Shown here piece by piece: positions 1 to 64,000 of a stretch of 64,000 nucleotides of DNA; the stretch's first letter is position 1; every line of letters starts with the position of its first letter. Source of the stretch: an uncultured Sunxiuqinia sp. (lineage in GTDB: Bacteria > Bacteroidota > Bacteroidia > Bacteroidales > Prolixibacteraceae); contig NZ_CANLZV010000019.1 in NCBI RefSeq assembly GCF_947495665.1, positions 1 through 64,000 on the forward strand, written 5' to 3'. The notes under the pieces were generated by a model, which was not told the origin of the DNA, searched no databases, and saw only the letters and a program-made list of their open reading frames with translations. Both the position numbers and the translations under genes were made by a program.

Positions 1-147
1 ATTTGATAAACGATTCAAACACGCTCCAAGTTACTGATATTCTATACTCTCCCCAAGCTCGTTGCACTCGCTTTGCCCCTCTCTTCTGGAAGAGAGGGGA
101 AGAGTCGGTGAAATCCGACAGGATTGAACATGACTCTGGGGTGAGTT
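1..147. repeat. 147-bp direct repeat, copy 1
   Basis: This stretch recurs at 1526-1672 with the same length and about a dozen or so substitutions. It contains an 11-bp perfect hairpin at 76-99 (CCCCTCTCTTC, TG loop, GAAGAGAGGGG). The repeat may extend left beyond the window. A shorter piece of the same element (ACTCTCCCCAAGCTCGTT) lies near 1459-1476. It looks like an intergenic repeat family rather than coding sequence. No transposase is associated with it. Confidence 0.8.
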
Positions 148-396
148 TACCAGTGATACCCCTTACAACTAATTTTTTCATTGAACCCTCTTTTAACCCA
201 AATTCCCGCCAGAAATCATTCACGCCTTTCCCGGGCCGGGCTCCCTTCTCCGGTTTCCGACCTCCGTCCTCCTTCTTCCAGTTTCCCGTCATTCTCCCGC
301 AGCAATCTTCAATTTTTTGTTAACTCTTTTTTGCTTCTTAAGTTCAATAGTGTTAACTTGTTATTCGTTTTAGTTCAGGAATACGACAATCACTAA

Positions 397-576
397 AAAC
401 AATTCATCCTGAATATCAAACAAAAGACCCGAACCGATCAGGTTTCTAAAGAAATTAGCGGAGAAGAATCCATCGAACATTATGTACCGCCCCCGGATCA
501 CTCCCTGAAGATTATTCACGACCAGCACACCGGCTTCCGCGGAAGCAGGCACACCGGCTTAACCACCGATGCATAA
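397..576 (+). other. Possible small coding remnant without ATG
   Basis: A plus-strand frame is open for 59 codons between stops at 394 and 574. Its conceptual product has an ordinary amino-acid mix (for example ISGEESIEHYVPPPDHSLKI) and ends in a twice-used HTGxRGSRHTG-like stretch encoded by a 12-bp direct repeat at 525-536 and 549-560. There is no ATG; CTG at 409 is the only near-start. It could be the tail of a decayed gene or a chance frame. It lies 77 bp upstream of the 654 gene. No family was recognised. Confidence 0.2.
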
Positions 577-653
577 AAAAGGGCCACCCTTGCCGTGCAA
601 AGCTTCAGGCGGCCCAACAGATTGAATTAAATCAACTATTAACTCTCAAAGTT

Positions 654-1010
654 ATGAGTTTAAACGAAAGTAAAAAGCGTGACTTTGTCTCCCAACTCAT
701 TGTGATTATGGAGCAAAACACGCAGAAACTTACGGATGCTGGCTTTGACCCGGTCGCAAAGATCGAGCAGCTTAAGGCAGAACTAACCACTGCCGACGAT
801 GCCGAGGGAAAACAAACCGAAGCTGCGGCTGCTGCTAAAGATGCCACCAAACTAGCCAATGAAACCCTGGATACGGTGTACATCAATGGCTCAGCTACCG
901 TAGATTTGATTTCCGGATTGCTCGGCAAAAACGACAACCTGGTTCTCGAAATCAAAAAGCTTCGGAAAAGTGGTAGGGGCAAGGCAAAAAACAGCCCTAC
1001 TGAATTCTAA
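654..1010 (+). CDS. Small hypothetical protein (118 aa)
   Basis: This encodes a soluble, charged 118-residue protein with no signal peptide and no membrane segment. Its middle third is alanine/lysine rich (about residues 48-70) and likely helical, and the tail is basic (RKSGRGKAK, about 105-113). The ATG follows an A/T-rich leader without a strong Shine-Dalgarno sequence, as is usual in Bacteroidota. A hairpin with a short T run lies 8 bp after the stop, which supports a real single-gene transcript. I do not recognise the family. Its compact size and helical character could fit a structural or nucleoid-associated role, but nothing in the sequence proves this. It sits between two copies of a 147-bp repeat and beside the defence island, so it may be accessory. 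Confidence 0.6.
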   Translation: MSLNESKKRDFVSQLIVIMEQNTQKLTDAGFDPVAKIEQLKAELTTADDAEGKQTEAAAAAKDATKLANETLDTVYINGSATVDLISGLLGKNDNLVLEIKKLRKSGRGKAKNSPTEF

Positions 1011-1017
1011 GATCTGG

Positions 1018-1047
1018 AAGCCCGGTTCAGCAATGAGGCGGGCTTTT
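1018..1047 (+). terminator. Rho-independent terminator of the 654 gene
   Basis: The stem AAGCCCG / CGGGCTT (7 bp) has a 14-nt loop and is followed by a short T run. It starts 8 bp after the stop codon at 1010. Confidence 0.6.
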
Positions 1048-1183
1048 CCGTCCCTACCTCCATCAATCCTTCCTTCAGATCAGTTCATTCCTTCTTTAAC
1101 CCTTAGGTGTAATGCCATTGAGCAGCTTAATGCTGCCGAAGGGAATATACTTCCGGCAGTAGCGCAGAGGCTTGCTGCCCAAT

Positions 1184-1370
1184 CGAATAATAGATATTCC
1201 CGAAGTCACAAAACCTATTCCATAGAGAATATCGATGGCGCGACGTGGAATTATCCCTCTGACACGTCGAATCGTAACTATTCCATACAGCAGCAAGCCT
1301 ATTCGATAGCGAATAGTCGTAATTCCATAACGAATAGTCTTCCTGCGACAAGGAAGAGAAGCTATTCCCC
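1184..1370. repeat. Cluster of short GAAT/ATTC palindromes
   Basis: Several short imperfect palindromes sit within about 190 bp. Examples are TATTCGATAGCGAATA, ATTCCATAGAGAAT, ATTCCATAACGAAT and GAATAATAGATATTC. Frames are open on both strands because of the repeats, but the translations are repetitive (YGI, NSI, YSI units), so I treat the stretch as non-coding. The remaining gap from 1048 to 1823 contains this cluster, a partial repeat near 1459 and the second 147-bp repeat; I see no gene there. Confidence 0.55.
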
Positions 1371-1525
1371 AAAGGGGTGATCTCCAAAACCCCCGCCAAA
1401 CAAGGAACACAGAAGGACTAGGTATTTTTTAATGACAGAATTGATGAAGTAAATCGAACTCTCCCCAAGCTCGTTAGCTCTCAGGAGTAGGTAAGCTAAA
1501 ATGAAAAATTATAAATAGAAAATCG

Positions 1526-1672
1526 ATTTGATAAACGATTCAAGCACGCTCCAAGTTGAGGATTTTACAGACTCTCCCCAAGCTCGCTACGCTTGCTTTG
1601 CCCCTCGCTTCTGGAAGAGAGGGGAAGAGTCGGTGAAATCCGATAGGATTGAACAGGACTCTGGGGTGAGTT
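1526..1672. repeat. 147-bp direct repeat, copy 2
   Basis: This is the second copy of the element at 1-147, in the same orientation. The hairpin (about 1601-1624) carries one stem mismatch relative to copy 1. With copy 1 it brackets the 654 gene and the palindrome cluster, and it ends about 150 bp before the stop of the defence-island nuclease gene. Confidence 0.8.
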
Positions 1673-1823
1673 CAACCACGTGTTCTTAACTCTCAACAGA
1701 CCAATCCAAACGCCGAGCCTACTGCCTTATCAATGGTTCTCTATAATTCGGAAAGGTGAAGAGATTGGACTTTTGAGATAGCGTGGGAGATTTCTAGCCT
1801 ATAGCATTGTTTAGCTCCTGCTA

Positions 1824-2591
1824 CTATTTTTTAAAAATTTCCCTCGAATGATATTCAAGAAACTCCTTATTTGGAGCGAACCGACTTGGTAATACTATTG
1901 TGTTATTTTCGTAAGGCAGAAAGAACTGTTCTGACTCATTATTGAGTTTTGCTTTTAGCTGATCCGATATTTTCACTCTATAGTCCGGTGTGACGGTAAT
2001 TAATCCCTTATCAAAAGCTTTGTCGTGTAGTGCATTCAGGCAAAGCCCGTTTTGTGGATTCATTCGTTCCTTTTCATTGGCTGCCCATGGTATAATATGA
2101 CTTGCAATTAATAATTCGGAAGATTGAACTCCAGTAATACAGCAGGCTTGGTTATAAGATGCTAAAATTGTCTTGCGGAAAAAACTCTGATTGACTCGTG
2201 TTCTAACAATTGCTTCCCGCTCTTTTCCTTCCTTTAACTCAGGTATGTCTGAAAGATCAATTTCGGACTCAAGTGTAACTCCTTTGTATCTGGCAAGTAT
2301 TTGCTCGCTTTCGAAAGCTAATTGATCCCAATTCCCGTGAAACTCATTCCAAACAATTTCTTCACCTTTTGCACCATGAGTTAGACCTGAAACATTCCTT
2401 GCCTTTAAGGCAGGATCAAGGCGTGCAAAATTGGCCAGTTTGTACGATACAGCTCCTTTCTTTCTCCCGATGATATTGGCTAACTCAACAACAGGAGGAT
2501 AGTTCTCGTTTATTTTGGTAAACGGGATTTTGCAATACAGGTTGAATGCAACAATATGTTCTTCTCTTGTCCAGTTCGGGTTGCGGGGCAT
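1824..2591 (-). CDS. HNH restriction-type endonuclease
   Basis: This 255-residue protein has a C-terminal HNH nuclease domain of the HNH_2 kind often seen as the restriction enzyme of m5C systems. A CCITG turn (150-154) is followed by ASHIIPW with H165, PQNGLCLN with N181, and ALHDKAFD with H189, giving the H-N-H metal and catalytic set. The N-terminal ~100 residues look like a DNA-reading module (WTREEHIVAFNLYCKIPF, then a helical IIGRKKGAVSYKLANF). The ATG starts 1 nt after the stop of the receiver gene, so it is the last gene of a translationally packed operon that begins with the controller gene near 7.48 kb. In this context it is the probable restriction nuclease partner of the methyltransferase. 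Sequence specificity cannot be read from the protein. Confidence 0.85.
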   Translation of the reverse strand: MPRNPNWTREEHIVAFNLYCKIPFTKINENYPPVVELANIIGRKKGAVSYKLANFARLDPALKARNVSGLTHGAKGEEIVWNEFHGNWDQLAFESEQILARYKGVTLESEIDLSDIPELKEGKEREAIVRTRVNQSFFRKTILASYNQACCITGVQSSELLIASHIIPWAANEKERMNPQNGLCLNALHDKAFDKGLITVTPDYRVKISDQLKAKLNNESEQFFLPYENNTIVLPSRFAPNKEFLEYHSREIFKK

Positions 2592-2592
2592 G

Positions 2593-3909
2593 CTAAAATT
2601 GAATAATCCCTAATCTACTTAGATAATTCGTATGATCTGTTATTACTTTATTTAATAGTTCATTTTTCAATCGAAAAAGAATATCTCCTAGCAACTTTGA
2701 GTTTACATCTGGAAAGCTTACAACATAACGAGAATTAAAGAAAAGATAGTGACATTTCTGGTTAAAGAAGAAAGTAGGTAAACGTGTAATTGAACTAGCC
2801 TGTGTTGTCAATAGATCAGAATCAAATTCCGGAACTAAAACCCCTAATATATAAACATAATTTCTCGGATTTGCCTGGGCATAATCGCAAGCTGCGCTAA
2901 CCTCTAACAAAACCAAAGAAGCAGAATCCTTTATCTGTCTTCTCTCTGCTTTCCTAGCCTTCCTTGAATCAAACGGTAAAAAAGAATGAAGTATCTCTTT
3001 CTGGGAAGCTCCAAAATAGGAAATCGTTTCGTCCTCACTTAAATCCCCTAAACAAACTACCACTCCCCTATCATTCTTAACTCCATGCTCGCCATTAAAA
3101 TCATAGTGATAAATTGAATTGAGCCTGCCCAACGTCAAGCTATCTATATAATTGAATTTGCTCTTTCCGTCGCATCCCAAGAGCTTTTGAAGTTTGTCAT
3201 TCCACTTAGGAGATAATTGCATTTTTCCAATCTCATTTATTAGGATTGGATTTAGTCCATCCCTAATTGCATTAAGCGGATAACTCCGAGCATTGTCGAA
3301 GCCTAAAGTTTGAAAAGCAATATTTGAGAATACCAAGTCAAAATTATCATTAAACCTATCACTATTCCCCCAAGTATCTTCTCCATTGGATACAACATTA
3401 AAAATTGTATCTAAAGACTTCCCTACTGCTTTTGAGATCTTTGTCTCATAGTCAAATAAAATCTCAATGATATCATTATCAAACACCCTAGTTATTTCCC
3501 TTTTTAAATCTTCGGGATCTCCTGTAGTCACTTTATCAATACAGTCAACCAACAGTGGCTTTGGAATACTATCTTCAGCACGCTCCTCTATATGCGCCTT
3601 AATATCTTCGACCTTATCTGTGTGGGAAGACCAAAAAATCAAGACAAATGGACCATTTTCCGCATGAATACATGCTCTAAGGGCATTCTCAAACGAAGTA
3701 ATAGTCTGCTTAGTCACATCATTACCATCCTGTAACTTTATATCAAAAAAGACTAACCTTATACCAGAAAATGGCTCAGCGGGAGGATTAGCTTGTGAGT
3801 ATAATATTGTGTATGCAGGGATATTTAGCTCGCGTAAGGCTCTATTAATCTTATCAATTTCGCGTTGCTCGTTATCCACAACTAAAACCTTTGAAATATT
3901 TTCTAACAT
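2593..3909 (-). CDS. Receiver-domain protein of the defence operon
   Basis: The first ~125 residues look like a response-regulator receiver domain. Numbered from ATG 3909, they include KVLVVDNEQ (acidic D12), LVFFDIKLQDG with likely phospho-acceptor D56, a serine pair in IFWSSH (about 94-95) and the conserved lysine in IPKP (K117). The following ~300 residues match no domain I recognise and carry no visible helix-turn-helix, so it may signal by protein contact rather than by DNA binding. The frame can be opened 9 nt upstream with TTG, but ATG 3909 lies 1 nt after the upstream stop and is preferred. The gene lies directly between the histidine-kinase-like ATPase and the HNH nuclease. I infer that it relays a phosphorylation state from the first to the second. 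Confidence 0.7.
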   Translation of the reverse strand: MLENISKVLVVDNEQREIDKINRALRELNIPAYTILYSQANPPAEPFSGIRLVFFDIKLQDGNDVTKQTITSFENALRACIHAENGPFVLIFWSSHTDKVEDIKAHIEERAEDSIPKPLLVDCIDKVTTGDPEDLKREITRVFDNDIIEILFDYETKISKAVGKSLDTIFNVVSNGEDTWGNSDRFNDNFDLVFSNIAFQTLGFDNARSYPLNAIRDGLNPILINEIGKMQLSPKWNDKLQKLLGCDGKSKFNYIDSLTLGRLNSIYHYDFNGEHGVKNDRGVVVCLGDLSEDETISYFGASQKEILHSFLPFDSRKARKAERRQIKDSASLVLLEVSAACDYAQANPRNYVYILGVLVPEFDSDLLTTQASSITRLPTFFFNQKCHYLFFNSRYVVSFPDVNSKLLGDILFRLKNELLNKVITDHTNYLSRLGIIQF

Positions 3910-3910
3910 T

Positions 3911-6034
3911 CTAATCAATTTCTGGATTAAACACTAATGCAACCACTGCCCCATTATAAGAACTAGGGATTTCTAAATCTGCAGGATTCATAAACACAAC
4001 CTCTCCACCACATAACTCCATTACCAAGCTTGTAAAGTAAAGTCCCAATCCTATTCCTCCTGGCTTAAGAGTATAAAATGGTTTTGTTATATTTTCAGTA
4101 TCCATTTTGAACCCATCACCATTGTCTGCAACAAGTATTGCTGGTCCCCTAAACTTCTCCAAATCAGTGGTAATAAGTATAGCTGGTGGAATAGACTCGT
4201 CCTTTTCAGATCTCACTGTAGACCAGTAAATAGAATTATCAATCAAATTATTTATAGCACTGAAGATCAAATTATCTGGGCCGTTGACATTAAAATCAGG
4301 AGCCTCATCCGTCAATACGGGACAAGAAAATATAATATCATGGTAGTTGAATCTCCCACTATTATGACTCTTGAGAGTTCCTAACAGTTTCTTGCAACTA
4401 AAAACAGAAGATTGATTTTGCTTTAATATCGGAGAGAACCCTTCAATTAAATTGTATAGAAACTTTATTCTTTCCCTAATATCTTCGATATCTGTTTTTC
4501 CAATATCATGGTTAATCGATTTGACCTCCCTTTGCAATTCATGGAAAACGAGACTCAAGTTCATACCAGACAAACCAGAATTTAGCATTACTTCTCTCAT
4601 TTGATTGTAATCATCTTCTATTCTCGAAATAACGTGCCTAAATTCCTTGTACAGCTTTTTCTCTTCTACTTTTGATTTTAATTCCTTAATACTTTCGGAA
4701 AACCCTGCTTTCTTTACAGGTTTGAAGCTTTTAATCTGTTCTTCGAGGGCCTCTCGATCATCCTGAATAGTTATAGCGAAGTGTTTGATTATACTTAAAC
4801 ATATATCTTTAAGCTTACGGTAAACTTCGTTCTCGTCAAACCCTTCTCTGTTTGTTTTCTCTTTTAAAAAGTCATGCGATGATTTCAGATCTAATTGAAT
4901 CGATCCTATAATATTATTATTACTAATAGTTTTCCCTGGGTTGTTTGCTCTCAGTAAATTAAGATTTAGCCAGTCATTCCCAGGCTCTCCATAGTTATAA
5001 ACCCTAAGTTTATCCCTATAAACTCGAACTCCATGGTTTTCATTCAGATATTCTTTAATGGTTTTAGTGTTATTGAATACCTTCAATATTTCTGGGCGTT
5101 GATTAAAGAGATAAAACTTGCCTTTTATCCTTCCTATTTTTTCTAGATCTTCTCCTCTATATATTTTCTTTTTTGTTTTTGATTCGGGCTTTATAAGAAT
5201 TTTGTCTTTCTTGTTTTCCTGGAAATTATTTATTGAATATCCTTTTAGCATATCAGATTTAAAGGGAGGCCTAAAGCTGTATTCCCAACTATAAGTTCCG
5301 TCCTCAGATAAATAGAAATCATATTCATATATACTGGTTCCTAATATCTTATGAGGATCAAAGATATCTTCAATCCACTCATTATATTCCTCATCAAGCA
5401 TTAATTTAACAGTAAAAGAATCTTCGGTTTGAAAAGGGCTAATGAGTGTATTCACTGTTCTGTAAATCGTCCTAATATCACCTCTTTCCCATTTCTTCTT
5501 TCTCAGGTTATTTAATGTTATCCTTGTACCATGTTTTTCACCGAGAAAGCTGAGATTCTTCTCACGCCGCAGAGTAACTTCTGTGTCTTCAATGTATTTT
5601 GCTTTGCCAATCAAACTCGGCCAATTAAAACTCAATCTAAAAGATTCATTAGTTTCTTCATCACGTGTTTCCAGGGTTATATCTGTTGCTAATTTATGCA
5701 CAGCTAAACGACCAACCCCCTTTTCCCCCAATGATTCACGACTATACTTATTGCTTATCTTTCTATTCTTACCTCTTTTAAAATCAGTCCCTATTTCGAG
5801 CCATGAATTTTCCAGGACTTCCCTTGACATCCCAACTCCATCATCTTCAATGACAATTGCAATATCTTCTTGCCCCAAATTAATAAACCGAATTTCTGCT
5901 CGAGATGCATCTGCATCGTAGGCATTTTTGACTAATTCAAATAATGCAAGATTATCACTTCCAATCAACTCATCGCCTAATAAACTTAGGATATGACTAC
6001 GTGCTTTAAAATTTGCTTTATATGATTCTGACAT
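3911..6034 (-). CDS. Histidine-kinase-like protein with two GHKL ATPase domains
   Basis: This 707-residue protein carries two Bergerat-fold ATPase modules. The N-terminal one is HSP90/MutL/MORC-like: ELVKNAYDADA with N37, DDGVGM at 64-69 and GEKGVGRLA at 103-111. The C-terminal one is sensor-kinase-like: the N-box INNLIDNSIYW (about 594-604), the G1 box DNGDGF (637-642) and the G2 box GGIGLGL (659-665). In front of the second module, FHELQREV places a candidate phospho-acceptor His at 498, after a helical stretch (about 440-480). There are no membrane segments, so sensing is cytoplasmic. Its start overlaps the methyltransferase gene by 17 nt and it stops 1 nt before the receiver gene. Fusing a MORC-like sensor to a kinase-like output inside a restriction-modification operon is unusual. 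Phosphotransfer is inferred, not shown. Confidence 0.8.
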   Translation of the reverse strand: MSESYKANFKARSHILSLLGDELIGSDNLALFELVKNAYDADASRAEIRFINLGQEDIAIVIEDDGVGMSREVLENSWLEIGTDFKRGKNRKISNKYSRESLGEKGVGRLAVHKLATDITLETRDEETNESFRLSFNWPSLIGKAKYIEDTEVTLRREKNLSFLGEKHGTRITLNNLRKKKWERGDIRTIYRTVNTLISPFQTEDSFTVKLMLDEEYNEWIEDIFDPHKILGTSIYEYDFYLSEDGTYSWEYSFRPPFKSDMLKGYSINNFQENKKDKILIKPESKTKKKIYRGEDLEKIGRIKGKFYLFNQRPEILKVFNNTKTIKEYLNENHGVRVYRDKLRVYNYGEPGNDWLNLNLLRANNPGKTISNNNIIGSIQLDLKSSHDFLKEKTNREGFDENEVYRKLKDICLSIIKHFAITIQDDREALEEQIKSFKPVKKAGFSESIKELKSKVEEKKLYKEFRHVISRIEDDYNQMREVMLNSGLSGMNLSLVFHELQREVKSINHDIGKTDIEDIRERIKFLYNLIEGFSPILKQNQSSVFSCKKLLGTLKSHNSGRFNYHDIIFSCPVLTDEAPDFNVNGPDNLIFSAINNLIDNSIYWSTVRSEKDESIPPAILITTDLEKFRGPAILVADNGDGFKMDTENITKPFYTLKPGGIGLGLYFTSLVMELCGGEVVFMNPADLEIPSSYNGAVVALVFNPEID

Positions 6035-7259
6035 TTTCTAATAAGTTACAAAGTTCGTGAGCAATCTTTTCGGCCATCAAAGGTGGCACGGCATTGCCTA
6101 TTTGCCGAAAAGCAGCGGTACGTGGTTGACTCTCTTTAATCCCTTCAAAATAATAGTCATCAGGAAATGACTGTATGCGAGCGGCTTCTCTCACAGAAAT
6201 GGACCGTAATTGTTTTTTGTCTGGATGTATGAAATGGTGTCCGTCTTTTGCTATATGGGCAATCATGGTATGGGGTTCCAATGCGACCACTTTAAACCGA
6301 TCTTTAAAATCTTCAATGTTAGCCTGAGTTCTCATGTATTCAGGTATTTGGTCATTCTTAATCCGGACTCCTTCTTCCAGTTGTTCAATCGCAAGCCGGT
6401 ATATGTCCAAATCTTTTGGGTTGTGTGGTCTGGTAATATGCTGCGTTACAAAATCAACTCCGTTTCGGATTTCAGATAGCTCCAGATATTCGTTCGTGGG
6501 AGAGGCATATTCATGAAAACGTCCCTTTTCTCCCGGTTTGATAAATGGCAAATCATTAAATATATCATTTCGGGTAAACTGATTGTCACTTGTCTCAAAG
6601 TCCGGATATTCAAATTGAAAATCTTTTTGCCATCCTATGATAATAACCCGACGTCGATTTTGAATAACCCCAAAGTCTTTTGCATTTAACATCCTGGCCT
6701 CCACAGTGTATCCCAATTGCCGGTAATACTTCTTGAGGTTTTTGTAATATTGTCCGTCTGCAGCTGTCAAAATTCCGGGAACATTTTCAAAAACAAACAT
6801 TTTGGGTTTGTATCTTTTTAGATACCTTCCATAGTGAATGTAAAGAGTTGTTCGTTCGTCGTTTTCCTTATGTTTTAGTGGTGCACGGCCAACAACCGAA
6901 TAAGCCTGACATGGTGGTCCTCCAATAATTAAATCAACAATTCTGTCTCCCTTCAAATTATCGATCTGACTAAATATCTGCTCATTCGTTTCATCTCCAA
7001 TAGGCAAATTAATAACTGATTCTCTTTTTTCCCTAGGTAACAAGCTGTAAAGTTCTTCTCTGGAAACTCCTTCCCCTTTTATATAAGCCAGGTATTTCTT
7101 AAAATCAGGCGTATTTTTCAAGTGATGATATGCAGTCCTCGTCAATAATGTATTGCATGCTGCTTTATCCATTTCAACGTGAGCAATTGGAGTAAAGTCT
7201 GCACGAATAAAACCTTCAGAAAGGCCACCAGCTCCTGCAAATAAATCTATAAAGTTCAT
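6018..7259 (-). CDS. dcm: DNA (cytosine-5-)-methyltransferase
   Basis: This 413-residue enzyme has the standard m5C methyltransferase motifs in order: motif I FIDLFAGAGGLSEGF (3-17, SAM binding), motif IV GGPPCQ (113-118) with catalytic C117, motif VI ENVPG (158-162), motif VIII QNRRRV (200-205), motif IX REAARIQSFPDDY, and motif X RQIGNAVPP near the end. It would transfer methyl from SAM to C5 of cytosine in the recognition site of the system. The start ATG overlaps the stop of the controller gene as ATGA, and the 3' end overlaps the ATPase gene by 17 nt, which shows a single operon. The target-recognition region between motifs VIII and IX gives no readable specificity. Confidence 0.95.
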   Translation of the reverse strand: MNFIDLFAGAGGLSEGFIRADFTPIAHVEMDKAACNTLLTRTAYHHLKNTPDFKKYLAYIKGEGVSREELYSLLPREKRESVINLPIGDETNEQIFSQIDNLKGDRIVDLIIGGPPCQAYSVVGRAPLKHKENDERTTLYIHYGRYLKRYKPKMFVFENVPGILTAADGQYYKNLKKYYRQLGYTVEARMLNAKDFGVIQNRRRVIIIGWQKDFQFEYPDFETSDNQFTRNDIFNDLPFIKPGEKGRFHEYASPTNEYLELSEIRNGVDFVTQHITRPHNPKDLDIYRLAIEQLEEGVRIKNDQIPEYMRTQANIEDFKDRFKVVALEPHTMIAHIAKDGHHFIHPDKKQLRSISVREAARIQSFPDDYYFEGIKESQPRTAAFRQIGNAVPPLMAEKIAHELCNLLENVRII

Positions 7260-7483
7260 TTTGATTTTGCGTTATCATAACCTTTAAAAAAATCCTCAAA
7301 GGTTGTATCCAAGGCACGAATAATCTTATCAATAAGGATGATAGACACGTTTCTTCTTCCATTCTCGACACTTGTTATATAGGTTCGATCAATCTCTGCT
7401 TTCAATGCTAACTGCTCTTGCGAAAGCTTTTTATGAAGTCTTAATTCCCTGATACGCAAACCTATTTTTCGTCTAGCATCCAT
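7256..7483 (-). CDS. XRE-family controller (C) protein of the restriction-modification operon
   Basis: This 75-residue protein is almost entirely a helix-turn-helix of the Cro/C1/XRE type: GLRIRELRLHKKLSQEQLA, then DRTYITSVENGRRNVSI. Its size and position fit C proteins, which time expression of methylase and nuclease in type II systems. A longer frame with a start at 7534 exists. I chose ATG 7483 because that residue begins the usual C-protein N-terminus (MDARRKIG) and because a TTG-N20-TACATTTA promoter ends only 5 nt before it, predicting a leaderless transcript. The longer start would lie inside the operator. The stop overlaps the methyltransferase ATG (ATGA). Confidence 0.85.
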   Translation of the reverse strand: MDARRKIGLRIRELRLHKKLSQEQLALKAEIDRTYITSVENGRRNVSIILIDKIIRALDTTFEDFFKGYDNAKSK

Positions 7484-7488
7484 GCCTC

Positions 7489-7519
7489 TAAATGTATTTT
7501 TATGTTGACTACTGCACAA
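7489..7519 (-). promoter_or_regulatory. Predicted promoter of the C-dcm-kinase-receiver-HNH operon
   Basis: Reading the minus strand, TTG (7519-7517) is followed by 20 nt and TACATTTA (7496-7489). This is close to the Bacteroidota promoter form TTG-N17-23-TAnnTTTG, with A for the last G. Transcription would begin at or next to ATG 7483, giving a leaderless message. No start-site data were used. Confidence 0.5.
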
Positions 7520-7521
7520 CG

Positions 7522-7563
7522 GACTATGAGTCACAATCCGTAAGGCGCAACGGACTATGAATC
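7522..7563. promoter_or_regulatory. Two C-box-like operators
   Basis: GACTATGAGTC (7522-7532) and GACTATGAATC (7553-7563) match the GACTnnnAGTC form of known C-protein operators, the first perfectly. Their centres are 31 bp apart, about three helical turns, and each is embedded in a longer repeat (CAACGGACTATGA). The first box abuts the predicted -33 TTG of the operon promoter, a position suited to activation and autoregulation by the adjacent C protein. Confidence 0.6.
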
Positions 7564-7631
7564 ACACGTGCTTTTTTTTCAACACATTATAAAAACTTTC
7601 AGAAATGGATAGTAGCTTCAGGAAGATCAAA

Positions 7632-8045
7632 TTAGCCTTTGATCTCCACAATTAATTGTTGGAATGTCTGTTCCCTTTTATCAGACTTCAACTCACATTC
7701 CCAAACGGTAATCACTTTCCAGCCTGCGACGTTAAGCGCAATTTCTTTTTCCTTGTCGCGTTTTTGGGTGTTTTTAATTTTCCGGAGCCACCATTCGGTA
7801 TTGGTTTTTGGGAGGGTAAAATAACGACATCCTTTGTGTCCATGCCAAAAGCAGCCGTTTACAAAAATGACGGTTTTATACTTGGGTAGTACAATATCCG
7901 GTTTCCCTGGCAGGTCTTTCACATTCAGCCGATAGCGAAAACCACGAGCAAAGAGGTACTTCCGAACCACGATTTCAGGTTTGGTGTTCTTCCCCTTAAT
8001 CCGGCTCATATTGTAACTTCTCGTTTTCGGATCATGTACATCCAT
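7632..8045 (-). CDS. vsr: Very short patch repair (Vsr) endonuclease
   Basis: This 137-residue protein has the full Vsr layout: an N-terminal MSRIKGKNTKPE segment, GKPDIV with catalytic D50, VNGCFWHGH with H68 in the active site, zinc-ligand-type cysteines (C65 and C73), and a C-terminal GWKVITVWECEL. Vsr nicks beside T in T:G mismatches that arise when 5-methylcytosine deaminates, so it protects the genome from the mutagenic effect of the neighbouring methyltransferase. The gene lies on the same strand, upstream of the controller gene, with about 150 bp between them. That gap contains the C-boxes and operon promoter, so vsr is probably transcribed separately. Confidence 0.95.
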   Translation of the reverse strand: MDVHDPKTRSYNMSRIKGKNTKPEIVVRKYLFARGFRYRLNVKDLPGKPDIVLPKYKTVIFVNGCFWHGHKGCRYFTLPKTNTEWWLRKIKNTQKRDKEKEIALNVAGWKVITVWECELKSDKREQTFQQLIVEIKG

Positions 8046-8196
8046 GCCTTAAAATTAGCAAAAGTTTTCCGCCTGTTTCCTTTCGCCTTACAGTAATTGG
8101 CTTTGCCAGGCAGAGGTGCTAATCACAACTTTAGGCGCAACGGATACTCCCGGTATTCACACAAAATATTCTTCTCAAAACAGCAAAAAATCAGAG

Positions 8197-8224
8197 TTGT
8201 CTTATGATCATTTATGTATATTTG
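8197..8224 (+). promoter_or_regulatory. Predicted promoter for the 8260 gene
   Basis: TTG (8197-8199), 17 nt, then TATATTTG (8217-8224) fits the Bacteroidota TTG / TAnnTTTG promoter form exactly. It lies 36 bp upstream of ATG 8260. Confidence 0.5.
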
Positions 8225-8259
8225 ATCAACTAATTACGAACAACTTATCACCTTATCCT

Positions 8260-9153
8260 ATGAAACGTATTTTAATGGGTTTTCTGCTATGCCTGCTGCT
8301 GGTGTGGTCGGGCCAGGCCCAGGATCGGATTGTAACCTGGAATAACGACACCATCCCCTGCACCATTACCAACAGCGGAGCGCGATACATTCGCTTTACC
8401 GTGTATCAGAATGGCATTCAAACCAACGGCCGCTTAAACCGAACGGAGATCAAGCAGATCATTCAGGCCGAGAAGGCCCCGGTTAGCCTGCAGGCTCAGC
8501 CGGAGTTTCATCGCTGGCGGGTTGCGCTTTCGGGCGGTTTGTCATACCTCACCGGCGATACCGACCCGGCTCGTGACGGCGCCCGGCAGCAAGGGCTAAC
8601 CAACGAACAGGCGGACGACTATTTCCAACAGCTGTTGCTGGGCTGGCAAAGCAGCGCCCAGGTTCACTTCTTTCTGGATTCGGACCTGGCCTTTGGCCTC
8701 CACTATCGGTTCCACACCTCCCAGGCCGATGTGTTTGCCACCTTCGACCCGCAAGATGGCATGAACCTTTACCACGGACAGATGAAGGAAACCATCTACA
8801 CCCACTACATTGGCCCCTCGGTGTTTGGCAACCACCAGCTTTCGGCCAATCAGAAGTGGTGGCTGAACGGTTCTTTCTCGGCTGGTATCGCTTTTTACCG
8901 GGATGAGTTGTCGGTATTAAACTCCGGCATGCTGCTCACCGGAAAGGCTTTTGGGGCTACCCTCGACATGGGGCTGGAATATTTTGTGGCCCCCCGGGTT
9001 TCGGTGGGGCTCAACCTCGGGCTGTTTGTCTCTAACCTGACCAAGGTGACGATGGACGACGGCTATAACCAAAGCTCGGTTAAGCTGGAAGAGGAGGAAA
9101 GACAAAACCTGTCGTCGCTGGACGTTTCTACCGGACTTCGTTTTTACTTTTAA
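8260..9153 (+). CDS. Secreted outer-membrane beta-barrel-like protein
   Basis: This 297-residue protein starts with a clear signal peptide (MKRILMGFLLCLLLVWSGQAQ, cut after about residue 21). An early domain of about 60 residues (VTWNNDTIPCTITNSGARYI) resembles the short leader domain seen on many Bacteroidota barrel proteins. The rest alternates short hydrophobic/aromatic strands and ends GLRFYF, the terminal aromatic signature of outer-membrane barrels. The frame is open 144 nt further upstream, but only ATG 8260 gives a signal peptide and lies just after a good promoter. The lipoprotein gene 12 bp downstream is probably co-transcribed. The substrate or partner is unknown. Confidence 0.7.
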   Translation: MKRILMGFLLCLLLVWSGQAQDRIVTWNNDTIPCTITNSGARYIRFTVYQNGIQTNGRLNRTEIKQIIQAEKAPVSLQAQPEFHRWRVALSGGLSYLTGDTDPARDGARQQGLTNEQADDYFQQLLLGWQSSAQVHFFLDSDLAFGLHYRFHTSQADVFATFDPQDGMNLYHGQMKETIYTHYIGPSVFGNHQLSANQKWWLNGSFSAGIAFYRDELSVLNSGMLLTGKAFGATLDMGLEYFVAPRVSVGLNLGLFVSNLTKVTMDDGYNQSSVKLEEEERQNLSSLDVSTGLRFYF

Positions 9154-9165
9154 ACCCGAACAGCT

Positions 9166-10647
9166 ATGTACAAGATACTTCGCAATTTGATTTTCATGGG
9201 GTTGGCCCTGGCTACCCTCTCGTGCAACGACGATTTCTTAAAGCAGAACGAGCTGCCGCTATACGCCTTCCCCGATCCGCTTATGTTATCGGCTGATCAA
9301 CCCGTCAGTGCCATCACCCTCACCATTCCGGATGCAGGAAACCAGGCGTTTTACATCCAGTCGCAGCCGAAGTGGCTGGCTTTTGATCAGTTGCAAGGCA
9401 GTTTCCGCGATGGCAGTGTAAGCCTGCCCTACCGGTTTATCGATCCGGGCTATCAAACCGTCGAGGGCTATTACGCGGCTCCGCTCATCCTGTGCATCAA
9501 AGAAAAAGCCTATTACCAGCTGGATATCTGGTATGGTAATTTTGATACGAATCCGAGTGTTCCGGATACAACAGGGAATGGTGGTGATCCTGGAAATGGC
9601 GGTGAAAATCCCGGGAATGGAGAAGATTCCACGATTGTGAATCAAGGTAAGACCTTCTATTTCGATGGAACAGTGGTTGATGCCGTTTACCATAAGCCCA
9701 GTGACCGTCTCGTTATTGCCACCAAAAATCCGGATCAGTTGCTGGTTTACAATACGCGCGATGAAAGCCAGTCGGTTGTTGCACTAAGCAAGGTCCCCAA
9801 CTGCCTGGAACTAACACAAGATGATCAATTGTTGGTGGGATACACAGTAGCCTTCGTTTCGGCTTTTCAGCTCGACAACATGGAACTGCTGCAAACTTAT
9901 ACGCTCGACTGCATTCCTTTTGACCTGGCTCATGGCGACAACGATTTATGCTATGTATCTCCCGGAGGGGAAAATGACAAGAGCATGCGTGTTCTTAACC
10001 TCAAAACAGCGGAGCTGATATCGAAAGAGTTTGCTTTTTATCATCACTTTGATGAACAAACAATCATTAAGAAAGTTAAAGGAGAACCCCGGCTACTGGC
10101 AACCCGAACCCGCGTTTCTCCTTCCGGTTTGCTTTTGTTCGACATCAGTGAAGGCATCCCTAATGACACCATCTCCTATTGGCATGAAGGCCTGATCAAT
10201 ATCTGGCCAACCAACGATGGCAAACGATTTATTGATTATCGGGGCAATGTGTTTTTTATCCCCGAATACAATACTCAGGTGACCAATTCAATCGATGGCT
10301 TCAACCAATATGGAACAATAGAACTGGCCTACGCCAATGTTTCCCATGTGGATGAAAACGATGCTACCAAACGCTTTTTTGTTGCCACCTCAGACACCTG
10401 GCCAACAAGTTCAGACTACTATCATCCTTCTGTGATTCATGTTTTCGACTCCGAAGGCTTAGGCTTAAAGCGTACCTTGGAACCTTCAACAAGCGTACTC
10501 AACGCGCAACAGACAGGACAGCACTTTGTGGGCTATGTTTTCTCCAACCAGGCAGGAGATAAACTGTTTGCCATCCGCAGGCTAACAGAAGAATGGCAAC
10601 ACACGCAATGGTCGGTTGAAGAGTTCAACCTGGATGAAGAGAAATAG
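9166..10647 (+). CDS. Lipoprotein with C-terminal propeller-like region
   Basis: This 493-residue protein has a lipoprotein signal peptide with the lipobox ATLSC (Cys20). A domain of about 110 residues follows, then a flexible Gly/Asn/Asp-rich linker with three GNG-type repeats (about 138-152). The C-terminal ~330 residues contain repeated strand patterns (VVDAVYHKPSDRLVIATKNP; LLVYNTRDESQSVVALSKV) reminiscent of YVTN/WD-type beta-propellers. It is probably surface exposed and may act with the preceding barrel protein. A strong terminator follows 40 bp after the stop. No enzymatic motif was recognised. Confidence 0.6.
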   Translation: MYKILRNLIFMGLALATLSCNDDFLKQNELPLYAFPDPLMLSADQPVSAITLTIPDAGNQAFYIQSQPKWLAFDQLQGSFRDGSVSLPYRFIDPGYQTVEGYYAAPLILCIKEKAYYQLDIWYGNFDTNPSVPDTTGNGGDPGNGGENPGNGEDSTIVNQGKTFYFDGTVVDAVYHKPSDRLVIATKNPDQLLVYNTRDESQSVVALSKVPNCLELTQDDQLLVGYTVAFVSAFQLDNMELLQTYTLDCIPFDLAHGDNDLCYVSPGGENDKSMRVLNLKTAELISKEFAFYHHFDEQTIIKKVKGEPRLLATRTRVSPSGLLLFDISEGIPNDTISYWHEGLINIWPTNDGKRFIDYRGNVFFIPEYNTQVTNSIDGFNQYGTIELAYANVSHVDENDATKRFFVATSDTWPTSSDYYHPSVIHVFDSEGLGLKRTLEPSTSVLNAQQTGQHFVGYVFSNQAGDKLFAIRRLTEEWQHTQWSVEEFNLDEEK

Positions 10648-10687
10648 CAGGCGGACTTGCTAAACCGAGACCCCTTAAAATCGCAAA

Positions 10688-10728
10688 AAGGTGAAGGCCG
10701 CGGCATCCCACGGCCTTCACCTTTTTTT
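10688..10728. terminator. Strong, probably bidirectional terminator
   Basis: A perfect 13-bp stem (AAGGTGAAGGCCG / CGGCCTTCACCTT) has a 10-nt loop. It is followed by a T run on the plus strand, and five A residues upstream give a T run on the minus strand. It separates the convergent genes ending at 10647 (plus) and 10807 (minus). Confidence 0.85.
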
Positions 10729-10750
10729 CGAAAATACGGTCAACTACTCT

Positions 10751-10797
10751 TTGCTCTCTGCTCTTTGCCCTCTGCCCTCTGCCCTCTGCCCTCTGCT
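10751..10797. repeat. 7-bp tandem repeat (CCCTCTG units)
   Basis: CTCTGCC-type heptamers repeat about six times, some degenerate (CTCTTTG variants at the left end). The array lies between the terminator and the stop of the DUF1080 gene. It could vary in copy number by slippage but lies outside any gene I accept. Confidence 0.7.
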
Positions 10798-10806
10798 TAC
10801 AGGATC

Positions 10807-11580
10807 CTAAAAATCCGTATTGGGTTCAGCCAGGTCCAGCTCTTTAATCCAAATGTTTCGGTAAAGCACCGGGTGTCCTTCAGCTTGCAGCTTGATTCCT
10901 CCCGGACGATCGGTAATGCCATAACCATCGTCGTTCCCTCCGTCAAGACCGGAATAGGGACCACCCCAAACTTTATTGATGGCAACATTGGAGTGCACTT
11001 TTTGCCCGTTGAAGTAAACCGTTACCAGGGGTTTTTCGGTGAGTTCTCCATTTTCAAAGCGGGCCGCACGAAACTGAATATCGTAGGCATTCCATTGTCC
11101 AACACCCTTGTAGGCAAAATAGGGCGATTCCGTTTCATTAATCACCGTGCCCATCCCGTGTCGGGTTGAATCGCCATCAAGCACCTGAATTTCATAGCGG
11201 TTTTGCAGGTACACCCCGCTGTTTCCTTTTTCTTGCTGAATGAGAAATTCCACATGCAACCGGAAATCCCTATACTTCTGCTTCGTTACAATATCCGCCG
11301 TTCCATATTGTCCGCCTGCTGCCGTCGGGTCGTTGCTGTTAACAGCCGTGCCTGTCCCGGCAGGATCATCCACAATCTCCCACTTAATGGGCAGTTCGGC
11401 AGCCAAACGCGGTCCTTCCCAGTAGGTCCACTGCTCATCCAGCATCTGGCGGGAGCCGTCAAAAAGCACCTGAGCATCAGCAGGAGCCTTAGCTCCCACT
11501 CCTACAGGCTGTTCGTTGCACGAAGTCGTTGTGGCGATCAGACACCAGGCAAAAAATAAAAATTGAATCGTTCGTTTCAT
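10807..11580 (-). CDS. DUF1080 (3-keto-disaccharide hydrolase-like) lipoprotein
   Basis: This 257-residue lipoprotein (lipobox near Cys21, ATTTSC) contains one concanavalin-like DUF1080 domain. Typical stretches are EWTYWEGP-like at the start, FRLHVEFLIQQEKGNSGVYL in the middle, YEIQVLDGDS, and a final GHPVLYRNIWIKEL. Family members bind or cleave glycosides, and some are 3-keto-disaccharide hydrolases. The start at 11580 gives a proper signal peptide, while the upstream extension (to 11700) does not. The gene is divergent from the dipeptidase gene across a 342-bp gap and converges on the 9166 gene. The substrate is unknown. Confidence 0.85.
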   Translation of the reverse strand: MKRTIQFLFFAWCLIATTTSCNEQPVGVGAKAPADAQVLFDGSRQMLDEQWTYWEGPRLAAELPIKWEIVDDPAGTGTAVNSNDPTAAGGQYGTADIVTKQKYRDFRLHVEFLIQQEKGNSGVYLQNRYEIQVLDGDSTRHGMGTVINETESPYFAYKGVGQWNAYDIQFRAARFENGELTEKPLVTVYFNGQKVHSNVAINKVWGGPYSGLDGGNDDGYGITDRPGGIKLQAEGHPVLYRNIWIKELDLAEPNTDF

Positions 11581-11922
11581 CCTGTTCGTTTTAATGGGGT
11601 TAGCGCTCCCCAAGTTACCAAAACTTAGGAGATTCTCCTTCTTTTCGAGCAAGCAAACACAATGCGGTGGCCTCTCCCAAAGAGGGCTTGCCTGAAACAA
11701 GCGACATATTCACGACACACAACAGCCGAATCCTTGATTCACAAAACCCGCACCTTAGGCGAATCGCTTGATTTTCAAGCTCCTTTTTCTTATCTTGAAG
11801 TTCCTGCGCAAAAAGCGCCTACGTAAAATCACCAACCAAAAATCTTTCCGGCAACCAATCGTCTGCTTTAGCTCCCAGGCACAGCTCCGTGCAAAGCGGT
11901 AACCCTTAAAACAAGCAAACTT
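11581..11922. other. Divergent intergenic region, no gene seen
   Basis: This 342-bp gap between two divergent genes must hold both promoters. I see a small CTTGATTTTCAAG hairpin near 11770 but no clear promoter pair and no plausible reading frame. Confidence 0.4.
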
Positions 11923-13362
11923 ATGGAAGCACTCTTTATCGATTTACACACCCATCCCGCCATTAAGCCTTTGGGCAAGAGTTTCAACAGCCAGACCGGG
12001 CAAAACAGCCCCAATCGCAACCGCCAAAACAGCCTGTGGCATGCCGATGCTCCGTCATTCCTCGACAAACTGGCCAATATCACCACCACACTCACCAAGT
12101 TCCGGCAAGCCGATTTTACCACCCTGGCCAAGGGAGGTGCTCAGGTTGTCTGCGTTTCGTTGTGCGGCCTCGAGAAAGGCTTTGTCATGACCAAACTAGG
12201 CACCTCGCTCCCCGCCGATCTGATTAACAACCTGGTTATTGGAATGGGCAGGAAACGAATTGATCATGTTCAGCAAATGTCCAATTACTTTACCGACCTG
12301 GAAATGGAATACCAGTTTTACAAGCAGCTGGACGGGCACCGCATCCTACTGGATGGAGCATGGTACCAGTATAAGATCGTATCCGACTTTTCTGAAATTG
12401 AATCCGGTTCTGAAGACCAGACAAATACGATCTATGTCATTCTGACCATTGAAGGGGGCCATGTGTTTAACTGTGGTCTTCAACGAATGGGGAAAACGGC
12501 AGATGCAGCCGAGGTACTCGCCAATGTGAAAAAGGTGAAGCAGTGGGATCACCGCCTCTTCTTCATGGGTTTGACTCATCATTTCAACAATGAGCTGGTC
12601 GGACATGCCCCAAGCCTAAGCGGACTGGTAAGCAAACTGTGTGACCAAAAAGAAGGGATGAATACCGGGTTTACCGACTTAGGCTGGAAGGTGCTGCGTC
12701 AATTGCTGGACAACACCGATGGCAGGCGGGTGCTGATCGACTTGAAGCACATGAGTGTGCAGGCTCGCGAGGAATATTACCAGTTTCTGAAACAGGAACA
12801 TCCCAATGAAATTATTCCGCTGATTGTGAGTCATGGCGCAGTCAATGGCTTTCGCTCCCATCTGGAGCTGGTGGAAGATGACCTGTTTAACTACGGCAAG
12901 TTTCAGGGAACCGCCATCAATTTCTACGATGATGAGCTGGTTCGTATTGCCCAATCAGGCGGCATTTTCGGAATTCAGTTTGATGAACGACGTGTGGCCA
13001 GCAAACTCGAGTTGAAAAAATCCGGGCCATTCCTCAACCGACGCAAAATGTTGTTTCATCAGTCGAAGCTGATTTGGAACCAGATTGAGCATATGGCAGA
13101 GGTACTTAACCGCCATGGGCTGTTTGCTTGGGGGATCCAGAGTATCGGAACCGATTTTGACGGGATGATCAATCCACTCAACGGCTTTTGGACTGCCGGC
13201 GAAATGCCGCTGTTTGACAGCTACCTGGAAAAGCATGCCTTTAACTTCCTCCAATCGGAGCAGTCCAAAACGCTAACAGCCTTTAACCGGATCAAGCCTT
13301 CGGAAATCGTTGACCGATTCATGAAAGAGAATGCTTATGATTTTCTGAAAAGGAACTTTTAA
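11923..13362 (+). CDS. Peptidase M19 / membrane-dipeptidase family enzyme
   Basis: This 479-residue metal-dependent amidohydrolase matches the renal-dipeptidase (M19) pattern: FIDLHTHP at the N-terminus (metal ligands H9 and H11), VILTIEGGHVFNCG (about 170-185, bridging Glu), LTHHFNNELVG (about 215), a VLIDLKHMS segment, PLIVSHGAVNGF (about 300, metal His), and IGTDFDGM (about 409). It lacks a signal peptide, so it is probably cytoplasmic. It is longer than typical M19 enzymes (about 330-420 aa), with extra segments near the N-terminus and around residue 335. It is monocistronic; the next gene is convergent and a hairpin terminator lies between. The true substrate could be a dipeptide or another small amide. 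Confidence 0.8.
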   Translation: MEALFIDLHTHPAIKPLGKSFNSQTGQNSPNRNRQNSLWHADAPSFLDKLANITTTLTKFRQADFTTLAKGGAQVVCVSLCGLEKGFVMTKLGTSLPADLINNLVIGMGRKRIDHVQQMSNYFTDLEMEYQFYKQLDGHRILLDGAWYQYKIVSDFSEIESGSEDQTNTIYVILTIEGGHVFNCGLQRMGKTADAAEVLANVKKVKQWDHRLFFMGLTHHFNNELVGHAPSLSGLVSKLCDQKEGMNTGFTDLGWKVLRQLLDNTDGRRVLIDLKHMSVQAREEYYQFLKQEHPNEIIPLIVSHGAVNGFRSHLELVEDDLFNYGKFQGTAINFYDDELVRIAQSGGIFGIQFDERRVASKLELKKSGPFLNRRKMLFHQSKLIWNQIEHMAEVLNRHGLFAWGIQSIGTDFDGMINPLNGFWTAGEMPLFDSYLEKHAFNFLQSEQSKTLTAFNRIKPSEIVDRFMKENAYDFLKRNF

Positions 13363-13425
13363 GTGTTGGCTTTTGAACCAGCCTTTGATTAAACCGTTAG
13401 GAGCATTCCATCGGAGCATAAAAAA

Positions 13426-13448
13426 AGCCTGCATTATTCATGCAGGCT
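13426..13448 (-). terminator. Terminator between convergent genes
   Basis: The perfect stem AGCCTGCAT / ATGCAGGCT has a 5-nt loop. The A run upstream on the plus strand becomes a seven-base T run on the minus strand. It mainly ends the minus-strand hydrolase gene and may also stop the plus-strand dipeptidase transcript. Confidence 0.8.
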
Positions 13449-13496
13449 TCTTAAAAAAGCAAATTAGTCCGGTCCAAGACTAACTTGCCAGAAAAG

Positions 13497-13844
13497 TTAT
13501 TTATCAGCTATTTTATTAATCATCTGAAAGATAATCCCCCACTCCGGCAGTCCGCCCAAGTTACGGTCGTCAATATAAATATCGGCATTTATCTTCCGCG
13601 AAAAATTCTCATCATACTCTTCTTCCGGGAAGTTTTTGTTAACAGCATAAAACTGAACCCCTTTCGATTCGCAAAACTGAATCGCTTCTTCCAAAGGCTT
13701 ACCATGTCGGTAAGTCCACAGAATCAGCCGATGCCCTCTCTCCTGAAGTTTTTTCAGGGTTAAGGTCGCAAAAGGGATCTCCTTCCCAATTTTCGGAAAC
13801 CGATGCTCTACAATGGTCCCGTCAAAATCAACCGCAATAATCAT
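13497..13844 (-). CDS. Small HAD-like hydrolase
   Basis: This 115-residue protein starts with IIAVDFDGTIV, the DxDGT nucleophile motif of HAD phosphatases (D6 and D8). It continues with a motif II-like LILWTYR (Thr), a lysine region, and the acidic motif DIYIDDRNLGG near residue 95. It is shorter than classic HAD enzymes and resembles the compact, capless Bacteroidota HAD family. It is cytoplasmic. The start at 13844 puts the catalytic strand right at the N-terminus; an upstream extension of 12 residues is less likely. It lies downstream of the polysaccharide operon but beyond a hairpin terminator at 13927-13958. Its substrate is unknown. Confidence 0.8.
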   Translation of the reverse strand: MIIAVDFDGTIVEHRFPKIGKEIPFATLTLKKLQERGHRLILWTYRHGKPLEEAIQFCESKGVQFYAVNKNFPEEEYDENFSRKINADIYIDDRNLGGLPEWGIIFQMINKIADK

Positions 13845-13926
13845 AAGTTGTCTTTTTCTTTTATCTTTTAGAAAGCCCATGCTTTTTGATGGCTTTTAAA
13901 ATAGTTTGTTCTTGAATTTGCTGGGT

Positions 13927-13958
13927 AAGACAAGGCACCCCGAAGGCTGCCTTGTCTT
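13927..13958 (-). terminator. Hairpin at the end of the polysaccharide operon
   Basis: A perfect 11-bp stem (AAGACAAGGCA / TGCCTTGTCTT) with a 10-nt loop lies 17 bp after the stop of the tyrosine-kinase gene. The T run is weak on the minus strand, so efficiency is uncertain. Confidence 0.5.
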
Positions 13959-13974
13959 TGTTTAAGTAAAGAAA

Positions 13975-16356
13975 TCATCCAGTGTAACTAGGGCTGGAAT
14001 CAAAGTAGTAATAACTACTTTTTCTTTTATAGCTGTAGTCAGCTCCATATGCTCCAACATGCGCATGTTTAGAAAGGTGGATATCATTCAGAATAATTCC
14101 GGCATTCTTCATGGATTTCTTTTTATGCACATGATCTATGAATTTAATTTCATTTTTCTTGCTATAGTCCTGCCGCATGACAAACAGGTTGATGTCCACC
14201 TTTTGCCCGATAATGATTCCATCAGACACAATGGATAAAGGAGGATTGTCGAAAACAATGTAATCGAACAACTCCCGACACCGGTTAATCAATTCCTCAA
14301 ACTTGCCATTTTCAAGCAATTCCGACGGATTGGGAGGAATCGGTCCTGCGGAGATAAACTGCAGGTTCTCTACACGGGTTTGCCGGAAGATTTCATCAAA
14401 CGAACTAAAGTCCGTCAGATACGTACTGAGTCCTTCTTTATTTTTATACTTAAGCCGGTTGTGTAAGCTTGGTTTGCGTAAATCACAATCCACCAAAAGC
14501 ACTTTCTTATTATTCAAAGCAATCATGGAAGCCAGGTTGGCCGAGGTGAATGATTTTCCTTCACCGGAAATTACAGAGTTTACCCCAATGATGATTGTCC
14601 CGTCCTTTTTTCTCGGTCCAACGAACTGCAGGTTGGTTCGCAATTCCCTGAACGATTCCGCAATAGCCGACCGTGGGTTGTCAATAGCAGCCAAATACTC
14701 GCTGCTTACATTGGCATTCACAATATTACCAATCACCGGAATATCACTATACTCTTCCACATCCTCGGCTGATTTTATCCGGTCGTAGAAATAAGTCCCC
14801 AACATCAACACAACAAAAGGCACAAATAAACCACCAAACATTCCGGCAGCCACATTGATCATCAAATTCGGTCCAAGTCGTACCGCCAACTCAGGTCTGG
14901 CCTGATCCAGTACTTCCGTATCCGAAACATTGGAAGCATGTGTGATCGCTGCTTCTGCCCGCTTCTTCAGCAAGAAAGTATACAGTTCATTATTCAAATC
15001 ATACATGCGCTGCATGTTCATCATTTGCTGCTCCGTTTTCGGGTAGGCTGTCAACTGTTGGTTCACTTTATCAATGCGTCGATCCAATCCCTGCACCTGA
15101 ATAATGGCATTATTGATCAGGTTCTTCAGATTTTCCTGAAGGTTTCTTTTCACCATGTCAATCTGGTTACCAATCAAGATCAGTTTGGGGTTTTTCTCTT
15201 GAGCCGTATAGGAAATAACTTCCCGCGAACGATATAAGTCGCTAAGTTGAACGACCAAGCTATTCAGTGATTCATCCACGATTCCAACGACCGAAGGAGC
15301 AACCACCTCCTTCATCTTCTCGGTATCATTTAAATATTTCTGAAGATTCCGGTAATAATCCAGATGTGACTGAATCATGGACCGTTCGGTATCTAAATCT
15401 ACCAACTTCTGCACGATAATCCCTCCTTCCTGGCTCATGTCAACAATTTGGTTCCGCGACCGGAAAGAAGTAAAGTTATTGCCCGCCACTTTCAAGGTAT
15501 CAATCACATCTTTAAGTTGCGAATCGATAAAATTCACGGTGGTTTCGGAGGTATGGTTCTTGGCCCGCAACTCATACGCCAGATACACTGAACTCAGTTC
15601 ATTCAGGTAGTCGGCTCCTTTTTCCGGAACATTATCTTCAAGGGTCAGACTAATCAAATCGGCCTTTTCTACCAACTCTTCAATGACCAGTCTTCCCCTA
15701 TAATCTTTCACCAGCTGGTCGAGGTTGTTAAACGTAAAAAAGTATTGTTCATCCCGACTGGCTGTCTTTGGATATAAGGTGAAGTTAAAATAGTCATTTG
15801 AAAAAGGTTCCCCGTAAGTTCCCCTATCCTTGAATTTAATTTCTACTTCTCGCCCATAAAGCCACGTTTTGGCATCAACGACAAGCTCGTAATTCGTTGA
15901 ATCCAGCATATGCACATGAATGGGAACTCCTTCCAAGTTGGTTGCAGTACGATCATACAAAACATCAAAAGGCTCATTGCCATACAACTCATTATCCCGA
16001 AACATCATTTCCTGATACCAACTTGTTGACCAATCCAAATTTTCCAAAACCCGGCGATTGATCGAATAAGAAGTCAAAATTCCAATATGATTTTGCAGAT
16101 TGATATTTCCTCCCATTGATCCGGCAAATGGCAGATCCATTTTGAGTTGGTTATTTTCTTTATCCTTAATCAGAAACAAACTTTGCAACTGATAAGACGG
16201 GGAGGTTATTTGGGTAAATAAATACCCCAAACCTGCTCCGATAAAGCCCACAAACATAAACCAATACCAGTTTCGCTTCAGTTTATGAATGAACTTTTTT
16301 ACAGCAAGCATGTCCTCCCTTTCCAATGAATTGGAGAATTCTTCCATCGTTTTCAT
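13975..16356 (-). CDS. wzc: Wzc-like polysaccharide co-polymerase / tyrosine kinase
   Basis: This 793-residue inner-membrane protein governs chain length and export. An N-terminal Wzz domain follows the first membrane helix (WYWFMFVGFIGAGLGYLF, about 30-50). A long periplasmic coiled-coil region runs to a second helix (about 515-540), and a cytoplasmic BY-kinase domain follows. The kinase has Walker A SGEGKS (about 597-602), Walker A' LLVDCDLRKP (about 620) and Walker B YIVFDNPP (about 699). The tail carries seven tyrosines within its last ~24 residues, the usual autophosphorylation cluster. ATG 16356 is preferred over a TTG two codons upstream. It is the last gene of the proximal block, behind the Wza-like gene. 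Confidence 0.93.
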   Translation of the reverse strand: MKTMEEFSNSLEREDMLAVKKFIHKLKRNWYWFMFVGFIGAGLGYLFTQITSPSYQLQSLFLIKDKENNQLKMDLPFAGSMGGNINLQNHIGILTSYSINRRVLENLDWSTSWYQEMMFRDNELYGNEPFDVLYDRTATNLEGVPIHVHMLDSTNYELVVDAKTWLYGREVEIKFKDRGTYGEPFSNDYFNFTLYPKTASRDEQYFFTFNNLDQLVKDYRGRLVIEELVEKADLISLTLEDNVPEKGADYLNELSSVYLAYELRAKNHTSETTVNFIDSQLKDVIDTLKVAGNNFTSFRSRNQIVDMSQEGGIIVQKLVDLDTERSMIQSHLDYYRNLQKYLNDTEKMKEVVAPSVVGIVDESLNSLVVQLSDLYRSREVISYTAQEKNPKLILIGNQIDMVKRNLQENLKNLINNAIIQVQGLDRRIDKVNQQLTAYPKTEQQMMNMQRMYDLNNELYTFLLKKRAEAAITHASNVSDTEVLDQARPELAVRLGPNLMINVAAGMFGGLFVPFVVLMLGTYFYDRIKSAEDVEEYSDIPVIGNIVNANVSSEYLAAIDNPRSAIAESFRELRTNLQFVGPRKKDGTIIIGVNSVISGEGKSFTSANLASMIALNNKKVLLVDCDLRKPSLHNRLKYKNKEGLSTYLTDFSSFDEIFRQTRVENLQFISAGPIPPNPSELLENGKFEELINRCRELFDYIVFDNPPLSIVSDGIIIGQKVDINLFVMRQDYSKKNEIKFIDHVHKKKSMKNAGIILNDIHLSKHAHVGAYGADYSYKRKSSYYYFDSSPSYTG

Positions 16357-16414
16357 AGACAAAATCTTTACTTAAATATTTAAAAAAACTCATGCCTGGT
16401 TAATTCATTCTGCC

Positions 16415-17209
16415 CTAGCCCCAGAAGAAATTAACAATCAGCATAATCGTCGTTAATGAGGATAATCCAATGGTGTAGTACGATGCGTTCAGTCTCACAT
16501 TCTTCAACTTTTGAGGACGAATGAAAACAACATCGTTGGGCTGCAAGTAGAAAGCCTCTGATGCCATAATGTTCTTTTGCGTAAGATTAAGCATAAAAGG
16601 CTTTACCGCTGTTTCGCCGCGACGCACCACCAATACTTCTTTAATTTTCGCATAGTCGGTTGTACCTTGTGCCATTCCAATAGCTTCAAGTACCGTCAAG
16701 GTATTGTTGTAATTGTAATAAACTCCAGGAGCTCTTACCTCACCAAGCACACTCACTTTAAAATTGAGCAAACGCACCTGGATATCAGCATCCTTCAGAT
16801 ACTCATCTGAACGTTTCTGAATTTGCTCCTTGGCCTCTTTTAAGGTACGCCCGGCAACATGCACTGCGCCAATAACTGGCAACGATATCTCTCCCCGGTT
16901 GTCTACCTGATACCCGTAAATATGCTGACCTGACTGCGAATTATAGATATTTCCAGCGCCCAGACTTCCTGCCTCATTCTGTGTGAACATGGCATTCACT
17001 TCTTGGTTAATGGTTTTTACACTGATATAAAGGTTGTCATTGGTCTTTATGGTGTAATCCTTATCGGCCTGTTGCACTTTTGCAGCAGAAATTTCCTCTT
17101 TGAAATCACGCATGAAATACGAGTTTCGTTTGGAAACACATGATGACAGTATCACCGTTAAGACTAAGATCATCAAAAGACTTCGCTTATTTTTAGCTTG
17201 AAGTATCAT
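16415..17209 (-). CDS. wza: Wza-like polysaccharide export lipoprotein
   Basis: This 264-residue lipoprotein (lipobox ILSSC, Cys24) has a poly-export domain (DYTIKTNDNLYISVKTINQE through GEISLPVIGAVHVAGRTLKEA, about 51-126), then an SLBB domain (FKVSVLGEVRAPGVYY, about 150-165). It ends in a hydrophobic helix (TIGLSSLTTIMLIVNFFWG), as seen in Bacteroidota Wza relatives that lack the long C-terminal barrel helix of E. coli Wza. It should form the outer-membrane part of the export channel and dock on the Wzc-like protein encoded 58 bp downstream. Confidence 0.92.
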   Translation of the reverse strand: MILQAKNKRSLLMILVLTVILSSCVSKRNSYFMRDFKEEISAAKVQQADKDYTIKTNDNLYISVKTINQEVNAMFTQNEAGSLGAGNIYNSQSGQHIYGYQVDNRGEISLPVIGAVHVAGRTLKEAKEQIQKRSDEYLKDADIQVRLLNFKVSVLGEVRAPGVYYNYNNTLTVLEAIGMAQGTTDYAKIKEVLVVRRGETAVKPFMLNLTQKNIMASEAFYLQPNDVVFIRPQKLKNVRLNASYYTIGLSSLTTIMLIVNFFWG

Positions 17210-17279
17210 ATTTGTCGTGTTAATTTTAGTTTTCCAGTATTTGTTTTGAGTGATTGATTTTCATGGAGAATGAAAGCTT

Positions 17280-18695
17280 TTACTTGCCCGTTCCAAGTAA
17301 GATGACTTTCACAGTTTTAAATATTAAAATGGTATCCTGCCAGAGTGACCAGTTGTCAATGTATTGCATATCTAACCGCATCCACTCTTCAAAAGGAATA
17401 TCGTTACGACCGGAAACCTGCCAGATACAGGTAATGCCGGGCTTCATACTTAACCGCCGGATTTGCCAGCGTTTGTATTTTTCCACTTCAGAAGGAATAG
17501 GGGGACGTGGACCAACCACCGACATCTCGCCACGCAGCACATTGTAAAACTGCGGCAGTTCGTCCAGCGATGTTTTTCGAAGCAGGCGTCCAACCCGGGT
17601 CACCCGAGGATCCATAGTAATTTTGAATACCGGCCCATCCTGCTCGTTCTGTCCCATCAGCGAAGCTTTCAAGGCCTCCGCATTGGCAACCATGGTTCGA
17701 AACTTGTAACACCCAAACCGACGTCCATTAAGCCCAACCCGCTCCTGCTTAAAAAACACAGGACCACCATCTTCCAGCTTAATGGCTATCGCAATCAGAA
17801 TAAGAATTGGCGATACCAAAATGAGTGCAAACAAGCTGAAAAAGAAATCAAAAATACTTTTCAACTTTAGGCCTGCATAATTATCGGGCGTGGTCATATA
17901 GGTTACAAAAGGCAATTGGTTGATCAATGAAAAGCTTGACCTTCTTATTCGTTTTCCATGAACTTTCGAGATCATTCCGGTATAATGATGGAAGCTAATC
18001 CCAACCTCGGCACATTCCAGAATAAACCGACTGATTTCGTCATGGTTATAATCAGTCTTGCAATAGATTACTTCGTCAATTGTCTCCCGATCCAGTACTT
18101 CTTTCAAATTTTTCCGCTCAGGAATAATCTTGAACCGGTCATGATAGGTTGAAATCAAGCCTTTGCACCCCGTCATTATTCCCCGGATATTATATCCCCA
18201 ATCTTTGGTGCGAATAATTTTTTCGATATAATCTTCCGAACCTTTGTCTGCAATAACCAGAATTTGTCGGATGCTATAACCACGTCGGCGGAAAAAACGC
18301 ATAATCAAAAAGAAGAAGTTTTTGTAGGCAGTCAATACCCCAAGGTTGAGCAAACTAAACAAAAACAAGTTCTTAATACTGAGCACCTCGTAGCCCGAGA
18401 TGATATTAATAACCAACAAGATGGCTATCCCAATAGAAATTAGCTTGAAATAGCTAATAAACAATTGCAGGTAACTCGTTGTACGGTTCATCTTTCCTAA
18501 TTTGAACTGCTCCAGCAACAAAAACCAAAGGAGCGCAATAAAGATCAGGACGTTCTTGAATTCAGGAATCGATTCAGCCCGGTATTCGTCAGAAAGCTGA
18601 CCAAACCACCAAACCGCGGTAAAACAAACCAGGGTGATAAGTACCTGAAAGACGATACTGATTTTTTCCAGTGTATATTCACGTTCTTTGAGCAT
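17280..18695 (-). CDS. Polyprenyl-phosphate sugar-1-phosphate transferase (initiating enzyme)
   Basis: This 471-residue member of the WcaJ/WbaP-type family loads the first sugar phosphate onto undecaprenyl phosphate. The N-terminal half has four or five membrane helices and a Rossmann-like soluble domain (SIRQILVIADKGSED). A further helix (SIFDFFFSLFALILVSPILI) precedes the catalytic domain, with FKQERVGLNGRRFGCYKFRTM, DPRVTRVGRLLRKTSLDELPQ and GEMSVVGPRPP. ATG 18695 was chosen over a TTG 36 nt upstream. It lies between the mannose-1-phosphate guanylyltransferase and wza genes. The sugar transferred is not evident; Glc-1-P or Gal-1-P is usual for the family. Confidence 0.93.
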   Translation of the reverse strand: MLKEREYTLEKISIVFQVLITLVCFTAVWWFGQLSDEYRAESIPEFKNVLIFIALLWFLLLEQFKLGKMNRTTSYLQLFISYFKLISIGIAILLVINIISGYEVLSIKNLFLFSLLNLGVLTAYKNFFFLIMRFFRRRGYSIRQILVIADKGSEDYIEKIIRTKDWGYNIRGIMTGCKGLISTYHDRFKIIPERKNLKEVLDRETIDEVIYCKTDYNHDEISRFILECAEVGISFHHYTGMISKVHGKRIRRSSFSLINQLPFVTYMTTPDNYAGLKLKSIFDFFFSLFALILVSPILILIAIAIKLEDGGPVFFKQERVGLNGRRFGCYKFRTMVANAEALKASLMGQNEQDGPVFKITMDPRVTRVGRLLRKTSLDELPQFYNVLRGEMSVVGPRPPIPSEVEKYKRWQIRRLSMKPGITCIWQVSGRNDIPFEEWMRLDMQYIDNWSLWQDTILIFKTVKVILLGTGK

Positions 18696-18910
18696 AATAG
18701 TGAAATATTTAGCGTATGATTTAAGGCACAAAGACCTTCTTTACATGTCAAAAAAGAAAGGTCTGTATATTGTTAGGTGACTCATTGAAGCATAAACCTA
18801 ACTTATTGTGAACAGAGGAGTAGCCAGGCTATAAAACCATAATTTACTCCTTTTTAAGTAGCAATTAAAATCCGGTTTTGAGGGGCGGTAAAAAAACAAC
18901 TCAGTTGTGT

Positions 18911-19972
18911 TTACTTCGAATTGGAAGCCTTGTGCCGAAAAGCCTTTATGCGTTGCTCTTCGCCTTTACTACATATCAACAGAACGTTGTTGGACTCAAC
19001 AACAATGTATTCACTTAAGCCCTGAACAACAACCACTTTGTCTTCAGGGACATGAATGATGTTGTTCGAAGTTTCGTAGAGGTAAGCATTTTCAGAAGAA
19101 ACAGTATCTCCGGTATAGCTTCGGGTTGATTTTTCCCAAAGAGCGGTCCAGGTCCCCAGATCTGACCAATCGAAACGCGCTTTTTGCACATACAGATTAT
19201 CCGCCTTTTCAAGCATGCTGTAATCGATTGAGATATTCTCAAAAGTAGGATAAACCAGATCAATAAAACGCTGCTCTTTGTCGGTAAAGTAGACTTCACT
19301 TCCATTCTCAAACACACGCGCCATCGCAGGCATATAGGTTTCAAAGGCTTGAACAATCGTTTTTACTGACCACAGAAAAATTCCAGCATTCCACAGGTAT
19401 CCTCCATGCTTTAGGTAGGATCTGGCAGTCTCCAGGTCCGGCTTTTCCTTGAATGCTTTTACCTTGGCTATTTCCTTCTCCGATTGATCCATCTGGATAT
19501 AACCATAACCGGTTTCAGGTCGGTGCGGATGAATTCCGATCGTCAATATAGCATCACGGTCTTTCACAAAGTTCAGCCCCTTTTGCAGGGTACGCTGAAA
19601 CAATTGCTTCTGCTCGATCAAATGATCGGAAGGCGTGACAATAATATTGGCATTCGGATTCAATTTTCTGATTTTATAACTTGCATAGGCAATGCAAGGT
19701 GCTGTATTGCGCATAACCGGTTCGGCCAAAACATTCGATTCCGGAATTTCAGGTCCCTGCTCCAAGGCAATGTCAATGTACTGGGCCGAAGTAACTACAA
19801 AGATATTTCGCACGGAACAGATATCACTAAACCTTTCAATCGTATGTTGAAAGAGTGTTTTACCGGTCCCCAGCATATCCAGAAATTGCTTTGGCTTACG
19901 CTCTGTGCTTACAGGCCAAAACCGACTTCCGATACCTCCAGCCATAATGATTACAAAGGTGTCGCTTTTCAT
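18911..19972 (-). CDS. manC: Mannose-1-phosphate guanylyltransferase
   Basis: This 353-residue nucleotidyltransferase makes GDP-mannose from mannose-1-phosphate and GTP. The signature GGIGSRFWPVSTERKPKQFL (about 12-31) includes the GTP-binding loop and the catalytic lysine region, and FKEKPDLETARSYL with GYLWNAGIF follow. There is no fused phosphomannose-isomerase domain, so it is the short form. It supplies the substrate for the Gmd and Fcl enzymes encoded just upstream in the same operon. manA and manB are not in the window and must lie elsewhere. Confidence 0.93.
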   Translation of the reverse strand: MKSDTFVIIMAGGIGSRFWPVSTERKPKQFLDMLGTGKTLFQHTIERFSDICSVRNIFVVTSAQYIDIALEQGPEIPESNVLAEPVMRNTAPCIAYASYKIRKLNPNANIIVTPSDHLIEQKQLFQRTLQKGLNFVKDRDAILTIGIHPHRPETGYGYIQMDQSEKEIAKVKAFKEKPDLETARSYLKHGGYLWNAGIFLWSVKTIVQAFETYMPAMARVFENGSEVYFTDKEQRFIDLVYPTFENISIDYSMLEKADNLYVQKARFDWSDLGTWTALWEKSTRSYTGDTVSSENAYLYETSNNIIHVPEDKVVVVQGLSEYIVVESNNVLLICSKGEEQRIKAFRHKASNSK

Positions 19973-19987
19973 TTCGCTCTTCTTATG

Positions 19988-21139
19988 TTATGTTTTAATT
20001 TTTTCATTAACCGTGTGACATAGTTGATTTTCGCTCATATACCATTGGCAAACTTTCGAAATACCTTCCTCAATTGAAACCCGATGTTTCCAGCCTAATT
20101 GATGAAGTTTAGAAGGATCAGTTAACTTCCGCATGGTACCGTCAGGTTTACTGGTATTGAATACCAGATCTCCCTGAAACTTTACTTCTGCTTGAATTAA
20201 CCGGGCAAGATGACGAATACTAATTTCCTCCCCTGTTCCAAGGTTAATATGGGTATTGCGCAGCTCTCCGGTGGCTGCAATCTCAGGGGTTGTTGTTATA
20301 ATTTCATTAAAATCATTGTTTTCCATGATATACACGCACGCATCGGCCATATCCTCACTCCACAGAAACTCCCGCATGGGTTTTCCACTTCCCCACACCT
20401 CAACTGACACCTTCGGTTCTCCATCTCTCAACGTGCTGCTTATCCCAAAACGCTTCAGTAGCTCCTGCAGATCCTTAGTCGAACCAACTCCAGCATTTCC
20501 CTGAACAGGTCGTTTTTCTAAATCTTTCCGGATAGCCTCCCAATTATCTTCTTCCAGGTATTTACCCAGCAACAGTTTTCGAACCAGAGCAGGCAATACA
20601 TGCGAACGCTGAAGATCAAAATTGTCATTGGGTCCATACAGGTTGGTCGGCATTACCGAGATAAAATTGGTTCCATACTGCATGTTGTAGTTTTCACAAA
20701 GCTTGATACCTGCAATTTTAGCAATAGCGTAAGGCTCATTGGTGTACTCAAGCACTGAAGTCAGAAGACTGCTCTCCTTCATGGGCTGAGGAGCTTCACG
20801 CGGGTAAATACATGTGCTTCCAAGAAACAGAAGTTTTTTTACTCCATGAAGATAAGCCTGATGAACGACGTTATTCTGAATCATCAGGTTCTCATAAATA
20901 AACTCGCCCCGATAGGTATTGTTAGCCATAATCCCTCCAACCTTTGCTGCAGCCAGAAAAACATATTCCGGTTTCTCTGCCTCAAAGAAAGAAGCCACTG
21001 CCTGTTGGTTTGTCAAATCCAATTCGGCATGAGAACGTAAAACAAAATTGTGGTAGCCTTTTGCCTTCAATCTTTCCAGCAAAGCTGATCCAACCAGCCC
21101 GCGGTGTCCGGCAATATAGAGTTTGCTATTTCGCTTCAT
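19988..21139 (-). CDS. fcl: GDP-L-fucose synthase
   Basis: This 383-residue short-chain dehydrogenase carries out the last, epimerising and reducing, step to GDP-L-fucose. The NADP-binding site is [12 protein letters not shown] near the N-terminus. [16 protein letters not shown] contains the catalytic Ser and [10 protein letters not shown] the YxxxK pair. The long insertion after [11 protein letters not shown] makes it longer than the 321-residue E. coli enzyme, as in many Bacteroidota. ATG 21139 is preferred over the adjacent TTG. It is 15 bp upstream of manC and follows gmd after a hairpin-containing spacer. Confidence 0.93.
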
Positions 21140-21229
21140 CAATCACTTTAAGTTTTATCCTGAACACGAAGAAAAGTAAGGTATCAGGATGTCTTTAGCT
21201 ATAGTTTAGTAGTCGGTTAACGTTGAGAC

Positions 21230-21287
21230 GCTGAAAGAAAAGCCTGCATCTGCCTCTGCAGATACAGCTCATCCTTTCAGCTTTTTT
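21230..21287. terminator. Hairpin between gmd and fcl (possible attenuator)
   Basis: On the minus strand AGCTGTATCTGC, AGAG loop, GCAGATGCAGGCT forms a ~12-bp stem with one bulge, followed by TTTTC. On the plus strand an outer pair GCTGAAAG / CTTTCAGC is followed by six T. It may lower fcl-manC-wza-wzc expression relative to gmd, or be a mobile intergenic hairpin. Confidence 0.4.
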
Positions 21288-21305
21288 ACTCAGCGTGGAC
21301 TATCT

Positions 21306-22463
21306 TTATTCAAAGAAATTCAATATGCGGTATCCTCCATTTCGGAGATAAGATTCTTTTTGAAAAAGCTTCACATCCGAAACCATCATGTCAGCAATCA
21401 ATCCTTTCAAATCATATTTGGGTTTCCAACCCAACACTTCCTGCGACTTAGCCGGATCGCCAATTAACAGATCAACTTCAGTAGGACGGAAATACATGGG
21501 ATCTATCTTTACAATCACATTGTCATCGGATAAAATCCGCATCCGGATATCTTCCAGAAACTGTTCTCCAACCCGTTCTTTAAACTTGACCTCATCAACT
21601 CCAACCAAGTAACCAACTTCGTCAACTCCCTGCCCTTTAAATACGACTTCCAGACCAACTTCTTCGCAAGCCATAATAATGAAGTCACGAATCGTCGTTG
21701 TAATTCCTGTCGCAATGACATAGTCATCAGGTTTATCCTGTTGCAGAATAAGGTACATGGCACGAACATAGTCTTTGGCATGTCCCCAGTCGCGCTTTGA
21801 ACTTAAATTACCCAGGTAAACTTTATCGAGCATTCCCAAGGCAATTTTCGAAATGGCCCGTGTTACTTTACGGGTAACAAAAGTCTCTCCCCGAATCGGT
21901 GATTCATGATTAAACAAGATTCCGTTGCTGGCATGCATGCCGTAAGCCTCGCGGTAATTCACCGTAATCCAGTAAGCATACATTTTAGCTACGGCATACG
22001 GGCTTCGCGGGTAGAACGGAGTTCGTTCTGTTTGAGGAATTTCCTGCACCAGTCCATACAACTCAGACGTTGATGCCTGATAAATTCGTGTTTTATTTAA
22101 GGACAGCAGGCGAACAGCCTCTAATATTCTTAAGGTACCAATACCATCAGCATTGGCCGTATATTCCGGCGTGTCGAAACTCACCTTGACATGACTCATT
22201 GCTGCCAGGTTATAAATTTCGTCAGGCTGAACCTCCTGAATAATCCGCGTCAGGTTCATACTATCGGTTAAATCACCATAATGTAAAATGAAATTACGGT
22301 TGGTTGTATGTGGATCCTGGTACAGGTGATCAATCCGATCAGTATTAAACATAGATGAGCGACGCTTTACACCATGAACGATGTATCCCTTCTTCAGTAA
22401 AAACTCCGACAGGTACGCTCCATCCTGTCCGGTAACCCCGGTTATTAATGCAACTTTTGACAT
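21306..22463 (-). CDS. gmd: GDP-mannose 4,6-dehydratase
   Basis: This 385-residue short-chain dehydrogenase converts GDP-mannose to GDP-4-keto-6-deoxymannose, the substrate of Fcl. The N-terminus reads [18 protein letters not shown] (NADP site), followed by [17 protein letters not shown], which is diagnostic for Gmd. [14 protein letters not shown] and [12 protein letters not shown] carry the catalytic Ser/Thr and Yxxx[14 protein letters not shown] and [17 protein letters not shown] follow. ATG 22463 is preferred over a TTG 18 nt upstream. Together with fcl and manC it gives a complete GDP-mannose-to-GDP-fucose route. Confidence 0.95.
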
Positions 22464-22604
22464 ATTCTTTCTTTTTTCCAAATGAATAATTATTCTTATG
22501 CGGATTACTCTTCACAAGAATCCTTCACGTGCTATGTTTGGTCTTAGCTTATTCTGAAAAGGTCTATTCAGAATACTTGGTCGTTAAAAATCTTTCTTAT
22601 CGTT

Positions 22605-23777
22605 TTACAAACAAATAAGCTCGGGCTGTAAGCCTCGTTCATTCAGCATGGCCGCAATCTCATTTTTATAAACACCATTCATGATTATCACCACATCCGG
22701 CTGGATAGCCTTCAGGTCATCCGGTGTCTGGTACTGAATACCAATTCCCGGAATGTAGTTCCCCTGCATATGCGGATTGATATCAACCACATGCTTGATA
22801 ACCTTCAGGTCATCAAACTGGGTCAGGAAACCAACAGATTTGGAGCCGCCTCCCCACACAACCACTTTTTTCCCCTGCTCTTTCATTTTCAGCAGTCGTT
22901 CGCGCCATTGGCTTAGCTGTGCATTGATCTGTACGACAAAGTCATCAACCATCTTTCTCAGTTCGGCCACACTTTCCTCAATGGGATGTACCCGTTCAGA
23001 AGTTGTTGAAACAGGCCGGGCTTCCACAAAAAGATACTGGTCATCGTACTCCAGGTATTCATCCAAAATCTCAAACCCATTTTTTCGGAACAGTCGGGCT
23101 AATGACCCTGGACTAAAATAGGAGCAATGCTCATTAAAAATATCCCAGAAGGCCTGGACCTGTAGTATTCGAACAATACAAGGAACTTCAAAAAGAAGTG
23201 TAACCTCGTCTCCTTCGTGAATCGACTCCCGAATGGTTTTAAAGAACTCATCGGTTGCATGAATGTGCTCCAGCGTATGCCGACAGGTAATGACGTCATT
23301 GGGAAGAGCACCATGCTCATTCGAATAAAACTCTTTAATAAATGAAACTTTGGGGTCAGGCTGCGATCGACCAGGCACATAAGCCGGATCAATGCCAATG
23401 CCTCTGTTATTTCCCAGTTCGCACATCAGGTTGATAAAATCGCCCTTTCCACAACCAATTTCTATCACATCCTTTTCACGAACATCATATTTTTCAATAA
23501 ATCGGTTGGTCAGTTCAGTGATAAAAACCTTAAACGTGGGTGAAAAGCCCTGCTGATCCTCGTAACCTCCGGTATAATAATCGATGGATGTATCAAAAGT
23601 ACTGTTGAAGATAAACCCACACTGGTTGCAAAAAGTCAGGGTAATGTCATTGCGGGGAATTGCAATCGCTTCATCGTAGGATTTAATCGTGACCAGACTT
23701 TGTACCGGCGCGTTTTTCACAACAAAAAAATCATGCAGCTCCTGACTTTGGCAGCTGGGACATTTCAAATGTTTCAT
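22605..23777 (-). CDS. Sugar C-methyltransferase-like SAM enzyme
   Basis: This 390-residue protein has the three-part layout of NDP-hexose C-methyltransferases. An N-terminal zinc-binding domain has two Cys pairs (CPSCQS at 6-11, FCNQCGF about 49-55). A SAM-binding domain has DVIEIGCGKGDFINLM (about 100-115). A C-terminal third domain contains VVVWGGGSKSVGFLTQF and ends in GLQPELICL. Such enzymes add a methyl branch to a keto-sugar nucleotide. It follows the PIG-L gene after about 100 bp and is part of the apparent CDP-sugar module with the cytidylyltransferase and SDR genes. Confidence 0.85.
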   Translation of the reverse strand: MKHLKCPSCQSQELHDFFVVKNAPVQSLVTIKSYDEAIAIPRNDITLTFCNQCGFIFNSTFDTSIDYYTGGYEDQQGFSPTFKVFITELTNRFIEKYDVREKDVIEIGCGKGDFINLMCELGNNRGIGIDPAYVPGRSQPDPKVSFIKEFYSNEHGALPNDVITCRHTLEHIHATDEFFKTIRESIHEGDEVTLLFEVPCIVRILQVQAFWDIFNEHCSYFSPGSLARLFRKNGFEILDEYLEYDDQYLFVEARPVSTTSERVHPIEESVAELRKMVDDFVVQINAQLSQWRERLLKMKEQGKKVVVWGGGSKSVGFLTQFDDLKVIKHVVDINPHMQGNYIPGIGIQYQTPDDLKAIQPDVVIIMNGVYKNEIAAMLNERGLQPELICL

Positions 23778-23876
23778 AAAAAATAAATGTTTAATGCCAT
23801 CCTTAAAGCAGCTGGACTACCAGAATCCGAAGCCACTGAAAACGGGGATGGTCAATATATTTTACCTGTAGTTCGT

Positions 23877-24518
23877 TTAGAGGACAACTTTGCGGGCGTA
23901 AAACGCCTCGGCAAACAAGCTGGCTGACTCCATGCCTCTTAAGCGAGGCAGGGCACTGAAGGTGTTTTCATCAAACCAATGTTTGGATTGCTGCGAGACG
24001 AAAGCATCCATCAAAATTTGGTTTCGCTTTTTCAGGATGTCTTCTTCAAGTGTCACGTAGAAATTGGGAATTCCCAAATCCCCATCATACTTGGGTATTT
24101 CATATTCCAGAATCAGATGATTGCGCCAGGTATTCCAGGTCAGGTCGCTAACCAGCCGATGATCCTGATGACGGTCATTGCGATAATGGGTGAAAATAAG
24201 ATCGGGTACAAACGCCTTCTTTATCTCCTCAAAATGTTCTTTAACCTGAACCGTTTGGGTGGGGAGAAAACCATCCCGGTTTGAAAGCACCGTGATTTCC
24301 TTTTCCTTCACCCCGGACAAAAACTGTCCGGCGCTTTCAAGGGCCTCCTGTCTACGGGTTTTATCTGAAGTAAAAACCACCCACTTCACTTTTCCAATCT
24401 GATATTCCTGTAAAAGCTTTAGCAGGGTTCCTCCTGCCCCAATCTCAATATCATCACAATGCGCTCCCAATAAGAGTAGATTAAGAGGCTCTTTTTTCTG
24501 TAATTTAAATGGCAGCAT
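23877..24518 (-). CDS. PIG-L family deacetylase
   Basis: This 213-residue zinc hydrolase has LLLLGAHCDDIEIGAGGTLL near the N-terminus (the family metal and catalytic set H-x-D-D) and FTHYRNDRHQDHRLVSDLTW later (third ligand, HxxDH). It removes an acyl, usually acetyl, group from an amino-sugar-like substrate. ATG 24518 overlaps the end of the cytidylyltransferase gene by 14 nt, indicating coupled translation; the longer upstream frame runs deep into that gene and is rejected. In this operon it may tailor a nucleotide sugar or glycan intermediate. Confidence 0.88.
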   Translation of the reverse strand: MLPFKLQKKEPLNLLLLGAHCDDIEIGAGGTLLKLLQEYQIGKVKWVVFTSDKTRRQEALESAGQFLSGVKEKEITVLSNRDGFLPTQTVQVKEHFEEIKKAFVPDLIFTHYRNDRHQDHRLVSDLTWNTWRNHLILEYEIPKYDGDLGIPNFYVTLEEDILKKRNQILMDAFVSQQSKHWFDENTFSALPRLRGMESASLFAEAFYARKVVL

Positions 24519-25347
24519 AGTTGAAAAATATTTTTTCCATCCGGGTTCGTTTTTTAGGCTGATTGTCCATCTTTGTCCAGACTTCCCAAGGTGCATTTCC
24601 CTGTGCATAAATATCATCCAGCACCCGTTTATCTTTAAAGGTATCCATGCTTGCCCAAAAACCTTTATGTTCCCAAGAGGTCAGTTTGTTCTTTTCAATT
24701 AGCCGGTTAAAGGGTTCATCAACCAGTTCGTCGCCATATTCCATATAGTCGAAGATTTCATTCCGAAGAATAAAAAAGCCTGCATTGATGTGTAAACCGG
24801 AGGAACCGATATGACTGATATTGGTCACCACGCCATCATCCTGGCGTTGAACGATATGAAAACTCTGGGTAGGCTGATAAGCCATAAATGCCGCCGTTTC
24901 ATCCGGGTTTTTGGAAAACCAATCGATCATATCCGGAAGATGCATGTCGGTCAAACCATCGCTGTAGTTGGCCAGAAACATTTTTTCACCTTTCAAGTGC
25001 TCTTTCACCTGCATCAGGCGCATTCCAATGTTGGCATTCAGGCCCGTGTCGACAAACGTAATTTTCCAATCACTAATATCTGAATTCAGCAACTCAATGT
25101 TTCGTCCCCCCTTGGTAAATACAAAGTCATTGGAGATCGTTTCATCGTAGTTGATGAAATAGTTTTTAATAACATCTGCTTTATAACCTAAACACAAAAT
25201 AAAATCTTTGTGTCCATAGCTTGCATAGTACTTCATTATATTCCAAAGAACCGGTCGATATCCTATTGGAACCATCGGTTTTGGGATTTGATCAGAATAC
25301 TCCCGCAAGCGAATCCCCATCCCACCGCAGAATAATACAACTTTCAT
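24505..25347 (-). CDS. rfbF: Glucose-1-phosphate cytidylyltransferase
   Basis: This 280-residue nucleotidyltransferase has the start MKVVLFCGGMGIRLREYSDQ, followed by IPKPMVPIGYRPVLWNIMKYY, the RfbF signature for CTP + glucose-1-phosphate to CDP-glucose. FLANYSDGLTD holds the metal-binding Asp, and GFWASMDTFKDKRVLD lies near the end. ATG 25347 directly precedes the catalytic loop. It opens a CDP-sugar module, but no typical CDP-glucose 4,6-dehydratase (rfbG) is visible beside it. The SDR gene upstream may fill part of that role or act on another product. Confidence 0.9.
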   Translation of the reverse strand: MKVVLFCGGMGIRLREYSDQIPKPMVPIGYRPVLWNIMKYYASYGHKDFILCLGYKADVIKNYFINYDETISNDFVFTKGGRNIELLNSDISDWKITFVDTGLNANIGMRLMQVKEHLKGEKMFLANYSDGLTDMHLPDMIDWFSKNPDETAAFMAYQPTQSFHIVQRQDDGVVTNISHIGSSGLHINAGFFILRNEIFDYMEYGDELVDEPFNRLIEKNKLTSWEHKGFWASMDTFKDKRVLDDIYAQGNAPWEVWTKMDNQPKKRTRMEKIFFNYAAI

Positions 25348-25534
25348 AATTTCAATTTGTAAAATGATTTCATACACGTATCAGCTTAGCAATTAATAAT
25401 CTGAATCCTTAAATTCAAGAGTCTCGTTAAGTCAAGAAGTCTATTCTTTTTCATCTTTGCATGTTTACGTACATTGAAAAACAGAACAAGCCAGCCTGTG
25501 GCTGAAGTCAGCATTTTACCTTTAAAATCAAAGG

Positions 25535-26611
25535 CTAATGAGCAGGCTCCATCTCATACTGTTGTTCCGGAATCCATTTTAGGTTTTCATTGAGGTAACC
25601 TTCTTTCTGAAGACCTGCCAAAACCTGTAAGCGAATAAATTTCGATTCCCGAAAATTTGGGTCAGTCAGACGCATGCCCGATATGGAGTCATACAGCCCT
25701 TGAATAGTAGCATAGAGATCATAACGTGGCTGATGATTCGGTGCCAGTTTCTTATATAAGTCGAAATTAACTTTATAGGAGCGTTTGTCAGGAGCAGCAT
25801 CCGGGTTAACCGTAACTTTACAGCCCGGTACAATTTCGCTAACAGCATAAGCCAGATCCTTAACCTGATAGTTCCAGCTACTGGTTCCGGTATTCACTGC
25901 TAAAAAATCACCGCCATTCGACGCTTTACGCTGAACTCCCCACTCAAGTGCCAAAGCCATATCTTTTACATTAATCAGAGGACGCCAGGGGGTACCATCA
26001 CTTAGAATATTGATTTCCTTTGAAATAATGGCTCCGGCAACAAAATCATTCAAGACCAGATCCAGCCGTAAGCGATCGCTGTTTCCACAAGCAGTGGCGA
26101 AACGCAGGCAGGTAATTGTGAAATCCTTATTGGCCAGTGGTCCAAGCTCGACTTCTGCAGCAACCTTCGACCGCGCATAAGCTGTTAAAGGCTTCAGAGT
26201 ATCAGCTTCCGTTTTTGGGTAATCATCAGCTTCACCATACATACTACAGCTTGATGCATAAACAAAAGACTTAACTCCCAACTCCCGCGCCTTTTTGGCA
26301 ATCTGAATACAAGAGCGATAATTAATATCCATGGTCATCTGTTCATAAATTGCACTCATTGGGTCATTGGAAATAGCCGCCAGATAAACAACTGCATCTA
26401 CCCCGTTCAATACGTCAACAGGAAACTCTCTTACATCACCAAAAACCTGTTTGTTTAATCGTACTTCTGGTTGAAAGGCCACATTGGTAAGAGAACTGGC
26501 AAAATACCCAATATCAAAACCGATCAACTCAGCATTGGGATACTTTCGCCTAAGCAGGCTTACCACACCAGGGCCAACATAGCCCATGTTACCAACAATT
26601 AAAATTTTCAT
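25535..26611 (-). CDS. NAD-dependent epimerase/dehydratase (SDR)
   Basis: This 358-residue extended SDR has MKILIVGNMGYVGPGVVSLL as NAD-binding loop, VVYLAAISNDPM, FVYASSCSMYGEADDYP with the catalytic Ser, and LTAYARSKVAAEVELG with YxxxK, then WRPLINVKDMALALEW. It acts on a nucleotide sugar. Its neighbours (cytidylyltransferase, C-methyltransferase, PIG-L) suggest a CDP-linked substrate, but GDP or UDP sugars remain possible. The 187-bp spacer before the cytidylyltransferase gene holds no recognised signal. Confidence 0.85.
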   Translation of the reverse strand: MKILIVGNMGYVGPGVVSLLRRKYPNAELIGFDIGYFASSLTNVAFQPEVRLNKQVFGDVREFPVDVLNGVDAVVYLAAISNDPMSAIYEQMTMDINYRSCIQIAKKARELGVKSFVYASSCSMYGEADDYPKTEADTLKPLTAYARSKVAAEVELGPLANKDFTITCLRFATACGNSDRLRLDLVLNDFVAGAIISKEINILSDGTPWRPLINVKDMALALEWGVQRKASNGGDFLAVNTGTSSWNYQVKDLAYAVSEIVPGCKVTVNPDAAPDKRSYKVNFDLYKKLAPNHQPRYDLYATIQGLYDSISGMRLTDPNFRESKFIRLQVLAGLQKEGYLNENLKWIPEQQYEMEPAH

Positions 26612-26898
26612 ACCTAATCTGTTTTTAATTTTCGATTTTAGCTATCTGAAGTGTTGCCTTTCAAGCATAAAAGAAGCGTTAAAGTTCACATTAACCAATG
26701 CAAACTTCTGTTTTTGACAAGCCAAAATCATCCATGGAACCTCTGTTCCGAATGCTCAGATTTTCAGCTTGATCTCGAAAGCCAGCTAATTTTGAATCAA
26801 TTAAAGGTAAGTAGGTGAGGAATTAATCCGGAAGATTGAATAACGAAGGAAAAGTCCCTTTCTCCAACGAAATCATCAACTATTCACCATTGTATGTT

Positions 26899-27426
26899 TT
26901 ATAACTTATCTTTTTTTGCAAACTCAATTTCGTCCATCGAAATATCTGTGTGGACACAATAGCCTAAACTCCTGAACCGAAGCACAATTCGTTTTGCTCC
27001 ACGAATTTCAATCACTTCTCCTTGAACACCTTTAAGCAAGCCACTTTTAACCGTAACCACATCGCCTTTAACAATACGATCCTTGGTGACGTTCAGGTTA
27101 TCATTATAGGCCTCAACAAACAACCTCAGGTCTTGTATCTGTTTTTCAGGAATAGCTGCTGGTTTGCCGTTAAACGAGACATAGCAAACTGCCCCGGGGT
27201 TATTAACCACATCGAAGTACTCGCGATTACTTACTTTGACAAAGACATAGCCCCGCAACAAAGGTTCTTCAACAACTTTTACCCGGTCACTCCACTTTCG
27301 CTTTTCAGTTTTCAAGGGCAGATAGGTTTCCACCCCTCGCATTAAAAGATCATTATGCAATTTCTTTTCATACCTCGATCGAGTGTATAATGCATACCAG
27401 TTGTAAGAAGAATTAATGTGGACCAT
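26899..27426 (-). CDS. upxY: UpxY-type transcription antiterminator (NusG paralogue)
   Basis: This 175-residue protein has an N-terminal NusG (NGN) domain (NWYALYTRSRYEKKLHNDLL, then EPLLRGYVFVKV at about 75-86) and a C-terminal KOW motif (KGDVVTVKSGLLKGVQGEV, about 124-143). In Bacteroides such proteins are the first gene of capsule operons and let RNA polymerase read through the long locus after recognising the 5' leader. Here it also comes first in the proximal block, behind a leader containing two hairpins and a 24-nt element shared with the distal block. A 286-bp gap without recognisable signals separates it from the SDR gene. Confidence 0.92.
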   Translation of the reverse strand: MVHINSSYNWYALYTRSRYEKKLHNDLLMRGVETYLPLKTEKRKWSDRVKVVEEPLLRGYVFVKVSNREYFDVVNNPGAVCYVSFNGKPAAIPEKQIQDLRLFVEAYNDNLNVTKDRIVKGDVVTVKSGLLKGVQGEVIEIRGAKRIVLRFRSLGYCVHTDISMDEIEFAKKDKL

Positions 27427-27504
27427 AATTTCAAATTTTATTTTTTCAATTCCTAAATCCAGCTGTTTTCCCTCCCTTTCCAGCCAACAAACTTCTACGG
27501 TTGA

Positions 27505-27528
27505 TACAGCTTCGCTCTTTGCCTCCCA
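27505..27528 (-). promoter_or_regulatory. 24-nt leader element, copy 1 (upxY leader)
   Basis: On the minus strand the element reads TGGGAGGCA, a variable tract, then GCGAAGCTGTA. It recurs twice in the distal-block leader (45302-45325 and 45501-45524) with the same total length. It lies about 80 nt upstream of the upxY start, within the expected leader RNA. It is a candidate recognition site for UpxY or another leader-binding factor. Confidence 0.5.
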
Positions 27529-27582
27529 TTCTCTTTGGGTACATTTGTTTGGAAAATGCTGAATTATCGAACAATGAAAACT

Positions 27583-27661
27583 AAACGGCTGACCGTTTTC
27601 TGTTTTTTCTAAACATTCACTCCAACCGTTTTTTGTCCTGTCATCAATTCAGAAACGGTTG
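27583..27661 (-). promoter_or_regulatory. Two hairpins in the upxY leader
   Basis: A perfect hairpin AAACGG-CTGA-CCGTTT lies at 27583-27598. A second stem, CAACCGTTT / AAACGGTTG (27623-27631 with 27653-27661), uses the same sequence family. Both lie between the predicted promoter and upxY and would fold in the leader RNA. Confidence 0.45.
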
Positions 27662-27673
27662 ATTGAATTGTTT

Positions 27674-27726
27674 CTTCAAATATCCAACGCCAAGGACTAG
27701 AAAACAATGGGTAATTTCACGTAAAA
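27674..27726 (-). promoter_or_regulatory. Predicted promoter and operator of the proximal polysaccharide block
   Basis: A 26-bp sequence (27701-27726, minus strand contains ACGTGAAATTACCCATTG) and an 11-bp sequence (27674-27684) recur at 45568-45620 with exactly 16 non-conserved bases between them. Read on the minus strand this gives TTG, 20 nt, GATATTTG, close to TTG-N20-TAnnTTTG. The conserved stretch upstream of TTG looks like a regulator site. Confidence 0.6.
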
Positions 27727-28115
27727 CTGCATCAACCCGCCTATTCAGAAGCTTGAGATGCTATAAAAAGGACCTCTCCAAAACAAAGACATCTCACTCA
27801 CCTACTTCACCTTACACCTAAAAACATCCCCTTTTACGAAATAGAAACCACTTTAATTCCATTCAAAAAGACAAATTTGTAACAAGAAGCAATATGAGGC
27901 TAACCGCCAATAAACCCCAGGATCCTCTTAACATTTTTATTCATGAAAAGAAATGGTCATTTTTTTTTCATGAACCAAAGCTCAACAAAAGCTACCACAC
28001 TACCTGTAAAACCAAGGAAATCAACCTCAAAAACCTTATTTAGACTCGATGTAAATTGTGCGATATGGTTAAGTCCATTATTTCGTTTTACTTTTTTTCC
28101 CCAATATTGCAGTTG
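27727..28115. other. AT-rich intergenic segment, no gene seen
   Basis: This part of the 1.5-kb gap between upxY and the big secreted-protein operon has no convincing reading frame or hairpin. It lies between the minus-strand block promoter and the first 79-bp repeat. Confidence 0.4.
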
Positions 28116-28194
28116 AAATTTGAGCGTGTTTATATTATCGTGAAGTGGGATTTGTGTGTAGATAGGTATTAATATTAACAGTAATCAAATTGAC
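28116..28194 (+). repeat. 79-bp direct repeat, copy 1
   Basis: It begins AAATTTGAGCGTGTTTATAT and ends near CAAATTGAC. It is closely matched by 28527-28605. It begins at a GAAATTTG box, close to the TAnnTTTG -7 consensus. The 332 bp that follow it contain only an unconvincing short frame (28197-28403). Confidence 0.75.
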
Positions 28195-28526
28195 TCTTGA
28201 AAACACTAGATGTAGATTTATCCTTAATTTTCGGCTTGTTCCCTCAAGCCTTGTCACTATTTAACTATCAAAAAAAGTCAGAATCGAATTTGGTTGATGA
28301 TGTTAAATCCTTTTTTCTCCTGCCCATAAAGCTATCGCTATTAATGGCAAGAGGAAGGAAGAACTTGACACATGCCTTCCATGGAATCCGCATGCTTCAA
28401 TAACCAATTGATCATGATTTAGCGCAGTGAGCCTGAAGCTTTAATTGCTTCAATCTCTTTTTTTACAAAATAGTCTGAAACCTATAGATGCATCAACCAT
28501 GCATATTACAGCATCATACTAATCGT

Positions 28527-28605
28527 AAATTTGAATGTGTTTATATTATCGTGAAGCGGGATTTTGTGTGAGACAGATACTAATATTAACAGAAATCAAA
28601 TTGAC
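28527..28605 (+). repeat. 79-bp direct repeat, copy 2
   Basis: This is the second copy, 411 bp downstream of the first, starting one base into TAAATTTG (28526-28533), an exact -7 box of the TAnnTTTG form. It contains the palindromic TAATATTAA. It lies about 320 bp upstream of the giant T9SS protein gene and may carry its promoter or leader. No good -33 TTG was found at the right distance. Confidence 0.75.
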
Positions 28606-28730
28606 ATTTGACAAGACAAAGTAAAATCAAGCAAAGCATTAAATGTTTGAATAGTCAAACACTCTTAACTAACCAGCTTACCAGTCACAAAGGAAAGCTT
28701 TATCAACATTATTTTAAGGGTAACAACAAG

Positions 28731-28916
28731 ATGCTCCTATTGGACTTAAGTCGAGACCAATACGGATCAGTTATGACACTACCTCCAACCCCATGCAGTT
28801 ATTCGGAATTGGAGGGGAAGGCATTTATTCATGATGAGTACATTCCTGTATTCAGGACTGACTCATATACAATTATCAGAAATATCAATAAAATTAATCG
28901 AATAAGATTATATTAA
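28731..28916 (+). CDS. Possible small ORF upstream of the T9SS protein gene
   Basis: This is a 61-codon frame from ATG 28731 (an AAGGG tract lies about 12 nt upstream) ending 11 bp before the next gene's ATG. The product is soluble and ordinary in composition (LLLDLSRDQYGSVMTLPPTP). The frame is open further upstream to a TTG at 28608, just inside the end of the second 79-bp repeat. There is no recognised family. It could be a leader peptide, a small protein, or chance. Confidence 0.3.
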   Translation: MLLLDLSRDQYGSVMTLPPTPCSYSELEGKAFIHDEYIPVFRTDSYTIIRNINKINRIRLY

Positions 28917-28927
28917 ACCAGGGAAAG

Positions 28928-31900
28928 ATGAAGAGAGAGATGAGAGACTTAATATTAATCATATTCCTATTATTACCAGCTTCACTAATAGCCCAAAATA
29001 GCTATTACGTAAGCAGCAGCGAAGGAAATGATTCCAATGCCGGCACAAGTGCCGGGCAAGCTTGGAAGTCATTGGCTAAAGTCAACAGCTTTAGACCAAG
29101 TGCAGGAGACCAAATATTATTCAAAAGAGGAGATGAATGGGTCGGAACTTTAACACCGTCAACATCAGGAAGTGCCGGAAGCCCAATTACCTATGGAGCC
29201 TATGGAACTGGCGAGAAACCAAAAATTTATGGTTCTCAGGAAATAACCGGATGGACAGTTCATTCAGGAAATATTTATAAAGCGAAAGTTAATGGTCCTG
29301 TCAATCAATTGTTTGTTGACGGGTCAAAAATTCCATTCTCAAGATATCCGAAACATGGATGGGCAACAATTAGCAGTACAAGTGGATCCACGCAGTTTAC
29401 CTCCAACACATTAAGCTCCAGCATAAACTACAGCGGTTCGCACCTTATAATTAAGACAGTCCCATGGTTTGTCGATGGAAAAGAGGTTGTGGCCTCTTCC
29501 GGTCAAACGTTGACCTTAAATGCTGCTCCAACCTATAATACAAAAGTTGGAAATGGATTTGTTCTGGTAAACAGTTTAAGTTTATTGACACAACCCGGCG
29601 AATGGCATTATGACGCTTCAACGAAAACAGTTTATCTGTGGACCCCCAGCGGAGACTCTCCTGCCAATCATCAGGTAAAAGTTTCCACCCTTGACAACGG
29701 AATCTACATTGATAATAAAAACTATATAACCCTACAAGACTTAAGCATCCTTCAACAAAAAGTCAACGGGATACTATCCACCGGAGGTATAAGCCTAACA
29801 GTGAATAACTGTGATGTTTCTTATGCACATAACCGCGGAATATATGTAATGAATGGTTCGAATGGAAATTACACCAATAACATGGTTAGAAATTCATACT
29901 ATGAAGGAATGCATATTGCTTCGTCAAACTCAACAATCACCGATAATCAGCTTTTTGAGATCCTATCAGAAGATGATTTTGGAGCTGAAACAGGTAATGA
30001 AAAAGGAGGTCCAGGAAGAGGTATTGCATCCAAAGGGGCAAACAATACAGTTAAATACAACCGTTTGATGGATATGGGCTATGTAGGAATATCATTCAGT
30101 GGAGAGAATAACCTCATAGAGTATAACTACATTAATGGTGCATGTCAGATTTTAGATGACGGAGGCGCGATCTACACATACAATGGGTACGACTATAGTC
30201 AGCTAGGTGCCGCCGGGACAAAAATAAAGAGCAACATTGTATTAAATGTTATTGGAGAAAGCCATACAGCCTACGGTATCTATATGGACAACAATACGCA
30301 TGATATTCTCATTGAAGACAACACCGTAAGCAACACAAACTGTGCAATATACTTACACCAGAATGGAAAAATAACAGTCGATGGCAATACCATTATGGAT
30401 GCAACCCTGCTCTTGCTAAATCAGGATGAAGTTGAAAACAGTACCATAACAAACAACACCTTTTACGCAACTGCCAGACAAGGTTCTTTTATTTGGTTTA
30501 AGAATGCTTTTCAACGTATGATTTTTGAAGAGAATGCGACAGGGCTATTTGATAATAATCGATACGTAGGGCACTATGGTCAAAATGTATTCAGATATCA
30601 AGGTGATAAAACTCTTGCCGATTGGAAAAGATTAAGAGGTGTAGATGCAAATTCAACAGGAGATTTTTCTCCACTTGCTGATGGTGAAGTTGAAGAGTTG
30701 TTCTACAATGACACCAAACAAACCAAAGCCATTAGTTTAGGTTCTTCTCTTTACAGGGATTTAGATGGGAATGAGGTTTCAGGATCAATTAGTTTAGCTC
30801 CTTTTACATCTAAAATTCTTATTAGAACAAAAGGAACTGCAACTGAAAAAGACAATCAAACTCCTGTAATTCAGGATCAATCGTTTGAGATCAACGGATC
30901 AAAAGCGGCTAATGAGCCCATTGGGCAAATTATGGCCTCCGACCCAGATACGGATCAAACATTGACTTATACAATTGTCGATGGAAATGCAGGCAACATG
31001 TTTGCGCTTGATCCATCAACCGGCCTGCTAACGGCTAATAGCGACATCAATGCCACTGTAGATCAAACGATTTTGCTTACTGTTCAAGTAATGGATAATG
31101 CTTCCACTCCTCTGGCAGCAAGAGCTCAAGTCAGCATTCAAATCAATGCACAAGATATAGCCCCTGCTCCCGATGCAATAGCTCCGACAATAGCATCATT
31201 TGTTGTTCCGGCAAGCTACAGCACACTGACAGTGCCTGTTTCTGAATTTACGGCCAATGACAATACCGCTGTAACTGGCTTCCTGATTACCGAAACAGCA
31301 ACATCACCTGCAGCCACTGCTAGCGGATGGCTGGCGTCTGCACCGGTTTCATATACGCTTTCTGAAGTTGGCTCACATACCCTATATGCCTGGGCCAAGG
31401 ATGCTGCCGGCAACGTTTCAGCTTCAAAAAGTCAAGCTGTAAATATCCAGTTACCAGATCTTTCGCCAACCTACTCCGAATACTTATTCGAAGAGGCTTC
31501 AGGAAAAATAGCCATTGACTCGCATGATTCCAACGATGGAACAATTATCAATGAAGAACTAAGAGTCGATGGAATCAATGGAGGAGGGTTACAGCTCACC
31601 GGAACAGGCTACATCACCATGGGCAACAGCTTTGGTGCAAACGTTCAGGACGAATTAACCTTAAGCGCCTGGATTTTACCTCAATCCAGCTCCAATATTT
31701 ATCAGGGAGTTATCATGCATGGTGGCCCGAGTACTGACTCATACGCCCTGTACATTCACCCTGGCTTACAGAGCATCTCATTTAAAACAAGCGGAACAAC
31801 AAACGCATGGATGAATATCAATGATGTTGCCGAATTGTGGGATGGCAATTGGCACCTGGTCACCGTCACATATGATGGCACCCAAAAAGTACTCTACCTG

Positions 31901-34228
31901 GATGACAAAGTTTTACTTTCAATAGATGCAACGGGAACAATCGAATCAGGCGAAGGCTACAATTTATTGGTGGGAGCTGGAAGAGATGAGGAAAATCCGT
32001 CCTTGCTGTATGAAGGACTTATGGATGAAGTCCGAATTTACAATTCAGCATTAACAGGCGATGAAGTCAATGACTTATACAACCGAAATAACACGGCCTT
32101 GAATCAGATGCCTGTAATCCAATCTCAATCGTTTGAAATTAACGAGCCTAAAAATGCCAATGATATAATTGGGCAACTTCAGGCAAGCGATCCGGATGAC
32201 GGACAAACGCTTAGCTTTGCCATTACGGCCGGCAATGCGGAAGGGTTATTTTCAATTGATCCGGCAACCGGAGAGATTATTGCCAATGCAAATATTCCGG
32301 CAAGCGAAGACCAAGTTTACACCCTGGAGGTGAAAGTAACCGATAATCATCCGGAGCCACTTTCTGCCACTGCAAGTGTAACAATCACTATTCATTCATC
32401 ACAAGTCAATCAGGCTCCTGTAGCCCAAAACCTTTTGGTTAATGTGGAAGGAAATATAGTGGTCAACGATTTGATTGGAAAAATCATTGCTTCTGACCCC
32501 AACGAAGGTCAACAACTGAACTATCGTATCGTACAGGGAAATGAGGCTGGCTTATTTTCAATCAATCAGGCAACCGGAGAAATCTTGGCTGCTGTTGATT
32601 ACCTCACAACTACAGATCAGTCCATTGTACTGGGAATTGAAGTGAAAGACAATGCGAGCGAACCACTGGCGATCAACGTTACCGCAACAATTAACATTCT
32701 TGGAATTTCGCTGAATCACAGCCCGGTTATTGATGACCAAATGGTAGAGATACCAACAGACATCGTAAGCAATGACCTGATTTTAGAAGTTATTGCAACA
32801 GATCCTGATGCAGGTGATCAGCTTACCTATTCGATTGTTCAAGGCAATGAAGCCGGCTTGTTCAGAATTGATCCTAAAACCGGTGAAATTTTTGCCAACA
32901 CCACAATTGAAAAAGACCGTGATCAAACCTTTTCACTGATCGTTCAGGTTACTGATGATGCAAGCAATTCGTTGTCAGCACAGGCCAACATCACCATTAT
33001 CAGTCTGAAAATTGCAGCGATCAACCAAAGTCCGGTAGCACAGAACCTTAATGTTCAGCTTGAAGGAAACATCAAAGTAAATGATTTGATTGGTGAAGTT
33101 CTTGCTTCAGATCCCGATGAAGGTCAGCAATTGTCGTATCGTATTGTTGAAGGAAATGCGAATGGACTATTCAGCATTGATGAGACCAGTGGTGTGATAG
33201 TTGCAGCGGCAGATATTTTAACAACAAGTGATCAAACCATCATTCTGACCGTTGAAGTGAAGGATAATGCTTCAACTCCGCTTTCAGCCACTGCGCAGGT
33301 AACTATTCAGATTACCGGTGTACAGCTGAATCAAAGCCCGGTGGTTCATGACCAAAGCTTTGAGCTGCGCAAAAATAACAAAGTGGGCGACTTGATTGGC
33401 CAGATCATTGCTACCGATCCGGATCCCGAGCAACAGCTAACGTTCTCTATCTTATCCGGCAACGAAGAAGGGATATTCGCGATAAACCCACAAACCGGTG
33501 AAATCTATATCGCCAATGCTTTTGAAGCAACCACTTCAGAAACAATCAACCTGTTGGTGGTTGTAACCGACAATGGTAGTATTCCACTAACAGCCAATGC
33601 GAATATCACCATTCAAGTCATTATAAACGGAAAAATTGTCAAAGGCGAAGTGAATCCTAACAAGCCCAACCGGGTCATTCTATCGTATAGCGAGACTATT
33701 AAGTCAGAAAATCTGAAGAACGAACAAATCCATTCTGATTTCATTTTCAGTGATGGCAGATCGGTTCAGAAAATAACTGTTAACAACAACGAAATTTACC
33801 TGGACCTTGATTCAGATTACCAGTACGATGATGAAATTATTGTAAGCTACAGCAGGGGAGCTACTCCCATTCTGGACATCGCGGGCAACGAATTGGAATC
33901 ATTTGATAACTACTTCGTTGTGAATAACCTTCAGATGGATTCCGGAATTGGTGGCGACCTTGACCCAACTGCTGATGCATTGAAAGCCTCTGTTTACCCA
34001 AATCCATCGGATGGACAAATCAATATCAAAGCAGAGAATTTGTCCGGTGATGATTGTGAAGTATTTGTTTTCAGCATGACCGGTAACCTGGTTATTAAAA
34101 AGTTACTTGCTGCTTCTTTCGGTTCGATGGAAGAAAAGCTCAACCTTTCTCAACTGCGAAAGGGAACTTACATCATCAAACTCGTCTCAAAAAGACAAAC
34201 ATTTCAAGATAAGATCGTTATCATGTAG
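28928..34228 (+). CDS. Giant T9SS-secreted beta-helix / LamG / cadherin-like protein
   Basis: This 1766-residue protein starts with a signal peptide (about 1-22). A right-handed parallel beta-helix follows (about 25-560, with many N-x-I and NN turns), as in polysaccharide lyases and depolymerases. Then come six cadherin-like repeats of the form NxxPV…IGxIxASDPDxxQxLxYxIxxGN…F.IDPxTGxI (about residues 641, 1057, 1160, 1262, 1365 and 1467). An Ig-like segment (about 755-845) and a LamG/concanavalin domain (about 847-1050) lie after the first repeat. An SbsA-like Ig region (about 1571-1660) precedes a C-terminal T9SS type A sorting domain (YPNPSDGQINIKA, ending YIIKLVSKRQTFQDKIVIM). It is exported through T9SS and probably surface attached. 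Its place between the two polysaccharide blocks suggests action on or binding to a glycan. Confidence 0.9.
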   Translation: MKREMRDLILIIFLLLPASLIAQNSYYVSSSEGNDSNAGTSAGQAWKSLAKVNSFRPSAGDQILFKRGDEWVGTLTPSTSGSAGSPITYGAYGTGEKPKIYGSQEITGWTVHSGNIYKAKVNGPVNQLFVDGSKIPFSRYPKHGWATISSTSGSTQFTSNTLSSSINYSGSHLIIKTVPWFVDGKEVVASSGQTLTLNAAPTYNTKVGNGFVLVNSLSLLTQPGEWHYDASTKTVYLWTPSGDSPANHQVKVSTLDNGIYIDNKNYITLQDLSILQQKVNGILSTGGISLTVNNCDVSYAHNRGIYVMNGSNGNYTNNMVRNSYYEGMHIASSNSTITDNQLFEILSEDDFGAETGNEKGGPGRGIASKGANNTVKYNRLMDMGYVGISFSGENNLIEYNYINGACQILDDGGAIYTYNGYDYSQLGAAGTKIKSNIVLNVIGESHTAYGIYMDNNTHDILIEDNTVSNTNCAIYLHQNGKITVDGNTIMDATLLLLNQDEVENSTITNNTFYATARQGSFIWFKNAFQRMIFEENATGLFDNNRYVGHYGQNVFRYQGDKTLADWKRLRGVDANSTGDFSPLADGEVEELFYNDTKQTKAISLGSSLYRDLDGNEVSGSISLAPFTSKILIRTKGTATEKDNQTPVIQDQSFEINGSKAANEPIGQIMASDPDTDQTLTYTIVDGNAGNMFALDPSTGLLTANSDINATVDQTILLTVQVMDNASTPLAARAQVSIQINAQDIAPAPDAIAPTIASFVVPASYSTLTVPVSEFTANDNTAVTGFLITETATSPAATASGWLASAPVSYTLSEVGSHTLYAWAKDAAGNVSASKSQAVNIQLPDLSPTYSEYLFEEASGKIAIDSHDSNDGTIINEELRVDGINGGGLQLTGTGYITMGNSFGANVQDELTLSAWILPQSSSNIYQGVIMHGGPSTDSYALYIHPGLQSISFKTSGTTNAWMNINDVAELWDGNWHLVTVTYDGTQKVLYLDDKVLLSIDATGTIESGEGYNLLVGAGRDEENPSLLYEGLMDEVRIYNSALTGDEVNDLYNRNNTALNQMPVIQSQSFEINEPKNANDIIGQLQASDPDDGQTLSFAITAGNAEGLFSIDPATGEIIANANIPASEDQVYTLEVKVTDNHPEPLSATASVTITIHSSQVNQAPVAQNLLVNVEGNIVVNDLIGKIIASDPNEGQQLNYRIVQGNEAGLFSINQATGEILAAVDYLTTTDQSIVLGIEVKDNASEPLAINVTATINILGISLNHSPVIDDQMVEIPTDIVSNDLILEVIATDPDAGDQLTYSIVQGNEAGLFRIDPKTGEIFANTTIEKDRDQTFSLIVQVTDDASNSLSAQANITIISLKIAAINQSPVAQNLNVQLEGNIKVNDLIGEVLASDPDEGQQLSYRIVEGNANGLFSIDETSGVIVAAADILTTSDQTIILTVEVKDNASTPLSATAQVTIQITGVQLNQSPVVHDQSFELRKNNKVGDLIGQIIATDPDPEQQLTFSILSGNEEGIFAINPQTGEIYIANAFEATTSETINLLVVVTDNGSIPLTANANITIQVIINGKIVKGEVNPNKPNRVILSYSETIKSENLKNEQIHSDFIFSDGRSVQKITVNNNEIYLDLDSDYQYDDEIIVSYSRGATPILDIAGNELESFDNYFVVNNLQMDSGIGGDLDPTADALKASVYPNPSDGQINIKAENLSGDDCEVFVFSMTGNLVIKKLLAASFGSMEEKLNLSQLRKGTYIIKLVSKRQTFQDKIVIM

Positions 34229-34266
34229 ATTTGAGTGTAATCCACATTTCGATTTGAATCTTTAAT

Positions 34267-34304
34267 ACAAGTCCCGCTCCAGCATGTTTTGGATCGGGAC
34301 TTGT
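34267..34304. terminator. Terminator between convergent genes
   Basis: A perfect 10-bp stem (ACAAGTCCCG / CGGGACTTGT) with an 18-nt loop is followed by TCTTT. It lies between the T9SS protein stop (34228) and the end of the distal glycosyltransferase block (34340), so it probably serves both strands. Confidence 0.7.
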
Positions 34305-34339
34305 TCTTTAAGATATTATGCGATTTACTCCCGAACTGA

Positions 34340-35119
34340 CTATGCCGGTCGGTTTGGAGTGTAATTCTGCAGTTGGCTTTGCTCCCCATTTTTGGCAAGG
34401 CCATATTTATGCCGAAACACATCAATAAAAAAAACCGGGGTTGACAGCAGATACCTTCGCCACATGCGTTTAGGCTCTTTAAGCAGCCGTCCCAGCCACT
34501 CCAGCTTCATATCAATCATCCACTTTGGAGGTCGCTCCGATGTCCCGGCATAAAAGTCAAAAACAGCACCTATAGAGCAGGTAATCCGGGCATCAAGCTT
34601 TTCCTTGTTTTCATGCACCCACTTCTCCTGTTTGGGGGCTGTCATACCCACAAATAAAACATCCGGACAAAACAGATTTACCTGCTCGCACATCAACCGG
34701 CTATCTTCTTCTGAGAAAACGGGCTTATAGGGAGGCGAGAAACTTCCAACCCGGACATGTGGAAATTCAGTTTCTAATTTTTCCTTGATCCTTTTTAGCG
34801 TATCAGGCATCGCTCCAAGAAAGAAACAGGAGCCATTTTGTTGCTCCAGTAGATGCAATAAATGCAAAAACACATCGTAGCCGGCAATCTTTTTAATCCT
34901 TTTCCCTTCCAGAATTTTAGCTCCCATAACAACACTAATCCCGTCCGGTAACAGAATATCAGAGGTCCGTAAAGCATGACTAAAAATTTTGTCTTTTTTA
35001 GCAACAGTATAGGAGTGCCCGTTTAAGGTATTGATAATCAATTTCTGGTTTTGGGGCATCGCTGATAAATCCTGACAATAAACCGGATAGCCCAGAAGTG
35101 GAAAACTAGCTGTTTTCAT
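34340..35119 (-). CDS. WecG/TagA/CpsF family glycosyltransferase
   Basis: This 259-residue GT26-type enzyme has LLPDGISVVMGAKIL (about 56-70, with the conserved DG), AGYDVFLHLLHLL, SCFFLGAMPDTLKRIKEKL, DVLFVGMTAPKQEKWVHENK and CSIGAVFDFYAGTSERPPKW, all typical of the family, which adds a sugar to a lipid-linked intermediate. It has no membrane helix. It is the last gene of the distal block, followed by a shared terminator, and lies 67 bp after the GT4 gene. The donor sugar is unknown. Confidence 0.93.
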   Translation of the reverse strand: MKTASFPLLGYPVYCQDLSAMPQNQKLIINTLNGHSYTVAKKDKIFSHALRTSDILLPDGISVVMGAKILEGKRIKKIAGYDVFLHLLHLLEQQNGSCFFLGAMPDTLKRIKEKLETEFPHVRVGSFSPPYKPVFSEEDSRLMCEQVNLFCPDVLFVGMTAPKQEKWVHENKEKLDARITCSIGAVFDFYAGTSERPPKWMIDMKLEWLGRLLKEPKRMWRRYLLSTPVFFIDVFRHKYGLAKNGEQSQLQNYTPNRPA

Positions 35120-35186
35120 GATACAAAATAAAAAAGATTAATGAAATAATGCTAACCCAGTAAGAGGTCGGGTAATGTTCAATAGG

Positions 35187-36425
35187 CTAATTTTTAGCTA
35201 TTGCTTTTTGGTAGAGCGAAAGCATTTGTTTGGATTTCTTATCCCAGGATAATTCATGCTGCCTCAAAAAACAATTTTCAGACAATTCCGTCAGTTTTCT
35301 CCTATTCGTAATTAGGTAACTTATCTTTTCAACAAAATCATTAACGGACTGACTGGGATGACTCAACGGTACTTTAATTCCTATATTTTCATTCACAACA
35401 TCTCCCTGCCCACAGGTGTCAAAACATACAACCGGAAGGTTATTTCCTATCGACTCAAGAACAACGTGTGGAGTTCCCTCTGCGACACTTGTAAACAGAA
35501 ACAAGTCACAGGATCTCATAATCTCCTGAACCCGCTCATGAGGAACTTTCCCATGCCAAATGCACACGTCCTCTACGTTCAACTTCTCTGCCACTTTTTT
35601 ATAGCGTGCACCCTCCATATTTTGATCATCTCCTATAATATGGAATTTAACCCTTGGATTCTTTAAGGCACCAATTATCTGAATAGCCAAGCCTAATTGT
35701 TTTCTGAAATCAAACTTACCAACCCATAAAATATCAAACGTTTCTTTCGTTGTTTTATCAACAAACTCTGATTTTTCCTTGACATAACATCCTGTTTCAT
35801 TGATCAAGATGGGCTTTTTGCCATAGTATTTCTCAATGGTAACCTGAGAGTCTGTAGACGCAGCAACAACATAACTGGCCTGTGCTACAGCTTGCTTAAC
35901 TCTTCCCGATATTTTCAGTTGTAAATAATTGAAATTGTTTTTTAACCGAATCGTCATGGCTGTCCTAAAATCAGTCCCATTAAGATAATTCAGAGGAAAG
36001 CGCTCTTTGGCATCTATTGGCCCCCATATAAACGGCTGGCCGTTAAGCTGCCATAAAAATCCTGGTTCTCTAAAACCAATCATGTTCAATTGATGAACAA
36101 TATCTATCGATTCCTCTTCAATAATCCTCTTTGCAATGCTCAAGGTACGTTTCTGCCATTTCCTATAATAATAGTAAAATCGCCAATCCCCTTGATTCCA
36201 GCACATTTCACGAATATTTGGGCTCAATGGATTATAATAAAATCGAATATTTTGAGCAACAGGTAACTTTTCCATAGCCTCTTCAATTTGCCCTTTAAAC
36301 TCTCCTTCTGTAATGACGTGAAGTTGACAATATTGAGCCAGATTAATAATCCAGTTCCATGCCATTCCTGGTTCAGAGCCCATATTGGGAGAACAAGCAT
36401 ATGCATTAATAAGAACACGAATCAT
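35187..36425 (-). CDS. Glycosyltransferase family 4
   Basis: This 412-residue GT-B enzyme has ACSPNMGSEPGMAWNWI near the N-terminus (a glycine-rich acceptor-side loop), DILWVGKFDFRKQLGLAIQI at the start of the donor domain, and FTSVAEGTPHVVLESIGNNL with the E-x7-E motif of retaining GT4 enzymes. It is cytoplasmic. Its start overlaps the stop of the pyruvyl transferase gene by 4 nt (ATGA), showing translational coupling. Sugar specificity cannot be told. Confidence 0.9.
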   Translation of the reverse strand: MIRVLINAYACSPNMGSEPGMAWNWIINLAQYCQLHVITEGEFKGQIEEAMEKLPVAQNIRFYYNPLSPNIREMCWNQGDWRFYYYYRKWQKRTLSIAKRIIEEESIDIVHQLNMIGFREPGFLWQLNGQPFIWGPIDAKERFPLNYLNGTDFRTAMTIRLKNNFNYLQLKISGRVKQAVAQASYVVAASTDSQVTIEKYYGKKPILINETGCYVKEKSEFVDKTTKETFDILWVGKFDFRKQLGLAIQIIGALKNPRVKFHIIGDDQNMEGARYKKVAEKLNVEDVCIWHGKVPHERVQEIMRSCDLFLFTSVAEGTPHVVLESIGNNLPVVCFDTCGQGDVVNENIGIKVPLSHPSQSVNDFVEKISYLITNRRKLTELSENCFLRQHELSWDKKSKQMLSLYQKAIAKN

Positions 36426-37585
36426 TGCACACTTATTGATTTGGTTAAAAAGTCTAATGACTTTGATTGTTCATTTTTCAGCTTCTCATGAACCAACTCA
36501 TAGTCTATTGGTTCCAAAAGCGGTATAGCTTCCTGCGTATTATCTTCAAACAAAATACGATTCTTAAGACCAACTAACTCCAGAAAACTTTCCAACCGCG
36601 AATTGTTCTTTTTCTTACGAGAAAGAACAACGAAGAAAGGTATTCCAAAGTTGACCGAAAAGGCAGTTCCGTGAAATGAATTCGTAATCACATAAGCTGC
36701 ACGGTTGAATAAAAATAAAAATTCCGAAGGTCCTGCATCCCGCACGTTAGTAATCTTCTCATTTTTCTCTTGAAAGAGCGGGCCTTTACAAATCCGAATT
36801 ATCGGAAATCCGGTTTTTTCATGCAATTGATTTGCTAACTCAATAATAGTTTCTGATGGAGATAGTTGATAGATCAATATAACTTTCTTCTCTTCAATAG
36901 GAATTGGAGATTCATACTTACACCATTCTTTACGATCTAATAGCAAGGTTGGATCCAAGACCCTAATCGATTCTCTATCTGCTAATTCTTCAACCAATTC
37001 AACACCTTGCTCTTCCCTTACCGAAATAAGATCTAGGTTATTAATCAATCTCTCATAATCTTTCCTATATGCAGATTCAATTTCAGAAACCCCGAAGCTT
37101 GAAGCATAAGAAACCTTTCGCTTTTCAGATGACGCAAAAGTCAAAAAATAAGGTTCTAGCGATGTTCCAGTTGCTGGATTCCATACCTGATCACTTCCAA
37201 CCATGTAAATATCATAATCCATTTTCGCTTCATACAGCTCCCTGTAGCTTCTGTAGGTGGAAGAAAAGGAAGTAAATCGTTTATGAAAAAGTTCAAAGTT
37301 CCTCTTCCTAATCCTCAATGATCTGCTTACCACTGGTCCGAAAAGGTCAAATACCGGTGAAACGATTCGATACAACACAAATTCTTTAACCCGATGCTTT
37401 AAACTGAACTGTATAATTGGTTTAGCTCCTTTGCTCCATCGGTATTTGGGATGTTTAAAATACAGATAGTCAATAATTTCAGCATCAAAACCCATATTCA
37501 CAAGCTTTCTCTGAAGTGCAAATGCCTGTAACTCTGCACCATAGTTATTCGTCCTTGAAACAGTTATAATTCCTATTTTTGTCAT
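36422..37585 (-). CDS. Polysaccharide pyruvyl transferase family protein
   Basis: This 387-residue protein has the family N-terminus IGIITVSRTNNYGAELQAFA, a central YDIYMVGSDQVWNPATG, ILIYQLSPSETIIELANQLH, and a late AAYVITNSFHGTAFSVNFGIP. Members add pyruvate ketals to glycan hydroxyls using phosphoenolpyruvate, giving the polymer negative charge; some relatives use other donors. It sits inside the distal block between two GT4 genes and overlaps the downstream one by 4 nt. Confidence 0.9.
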   Translation of the reverse strand: MTKIGIITVSRTNNYGAELQAFALQRKLVNMGFDAEIIDYLYFKHPKYRWSKGAKPIIQFSLKHRVKEFVLYRIVSPVFDLFGPVVSRSLRIRKRNFELFHKRFTSFSSTYRSYRELYEAKMDYDIYMVGSDQVWNPATGTSLEPYFLTFASSEKRKVSYASSFGVSEIESAYRKDYERLINNLDLISVREEQGVELVEELADRESIRVLDPTLLLDRKEWCKYESPIPIEEKKVILIYQLSPSETIIELANQLHEKTGFPIIRICKGPLFQEKNEKITNVRDAGPSEFLFLFNRAAYVITNSFHGTAFSVNFGIPFFVVLSRKKKNNSRLESFLELVGLKNRILFEDNTQEAIPLLEPIDYELVHEKLKNEQSKSLDFLTKSISVQ

Positions 37586-37672
37586 TCTCTAAAATCTTCA
37601 AGAAACGTTTACAATAAATATTTAAACAGACTGTCTTGCGAAAACCAATATTATTGACAGCCAAGTTAGACC

Positions 37673-38788
37673 TTATCGCTTTATCTCCTGATAAAGTGAC
37701 TGATATACTTCTAATGATTCTTCAAAGCCTATTTTCATCAAATTCGCCCCTGCTGAATTAAAATCTTTAAAGATATTTCTTGCCAACCTGAACTTTTCTA
37801 TGAAATCAGCTGAATCGTGCGGATCAAAGATTAATCCATTCATACCCTCCTCAATAAAATACGTTGCACCCGCCACAGAACTACAAAGCACTGGAGTTCC
37901 GAGAATAAGCGATTCATTGATCACCGCGCCAAAAGGCTCATGGTTACTTGCCAGAATAAATAGATCAGCCACCTTGTACCAAGCAAACAATTTATTACCT
38001 TCAAATTTTCCTGGAAGTAGTACGTCATTTCCCAAGTTTAAATCCTGAATCTGTTTTTTCAATTCCTCTTTTAACGGCCCATCTCCTACTAACAGTAAAA
38101 TTTCATTCGGTTCCCTTACTTTCTTAAAATTGGCGATCAACTTATCAAGAGCTTTCATTGGATGTAAACGCCCAATAAAAAGGTAAACTTTCTTTCCTTG
38201 CAGTCCATACTGTTCGACATAGCTTTTAGCCAGAGCCTCATACCTTTCAGTATTTTTGAGTAAATCATCAGGGTTCTGAATATTTGGGCATATCCTTACC
38301 TTTAAATTTCTGTAATGATCCTGATACCAATCCTTCGTTTCTTGATTGTAAACGATTAATCCTTCACATGACTTTAAAACGAAATAGCGGGCTATTCTCC
38401 TGACCAAATGAGTTGAAGCAGCCATTATCCGATTATCAGAGGTGGTAGAAATATGCTTATAATTAAACAGTTTCATGTATTTAAACAGCGAAACAAGAAG
38501 ACTTGTCAATCCATATTCATTACTAAATATTACTTTCGGCTTATGACGCTTAATTAATTTTAAGATACCAAATCGAATTTGTCTACTTTTAATAGTAAAT
38601 CCAGAAGTTAGAACAATATAATCTACCTTAAGCATACTGCGCAGTACCTTTTGGTCATATTTTATGCTGATTGTATTTTCCAACAAAAACACAACAGTCA
38701 GATCATAATACTTCCCAATTTCATTAAGTGCATTGATGCGGTATGGCGCCAAATAAGGTAAGAATAAGAGCGCTTTATCTTTCTTCAT
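37673..38788 (-). CDS. Glycosyltransferase family 4
   Basis: This 371-residue GT-B enzyme has KKVYLFIGRLHPMKALDKLI at the donor-domain start, LLLVGDGPLKEELKKQI, and EPFGAVINESLILGTPVLCS with the E-x7-E motif. GATYFIEEGMNGLIFDPHD closes the fold. It overlaps the upstream GT2 gene by 14 nt, so the two are translated together. Donor and acceptor are unknown. An 87-bp gap follows before the pyruvyl transferase gene. Confidence 0.9.
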   Translation of the reverse strand: MKKDKALLFLPYLAPYRINALNEIGKYYDLTVVFLLENTISIKYDQKVLRSMLKVDYIVLTSGFTIKSRQIRFGILKLIKRHKPKVIFSNEYGLTSLLVSLFKYMKLFNYKHISTTSDNRIMAASTHLVRRIARYFVLKSCEGLIVYNQETKDWYQDHYRNLKVRICPNIQNPDDLLKNTERYEALAKSYVEQYGLQGKKVYLFIGRLHPMKALDKLIANFKKVREPNEILLLVGDGPLKEELKKQIQDLNLGNDVLLPGKFEGNKLFAWYKVADLFILASNHEPFGAVINESLILGTPVLCSSVAGATYFIEEGMNGLIFDPHDSADFIEKFRLARNIFKDFNSAGANLMKIGFEESLEVYQSLYQEIKR

Positions 38789-39641
38789 GTTTCAACTTTA
38801 TGTATAATTTCGGAAAAAGGACTCTAAAATAAACTTTGATTTTTGAAAAAAAAGCTTTCAGCCATCCTTTATGATAAAGAACAAATCTGTAGTATTCTGA
38901 AATATTAAGCCCCCTGGGCGAATGAAGTAAACGAATACGTTTAGCTAATGCGATCTGAGGATCACACCATGCAGGAGTTCCACTATTCCGGGGACAAATA
39001 CCAATGTACCTTGGGGTTGTATAACAAGCTATGCCAACTTTATGAGCCCGCAATGAATAATCAAAATCTCCCAAGGCGTGGGTATAATCAGCCGATAGGT
39101 TTCCTAATCGTTCAAAAACAGGTTGAGGGATCAAAACAGCATTTCCATTGATCATTTTACACTTTTGTATTTGCCCGTTCGGTTTTACGGGGTGTCCTGT
39201 TTCATCTCTTCCTCCGTAAGAAAATCCATGCTCTTCAGGGCCTGAATGAAAAGCGCCTACAACTATCACTGGCTCACCCATAAGGCCAAAAGCTTCTCGC
39301 TCCGTCCCGAACAAATCGTTAAGTGAAAACTCTGTAAGTATGACATCATCATTTAACCACAGGTAAAAATCATAGGATTGATTTGCACAAGCAGTATTCC
39401 AAGCCAGCCGCATACCCTGATTCCAAAAAAGGTTACCGTCTCCCTGGATAACATTCACTTTTGGGAACTGTCTTTTTACCGAATCTCCCGTTCCATCAGT
39501 TGAACCATCGTCAACCAAGTAAACGTCGACCTCAAAATTTCCATGGGCACAAGCATGATACAATGAAGTCAGGCAACCCAATGTTTTTTCACGTCGGTTG
39601 TGGCAGGTTAATAAGACAGCAGTTTTAAAACGATATTCCAT
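38775..39641 (-). CDS. Glycosyltransferase family 2
   Basis: This 288-residue GT-A enzyme begins AVLLTCHNRREKTLGCLTSL, then VDVYLVDDGSTDGTGDSV (nucleotide binding) and FYLWLNDDVIL (metal-binding NDD in the DxD position). Its C-terminal part is basic and amphipathic (WLKAFFSKIKVYFRVLFPKL), which suggests peripheral membrane contact. It starts 4 bp after the polymerase gene stop and overlaps the next GT4 gene. The pattern resembles rhamnosyltransferase-like GT2 members, but specificity is not certain. Confidence 0.88.
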   Translation of the reverse strand: MEYRFKTAVLLTCHNRREKTLGCLTSLYHACAHGNFEVDVYLVDDGSTDGTGDSVKRQFPKVNVIQGDGNLFWNQGMRLAWNTACANQSYDFYLWLNDDVILTEFSLNDLFGTEREAFGLMGEPVIVVGAFHSGPEEHGFSYGGRDETGHPVKPNGQIQKCKMINGNAVLIPQPVFERLGNLSADYTHALGDFDYSLRAHKVGIACYTTPRYIGICPRNSGTPAWCDPQIALAKRIRLLHSPRGLNISEYYRFVLYHKGWLKAFFSKIKVYFRVLFPKLYIKLKHEER

Positions 39642-39645
39642 TGAT

Positions 39646-40965
39646 TTAGTTTAATTCAAGTTTCCGAGAAGAGCTACGAAACTCCCTCTGTGTATAATAT
39701 TTGTATTTCTGATAATACTTTCTTTCGAAGATTCCCCAAAGCCAAAGTTTTATTTCAGCATCCTTCATTGCACGAAAGGAAGGAGAAAGACAAATACCCA
39801 CCATAAGCCATATTACAAAGCTGTTCATATCAAAAGCCTGGGAATCCTCTATCCAAGCATTCACCCATCGAAAAGCGACAAAGAGTCCTACCAGCTTAAT
39901 GTAAATGTTGTTTGATCGGCAAACAGCCAAAAACGAGGCTTGATAAAAAACAAGAAAAAAGAGAAAGACTCCAATAATTCCAGTCCAAGTGAAGGTATTC
40001 AAAATTCCAACCTCGTTCCGCAAGCGTTCCGGCCGTCCGGTAATCTCCTCCTCAAAATCAGCGAAATGAAAGGTTTCATTACCTCTGGCCGGACTTCTCC
40101 CAATCAACCAATAGTTGTATTTTTCAGCAGACTGAAGTACTTCAACATACAGAAACGTGCGCGTATCGGCTTTCAAATCTTCCTGAACTTCCTCCCCTTC
40201 AGTATTCTTTCTTTTTTCAACATATTCGCCACTTATGTATTCGTTCATTTTAAAAATTTCGAAGGTCCCAGTGAATGCTAATACAAAGAAAAGTAGAGGG
40301 ATAATAATCATAATTCGTTGTGCTGTTTTCATCACTTTCACCGACAGCGAAAAATTACGAATCGTATAAAAAAACAGAATAAGCACCACTGGCATACTAT
40401 ACTTTAGAACATGACTTCTTGTTCCAAGGTCACCAAAGCCAGCAATCAAAGTAATCAGTAAAACCATTATTTTAGCACGAATGGATAATGCCGGAAAAAA
40501 CAGCATCAACATACCTACCGGGAACAGGTACCAGCCCCAGGCACCTACTGGCAAAAAAGGAAAAACAAGCACAGACAAAGGCAAAGCATATCTGATGAAA
40601 AAAGCTAAGATATCTTGAACCCTATTTTTATCAAAAGCTAAATAGGCAACTACGGGCATTAACAAAGCCATACCCATATTTAATAAGCCTTTATAATCCC
40701 AATAAATATCGGCAACGAAAACACCCCTTACAATACTAAAAACATTCCATAGCAAATACCACTTCACAAAACGTAAGGCGGTTAATTCTTCGCGGCTATA
40801 AGTACTATACCTAACAACCAAAAAGAAAAGAACCAAAATTAGTATATGAATTGACCACCAAATAAAAGTATTCCCTATCGGAAAAGAGGAATAACGTTGC
40901 ACCGAATAAAAGGCAATGACTAAGCCTGATATGGGTATGAGTTTTGATAACTTTTTCTCTAGCAT
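39646..40965 (-). CDS. wzy: Wzy-like O-antigen/capsule polymerase
   Basis: This 439-residue membrane protein has roughly ten hydrophobic helices and a large extracytoplasmic loop (about 235-310, including EEVQEDLKADTRTFLYVEVL and GRSPARGNE), the usual layout of Wzy/WaaL proteins. Sequence conservation in this class is low, so the call rests on topology and on its place among glycosyltransferases and a Wzx gene. It would join lipid-linked repeat units at the periplasmic face. No other polymerase candidate is seen in the locus. Confidence 0.78.
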   Translation of the reverse strand: MLEKKLSKLIPISGLVIAFYSVQRYSSFPIGNTFIWWSIHILILVLFFLVVRYSTYSREELTALRFVKWYLLWNVFSIVRGVFVADIYWDYKGLLNMGMALLMPVVAYLAFDKNRVQDILAFFIRYALPLSVLVFPFLPVGAWGWYLFPVGMLMLFFPALSIRAKIMVLLITLIAGFGDLGTRSHVLKYSMPVVLILFFYTIRNFSLSVKVMKTAQRIMIIIPLLFFVLAFTGTFEIFKMNEYISGEYVEKRKNTEGEEVQEDLKADTRTFLYVEVLQSAEKYNYWLIGRSPARGNETFHFADFEEEITGRPERLRNEVGILNTFTWTGIIGVFLFFLVFYQASFLAVCRSNNIYIKLVGLFVAFRWVNAWIEDSQAFDMNSFVIWLMVGICLSPSFRAMKDAEIKLWLWGIFERKYYQKYKYYTQREFRSSSRKLELN

Positions 40966-41068
40966 TTCTTTTGTTCTATATTAACTCTCTCTAGCTCTTC
41001 AATAAGGAGTAACATGTTCTCTAACGTTGACTTTAATCGGGGTAAGCACAACTTTCAATAAAAAAAAC

Positions 41069-42325
41069 CTATTTTTGCGCAGAGGCTATCCTCACATAAA
41101 CAGCATTGAGTTCATTCGCATTGTTCACTTCATGATGTCGCTCTCTCGCAGCAATTTTTTCGTTTCTTGATAGTTCCTGAGCTAAGGCTTGATCAGAGAA
41201 TATCTTACAAATAGCAGAAGCTAACATCTCATATTCCTCAAAACGGTAAAGTAAACCGGTCTTCCCATGCTCAATCAAGTCCGCAGTTCCCCCAACATAA
41301 GAAGCCACACAAGGCACGCCTAATAACTGGGCCTCTCCAACGGCATTAGGACTATTCTCTATAGCAGAAGCGCTAACAAATACGTGGGAGCGAAGAAAAC
41401 GTTGACACATTTCGCTTTCCGATAACAAGCCAGTAAAGGTGATCTTACCTGACAAATTAAGTTTTCGGATTAAGCGATTTATATAATTCCCAAATCCACT
41501 GATCCGCATTCCCTTATTTGTAAAAAAGTTATTGCCTGCAACGTAGACCTTGGTGTTTGGGAAATGCTGCAAAACAATTGGCAGAGCTTTTAGGAGCTGG
41601 TGAAAACCTTTAATTGGGTAATGGGCCTGACTAATAAAAATACTGTGAAGATCACAACTTTCAAGAGACCACTGCTTTTGATAAAATGACGGACGCAATG
41701 TTTCATTGCAAAAGTGATAGTTCGCATTTGGGTTAATGGCCCAGATATGATCCCGGTCCCAGGAAGTCCGTCCAATAAAATGATTCACTTTTCCTATCAG
41801 CATTCGCTCATACTTCCCTCTCTTACTCATATTTCTTCGTTGAGCAAAAAGCGTATCAAAGCGAATCAAATCACGCAGTGTCACCGCTTTTAGAATATCT
41901 TTCTCACTGATATTTCCATAATAATAACGCTCAATAACACTTACCAACCCCTGAATTGACAAGACAACTCTTTGAGCTCCACAAGCCCTTACATAAGTAT
42001 AGGAGTGCGGATATTCAGATCCATGAATATGAACAACATCCGGCTCAAATTTCTCGCTCACTGCTTGCCATAGATAGTCTTTATTATGATCATGTGGATT
42101 CTTCCGAAAGACGTCCGGCATCAAGAAATGCAAAATCCGTCCTATCTGTAGCTCACGAACTTCATTTTCCTGATGAAAAGAAGCAACCGCTAATTCAATG
42201 TTTGGATTTTGAGCCAATAAAGCTTTTGCTGCCGAATGAACCCATCCTACCGTGACCGGTTTCTTCATATTCAGTTTTTCATAAACCTCCGGAAAAAGTG
42301 AGTTTGTTATCCAAAGTAATTTCAC
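41069..42325 (-). CDS. Glycosyltransferase family 4
   Basis: This 418-residue GT-B enzyme starts with GTG (42325), because the N-terminal strand KLLWITNSLFPEVYE begins right there and no upstream ATG exists. The domain has FISQAHYPIKGFHQLLKALP at the donor side, KVYVAGNNFF, and SASAIENSPNAVGEAQLLGV with E-x7-E, then GGTADLIEHGKTGLLY. It lies in the distal block between the Wzx and Wzy genes. Specificity is unknown. Confidence 0.9.
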   Translation of the reverse strand: MKLLWITNSLFPEVYEKLNMKKPVTVGWVHSAAKALLAQNPNIELAVASFHQENEVRELQIGRILHFLMPDVFRKNPHDHNKDYLWQAVSEKFEPDVVHIHGSEYPHSYTYVRACGAQRVVLSIQGLVSVIERYYYGNISEKDILKAVTLRDLIRFDTLFAQRRNMSKRGKYERMLIGKVNHFIGRTSWDRDHIWAINPNANYHFCNETLRPSFYQKQWSLESCDLHSIFISQAHYPIKGFHQLLKALPIVLQHFPNTKVYVAGNNFFTNKGMRISGFGNYINRLIRKLNLSGKITFTGLLSESEMCQRFLRSHVFVSASAIENSPNAVGEAQLLGVPCVASYVGGTADLIEHGKTGLLYRFEEYEMLASAICKIFSDQALAQELSRNEKIAARERHHEVNNANELNAVYVRIASAQK

Positions 42326-42495
42326 GTGATATATTTTAGGTATTCTTGTCCTACAAAAGCGGGATTATGGCGAACGTTAATCATTGTAGCAGAATTGCTT
42401 ACTCATTCTCAACAAATAGGTTATCTTAACTCCTTTAAATGAATTCCAGCAATAATACTGATAAACAAAAAATCAGAAAGAAATGCTCTTGAGAG

Positions 42496-43857
42496 TCATT
42501 TATTCCAAATGCCTGTTGCCTTCTTATTTAATATTTTATAAGTCTGCATGGGTTGAATAACAAGCCCTAAAAGACTCGATAAAGTAATTGCCAAAACAAT
42601 ACCGGTACTGTTGGTAAAGAGATCTCCAAAAACAAACACCAGAATTAAATAGATAGGTATTCCTGCAAAGGCCAAAGTCATAGTCAATTTTATTTTTCCG
42701 GTTCCGTTAATATAATGCGAATACGGCGCCATCATCAGATACATGATGGTGTAGACAGCTAATACAACTGATAGACTTAAAGGAACTTTGACTTGATCAC
42801 CAACCCATAATTCATAAACCCAGTCACTAATAAAAACCATAACAATAACCCCCAATGCAAAAATAAGGGCAAGGATATTCAGTTGTCGAAGCGTATTTTT
42901 CAACCAGGAAAAATCTGATTTCGTATAGGCATCAGTAACCGCAGACCAAATAGGTGTCATGACAATTGAAAACACCATGATAGGAACTTGAAAATATTTA
43001 TAGGCAATATTGTATACAACCACCTCTTCGGGGCCATAAAATTGAGTTATAAAAACATTGGATGTTGAAAAAATAATAATTGCTGTAACCTGCAAGAAAA
43101 AGAATTTAGCCCCAAGGTTCATTAATCCATTACTTAGTTTAAAGTCGATTTTACTGATTCGTGGTCGAAAGGCTTTATAGCGACCATTGAAAGCAATGAA
43201 CGATACAATAACAAATAAAATTACAGGGATAACACTAATGATCGTTCCTAAAAGAACCAAATTCCCTTGGGCCGTAAAGGTTGTTAAAAAAAGAACCAGC
43301 ATAAAGGACAACAGGTTCCCTGAAGTCGTCATGAGTTTGGTTATGGAGGGAAGTTGATCTGCCAGATAAATGACCGAAATCAGTTGCACAATAAAGCGTA
43401 GAATGAAAAACGTAAAAACAATGGATGTCAATACATACAGTTCCTCGCTTTCTATTCCTTGTGTATTCAATATTGAGTTCCAGTTTAAAAAGAAGTTACA
43501 CCCATGAAACAAGACCAACACAATACCAAAAATACCAATCAACAAGGCATACGTCGTACTCACATACTTTTGACCTAACGCTACATCATCGCGAGCTATC
43601 GCTTCTGCTAATTTGTTTCTCAAACCATTACCCAAGCCAATATCAAAGAAACTAAACCACCCCAGAATAGAAGTCAACGTTAACCAAATGCCATACTTTT
43701 CTTGAGTTAAATAGTCCAACAAAAGTGGAATATACAGCAAACCAATCAAAACACTCAATCCCTGAAGCAGAAAGGAATATAATATTTGTCTTTTTGCTTT
43801 TGATCCACGGCTATCACCTTTTAAGGTAAGTCTGGAAAGTAACTCCTTTACAATCAT
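42496..43857 (-). CDS. wzx: Wzx-type polysaccharide flippase
   Basis: This 453-residue MOP/MATE-superfamily membrane protein has about 12-14 hydrophobic helices. Landmarks are QILYSFLLQGLSVLIGLLYI at the first helix, KYGIWLTLTSILGWFSFFDI, GLGNGLRNKLAEAIARDD, and a late VMTPIWSAVTDAY. It would flip undecaprenyl-linked repeat units across the inner membrane for the Wzy-like polymerase. It is the second gene of the distal block, 62 bp after the GT2 gene. Confidence 0.92.
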   Translation of the reverse strand: MIVKELLSRLTLKGDSRGSKAKRQILYSFLLQGLSVLIGLLYIPLLLDYLTQEKYGIWLTLTSILGWFSFFDIGLGNGLRNKLAEAIARDDVALGQKYVSTTYALLIGIFGIVLVLFHGCNFFLNWNSILNTQGIESEELYVLTSIVFTFFILRFIVQLISVIYLADQLPSITKLMTTSGNLLSFMLVLFLTTFTAQGNLVLLGTIISVIPVILFVIVSFIAFNGRYKAFRPRISKIDFKLSNGLMNLGAKFFFLQVTAIIIFSTSNVFITQFYGPEEVVVYNIAYKYFQVPIMVFSIVMTPIWSAVTDAYTKSDFSWLKNTLRQLNILALIFALGVIVMVFISDWVYELWVGDQVKVPLSLSVVLAVYTIMYLMMAPYSHYINGTGKIKLTMTLAFAGIPIYLILVFVFGDLFTNSTGIVLAITLSSLLGLVIQPMQTYKILNKKATGIWNK

Positions 43858-43918
43858 TATTTATGTGAAATTTAGACGACTCTTCCGCAGAAGCATTTTT
43901 ATCGCGTTAGTACTCAGG

Positions 43919-44860
43919 CTAAGCATCCAGCTTTAGCCTACGAATGGCCCTGTAGTTTAATCGAACCATTTCCTGGGGCATCCTAAAAATAAACCTTAGT
44001 TTTCCACTAGTTTTGAGTTTTTTTCTAAGGTAATGACTAAAAATTGTGTCTTTCTCCATGAAATCATCAACCATATCTTTATCCGCCAATGATTTCAAGC
44101 GAACCAATTCCCAAAAAGCCGCTTGATTGGCAGCTCTCTTGAGCTCTTTATCAGAGACTTTATCCCTCAAAATTTCGTCATATATATAAGGCAGAGTCAT
44201 AGCATACCTAATAATATTCCGCTTAGTATCTTGCTTATCATGATCCCGAAACACATATAGCTGTTGAGAATCCCCGAAGAAGGAAAACTTATCTGCTTCC
44301 GAATAAATCCAAACCCAGTCATAACAACCGCTTCCATCCAGGTTCCCTTCGAAGCCATTAACAATTGTTCGTTTAATAGCACTTGCCATATAGGGAAAAC
44401 CTAATTTATATTTTATCCCATATTCAATGATCTTTTGTCCATTTTGCATATAACCGAATGGCAAAATATGCTTATGCTGTAACCTGCCACTGGCGGTCAA
44501 TCGAATAAAATCGGTAAAATAAATATCAATGTCTGGGTGCTTTGTATAAGCTTCTAAAAACGACTCTACATAAACTGGTGATATTTGATCATCATCCTGA
44601 AGGTTCATCACGAACTTAGTATCAGCAAGCTCAAAGCCTCTGTGAAAATTTCCCGCCATTCCAATATTTCGATCATTTCTATAATAAGAAACATTCTTCT
44701 CTTTACAGACCTTCTCGAAATAATCATGCGAGGAACAATTATCCACTACGATCACCTTACACTTAACCGTTTGATTTAAGGCGCTATCCAAAGCTTCCAA
44801 AAAGAAATCCTTCCGCTCATAGACAGGCATGGATATGGTAAGTAAATTTGTGTAATCCAT
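43919..44860 (-). CDS. Glycosyltransferase family 2
   Basis: This 313-residue GT-A enzyme has LTISMPVYERKDFFLEALDS, CKVIVVDNCSSHDYFE, SYYRNDRNIGMAGNFHRGFE and KFVMNLQDDDQI (metal-binding DDD). It is cytoplasmic. As the first gene of the distal block it follows a 0.7-kb leader carrying the same promoter module and leader elements as the upxY operon. Confidence 0.9.
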   Translation of the reverse strand: MDYTNLLTISMPVYERKDFFLEALDSALNQTVKCKVIVVDNCSSHDYFEKVCKEKNVSYYRNDRNIGMAGNFHRGFELADTKFVMNLQDDDQISPVYVESFLEAYTKHPDIDIYFTDFIRLTASGRLQHKHILPFGYMQNGQKIIEYGIKYKLGFPYMASAIKRTIVNGFEGNLDGSGCYDWVWIYSEADKFSFFGDSQQLYVFRDHDKQDTKRNIIRYAMTLPYIYDEILRDKVSDKELKRAANQAAFWELVRLKSLADKDMVDDFMEKDTIFSHYLRKKLKTSGKLRFIFRMPQEMVRLNYRAIRRLKLDA

Positions 44861-45301
44861 AAGATATAGTATTAAATTATTGGTCTAAAGAAATCTCTGT
44901 TTATTACGTCTGCAAAAAATTATGAGTTCTGAAAATTATCGAATACCACAATCAAAAACTTTTTGAAAAATAGATTACGGGACTTTCATCCCAACAGAAA
45001 AATCCCCGTTTATCAACCAGATCTGGACTTTCCTTCTGAGAACCAATCTGACAATTATCACCCCCTCATGAGCTCTTTGGTTTTACTCTTTCTATTAAAG
45101 ATGAAGTCTCCAATACGAAGAAACTGCAATTCAAATTCGTGCAGCACTTTCAATAACTTTAGGGCGACACGCTTTGCTGGCTGCATATAATTTGGGGTAT
45201 AGATTGTTTGCTTTGGCCCATCGGATTCCATCATTCAACTGAAATAAGAAAGAACCTTAGCCCTTGATAATACTAAAAGAAAAGTCCTTTTCAGAACAGG
45301 G

Positions 45302-45325
45302 TACAGCTTCGCCGCTTGCCTCCCA
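45302..45325 (-). promoter_or_regulatory. 24-nt leader element, copy 2
   Basis: The minus-strand form TGGGAGGCA...GCGAAGCTGTA matches the upxY-leader copy over its conserved ends. It lies about 440 nt upstream of the first distal gene. Confidence 0.45.
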
Positions 45326-45500
45326 AAATTCAATTGGTGCCTCGTTGTCTTAAAGCTATTTTGAGAAAGTTTTTTTGCAATTAACTTATGAAGTTGGTAT
45401 TATTATGAGCCGCATAAAAATCAACCTAATTCAGTAACTCCCCTAACCAAATAAGAAAGAGAAGAGTAAAATGGCGATTCTTCAATATTTCATAAAACAA

Positions 45501-45524
45501 TACAGCTTCGCTAACTGACTCCCA
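45501..45524 (-). promoter_or_regulatory. 24-nt leader element, copy 3
   Basis: The form TGGGAGTCA...GCGAAGCTGTA has one change in the conserved left arm (GTC for GGC). It lies 44 nt downstream of the predicted promoter module, at the 5' end of the distal leader. Confidence 0.45.
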
Positions 45525-45567
45525 ATCTGATGTTCTGAAAAGAGCATTTTTAGCACTTTTCTCACAC

Positions 45568-45620
45568 CTTCAAATATCGATTGAGATCTGCTTCAAAACA
45601 ATGGGTAATTTCACGTAAAA
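45568..45620 (-). promoter_or_regulatory. Predicted promoter and operator of the distal polysaccharide block
   Basis: This is identical to 27701-27726 over 26 bp (45595-45620) and to 27674-27684 over 11 bp (45568-45578), with the same 16-bp spacing. It reads TTG-N20-GATATTTG on the minus strand, behind the conserved ACGTGAAATTACCC stretch. Confidence 0.6.
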
Positions 45621-46106
45621 GCCGCTTCACTATTACAAATGCCGCAAATAACACAGGCAAACTGAACATTATCCTTGAATATATCTGATAACCTTCGTGA
45701 TAGCATCTTTTTTCATCTACAAAGCATCGATTCAAAACATCAAAGAGAAAAAAACAACGTAAGCATATCGGGTCTAACAAAGGCCATTTTATGAGTTTTG
45801 AAAAAATATTCAAAAAAATAATTGCCATATATTTATCCTGACTCCCAAATTGATGATGTTCATTATCAAGAAGCTCAAACGAGCTGATTTACACCTCACG
45901 CTATCCGTATCCGTAAAATAATTGTGAATTCGGAGAGCTGTCAATTTTAACCATTTGTTTAGTATTATATTCGCGCTCTGAATACCGCCCTTGCTAGGGT
46001 GCCTAATGTTCTGTTGCAAATTAGTACTTTTGATTATAAACAACACCAAATCGTTCATTTTAACTCGATCGTACCAAAACGTACTTAAAAGAAGTTGACA
46101 ACACTT
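45621..46106. other. Intergenic region upstream of the GT39 gene
   Basis: No credible gene was found in this 486-bp gap. TACTTTTG at 46025-46032 matches the -7 promoter form about 75 bp before the GT39 start, but I found no TTG at a proper distance. Confidence 0.35.
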
Positions 46107-47744
46107 ATGAAAAAAGAGAAATGGTTTTTGCTGGCTATCATCCTGTATTTACTGATCAATATCTCCGGATTGTTTATTCCTATTGTAATTAATGCCGCAA
46201 AGTACGCACAGGTAGGTCGTGAAATTCTCGACAACCAGGACTGGATTAACCTGACCATTGGAGGCGATGCCTATGATCAAAAACCACCTCTTTTATTCTG
46301 GATTGCTGCCGCTGTATTTCGGATCACCGGAGTTTCAGTCTTTGCATTTAAACTAAGCGTCTTGCTCATTTCTTTAATCGGGATTTACGGCACCTTTAAA
46401 CTGGGCGAACTATTATACGACAAAAGAACCGGAACGCTGGCTGCATTTTTTTGGGGAACTTGCTTAGGATACGTTCATTTTCACAATGATATTCACACCG
46501 ATACGCTGTTGGTTGTTCCTGTTATTTTGGCCATTTGGCAATATGCAGCCTGGATAAAATTCAATAAGAACTCAGCATTCTATCTGGGCACGATTTTTCT
46601 CGGATTAGCCCTTCTCAGTAAAGGACCAGTTGCGCTTGTCATTGTTGGATCGGCAGTTGGCTTGCACCTATTATTTACCCGCAAGCTTAAAATGTTGCTC
46701 AATATCCGGTCGATTATCGCCCTTTTCATCCTGCTTCTATCCATTCTCCCGGCTTTATGGGGGCTATACCAGCAATTCGGCATGGAAGGCATTAAATTCT
46801 ATTTCTGGACTAACAATGCCGGACGCATCAGTGGAAGTTATGCCGGTAGCAATACCGATCCTTTCTTCTACATCCACACAAGTTTGTACGTTATTGCCCC
46901 CTGGGCCTTTTTCACTTTCGTTGGAGTCTTTCTTCAGATCAAGGAGAAGATAACCCAGAAGCTTAAAATTACCCCAACAAACGAATATTATACGCTTGGC
47001 GGAAGCCTGATTTATCTACTTATTCTTTCGACTGCCAGGGCAAAGAATCCCCACTACGAACTAGCAGTTATGCCTCTTTTAACAATAATTGCAGCCCGAT
47101 GGGCTTACCTGATCTTTGAGAAGCCACAATTCATCAGACTTCGGAAAGCACTGGGCACAATTCACCTCATTTCGGCCTTTCTACTTCTGGCTTTGACTGC
47201 TGCTTTTTTAGGCTATGTTTTCCCAAATCGCAACCTCTGGATCTGGATCATAGTTGGTTTATTAACCGCTGGATTCGTTTACGTGCTTCGCTGGAAACCC
47301 GGGCTAAACAAACAATTGACTTATCTTTTGCTTGCCAACTCAATATTATTATTTACACTAAACGTTCACATACTGCCTAAGCTAAGCCAGTATCAATCCT
47401 CTTTTCAAGCTTGTGCCATGTTTAACGAGCAAGCTGCCCCGAATGAGAAACTACATATTTTTACCGCTGAAAGCCGCTATTGGGAAATCTTCTTGTATTC
47501 CAAAAGCTATGGCCGATACATCATTACCCCTGAGGATTTCAAAAAGATCAATCCACCTGCAAACGACTGGCTGTATACCGGTCCTAAAGGCATGGAACAG
47601 TTGGCAAAGATGAACATTGTGGTAGATACAGTTGGCGTATTTCAGCACAACAGCATGTCTAGGCTACCTATTAAATTTCTCAATCCCAAAACCCGGGCTT
47701 CCAAACTAAAACCCCGCTACCTGGTTCAGCTAAAGGAGAAGTAA
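46107..47744 (+). CDS. Family 39 (PMT/ArnT-like) glycosyltransferase
   Basis: This 545-residue inner-membrane protein has about a dozen hydrophobic helices. After the first helix, the periplasmic loop contains YAQVGREILDNQDWINLTIG and AYDQKPPLLFWIAAAVFRIT, typical of lipid-phosphate-sugar-dependent GT39 enzymes such as ArnT, where an acidic residue of this loop is catalytic. GLALLSKGPVALVIVG and APWAFFTFVGVF follow. ATG 46107 is preferred to a TTG four codons upstream. It is probably monocistronic. It would transfer a sugar from a polyprenyl-phosphate donor to lipid A, a glycan or protein; which one is unknown. Confidence 0.88.
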   Translation: MKKEKWFLLAIILYLLINISGLFIPIVINAAKYAQVGREILDNQDWINLTIGGDAYDQKPPLLFWIAAAVFRITGVSVFAFKLSVLLISLIGIYGTFKLGELLYDKRTGTLAAFFWGTCLGYVHFHNDIHTDTLLVVPVILAIWQYAAWIKFNKNSAFYLGTIFLGLALLSKGPVALVIVGSAVGLHLLFTRKLKMLLNIRSIIALFILLLSILPALWGLYQQFGMEGIKFYFWTNNAGRISGSYAGSNTDPFFYIHTSLYVIAPWAFFTFVGVFLQIKEKITQKLKITPTNEYYTLGGSLIYLLILSTARAKNPHYELAVMPLLTIIAARWAYLIFEKPQFIRLRKALGTIHLISAFLLLALTAAFLGYVFPNRNLWIWIIVGLLTAGFVYVLRWKPGLNKQLTYLLLANSILLFTLNVHILPKLSQYQSSFQACAMFNEQAAPNEKLHIFTAESRYWEIFLYSKSYGRYIITPEDFKKINPPANDWLYTGPKGMEQLAKMNIVVDTVGVFQHNSMSRLPIKFLNPKTRASKLKPRYLVQLKEK

Positions 47745-47881
47745 ATAGAAAGAAATTAGACGAGTCTGATGTTAAAAGTAAATTAGCTCATCCCATAAGC
47801 TAAAGTCTGTAGTTTCACTGAAGCTTAAAACGACTCGCATTTTGTTTTGCCATACTATTTCAACAGAATAGCAAACAAAAA

Positions 47882-47908
47882 AGAGCTACAAGTAATTCTT
47901 GTAACTCT
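47882..47908 (-). terminator. Terminator of the tRNA transcript
   Basis: An 11-bp stem with one T-G wobble (minus strand AGAGTTACAAG / CTTGTAGCTCT), AATTA loop and a short T run lies 12 bp after the 3' end of the tRNA. Confidence 0.65.
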
Positions 47909-47919
47909 CTGATTATGAA

Positions 47920-47994
<75 letters not shown>

Positions 47995-48084
47995 TAAATA
48001 TTTTTGTTGATAAGCGTAAAATTCGGATTGCAAGTTTACAACATTAGCTGAAAATACACAAGCAAAAACCGATATTTCTCTTAT

Positions 48085-48750
48085 CTACGATTCTTGCTGA
48101 CTGGCAGTTTCAGACTCTTCTTCTGATTCAAGTTCAGCACCATCCAACTTGCTAAACAACTGACGATAAAACAAGAGGATACTGAATATTCCGATGGTTA
48201 TCGCTGAATCAGCAATATTGAATACCGGCCTGAAAAACAAAAAGTCGTTTCCTCCAATAAACGGGAGCCAGCTAGGATAACGTCCTGAAAACAGCGGGAA
48301 ATAAAGCATATCAACAACCTTTCCATGCAGGAAAGAAGAGTATCCGCCTTCGGCCGGCAGAAACTGAGCAACCTGCCCATAACTTTCATTAAAAATCAAG
48401 CCATAAACAGCACTGTCGATGATATTACCAATAGCTCCAGCCAGAATTAAAGCAATGCAAGCAATAAAGCCCATTGGCACTTCTTCCTTTTTGATGAGTT
48501 TAAACAAGTACCAGCCAATTCCGATTACGGCTACAATCCGAAATAAACTCAAAAAGATTTTTCCATACTCGCCGGCAAATTCGATTCCAAAAGCCATTCC
48601 GTTGTTTTCAACAAAATGAATCAGGAACCAATCACCAATCACTGAAAATTCTTGCCCGAGGTACATGTTGGTTTTAACCAACACTTTGACGAATTGATCG
48701 ACAAAAAGCACCGAAAAAACCAGAAGTAAGGATTTCGTTAATCTTGACAT
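48085..48750 (-). CDS. lspA: Lipoprotein signal peptidase (signal peptidase II)
   Basis: This 221-residue inner-membrane aspartic protease cleaves prolipoproteins before the lipid-modified Cys. The four expected helices are present. Catalytic aspartates lie in GAIGNIIDSAVYG and FNIADSAITIG, and FVENNGMAFGIEF is a family signature near the N-terminus. It is longer than E. coli LspA (164 aa) because of an extra loop (about 125-165) and an acidic C-terminal tail, common in Bacteroidota. ATG 48750 was chosen; the upstream frame runs into the terminator. It follows the dksA-like gene, with a terminator hairpin in between. Confidence 0.95.
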   Translation of the reverse strand: MSRLTKSLLLVFSVLFVDQFVKVLVKTNMYLGQEFSVIGDWFLIHFVENNGMAFGIEFAGEYGKIFLSLFRIVAVIGIGWYLFKLIKKEEVPMGFIACIALILAGAIGNIIDSAVYGLIFNESYGQVAQFLPAEGGYSSFLHGKVVDMLYFPLFSGRYPSWLPFIGGNDFLFFRPVFNIADSAITIGIFSILLFYRQLFSKLDGAELESEEESETASQQES

Positions 48751-48771
48751 GATTTCACTTTCTTCATAAAA

Positions 48772-48804
48772 AAATGATTGGAAGCGAATTCCTTCCAATC
48801 ATTT
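48772..48804 (-). terminator. Terminator between the dksA-like gene and lspA
   Basis: A perfect 13-bp stem (AAATGATTGGAAG / CTTCCAATCATTT) with a 7-nt loop is followed on the minus strand by a T run. It should end the dksA-like transcript just before lspA, so lspA likely depends on read-through or its own promoter. Confidence 0.8.
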
Positions 48805-48827
48805 CTATAATTTCTATCTGTAGTGTT

Positions 48828-49205
48828 CTACTTTTGACTGTTCTTGGCCTCAATACTCAATGTAGCATGAGGAACCGCGCGCAACCGCTCTTTGGCAATC
48901 AGCTTTCCGGTTTCACGACAAATCCCATAGGTTTTGTTCTCAATCCGGATCAAAGCTGCCTGCAAGTGCTGAATAAACTTCAACTGGCGCTGGGCCAGTT
49001 TCCCGGCTTCTTCCTTCGACAGTGTGGCAGCTCCTTCTTCCAGCACCTTAAAGGTGGGCGAAGTATCCTGCGTATCGTTACCGTCGCTCTGCGTGATCGA
49101 ATTCTTATAGATTTCGTAATCCGCTTTAGCCTTTTCAAGCTTACCCAGAATCAGCTCTTTGAATTCAGCCAATTCGGCATCTGTATATCTCGTTTTTTCT
49201 GTCAT
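48828..49205 (-). CDS. TraR/DksA-family protein with degenerate zinc finger
   Basis: This 125-residue protein has the DksA layout: an N-terminal helical hairpin (RYTDAELAEFKELILGKLEK, then QRQLKFIQHLQAALIRIENK) and a C-terminal finger segment YGICRETGKLIAKERLRAVP. DksA binds the secondary channel of RNA polymerase and mediates the ppGpp response. Here only one Cys of the usual four-Cys finger remains, so it probably does not bind zinc in the classic way; this is frequent in Bacteroidota relatives. It lies between ileS and lspA, a conserved order in the phylum. Confidence 0.9.
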   Translation of the reverse strand: MTEKTRYTDAELAEFKELILGKLEKAKADYEIYKNSITQSDGNDTQDTSPTFKVLEEGAATLSKEEAGKLAQRQLKFIQHLQAALIRIENKTYGICRETGKLIAKERLRAVPHATLSIEAKNSQK

Positions 49206-49320
49206 AACCTTAAATTTTTAGGATCCCCAACGGAGATCAGGTGATCATCAATTGCGACCCTAAATTATAAAAATATTTTGAATTGTCTCAGGTCATAGAA
49301 CATACTAAACGATCAGTGGT

Positions 49321-52300
49321 TCAACTTATTTTATTTAGACGAATCAAAGCATCAACATCCTGATCAATTTCTACACGAGAAACTGCTGTATCCCCAATGT
49401 TATCGATTAGTTCAAGACTGTCAGCCAGGGTTTGCGCACTGATATATTCTTTAAAATTACGCACCGATTCATTGAAAAAGTCATGTTTTTCGATAATAAT
49501 TTCAATGCGATCCGTTACTTCAAAGTTGCTTTCTTTCCGCAAATTCTGGATTTTGTTAATAAATTCACGAGCAATTCCCTCCTGCTTCAAATCATCAGTC
49601 AGGTTGATATCCAAAGCAATGGTTAAACCACCTTCGGTGGCAACCAGCCAGCCCGGAATATCTTCAGTCAGAATTTCAACATCGTCCGTGCTCAAATTAA
49701 TCGTCTCATCACCAAGCACCAAGGCATACGATCCGGATTTTTCAAGCAGAGCAATTTCGTCCTGGCTAAATTTGGAAACGGCACCGGCAATTTGTTTCAT
49801 CATCTTGCCATATTTCGGTCCCAGTGTTTTAAAGTTGGGCTTAATTTTCTTTTTGATGATGCCGGAAGTATCCGTTAAGTACTCCACCTCTTTCACATTC
49901 ACTTCTGAAAGAATGATGCTTTCAACCGCTTCAAACTGCGTCTTGAAATGCTCATTCAACACCGGAACCATGATTTTAGCCAATGGCTGACGCACTTTTA
50001 GTTTTTCCTTTCGGCGCAAACCCAAAATCATGGAAGAAGCTTTTTGTGCAATGGCCATTCTCTCCTCCAACTCACGGTCAATCAGGCTTTCGTTTGCTGT
50101 TGGAAACTCTGCCAAGTGCACACTTTGATCTGGTTCCAGCCCAGTCATTTTATTCAGGTCGGCATAAAGCTGGTCAGCATAAAACGGAGCAATTGGAGCC
50201 GCCAGTTTTGCTACAGTCACCAAACACGAGTATAAGGTTTGGTAGGCTGAAATTTTATCCTGATCATATTCACCCCCCCAGTAACGTTTCCGGCTTAAGC
50301 GTACAAACCAGTTACTTAAGTTCTCGGTAACAAATTCGGAGATGGCGCGTCCGGCACGGGTTGGCTCATACGCTTCCAGGCTCTCGCCCACTTCTTTCAC
50401 CAGCGAATTCAGCAACGAAATAATCCAGCGATCAATCTCCGGACGTTCACTCACCGGTACTTCGGCCTCTTTAAACCGGAATCCATCCACGTTGGCATAC
50501 AAAGCAAAGAAACCATAAGTATTGTAGAGCGTTCCGAAGAATTTGCGTCGTACTTCATCAATTCCGCCCACATCAAACTTCAGGTTATCCCAAGGCTGTG
50601 CGTTGGTAAGCATGTACCAGCGCAATGGGTCCGATCCATATTTTTCAATCGTTTCGAACGGATCAACCGCGTTGCCCAAACGTTTCGACATTTTATTGCC
50701 GGCCTTGTCGAGCACCAGTCCGTTGGAAATAATATTTTTGAATGCAACCGATTCATCAATCATGGTTGCAATGGCATGCAGCGTAAAGAACCATCCACGG
50801 GTTTGATCCACTCCTTCTGCAATGAAATCAGCAGGAAATACATCTTTGAAAATATCACTGTTCTCAAACGGGAAGTGACGCTGTGCGTAAGGCATTGCCC
50901 CCGAATCAAACCAAACATCAATCAGGTCAGGCTCACGGAACATTTTCTGTCCGTCGTCGCTCACCAAAAAGATGTCGTCCACATAGGGACGGTGCAAATC
51001 AATTTTATCGTAGTTGGTTGCGTCAAAGTTTCCGGCTTCAAATCCTTCATACGGATTCTTATCCATCATTCCGGCAGCAACAGCTTTTTCAATTTCCGCC
51101 ATCAACTCTTCAACCGAACCAATGCATTTGGTTTGCGTGCCATCCTCCGTACGCCAGATTGGAAGCGGTGTTCCCCAGAAACGTGAACGGCTCAGGTTCC
51201 AGTCTACCAGGTTCTCCAGCCAGTTTCCAAAACGACCACTACCTGTTGATTTTGGTTTCCAGTTGATGGTATTGTTCAACGCAATCAGCTTATCTTTCAC
51301 TGCAGTCGTTTTAATAAACCAGCTGTCCAGCGGATAGTAAAGCACCGGCTTATCCGTACGCCAGCAGTGCGGGTAGCTGTGTTCGTGTTTTTCTATTTTG
51401 AAGGCTTTGTTTTCCTTCTTCAACATCACTGAAATGTCTACATCAATTGTTGAGTAAGATTCATCCAGCACCTCATCGTATTCATTTTTGACATAGCGCC
51501 CGCTGAATTCCGGATAGGTTTCCTGATTCACCTGGGTGCTTACAAAGCCCGGCTCCAAATCTTCGATCCGGAAGAAGCGCCCCTTGCGGTCAACCATCGG
51601 CTGATTTTTGCCTTCCTTATCTTCCACAAACAAGGGAACAATGCCGTTTTGCTTCGCTACCCGGTCATCGTCGGCACCAAAAGTAGGTGCAATGTGCACG
51701 ATTCCGGTACCATCTTCCGTAGTCACAAAATCACCTGTAATCACGCGGAAAGCATCTCCTTTAGGCTGAACCCAGTTGATCAGCTGCTCGTAGTTTACGC
51801 CGGCCAATTCTTCGCCGGTAAATTCAGCAACCACTTCAAACGGGATCTTCTTATCTCCCGGCTTGTACTCATCCAAGGCAAGCTCGGCATGCTTGGGGTT
51901 GAAGTGAGCGCTCAGCAAATCTTTCGCCAAAATCATTGTGGCCGGAGCTCCGGTATAGGGGTTGAACGATTTTACTTTGACGTAGGTAATTTTTGGTCCC
52001 ACACAAAGTGCCGTGTTCGAAGGCAGCGTCCAGGGAGTTGTCGTCCATGCTAAAAAGTAAACAGGCGTATCCACTCCTTCAAATAAAAACTCGGACTTCT
52101 CGTCTCGAATCACTTCAAACTGAGCCACAGCTGTAGTGTCTTTCACATCGCGGTAGCATCCCGGCTGGTTCAGCTCGTGCGAGCTCAACCCAGTACCTGC
52201 AGCTGGCGAATAGGGCTGAATGGTGTATCCTTTGTACAACAATCCTTTGTCGAAAAGCTTGCGCAATAACCACCAAACTGTTTCAATGTAGCGGTTATCG

Positions 52301-52758
52301 TAAGTGATGTAGGGATCATCCATGTTCACCCAATACCCCATTTGGCGGGTCAGTTCTTCCCACTCTTTGGTGTATTTCATCACTTCGCGGCGGCAAGCAG
52401 CATTGTACTCTTCAACCGTAATTTTGCCCCCAATATCTTCTTTGGTAATTCCCAATGATTTTTCAACACTCAGCTCCACTGGTAAGCCATGGGTATCCCA
52501 TCCGGCCTTGCGGTGAACCCGAAAGCCTTTCATGGTTTTGTAGCGGCAAAAAGTGTCTTTAATGGCCCGTGCCATCACGTGATGAATTCCCGGCATTCCA
52601 TTCGCAGAAGGTGGCCCTTCATAAAAAACAAAGGTTTCGTTCCCCTCGCGGGTGCTTATACTTTTATGAAAGGTATCATCCTCTTCCCACTTTTTCAGAA
52701 CATCCTTGTTCACCTGAGAAAGGTCTAACTGCTTGTATACAGGAAATTTATCACTCAT
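49321..52758 (-). CDS. ileS: Isoleucyl-tRNA synthetase
   Basis: This 1145-residue class I synthetase charges tRNA-Ile. PSANGMPGIHHVMARAIKD contains the HIGH-type motif (GIHH, about residue 57), AGWDTHGLPVE follows, the editing domain has AWTTTPWTLPSNTALCV, and NKMSKRLGN (about 690) is the KMSKS loop in its KMSKR form. NWFVRLSRKRYWGG lies in the anticodon-binding region. It is longer than E. coli IleS (about 940 aa), and no C-terminal zinc-finger Cys cluster is seen. This fits the long, eukaryote-like IleRS type 2, known for low mupirocin sensitivity. ATG 52758 is chosen over an in-frame start 39 nt upstream. Confidence 0.96.
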   Translation of the reverse strand: MSDKFPVYKQLDLSQVNKDVLKKWEEDDTFHKSISTREGNETFVFYEGPPSANGMPGIHHVMARAIKDTFCRYKTMKGFRVHRKAGWDTHGLPVELSVEKSLGITKEDIGGKITVEEYNAACRREVMKYTKEWEELTRQMGYWVNMDDPYITYDNRYIETVWWLLRKLFDKGLLYKGYTIQPYSPAAGTGLSSHELNQPGCYRDVKDTTAVAQFEVIRDEKSEFLFEGVDTPVYFLAWTTTPWTLPSNTALCVGPKITYVKVKSFNPYTGAPATMILAKDLLSAHFNPKHAELALDEYKPGDKKIPFEVVAEFTGEELAGVNYEQLINWVQPKGDAFRVITGDFVTTEDGTGIVHIAPTFGADDDRVAKQNGIVPLFVEDKEGKNQPMVDRKGRFFRIEDLEPGFVSTQVNQETYPEFSGRYVKNEYDEVLDESYSTIDVDISVMLKKENKAFKIEKHEHSYPHCWRTDKPVLYYPLDSWFIKTTAVKDKLIALNNTINWKPKSTGSGRFGNWLENLVDWNLSRSRFWGTPLPIWRTEDGTQTKCIGSVEELMAEIEKAVAAGMMDKNPYEGFEAGNFDATNYDKIDLHRPYVDDIFLVSDDGQKMFREPDLIDVWFDSGAMPYAQRHFPFENSDIFKDVFPADFIAEGVDQTRGWFFTLHAIATMIDESVAFKNIISNGLVLDKAGNKMSKRLGNAVDPFETIEKYGSDPLRWYMLTNAQPWDNLKFDVGGIDEVRRKFFGTLYNTYGFFALYANVDGFRFKEAEVPVSERPEIDRWIISLLNSLVKEVGESLEAYEPTRAGRAISEFVTENLSNWFVRLSRKRYWGGEYDQDKISAYQTLYSCLVTVAKLAAPIAPFYADQLYADLNKMTGLEPDQSVHLAEFPTANESLIDRELEERMAIAQKASSMILGLRRKEKLKVRQPLAKIMVPVLNEHFKTQFEAVESIILSEVNVKEVEYLTDTSGIIKKKIKPNFKTLGPKYGKMMKQIAGAVSKFSQDEIALLEKSGSYALVLGDETINLSTDDVEILTEDIPGWLVATEGGLTIALDINLTDDLKQEGIAREFINKIQNLRKESNFEVTDRIEIIIEKHDFFNESVRNFKEYISAQTLADSLELIDNIGDTAVSRVEIDQDVDALIRLNKIS

Positions 52759-52979
52759 TGGATTCCTATTTTGTCGTTCTTTTTTTAAGAGGTACAAATA
52801 TAGAAATTTTTTGCGTTCAGGGAGCCTAGTTCTTGTTCTTTAAAGAATTACCCTGTTCGCTGTATTTTTCAGGAAAGCTAATCGACAGTCCTGCCAATAT
52901 ATTGCCAGAATCAAGATGCGCTTCATTGCCGGACTTTCAGGATTAATGTTTTCAACCCATAAAACCAGATTCAGACAAA

Positions 52980-55367
52980 TTATTCATACCGCAAGGCTTC
53001 TACCGGGTTCCGTGTCGCTGCCCGCCAGCTTTGCCAGCTAACCGTTAGCAGCGCAATGCCCAAAGCCAGCAAACCGGCCAAGGCAAAAATCCACCAGCTT
53101 AAGGTGGTCTTGTAGGCAAAGTTCTCCAGCCACCTACTCATGGCATACCAGGCAATCGGGCAGGCAATTACAAAAGCAATGGCGACCCACCTGATAAAGT
53201 CTTTGTTGAGCAAAGTAAGGATTTCAAAGATTGTGGCGCCGTTCACTTTACGGATGCCGATTTCTTTGGTCCGCTGTTGTGCAATAAATAGCGAAAGTGC
53301 ACTGATCCCGATGATACTAATCAGCACACCAAGGATGGAAAAGCTAAGCAGAATACGACTCAATATGACTTCGGCTTTGTACTGTTGAGCAATCTGTTCA
53401 TCCATAAAAAAGTAACTGAATTCCTGCTCCGGGTAAAGTTGCTGCCAAACCTGTTTCACGTCATTCATTGCCGTTTGAAGGTTTCCGGGGCTTAGCCGAA
53501 CATGTGTAAACCGTGCACGCCTGGCTGATTCATCCAGCCAAAAAGCAAAATCGCCAATCGGCTGATGAACTGAATTGTAATTAAAATCTTTGGCAACACC
53601 AATGAAACTTATCCGTTCCTGATCGGCCTCCAAAGGTTGGGTTTGCTGATAAGCATGCAGCGCATCCAGGCTTCCGTGTCTTTCAATCAGTCGATGGTAC
53701 AAATGCTCATTAATTACCATGCCCCGTACTGTATCGGCAGCTGGGTTGATCCAGTTTTCAGTCAACTGAATATTCATGGTTTTCAGATAGTCGTAGTTCG
53801 CAAATACAAACTCAGCGCTGCCGTCAATACCCAGGCCTTCAAGATTTATACTTTGCGTAGGATATCCAAAATGCTGGCTGGTAAATCCAACAGCAGCGAC
53901 TGAACTTAGCTTTTCCAGTTCGCTGGCAAAAACAGCCGGATCTTTTGAAAAATCGCTCACCTTTACCACCACCACATTCTCCTGGTCAAAACCAAGTGAC
54001 TGATTGGCAATAAAATTCATTTGCTTGTTCACTAAAACCGTACCGCAGAGCAGCAAAATAACAATAGACACCTGCCCAATCAGCAAGGATTTCAAAACAA
54101 CACTTCCCGAGAAATTCGTTCTCTCCCAAAGAATATCAATGGTTGATGTTTTCTTCAATAAAAAGAAGTAGCTGAAAATGGCTGTTAACCCCAAACAAAG
54201 AGCAACAACCAGCCCCATGACAACATAAACCACCGGCTCAGAATAGTAGACTCGGAAATCAATATCGAAGATCCGATTAATGGCTGGACGAATGCTTTCA
54301 GCCAAAATCAAAGCAAGTACCATGGACAAGCCACAAAAGAAAAAAACCTCTACCAACACCTGCCTGATGAGCTGAGTGACGTTCGCCCCCAACGATTTTT
54401 TCAAGCCCAGCTCTTTAGAACGTTTTATGAGTTTAGCCAAAGTCAGGTTGATAAAGTTCAACAGCGAAGTCAACAAAATCACGCTAGCGATAAGCACAAA
54501 CAAACCGATATTGATCTTGCTTGAACTTTCCTTTAACTCAAACCGGTAATCCGATTTCAGATGAATATCAGCAAGCGGGATCAATCCAAACCGGTAATCT
54601 TTCGGGCCTCGTGTCTCCTTCAAACTACTGGCATTAAAATAGTCCAGCAACTTTGCAACCACCGTCGATGGCGCTGCATGCTCCTTCAGTTTGATGTAAT
54701 TGTAAGTCCAGTGTATTTTTAGTTCGGGCAACGCGGCATACCGCTCACTAAGTGCACCTTTTTGCGAAAGCAGAACATGATAATTGAAGTGTGTTTTAGG
54801 ATGCGTATTCCGGACTACTCCCCGTATTTCGTAAGCCCCCAAATCACGCATGTATTGCAAGGCATCAACCTCCAGAATCTTTCCAATGGGGTTTTCATCA
54901 GGAAAATACTTTTGAGCAAAGGCCTCTGAAACAAAAGCAGTGTTGGGCTTATTGATTTCGGTCAGATCTCCTACGACGCTTTCAACCATAAAAAGATCCA
55001 TAAAAGCCTGATCAACCGACAAAACATCTTCTTGCTGAATGGCTTGCCCATCGATGGTTATCGTCCCAACCGGCGTATGCGAGAATTGAGTGGCCACTTC
55101 TATTTCGGGTAGGGTTGCTGCCGCTTTATGAACCATGCCTAAGCTTCGTGCCCAATCCTTAAATCCCTGCCCTACAGGCGAGGAGCTAACCCGATAAATA
55201 TTCTGGTAGCCCTCAAAGTGGGTATCAAAGCTTTTTTCATTCATCACATGCAAAAAGAGAACGAAAAAAGACGTAATCCCAACTGTCAGTCCGACAACAT
55301 TGATGAGCGAGAAGGTTTTGTCGCTCAAAACCCTACGGATAAATAATTTGAAGCTGTACCAAATCAT
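52980..55367 (-). CDS. FtsX/MacB-type ABC transporter permease, array copy 1
   Basis: This 795-residue permease has eight predicted helices: one near the N-terminus (SLINVVGLTVGITSFFVLFL), a periplasmic MacB-type domain, three helices (about 285-410), a second short helix with GSVVLKSLLIGQVSIVILLL, a second periplasmic domain, and three C-terminal helices. It ends NPVEALRYE. The C-terminal ~100 residues from KEIGIRKVNGA are nearly identical to those of the four other copies. Such permeases work with a MacB/LolD-like ATPase in exporting or extracting lipids, peptides or drugs. No ATPase gene is present in the window. Confidence 0.9.
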   Translation of the reverse strand: MIWYSFKLFIRRVLSDKTFSLINVVGLTVGITSFFVLFLHVMNEKSFDTHFEGYQNIYRVSSSPVGQGFKDWARSLGMVHKAAATLPEIEVATQFSHTPVGTITIDGQAIQQEDVLSVDQAFMDLFMVESVVGDLTEINKPNTAFVSEAFAQKYFPDENPIGKILEVDALQYMRDLGAYEIRGVVRNTHPKTHFNYHVLLSQKGALSERYAALPELKIHWTYNYIKLKEHAAPSTVVAKLLDYFNASSLKETRGPKDYRFGLIPLADIHLKSDYRFELKESSSKINIGLFVLIASVILLTSLLNFINLTLAKLIKRSKELGLKKSLGANVTQLIRQVLVEVFFFCGLSMVLALILAESIRPAINRIFDIDFRVYYSEPVVYVVMGLVVALCLGLTAIFSYFFLLKKTSTIDILWERTNFSGSVVLKSLLIGQVSIVILLLCGTVLVNKQMNFIANQSLGFDQENVVVVKVSDFSKDPAVFASELEKLSSVAAVGFTSQHFGYPTQSINLEGLGIDGSAEFVFANYDYLKTMNIQLTENWINPAADTVRGMVINEHLYHRLIERHGSLDALHAYQQTQPLEADQERISFIGVAKDFNYNSVHQPIGDFAFWLDESARRARFTHVRLSPGNLQTAMNDVKQVWQQLYPEQEFSYFFMDEQIAQQYKAEVILSRILLSFSILGVLISIIGISALSLFIAQQRTKEIGIRKVNGATIFEILTLLNKDFIRWVAIAFVIACPIAWYAMSRWLENFAYKTTLSWWIFALAGLLALGIALLTVSWQSWRAATRNPVEALRYE

Positions 55368-55527
55368 AGGTAAAATTATTAAAGCATTTTCACACTATAT
55401 CTACATTCAGCATTTTATCCTTCTTCACAGAATTCACTCCTAAATTCCTCACTCCCAACATTATTTCTTGCAACCAGTCAATTTACTTCAGATCTCATTC
55501 AAAATAAAACCCAAAGTGGATATTTAC

Positions 55528-57870
55528 TTACTCATACCTCAGCGCTTCTACCGGATTCCGCGTTGCCGCCCGCCAGCTTTGCCAACTAACCGTTAGCAGC
55601 GCAATTCCCAAGGCCAGCAAACCTGCCAGCGCAAAGATCCACCAACTCAAGGTGGTTTTGTAGGCGAAATTTTCAAGCCATTTACTCATCGCATACCAGG
55701 CAATGGGACAGGCAAGAACAAAAGCAATAGCCACCCATTTGACAAAGTCTTTATTCAGCATCGCCATCACTTCGATAATCGTGGCCCCATTGACTTTGCG
55801 GATGCCGATTTCTTTGGTCATAGCTACCGAATGTTGTATAATTTGCCCAAGCAAGCCCAAGCAGGTGATAAAAATTGTGATGAACGAAAAGAAACTTATT
55901 GCCTTTCCTTGTTTCTCTTCCTTTTTATAAAGTGAATTGAAATATTGATTGTAAAAAACAGGATCAAATGGATAATTCGGGATAATAGTTCCCCATAATT
56001 TTTTGAGCTGCTTCATTTGCTCAAGAGCACTTCCTTCCATAAGTCTGACATTTAGAAAAAAACGACTTTCTTTGGAATAGATTAGACAAGTTGGTTCAAT
56101 TGAAGAATGTAACGAAGCAGTATTAAAATCACTTACCACCCCAACAATAGTAATTCCCCAAAATAGTTTGTCCTTTACCTTTAAAAGCTCCTCTAAATTA
56201 TCACATCCGAAGGCTTTCAAAGTGGCTCGGTTAACCAGACATGCTTTCTCCAGATCTGAAGGCAAAAAATTTCTTCCTTCCACACAAGAAATGCCCATCG
56301 TTGATATAAAATCCTCATCTCCACTAATACCAAGAACATTAAATGCTTTTCCAATACTTTCCTCAGTTCCTTCAAGATTTATATAGCCGGGGCCACCATC
56401 ACTCCAAGAACAGTTTTGCACGAATGAGAGACCCTCAACTTGACTTTTCAATACGTCATGTGCCTTAAATGCCCCAGGTACTTCCAACTTAACAACACGT
56501 TCGGCATCAAAACCTAGTGACTTTTCATGTAGCATCTTTAATTGCCCATTAATAGCAATAGCACAGACAATTAAAACAATTGAGATTGATAACTGAAACA
56601 CAGCAAGAAATGAACTCAGCTTATTGCGGTACCCAATCTTCCTCCGTTTCAGCAAATAACTTATTCCATTTTTACTACTAGACCATCCAGAAATAAAAGA
56701 TACCAGACATATTATTCCCAACACCATGCACAATAGGAAAATTATGAGTTTGCTTGAATACAAATCTGTAAAGGTCAGTGACGTTTGTGAGATACTATTT
56801 ACCATTGGTAATCCAAACCACACTATACAGATAGAAACAATTAAAGCAATACCTATCGACAACGATGATTCTATAAAGCAATAAGATACGATATGCTTAA
56901 ATCTGGCACCGTGAATAAGATTAATCCCTGTTTTTGTTTTTGATGCAAGCTGAGATGCCAACAGGAAGTGTATATAGTTGACAAGGGACAAGATCAGAAT
57001 AAGCCCTCCGATTGCGGCAAACAAATAAATTAAGGCTGTATTGCCAACTTTGTTACGGTTACCATATATACCCGTCGTAAAGTACATACTTTTTATAGGC
57101 TGTAGTGATACTTGACCTACATTAGGATTATAGACAGACAATGTGCTATTAAGTGATTGGCCCAATTTTTCAGGGCTACTATCTCCTTTCAGTAAAATAA
57201 AATGGTTGGTTGGCTTAACTCGCTTGCCATTTCGTTGGCTATTACCAAATCGATAGCTGAGATTCTCTGAATTTAAAATTAAATCGGCCCTAAAACTACT
57301 TTCAGCTGGCAAATCTTCAATTATTGCTGTTACTGTTAATTTATTGTTGTTAAAAGCACTTACCACCTTCCCAAGAGGATCAATACCCGGAAATAGTCTC
57401 TTTGCTGTTGACTCTGGAAGCACAATCGAATTTTTATCAGGCATTGGAACATCACTCAAACATTGAAGTACTTTAATAGAGAACAGATCGAAAAATTCGT
57501 TTGTTGTACAGATAAAATGTGGTGTTTTTAGAAACGTATTCTCTGTATGAAATAAAAAAGGCCATATTTCTTTCTGATAAACAGGACATGCCATCTCAAT
57601 ATCCGGATATTTAGTGTTCAAAACCGGATAAAGTTCATAGTCTATATCTACATTTGGCTCATGCCCATTTTTCTCAACCAGCCGATACAAGCGCTGATGA
57701 TTTTCGTACACCGTATCCATACGATATTCTTGATTCACAAAAAGCGAAATGCTTATAAATGCAGCAAGCCCTATTGCAAATCCCAATATCCCAAGAAATG
57801 AATATATTTTTCGACTTTTTAACGACCTAAATGCTCTTTTAAGGTTGTGTCCCATCATTGAACCAATCAT
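55528..57870 (-). CDS. FtsX/MacB-type ABC transporter permease, array copy 2
   Basis: This 780-residue permease has the same layout as its neighbours but a divergent body. Its first helix is SFLGILGFAIGLAAFISISL. The mid-region has three helices around LIYLFAAIGGLILILSLVNY, and a helix FLAVFQLSISIVLIVCAIAI precedes the second periplasmic domain. The last ~100 residues (EIGIRKVNGATIIEVMAMLN to NPVEALRYE) match the other copies almost exactly. It is separated by 160 bp from copy 1, on the same strand. Confidence 0.9.
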   Translation of the reverse strand: MIGSMMGHNLKRAFRSLKSRKIYSFLGILGFAIGLAAFISISLFVNQEYRMDTVYENHQRLYRLVEKNGHEPNVDIDYELYPVLNTKYPDIEMACPVYQKEIWPFLFHTENTFLKTPHFICTTNEFFDLFSIKVLQCLSDVPMPDKNSIVLPESTAKRLFPGIDPLGKVVSAFNNNKLTVTAIIEDLPAESSFRADLILNSENLSYRFGNSQRNGKRVKPTNHFILLKGDSSPEKLGQSLNSTLSVYNPNVGQVSLQPIKSMYFTTGIYGNRNKVGNTALIYLFAAIGGLILILSLVNYIHFLLASQLASKTKTGINLIHGARFKHIVSYCFIESSLSIGIALIVSICIVWFGLPMVNSISQTSLTFTDLYSSKLIIFLLCMVLGIICLVSFISGWSSSKNGISYLLKRRKIGYRNKLSSFLAVFQLSISIVLIVCAIAINGQLKMLHEKSLGFDAERVVKLEVPGAFKAHDVLKSQVEGLSFVQNCSWSDGGPGYINLEGTEESIGKAFNVLGISGDEDFISTMGISCVEGRNFLPSDLEKACLVNRATLKAFGCDNLEELLKVKDKLFWGITIVGVVSDFNTASLHSSIEPTCLIYSKESRFFLNVRLMEGSALEQMKQLKKLWGTIIPNYPFDPVFYNQYFNSLYKKEEKQGKAISFFSFITIFITCLGLLGQIIQHSVAMTKEIGIRKVNGATIIEVMAMLNKDFVKWVAIAFVLACPIAWYAMSKWLENFAYKTTLSWWIFALAGLLALGIALLTVSWQSWRAATRNPVEALRYE

Positions 57871-57969
57871 TTTCTTTTACTATTGTTTCTCATTCTGTCT
57901 TTTCAAAGTTAAGAAGCCCCAAACTCCTCCTTTTAACTGTTCTTGCTTTAGTCAACGTGTGTTGTAGTG

Positions 57970-60261
57970 TTACTCATACCGCAGTGCTTCAACCGGATTC
58001 CGCGTTGCCGCCCGCCAGCTTTGCCAACTAACGGTTAGCAGGGCAATTCCCAAGGCCAGGAATCCAGCCAAGGCAAATATCCACCAGCTTAAGGTGGTTT
58101 TGTAGGCGAAGTTTTCCAACCATTTACTCATGGCATACCAAGCAATCGGGCAGGCAATCACAAAAGCAATAGCCACCCATTTGATAAAGTCTTTATTCAG
58201 CATGGTCAGAATTTCAGTTACTTTGGCCCCATTGACTTTGCGGATGCCAATTTCTTTGGTACGATACTGGGTGATTTGAGAAATCTGTCCAAGTAATCCT
58301 AGACAGGTAATGATAAGTGCAACCAATGCAAAAATTACAACAGAGTTCCCCAACTGCTCTTCCTTTTTATACATTGAATCAAACCATGTATCATAAAACT
58401 CATATTTCAAGGGTGCACCAGATGTCATTTCTTCCCATATCGATTTAATATGCTCCATTGCAGGAGAAACTCCACCTTTCTTGATTCGTACATTGAGATC
58501 TCTCCCATCTCCCATTTCCAGGATGATTGGTTCAATCTTGTGATACAGTGATGAAAAGTTAAAATCGGCTACTACCCCAACGATATTTTTCCCGTTTACC
58601 TTGGTATTTCTAAAATCGTCACATTCAAGGGCTTTCAGCGTCGCTTGATTGACCAAACAACTTTTTTGATCATGCACTGATAAAGTACTTCCCTCTACCA
58701 ACTCAATGTTCATGGTTGACAGGAAGTCTCTATCAATCGTTAAAAAATGAAGCGTATAATTCCAGTCAGGATGAGACATTCTACTTGAGATATTTCCCGG
58801 AATTCCGGCACTTAAGCTAGCCTGCTCTATAGCGGGATGTTTTAGCACCTCATCCTTAAAGCTTTTATAATTCAATGCATTGAACGGGATATTGACATGC
58901 ACCAAATTCGTATCATCAAATCCAAGATCTTTATGCTTCAAGTAGGCAACCTGGTTCATAATTACAACCAGACTAATAATAAGTAATATGGATACTGAAA
59001 ATTGGAAGACAGATAAAAAGTTTAAATGAGACTGCTTCCCATCAATGTTCAATTTTCGTTTCAGGAAATGCTGCAACTCAAATTTCTTCAGAAGAAAAAA
59101 CATTGGAATTACTGAAACCAGAAGCACCAATAAAACAACTGCTAAACTTCCAACAACCATCGGTTTGGAAAAAAACAAACTAAAACTAAGCTGCTGCTGC
59201 AATAGCTGATTAAACATCGGAAGCGACACAAAAACAACCATGACTGAGATCATAGCCGCCAGCAAAATCCAAATTGCACTATCAGTTATGAAAGAAGCTA
59301 GCAACTGAATAGTTCCGGCACCATTGGCTTTTTTTATGCCTACTTCGTTCAGCCTTCTTATTTGCTGACTTAGTAAGTAATTTACGTAATTTATGATTGA
59401 TAGAAGTAGAATTAAAAATCCGATAATTGATAAAACAACAATCAAAACCTTACTGCCATGCCGGTTACCATCTTTAACTGTTTGATCCAAATAAATATCA
59501 GATAGCGGCTGCAGCCAAATACCTTTTATGTATTTATTTAAATAAGCAATTGATATATTGATAGTCGATTCGCAATCCGTTTTCAACTCATTCTCATGGA
59601 GTAAAACAAAATGGCTGGTGGCATTAAAAACCTCACCATTGCCATAATTGCTATTTAACCTGAAATTTTTGTTCTCTGAATTTAATAAAATTTCTCCCTG
59701 CATACTGGAATTCGTTGAGAAGTCGGCAATTACCCCGCTAATCACAGTTTCCATTTGGCCAACTTTTAGAGCTTCTCCCAATGGATTTTGATCTCCAAAC
59801 AGCTTCTTTGCAAGAGAGCTTGTAATGATGGATGAACTCTGATCAAGAAAGGGTTTCTCCCGGTCAAGACATTTTTCAAAGGCAACATCAAACATTTCAA
59901 AAAAACCGTTTGTTGTCGATATCAGTCCTTTAATATAACTTGATCCGTTTTGAGAATATACATCTGCCTGTATTTCCGGCTGCAATTCCAAAGGACATGC
60001 ATTTTCAATTGCAGCAAAAGTCTTAGCCCAAACCTCACTTAAACGATAATCAAGCGCACTATTATCGTTTCTGGAGTCAACTATTCGATAAATACGCTTA
60101 TAGTTCGTGTTTTGACGGTCAACTGTCAGTTCTCCATACACGTAAGCCCCTATAATCAAACAAACTGCAAAGCCAGCCGCAAAACCGGTAATTCCAATTG
60201 CTCCGGATAGCTTATTCTTGCCCAGATTTCGGAATGACACTATAATATTTCTCCAAATCAT
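57970..60261 (-). CDS. FtsX/MacB-type ABC transporter permease, array copy 3
   Basis: This 763-residue permease has first helix GAIGITGFAAGFAVCLIIGA, a mid helix trio starting VLSIIGFLILLLSIINYVNY, and FLSVFQFSVSILLIISLVVI before the second periplasmic domain. The C-terminus is KEIGIRKVNGAKVTEILTML to NPVEALRYE. It resembles copy 2 more than copies 1 and 4 in the first periplasmic domain (NEFFDLF/NGFFEMF and SSFRADLILNSEN/SSMQGEILLNSEN pairs). It lies 99 bp from copy 2. Confidence 0.9.
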   Translation of the reverse strand: MIWRNIIVSFRNLGKNKLSGAIGITGFAAGFAVCLIIGAYVYGELTVDRQNTNYKRIYRIVDSRNDNSALDYRLSEVWAKTFAAIENACPLELQPEIQADVYSQNGSSYIKGLISTTNGFFEMFDVAFEKCLDREKPFLDQSSSIITSSLAKKLFGDQNPLGEALKVGQMETVISGVIADFSTNSSMQGEILLNSENKNFRLNSNYGNGEVFNATSHFVLLHENELKTDCESTINISIAYLNKYIKGIWLQPLSDIYLDQTVKDGNRHGSKVLIVVLSIIGFLILLLSIINYVNYLLSQQIRRLNEVGIKKANGAGTIQLLASFITDSAIWILLAAMISVMVVFVSLPMFNQLLQQQLSFSLFFSKPMVVGSLAVVLLVLLVSVIPMFFLLKKFELQHFLKRKLNIDGKQSHLNFLSVFQFSVSILLIISLVVIMNQVAYLKHKDLGFDDTNLVHVNIPFNALNYKSFKDEVLKHPAIEQASLSAGIPGNISSRMSHPDWNYTLHFLTIDRDFLSTMNIELVEGSTLSVHDQKSCLVNQATLKALECDDFRNTKVNGKNIVGVVADFNFSSLYHKIEPIILEMGDGRDLNVRIKKGGVSPAMEHIKSIWEEMTSGAPLKYEFYDTWFDSMYKKEEQLGNSVVIFALVALIITCLGLLGQISQITQYRTKEIGIRKVNGAKVTEILTMLNKDFIKWVAIAFVIACPIAWYAMSKWLENFAYKTTLSWWIFALAGFLALGIALLTVSWQSWRAATRNPVEALRYE

Positions 60262-60354
60262 TTTTCCTCGTTAGTAATAAATTAGTTAATATCTTTTTTC
60301 TGTCATTTATAATCCTGTTAATCTTTTCATCCCGTAAATCATGATTCAGACAAT

Positions 60355-62685
60355 TTACTCATACCGCAATGCCTCTACCGGATTCCGCGTGGCTGCCCGC
60401 CAGCTTTGCCAACTAACGGTTAGCAGGGCAATTCCCAAGGCCAGCAAACCTGCCAGCGCAAAGATCCACCAACTCAAGGTGGTTTTGTAGGCAAAATTCT
60501 CTAACCATTTACTCATGGCATACCAGGCAATGGGGCAGGCAAGTACAAAAGCAATCACCACCCACTTCACAAAGTCCTTATTCAGCATGGTCAGAATTTC
60601 TGAGATTGTGGCGCCGTTCACTTTACGGATGCCAATTTCTTTGGTTCGACGATCAACAGCGTACCAAGTCATCCCAAACAAGCCGAAAGCTGTTAGGGAA
60701 AGGCTGATAATCGTAAAGAAGCCAATTATTCTTGCTGTTTTCGAGTAGTTACTGTGCAATTGTTCAAACTCATCACGAATAAAGGTGTAGTTGAAAATTT
60801 TATCGGGGAAATATTCCTCCCACCTTTTCTTTATCTCTGACAATGTTGGTGCTAACCCATTCGCATTTAACCGTAACTGAAGGACCTGAATACTGCTTCC
60901 CTTTTCAGGATTGAACAGAGAAATAATTGTTGGTTTTACCTGTTTACTGAATGGCTCTGTATAAAAATCAGCAATTACACCTTTTATAACGAGGCTTTTA
61001 TCAAAAACAGGCAAGGTTTTCCCAACCGGATCATCGATGCCATATTTCCGAACGAATGTCTCATTTACAACAACCTGCTTACTTCGAACCGACTCACTCT
61101 TCGAAAATATTTCACCCTCAATTAGCCTGAAGCTGTGTGTTTTTAAGAAATCGCTGTCGAAAGTATAGGTCAGTACCGAAACATTATCGTCGTTCATTGC
61201 AATCCATGCATTCAGAAAACCGGAGCTGGACAGCGTTCCACACTGAACTCCACTTAATGCAGTAATATCATTTTTAAATGCTTTGAGTTTTAATCCGGAA
61301 ATGTCGCCCCCGTTAATCTGAATAATATTTTTATCGATATTGGATGTTTCTGTAATAAAATCCAATTGTTTGGCATACATCATTGCGCCAACAATCAGAA
61401 TAATGGAAATCGTAAATTGCAGAACTACCATACCATTGACAACCCGTGCCTTATGCTTCGGAGTGTCATTTTTCAGAAATTGAAAAGATTGGTTTTTAGC
61501 CATCCTGATGAATAGATACAAGGACGGTATTGCGATAAGCAGAAACAGCAATATAAGATAGCCCGCAATAACCATTCTGTTGGCAAGAAAAGACAAGGAT
61601 ACATAAGCATTAAACAGTGAATTAAATACTGGGAGAAGCAAGATTACGAGAATAAATGACAATAAGAACCCCAAAAAAACAGCTAAAAATGTTTCACTAA
61701 CCAGCTGAATTCCGAGTTGCTTTTTGTCCGCCCCCAATATTTCTTGAATCCCGGTGTTCTTTTCATTTTGAAACATACGTACCAGGTACATATTCATGTA
61801 GTTGAAGCAGGAGATAAACAGAATCGCAATTGTTGCGAGTATGCTTATGTACAAAAAAGAACGATCCCGATGCATCAGAAACTCCCAGCTGCTTTGTGTT
61901 TCACTCGTATCGAAATACACATCCGTAAGCGGTTGGAGGTAATATTGGCACTCCTGTGTTAGCTTAGGAAGAACACCGCCATCTTTCTTCATTTGTGCCA
62001 AAACAGAGGCTGACGAAGCTTTTTTATCGAGCTTTACAAAAGTTACTCCACCGTAATAAGAACCTAAATCGATAGGCAGTAGCACATCGAACTTCAGAAA
62101 GGAAGCAGCCTCCGAATCATCAACTACGGATGTGATTGTATAGAGAGTTGCATTGTTATTCTCATGAAGTAAAAAAGTCTTTCCGACAACATTGGCCTCA
62201 CCAAAAATCAGCTTTGCTTTGCTGGCACTCACTGCGGCCTCTCCAGGACTTGAAAGAGTTTTTGCCACATCGCCATAAAGCGTAGGGATGGTGAAAAAAC
62301 GATCAAGGTCTCTATCTGCAGAAACAAGCAAGAGTTTATCCGACCTAAAGTTATCAGCCTCAAAAATGACATTTTCATCCACGCGCTTAAACCGACAAAA
62401 AGTTTCAACTTCGTGATACCGATCTTTCATCATCGAGGGCAATGCAGGCAAAATGAATGAGGTTTTTTCTTTGCTCTGCACATCCATCGGATTATCACTT
62501 TTCAGTAAAAATATCCGGTCTTTGGCTGGACTACCCTCCGAGATTTGCCACTCATTGGCTACAAATGCAATTAAGAGGTTACAGCAAGTAAGTCCAATAA
62601 TCAAACTAAGAATAGAGATAATCGTAAAGACTTTATTCCGCCTCCAGTTGCGGATGATCAGGTTTAAATTTGTTTTTGAAAACAT
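60355..62685 (-). CDS. FtsX/MacB-type ABC transporter permease, array copy 4
   Basis: This 776-residue permease has first helix TIISILSLIIGLTCCNLLIA, mid helices around SFLYISILATIAILFISCFN, and MVVLQFTISIILIVGAMMYA before the second periplasmic domain, then the common C-terminal block (KEIGIRKVNGATISEILTML to NPVEALRYE). Outside that block its sequence is quite different from copies 2 and 3. It lies 93 bp from copy 3, so the array may be one transcript. Confidence 0.9.
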   Translation of the reverse strand: MFSKTNLNLIIRNWRRNKVFTIISILSLIIGLTCCNLLIAFVANEWQISEGSPAKDRIFLLKSDNPMDVQSKEKTSFILPALPSMMKDRYHEVETFCRFKRVDENVIFEADNFRSDKLLLVSADRDLDRFFTIPTLYGDVAKTLSSPGEAAVSASKAKLIFGEANVVGKTFLLHENNNATLYTITSVVDDSEAASFLKFDVLLPIDLGSYYGGVTFVKLDKKASSASVLAQMKKDGGVLPKLTQECQYYLQPLTDVYFDTSETQSSWEFLMHRDRSFLYISILATIAILFISCFNYMNMYLVRMFQNEKNTGIQEILGADKKQLGIQLVSETFLAVFLGFLLSFILVILLLPVFNSLFNAYVSLSFLANRMVIAGYLILLFLLIAIPSLYLFIRMAKNQSFQFLKNDTPKHKARVVNGMVVLQFTISIILIVGAMMYAKQLDFITETSNIDKNIIQINGGDISGLKLKAFKNDITALSGVQCGTLSSSGFLNAWIAMNDDNVSVLTYTFDSDFLKTHSFRLIEGEIFSKSESVRSKQVVVNETFVRKYGIDDPVGKTLPVFDKSLVIKGVIADFYTEPFSKQVKPTIISLFNPEKGSSIQVLQLRLNANGLAPTLSEIKKRWEEYFPDKIFNYTFIRDEFEQLHSNYSKTARIIGFFTIISLSLTAFGLFGMTWYAVDRRTKEIGIRKVNGATISEILTMLNKDFVKWVVIAFVLACPIAWYAMSKWLENFAYKTTLSWWIFALAGLLALGIALLTVSWQSWRAATRNPVEALRYE

Positions 62686-62752
62686 CTGTATTTCTGTGTA
62701 TTGTTATTGATATCAATCGTTTTTTCTCTCTCAAACCATAAGAATGGAAACC

Positions 62753-64000
62753 TCACTCATACCGCAGCGCTTCCACCGGGTTACGGGTAGCTGCCCGCCA
62801 GCTTTGCCAGCTAACGGTTAGCAGCGCAATTCCCAAGGCCAACACACCTGCCAACGCAAAAATCCACCAACTCAAGGTGGTTTTGTAGGCAAAATTCTCT
62901 AACCATTTACTCATGGCATACCAGGCAATTGGGCAGGCAAGTACAAAAGCAATAGTCACCCATTTGACAAAGTCTTTATTCAGCATCGCCATCACTTCGA
63001 TAATCGTGGCGCCGTTTACTCTGCGGATACCAATTTCTTTAATCCTGCTGCGTGTATCGTAAAGCGAAATGGCAAACAAGCCAACCGACGAAATCAGGTA
63101 AGCAATAAGGGTGAAAAGTATATAGATCTCACTAAGTCGTTTTTCTTTCTGGTACATGGCTGCAATATCGTCGGATAAAAAAGTGTATTCGAATGTTTCT
63201 CCGGGGTTAAGTTCACTAAATAGCTTCTGCACAAACTGAATTCCCCGCTGCGCTGCTCCCTCTTCAAACTGAATCATAAAATTGGCTTCAATATCTTCGA
63301 AATACATCATAACCAAGGGGCGCGGCTTTACCGACAAGTGTTCTGAGTTAAAATCTCTTACAACACCAAGTATTTCAAAACCGGAATTCTTATCATCAGA
63401 ACGGGACCAATACTTATTTAAGATTCTTGCAGAAGAGATATCTTCTATTCCCCAATGCTTCTTTGCTGCCTCGTTAATCACTATTTTTTTCTCCCGCTGC
63501 TTATCTTTCTCTTTTTCAAAAAAGCGACCTTCCACTAGCTGTAAATCCAGCGTTGTAGCATAATCGGGAGTTACTGTCAAAAAATTAGCTGAAGCATAAT
63601 CTCGGTCATCCCCCTGCAGCTTCCAAGGCATGGAATTGGTATTGATGGGCGACTTACCTTGCGTGAAAGACTTTATTGAACTATTGGCAGACAACTCATT
63701 TATTACGTACTGAAAATTTCGCTGAGATGCTTCTCGCTGTGCAGCACGATCCTCCTGATTATCTAGGAAAGGCTGCTCATAAAAAAGTTTAGTCGTAATA
63801 ATATTTGCAGAATGAAATCCAAGATCTTTATCCAACATTAAATGAAGTTGCTTTACCACAACAATAGAAGCTATCAGCAAAATCAGAGAAAGTGTAAACT
63901 GAATCGTGGCCACCACATTCCTTCCCGCCAATTTATTCCCTGATAAAATTTGATTTTTCAGGCTTTTAACAACTGATATTCGCAGGTAAAACACCGAAGG
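62753..64000 (-). CDS. FtsX/MacB-type ABC transporter permease, array copy 5 (partial)
   Basis: The visible 416 codons cover the second half of a permease: a helix NVVATIQFTLSLILLIASIV, the second periplasmic domain, and the shared C-terminal block with a small change (IGIRRVNGATIIEVMAMLN) ending NPVEALRYE. The frame stays open through the window edge, so the real start lies beyond 64000; an internal GTG at 63994 is not the true start. It lies 67 bp upstream of copy 4 on the same strand. Confidence 0.9.
   Translation of the reverse strand, partial: PSVFYLRISVVKSLKNQILSGNKLAGRNVVATIQFTLSLILLIASIVVVKQLHLMLDKDLGFHSANIITTKLFYEQPFLDNQEDRAAQREASQRNFQYVINELSANSSIKSFTQGKSPINTNSMPWKLQGDDRDYASANFLTVTPDYATTLDLQLVEGRFFEKEKDKQREKKIVINEAAKKHWGIEDISSARILNKYWSRSDDKNSGFEILGVVRDFNSEHLSVKPRPLVMMYFEDIEANFMIQFEEGAAQRGIQFVQKLFSELNPGETFEYTFLSDDIAAMYQKEKRLSEIYILFTLIAYLISSVGLFAISLYDTRSRIKEIGIRRVNGATIIEVMAMLNKDFVKWVTIAFVLACPIAWYAMSKWLENFAYKTTLSWWIFALAGVLALGIALLTVSWQSWRAATRNPVEALRYE

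Follow-up and report, generated by a model that had tools for sequence, protein, structure and literature searches.

The six genes at positions 1824-8045 of the window, the window being the whole 64,000-nucleotide stretch of DNA analysed here from an uncultured Sunxiuqinia sp., are best explained, with a probability of about 0.5, as a C-protein-type m5C restriction-modification locus of a "restriction-linked two-component" class. Its core would comprise the methyltransferase, a soluble GHKL kinase that senses and a receiver that acts through its output domain, with the HNH nuclease as an optional add-on. The kinase/receiver pair, rather than the neighbouring nuclease, may be the constant defence arm. 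Behind this reading stand gene linkage, conserved phosphorelay residues and slot replacement, each of them directly observed.

All six open reading frames lie where a preliminary description of this DNA had put them, on the minus strand and with the order and junctions it gave. The vsr gene (7632..8045), encoding a very-short-patch mismatch endonuclease of 137 aa (PF03852, 3.4e-35; TIGR00632 above its cut-off), is separated by a gap of 97 nt from the gene for a C-type controller protein with an HTH_3 domain (7256..7534; PF01381, 7e-15; PADLOC Control_protein, 2e-18), for which a start at 7483 likely fits a C protein of about 75 aa better than the one at 7534. Two C-box-like sites stand upstream of this HTH gene, also on the minus strand: GATTCATAGTC at 7553..7563, with one mismatch to GACTNNNAGTC, taken here as the C-box consensus, and GACTCATAGTC at 7522..7532, the sole exact GACTNNNAGTC within the 64-kb window. 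An ATGA overlap of 4 nt joins the controller to a DrmMII-like m5C DNA methyltransferase of 413 aa (6018..7259; PF00145, 8.2e-66; TIGR00675 above its cut-off; PADLOC DrmMII, 1.1e-154) that contains both the PCQ and the ENV motif. An overlap of 17 nt leads on to the kinase-like protein of 707 aa (3911..6034), which is followed after a gap of 1 nt by the receiver protein of 438 aa (2593..3909 from its ATG; the TTG frame of this ORF begins at 3918 and gives an 8-nt overlap instead) and, after another gap of 1 nt, by an HNH_2 nuclease of 255 aa (1824..2591; PF13391, 8.2e-14; PADLOC HNH PDLC04132, 1.2e-88), the N-terminal stretch of which is without a Pfam domain. One DNA_methylase gene and one Vsr were found in the organism's own genome (4.73 Mb, 70 contigs), both of them at this locus; the Vsr family repairs T:G mismatches that arise from m5C deamination. 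Because the same six-gene order is present in Prolixibacter bellariivorans (locus L020; identity 79% for vsr, 69% for the HTH protein, 79% for the methyltransferase, 71% for the kinase, 52% for the receiver and 80% for HNH), and the core is shared by tens of genomes, chance gene packing is ruled out. Downstream of the HNH gene, a 147-nt repeat occurs at window positions 1-147 and 1526-1672 (90% identical), and its core has 12 matches in the genome, six of them clustered on one contig (C6). Farther along the window, a 795-aa ORF (13975-16362) resembles by eye a Wzc-type chain-length protein with a tyrosine-kinase-like domain, and exopolysaccharide genes may come next.

The kinase begins with a GHKL ATPase domain of the paraMORC type (HATPase_c_3, aa 28-137, 5624..5953, minus strand, 8.7e-21) and ends with a HATPase_c domain, two HATPase_c stretches being matched in the protein and kinase-type matches lying at aa 570-700; HMM searches thus place HATPase_c_3 and HATPase_c in the same protein. 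In alignments of 59 kinases and 71 receivers, the window counted and near-duplicates and short receivers left out, E33, N37, D64, G66 and G68 of the N-terminal ATPase are invariant (59/59). So is the phospho-acceptor candidate H498 (codon at 4541..4543, read 4543-4541 on the minus strand), which in the window lies in an H-box of sequence F497-H498-E499, the H-E being kept in 59/59. On the receiver, the corresponding candidate D56 (3742..3744, read 3744-3742) is invariant in 71/71, as are D12, W93 and K126, and S/T94 also supports the receiver assignment. H498 and D56 stand exactly where they had been placed before, and the locus is, as proposed, a restriction-modification operon that includes a kinase and its receiver, their phosphorelay residues being conserved. 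Residue 13 of the receiver is N (as in 9 of the 71) rather than D, and metal binding may therefore differ. The structure model (pLDDT 92) comprises a REC-like domain, a helical linker and an output domain. An HMM search matched the protein to no Pfam receiver model, and its identity as a standard Pfam receiver was rejected. In Foldseek, the full model drew weak matches to a mixture of response regulators, flavodoxins and fusion chains, one of which, the response regulator PorX, reached E <= 0.001. Taken together, the structure model, these weak matches and residues D12, D56, S/T94 and K126 point to a receiver.

The output domain (aa 252-438; 2593..3156, minus strand; pLDDT 94 when modelled in isolation) is predicted to have a PemK/MazF-like fold. 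Against the PDB, Foldseek puts MazF-mt1 chains at ranks 1-5 (prob 0.84-0.99; E 5.5e-3 to 7.6e-2); MazF appears again at ranks 7 and 43, and every other listed row has prob <= 0.18. Against BFVD, entries named PemK, MazF or endoribonuclease take ranks 1, 2 and 4, the entry at rank 3 bearing no name (prob 0.97-1.00). The likeness is by fold alone and the sequence tests were negative: PF02452 is absent from 71/71 receivers, hhalign of the domain against 15 PemK-family proteins gave 0.3%, and a PDB sequence search gave nothing at E up to 10. The domain was accordingly rejected as a standard RNase, and RNase activity is unproven because sequence support is absent, no PDB fold match attains E 0.001, and the PemK/MazF matches superpose at an rmsd of 6.8-8.9 A (TM 0.35-0.44 by query). 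Conservation within the domain is strong at C341 (71/71), D342 (70/71), R432 and G434 (69/71 each) and Q345 (62/71), likewise at N264 and G282, and these residues differ from the invariant columns of the 15 PemK-family proteins. A PemK/MazF-like barrel with an altered functional centre is suggested, as a lead and not a proof.

The preliminary description regarded a kinase with its own receiver in such an operon as not a standard type, and in this it was mistaken. The available text of Bellieny-Rabelo et al. (2021; PMC8011034) describes 644 regions with HEF_HK/Response_reg_2 pairs and ties the pairs to C5-methylases, Vsr and nucleases of the HNH_2 type, and that of Iyer et al. (2008; PMC2292703) reports MORC/paraMORC ATPases in restriction operons beside cytosine methylases, Vsr and HNH genes. 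Given that both papers describe such associations, the central idea is already published, although functional tests were not found in the available text of either. Like HEF_HK/Response_reg_2 (PF19191/PF19192), the window has a kinase made of HATPase_c_3, H-box and HATPase_c with an adjoining receiver, a C5-methylase upstream, and Vsr and HNH_2 as neighbours. Profile-profile comparison matches window-type kinases to canonical HEF_HK at 99.4%, the match spanning the H-box and the kinase ATPase, and the receiver to Response_reg_2 at 92.4% over the REC part; for the output domain the hhalign figure of 39.6% (E 3e-4) hints faintly that Response_reg_2 proteins at large may have the same output domain. 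By the Pfam models themselves, the window kinase falls below the PF19191 cut-off (13.2 bits vs 24.1), and PF19192 was found in 0/71 receivers at E up to 0.01 and not in the organism's own genome. Window-type receivers are about 440 aa long, whereas the open frames in PF19192 genomes (the 7 over cut-off) measure 526-580 aa. Of 296 genomes from the phylum, 7 have Response_reg_2 above its cut-off and 14 have it at E <= 0.001; the window receiver type occurs in 7, including the organism's own, and the two lists overlap in none. That the locus is kin to the published class is well supported; the window pair belongs to a remote sister clade of HEF_HK/Response_reg_2 and is not a member by the Pfam models.

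A contig scan with the kinase alignment returned 346 relatives, and because the best 80 of them were examined, the frequencies that follow (by tblastn) lean to close kin. A receiver lies directly downstream of the kinase in 79/80, L061 giving no receiver by tblastn; an m5C methyltransferase is near the kinase in 68/80, with none in the examined stretch of 12/80; and Vsr is near it in 47/80. The adjoining receiver and the linked C5-methylase are both seen in the window as well. The window-type HNH occurs in 1/80 kinase loci, namely L020, four of the 80 stretches reaching less than 1.5 kb past the downstream end of the kinase gene. Of the five-gene association proposed at the outset, the methylase part stands, while the pair is mostly found without the HNH and the complete order recurs in L020; the HNH was rejected as an obligate partner. 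Nuclease neighbours differ from one locus to another: AspBHI-N/Mrr in a nine-locus cluster (two members checked), EcoRII-C in L058 and L080, PDDEXK_7 in L046, an EcoO109I-like stretch in L033, and in L025 a GmrSD_N match under its cut-off. Methylase-kinase-receiver units without a linked nuclease were also found, L023 among them, several pairs having no nuclease among the neighbours scanned, as judged by Pfam or PADLOC on selected neighbours and, for some flanks of L022 and L024, by eye. The window-type pair is carried by seven plasmid records, of which two were read: on the Rhizobium plasmid the pair accompanies dcm, vsr and the gene of a type II enzyme, on the Burkholderia plasmid vsr and a cytosine methyltransferase. 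With one unannotated 5.5-kb record in phages against these seven, the pair was rejected as phage-borne. In Acinetobacter, transposition genes stand upstream of methyltransferase-kinase-receiver units (Pfam identifies TniB and TniQ in L070, and L094 has related neighbours), which suggests carriage by a Tn7/Tn5053-like element. One ORF upstream of the kinase-receiver pair in L130 (2808-4448) matches both the window Vsr and the methyltransferase and is likely a Vsr-methylase fusion. Matches to Dazbog DzbA and DzbB directly follow the receiver in Pedobacter (L021, 11431-13626).

A quickly built kinase tree (80 rows, with the window in and L083 out) groups the window with 17 others in a clade that has full SH-aLRT support; in 13 of these 18 members the kinase gene is immediately preceded by a co-oriented methyltransferase gene encoding about 410 aa. 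The class labels come from an ORF-based map, in which antisense frames displaced some real genes (the kinase of L083, which has no stop in its aligned stretch, the receivers of L060 and L073, and hpf in L171). With these labels the tree requires 16 changes of methyltransferase class, where 300 shuffles give 26-37, and 24 changes of Vsr presence, where shuffles give 20-33; the methyltransferase is tied to the pair, and Vsr freely exchanged. Slot replacement was seen between asmA and hpf (61 genomes searched, hpf in 34, 10 of these read across the slot), where the Flavobacterium-type slot holds methylase-kinase-receiver in the place at which other genomes have a methylase with an EcoRII or MvaI/BcnI enzyme. 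In three genomes (L164, L169 and L171) the slot holds HNH alone, without methyltransferase or pair. Across the 12 loci compared (L023, L129, L164-L173), the interval from the asmA-like gene to hpf carries at least seven kinds of restriction- or defence-like modules. An empty asmA-hpf site was found in none of 30 hpf loci with 1.5-kb flanks; L140 alone of the 30 had asmA nearby (about 1.1 kb off), and its genome has HNH in the slot (L169).

The proposal of the preliminary description, in which the phosphorylated receiver turns on HNH after phage or DNA sensing and HNH is the operon's restriction enzyme, is not favoured and looks unlikely. Some real link to HNH is favoured because of the 1-nt junction in the window (2 nt in L020) and the recurrence of methyltransferase-kinase-receiver-HNH with canonical pairs, as methyltransferase-HEF_HK-RR2-HNH in L128 (HNH 47% identical) and in L132 (HNH 35% over 147 aa); HNH_2 is also the best-represented nuclease near HEF_HK/Response_reg_2 pairs in the available text of PMC8011034. 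Against the switch speak the single window-type HNH among the best 80 of 346 relatives, the nuclease-free units, HNH standing alone in three slot genomes, and L101, where HNH lies beside Vsr without methyltransferase or pair, and L102, where it lies without either. A further possibility, held tentatively, is that restriction in a nuclease-free system is the work of the pair itself: m5C methylation would be the antidote, the MORC-like kinase would read unmodified or damaged DNA, and the receiver would be a phospho-switched effector, its PemK/MazF-fold output domain having a changed conserved centre (C-D-x-x-Q and R-x-G), in an abortive response, nucleases of the HNH, EcoRII and AspBHI types being optional. 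A nuclease for nuclease-free units could be encoded elsewhere in those genomes, which counts against the core-unit reading.

Kinase and receiver might form a MORC/MutL-like DNA-looping ATPase complex, with phosphorylation at most timing its assembly with whichever nuclease is present, but this is doubtful, as looping alone would not require an invariant H498 or an invariant D56 and K126. Alternatively, the pair might be a conventional two-component regulator that governs how the genes for methyltransferase and nuclease are expressed. The available text of PMC8011034 suggests signalling with direct or indirect control of restriction-modification as the role of such pairs; yet a C protein and C-box-like sites already belong to the operon, and neither Pfam nor Foldseek matches the receiver output domain to a known DNA-binding domain, making this a very improbable account.

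If the preferred reading of a methyltransferase-kinase-receiver core with an optional HNH is correct, the methyltransferase would mark self DNA, and the MutL/MORC-type N-terminal ATPase half of the kinase would sense some state of DNA or nucleoprotein by which unmodified or invading DNA gives itself away. The kinase would then autophosphorylate on H498 and pass the phosphate to D56 of the receiver, as the invariant residues and gene pairing suggest. The output of the receiver would come from its C-terminal domain with the PemK/MazF-like fold, which would either be the effector itself or recruit a nuclease. HNH_2 would be a swappable nuclease coupled downstream, not an obligate output, and the operon's Vsr would mend the T:G mismatches left by m5C deamination.

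Such a locus resembles several known systems. Like type II restriction-modification with a C protein and Vsr, it has a C-type HTH protein, C-box-like sites, an m5C methyltransferase, Vsr and a nuclease, but a kinase-receiver pair separates methyltransferase from nuclease or, among relatives, occupies the nuclease's place. It shares with the paraMORC/MORC operons, as given in the available text of PMC2292703, an N-terminal GHKL ATPase near a cytosine methylase, Vsr and HNH, and differs from them in its second kinase-type ATPase, H-box and receiver and in the absence of a helicase. Detocs likewise puts two-component signalling at the service of anti-phage defence, but has three genes, with an ATP-cleaving PNP as its best-described effector; identity with it was rejected, no methylase being named for Detocs in the available text of PMC11249213. 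CapK/CapS, according to the available text of PMC13373217, also has a GHKL kinase that responds to DNA damage or ssDNA, a partner protein and a place beside immune operons, but there a serine of a STAS-wHTH repressor is phosphorylated and a receiver domain is absent.

In the open-access literature searched, with bioRxiv preprints outside its scope, neither the asmA-hpf slot comparison nor a link of such receivers to the PemK/MazF fold was found, nor an experiment testing restriction-linked two-component pairs or a demonstration of their role. The window belongs to a clade that lacks a Pfam model, and nuclease-free units, slot replacement and the output fold are leads absent from that literature. 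The slot comparison and the output-fold lead make the function of the pair directly testable. Were the bare unit found to restrict, with the C-terminal domain of the receiver acting on RNA, DNA or a partner, restriction-modification and two-component signalling would form one self-contained immune unit.
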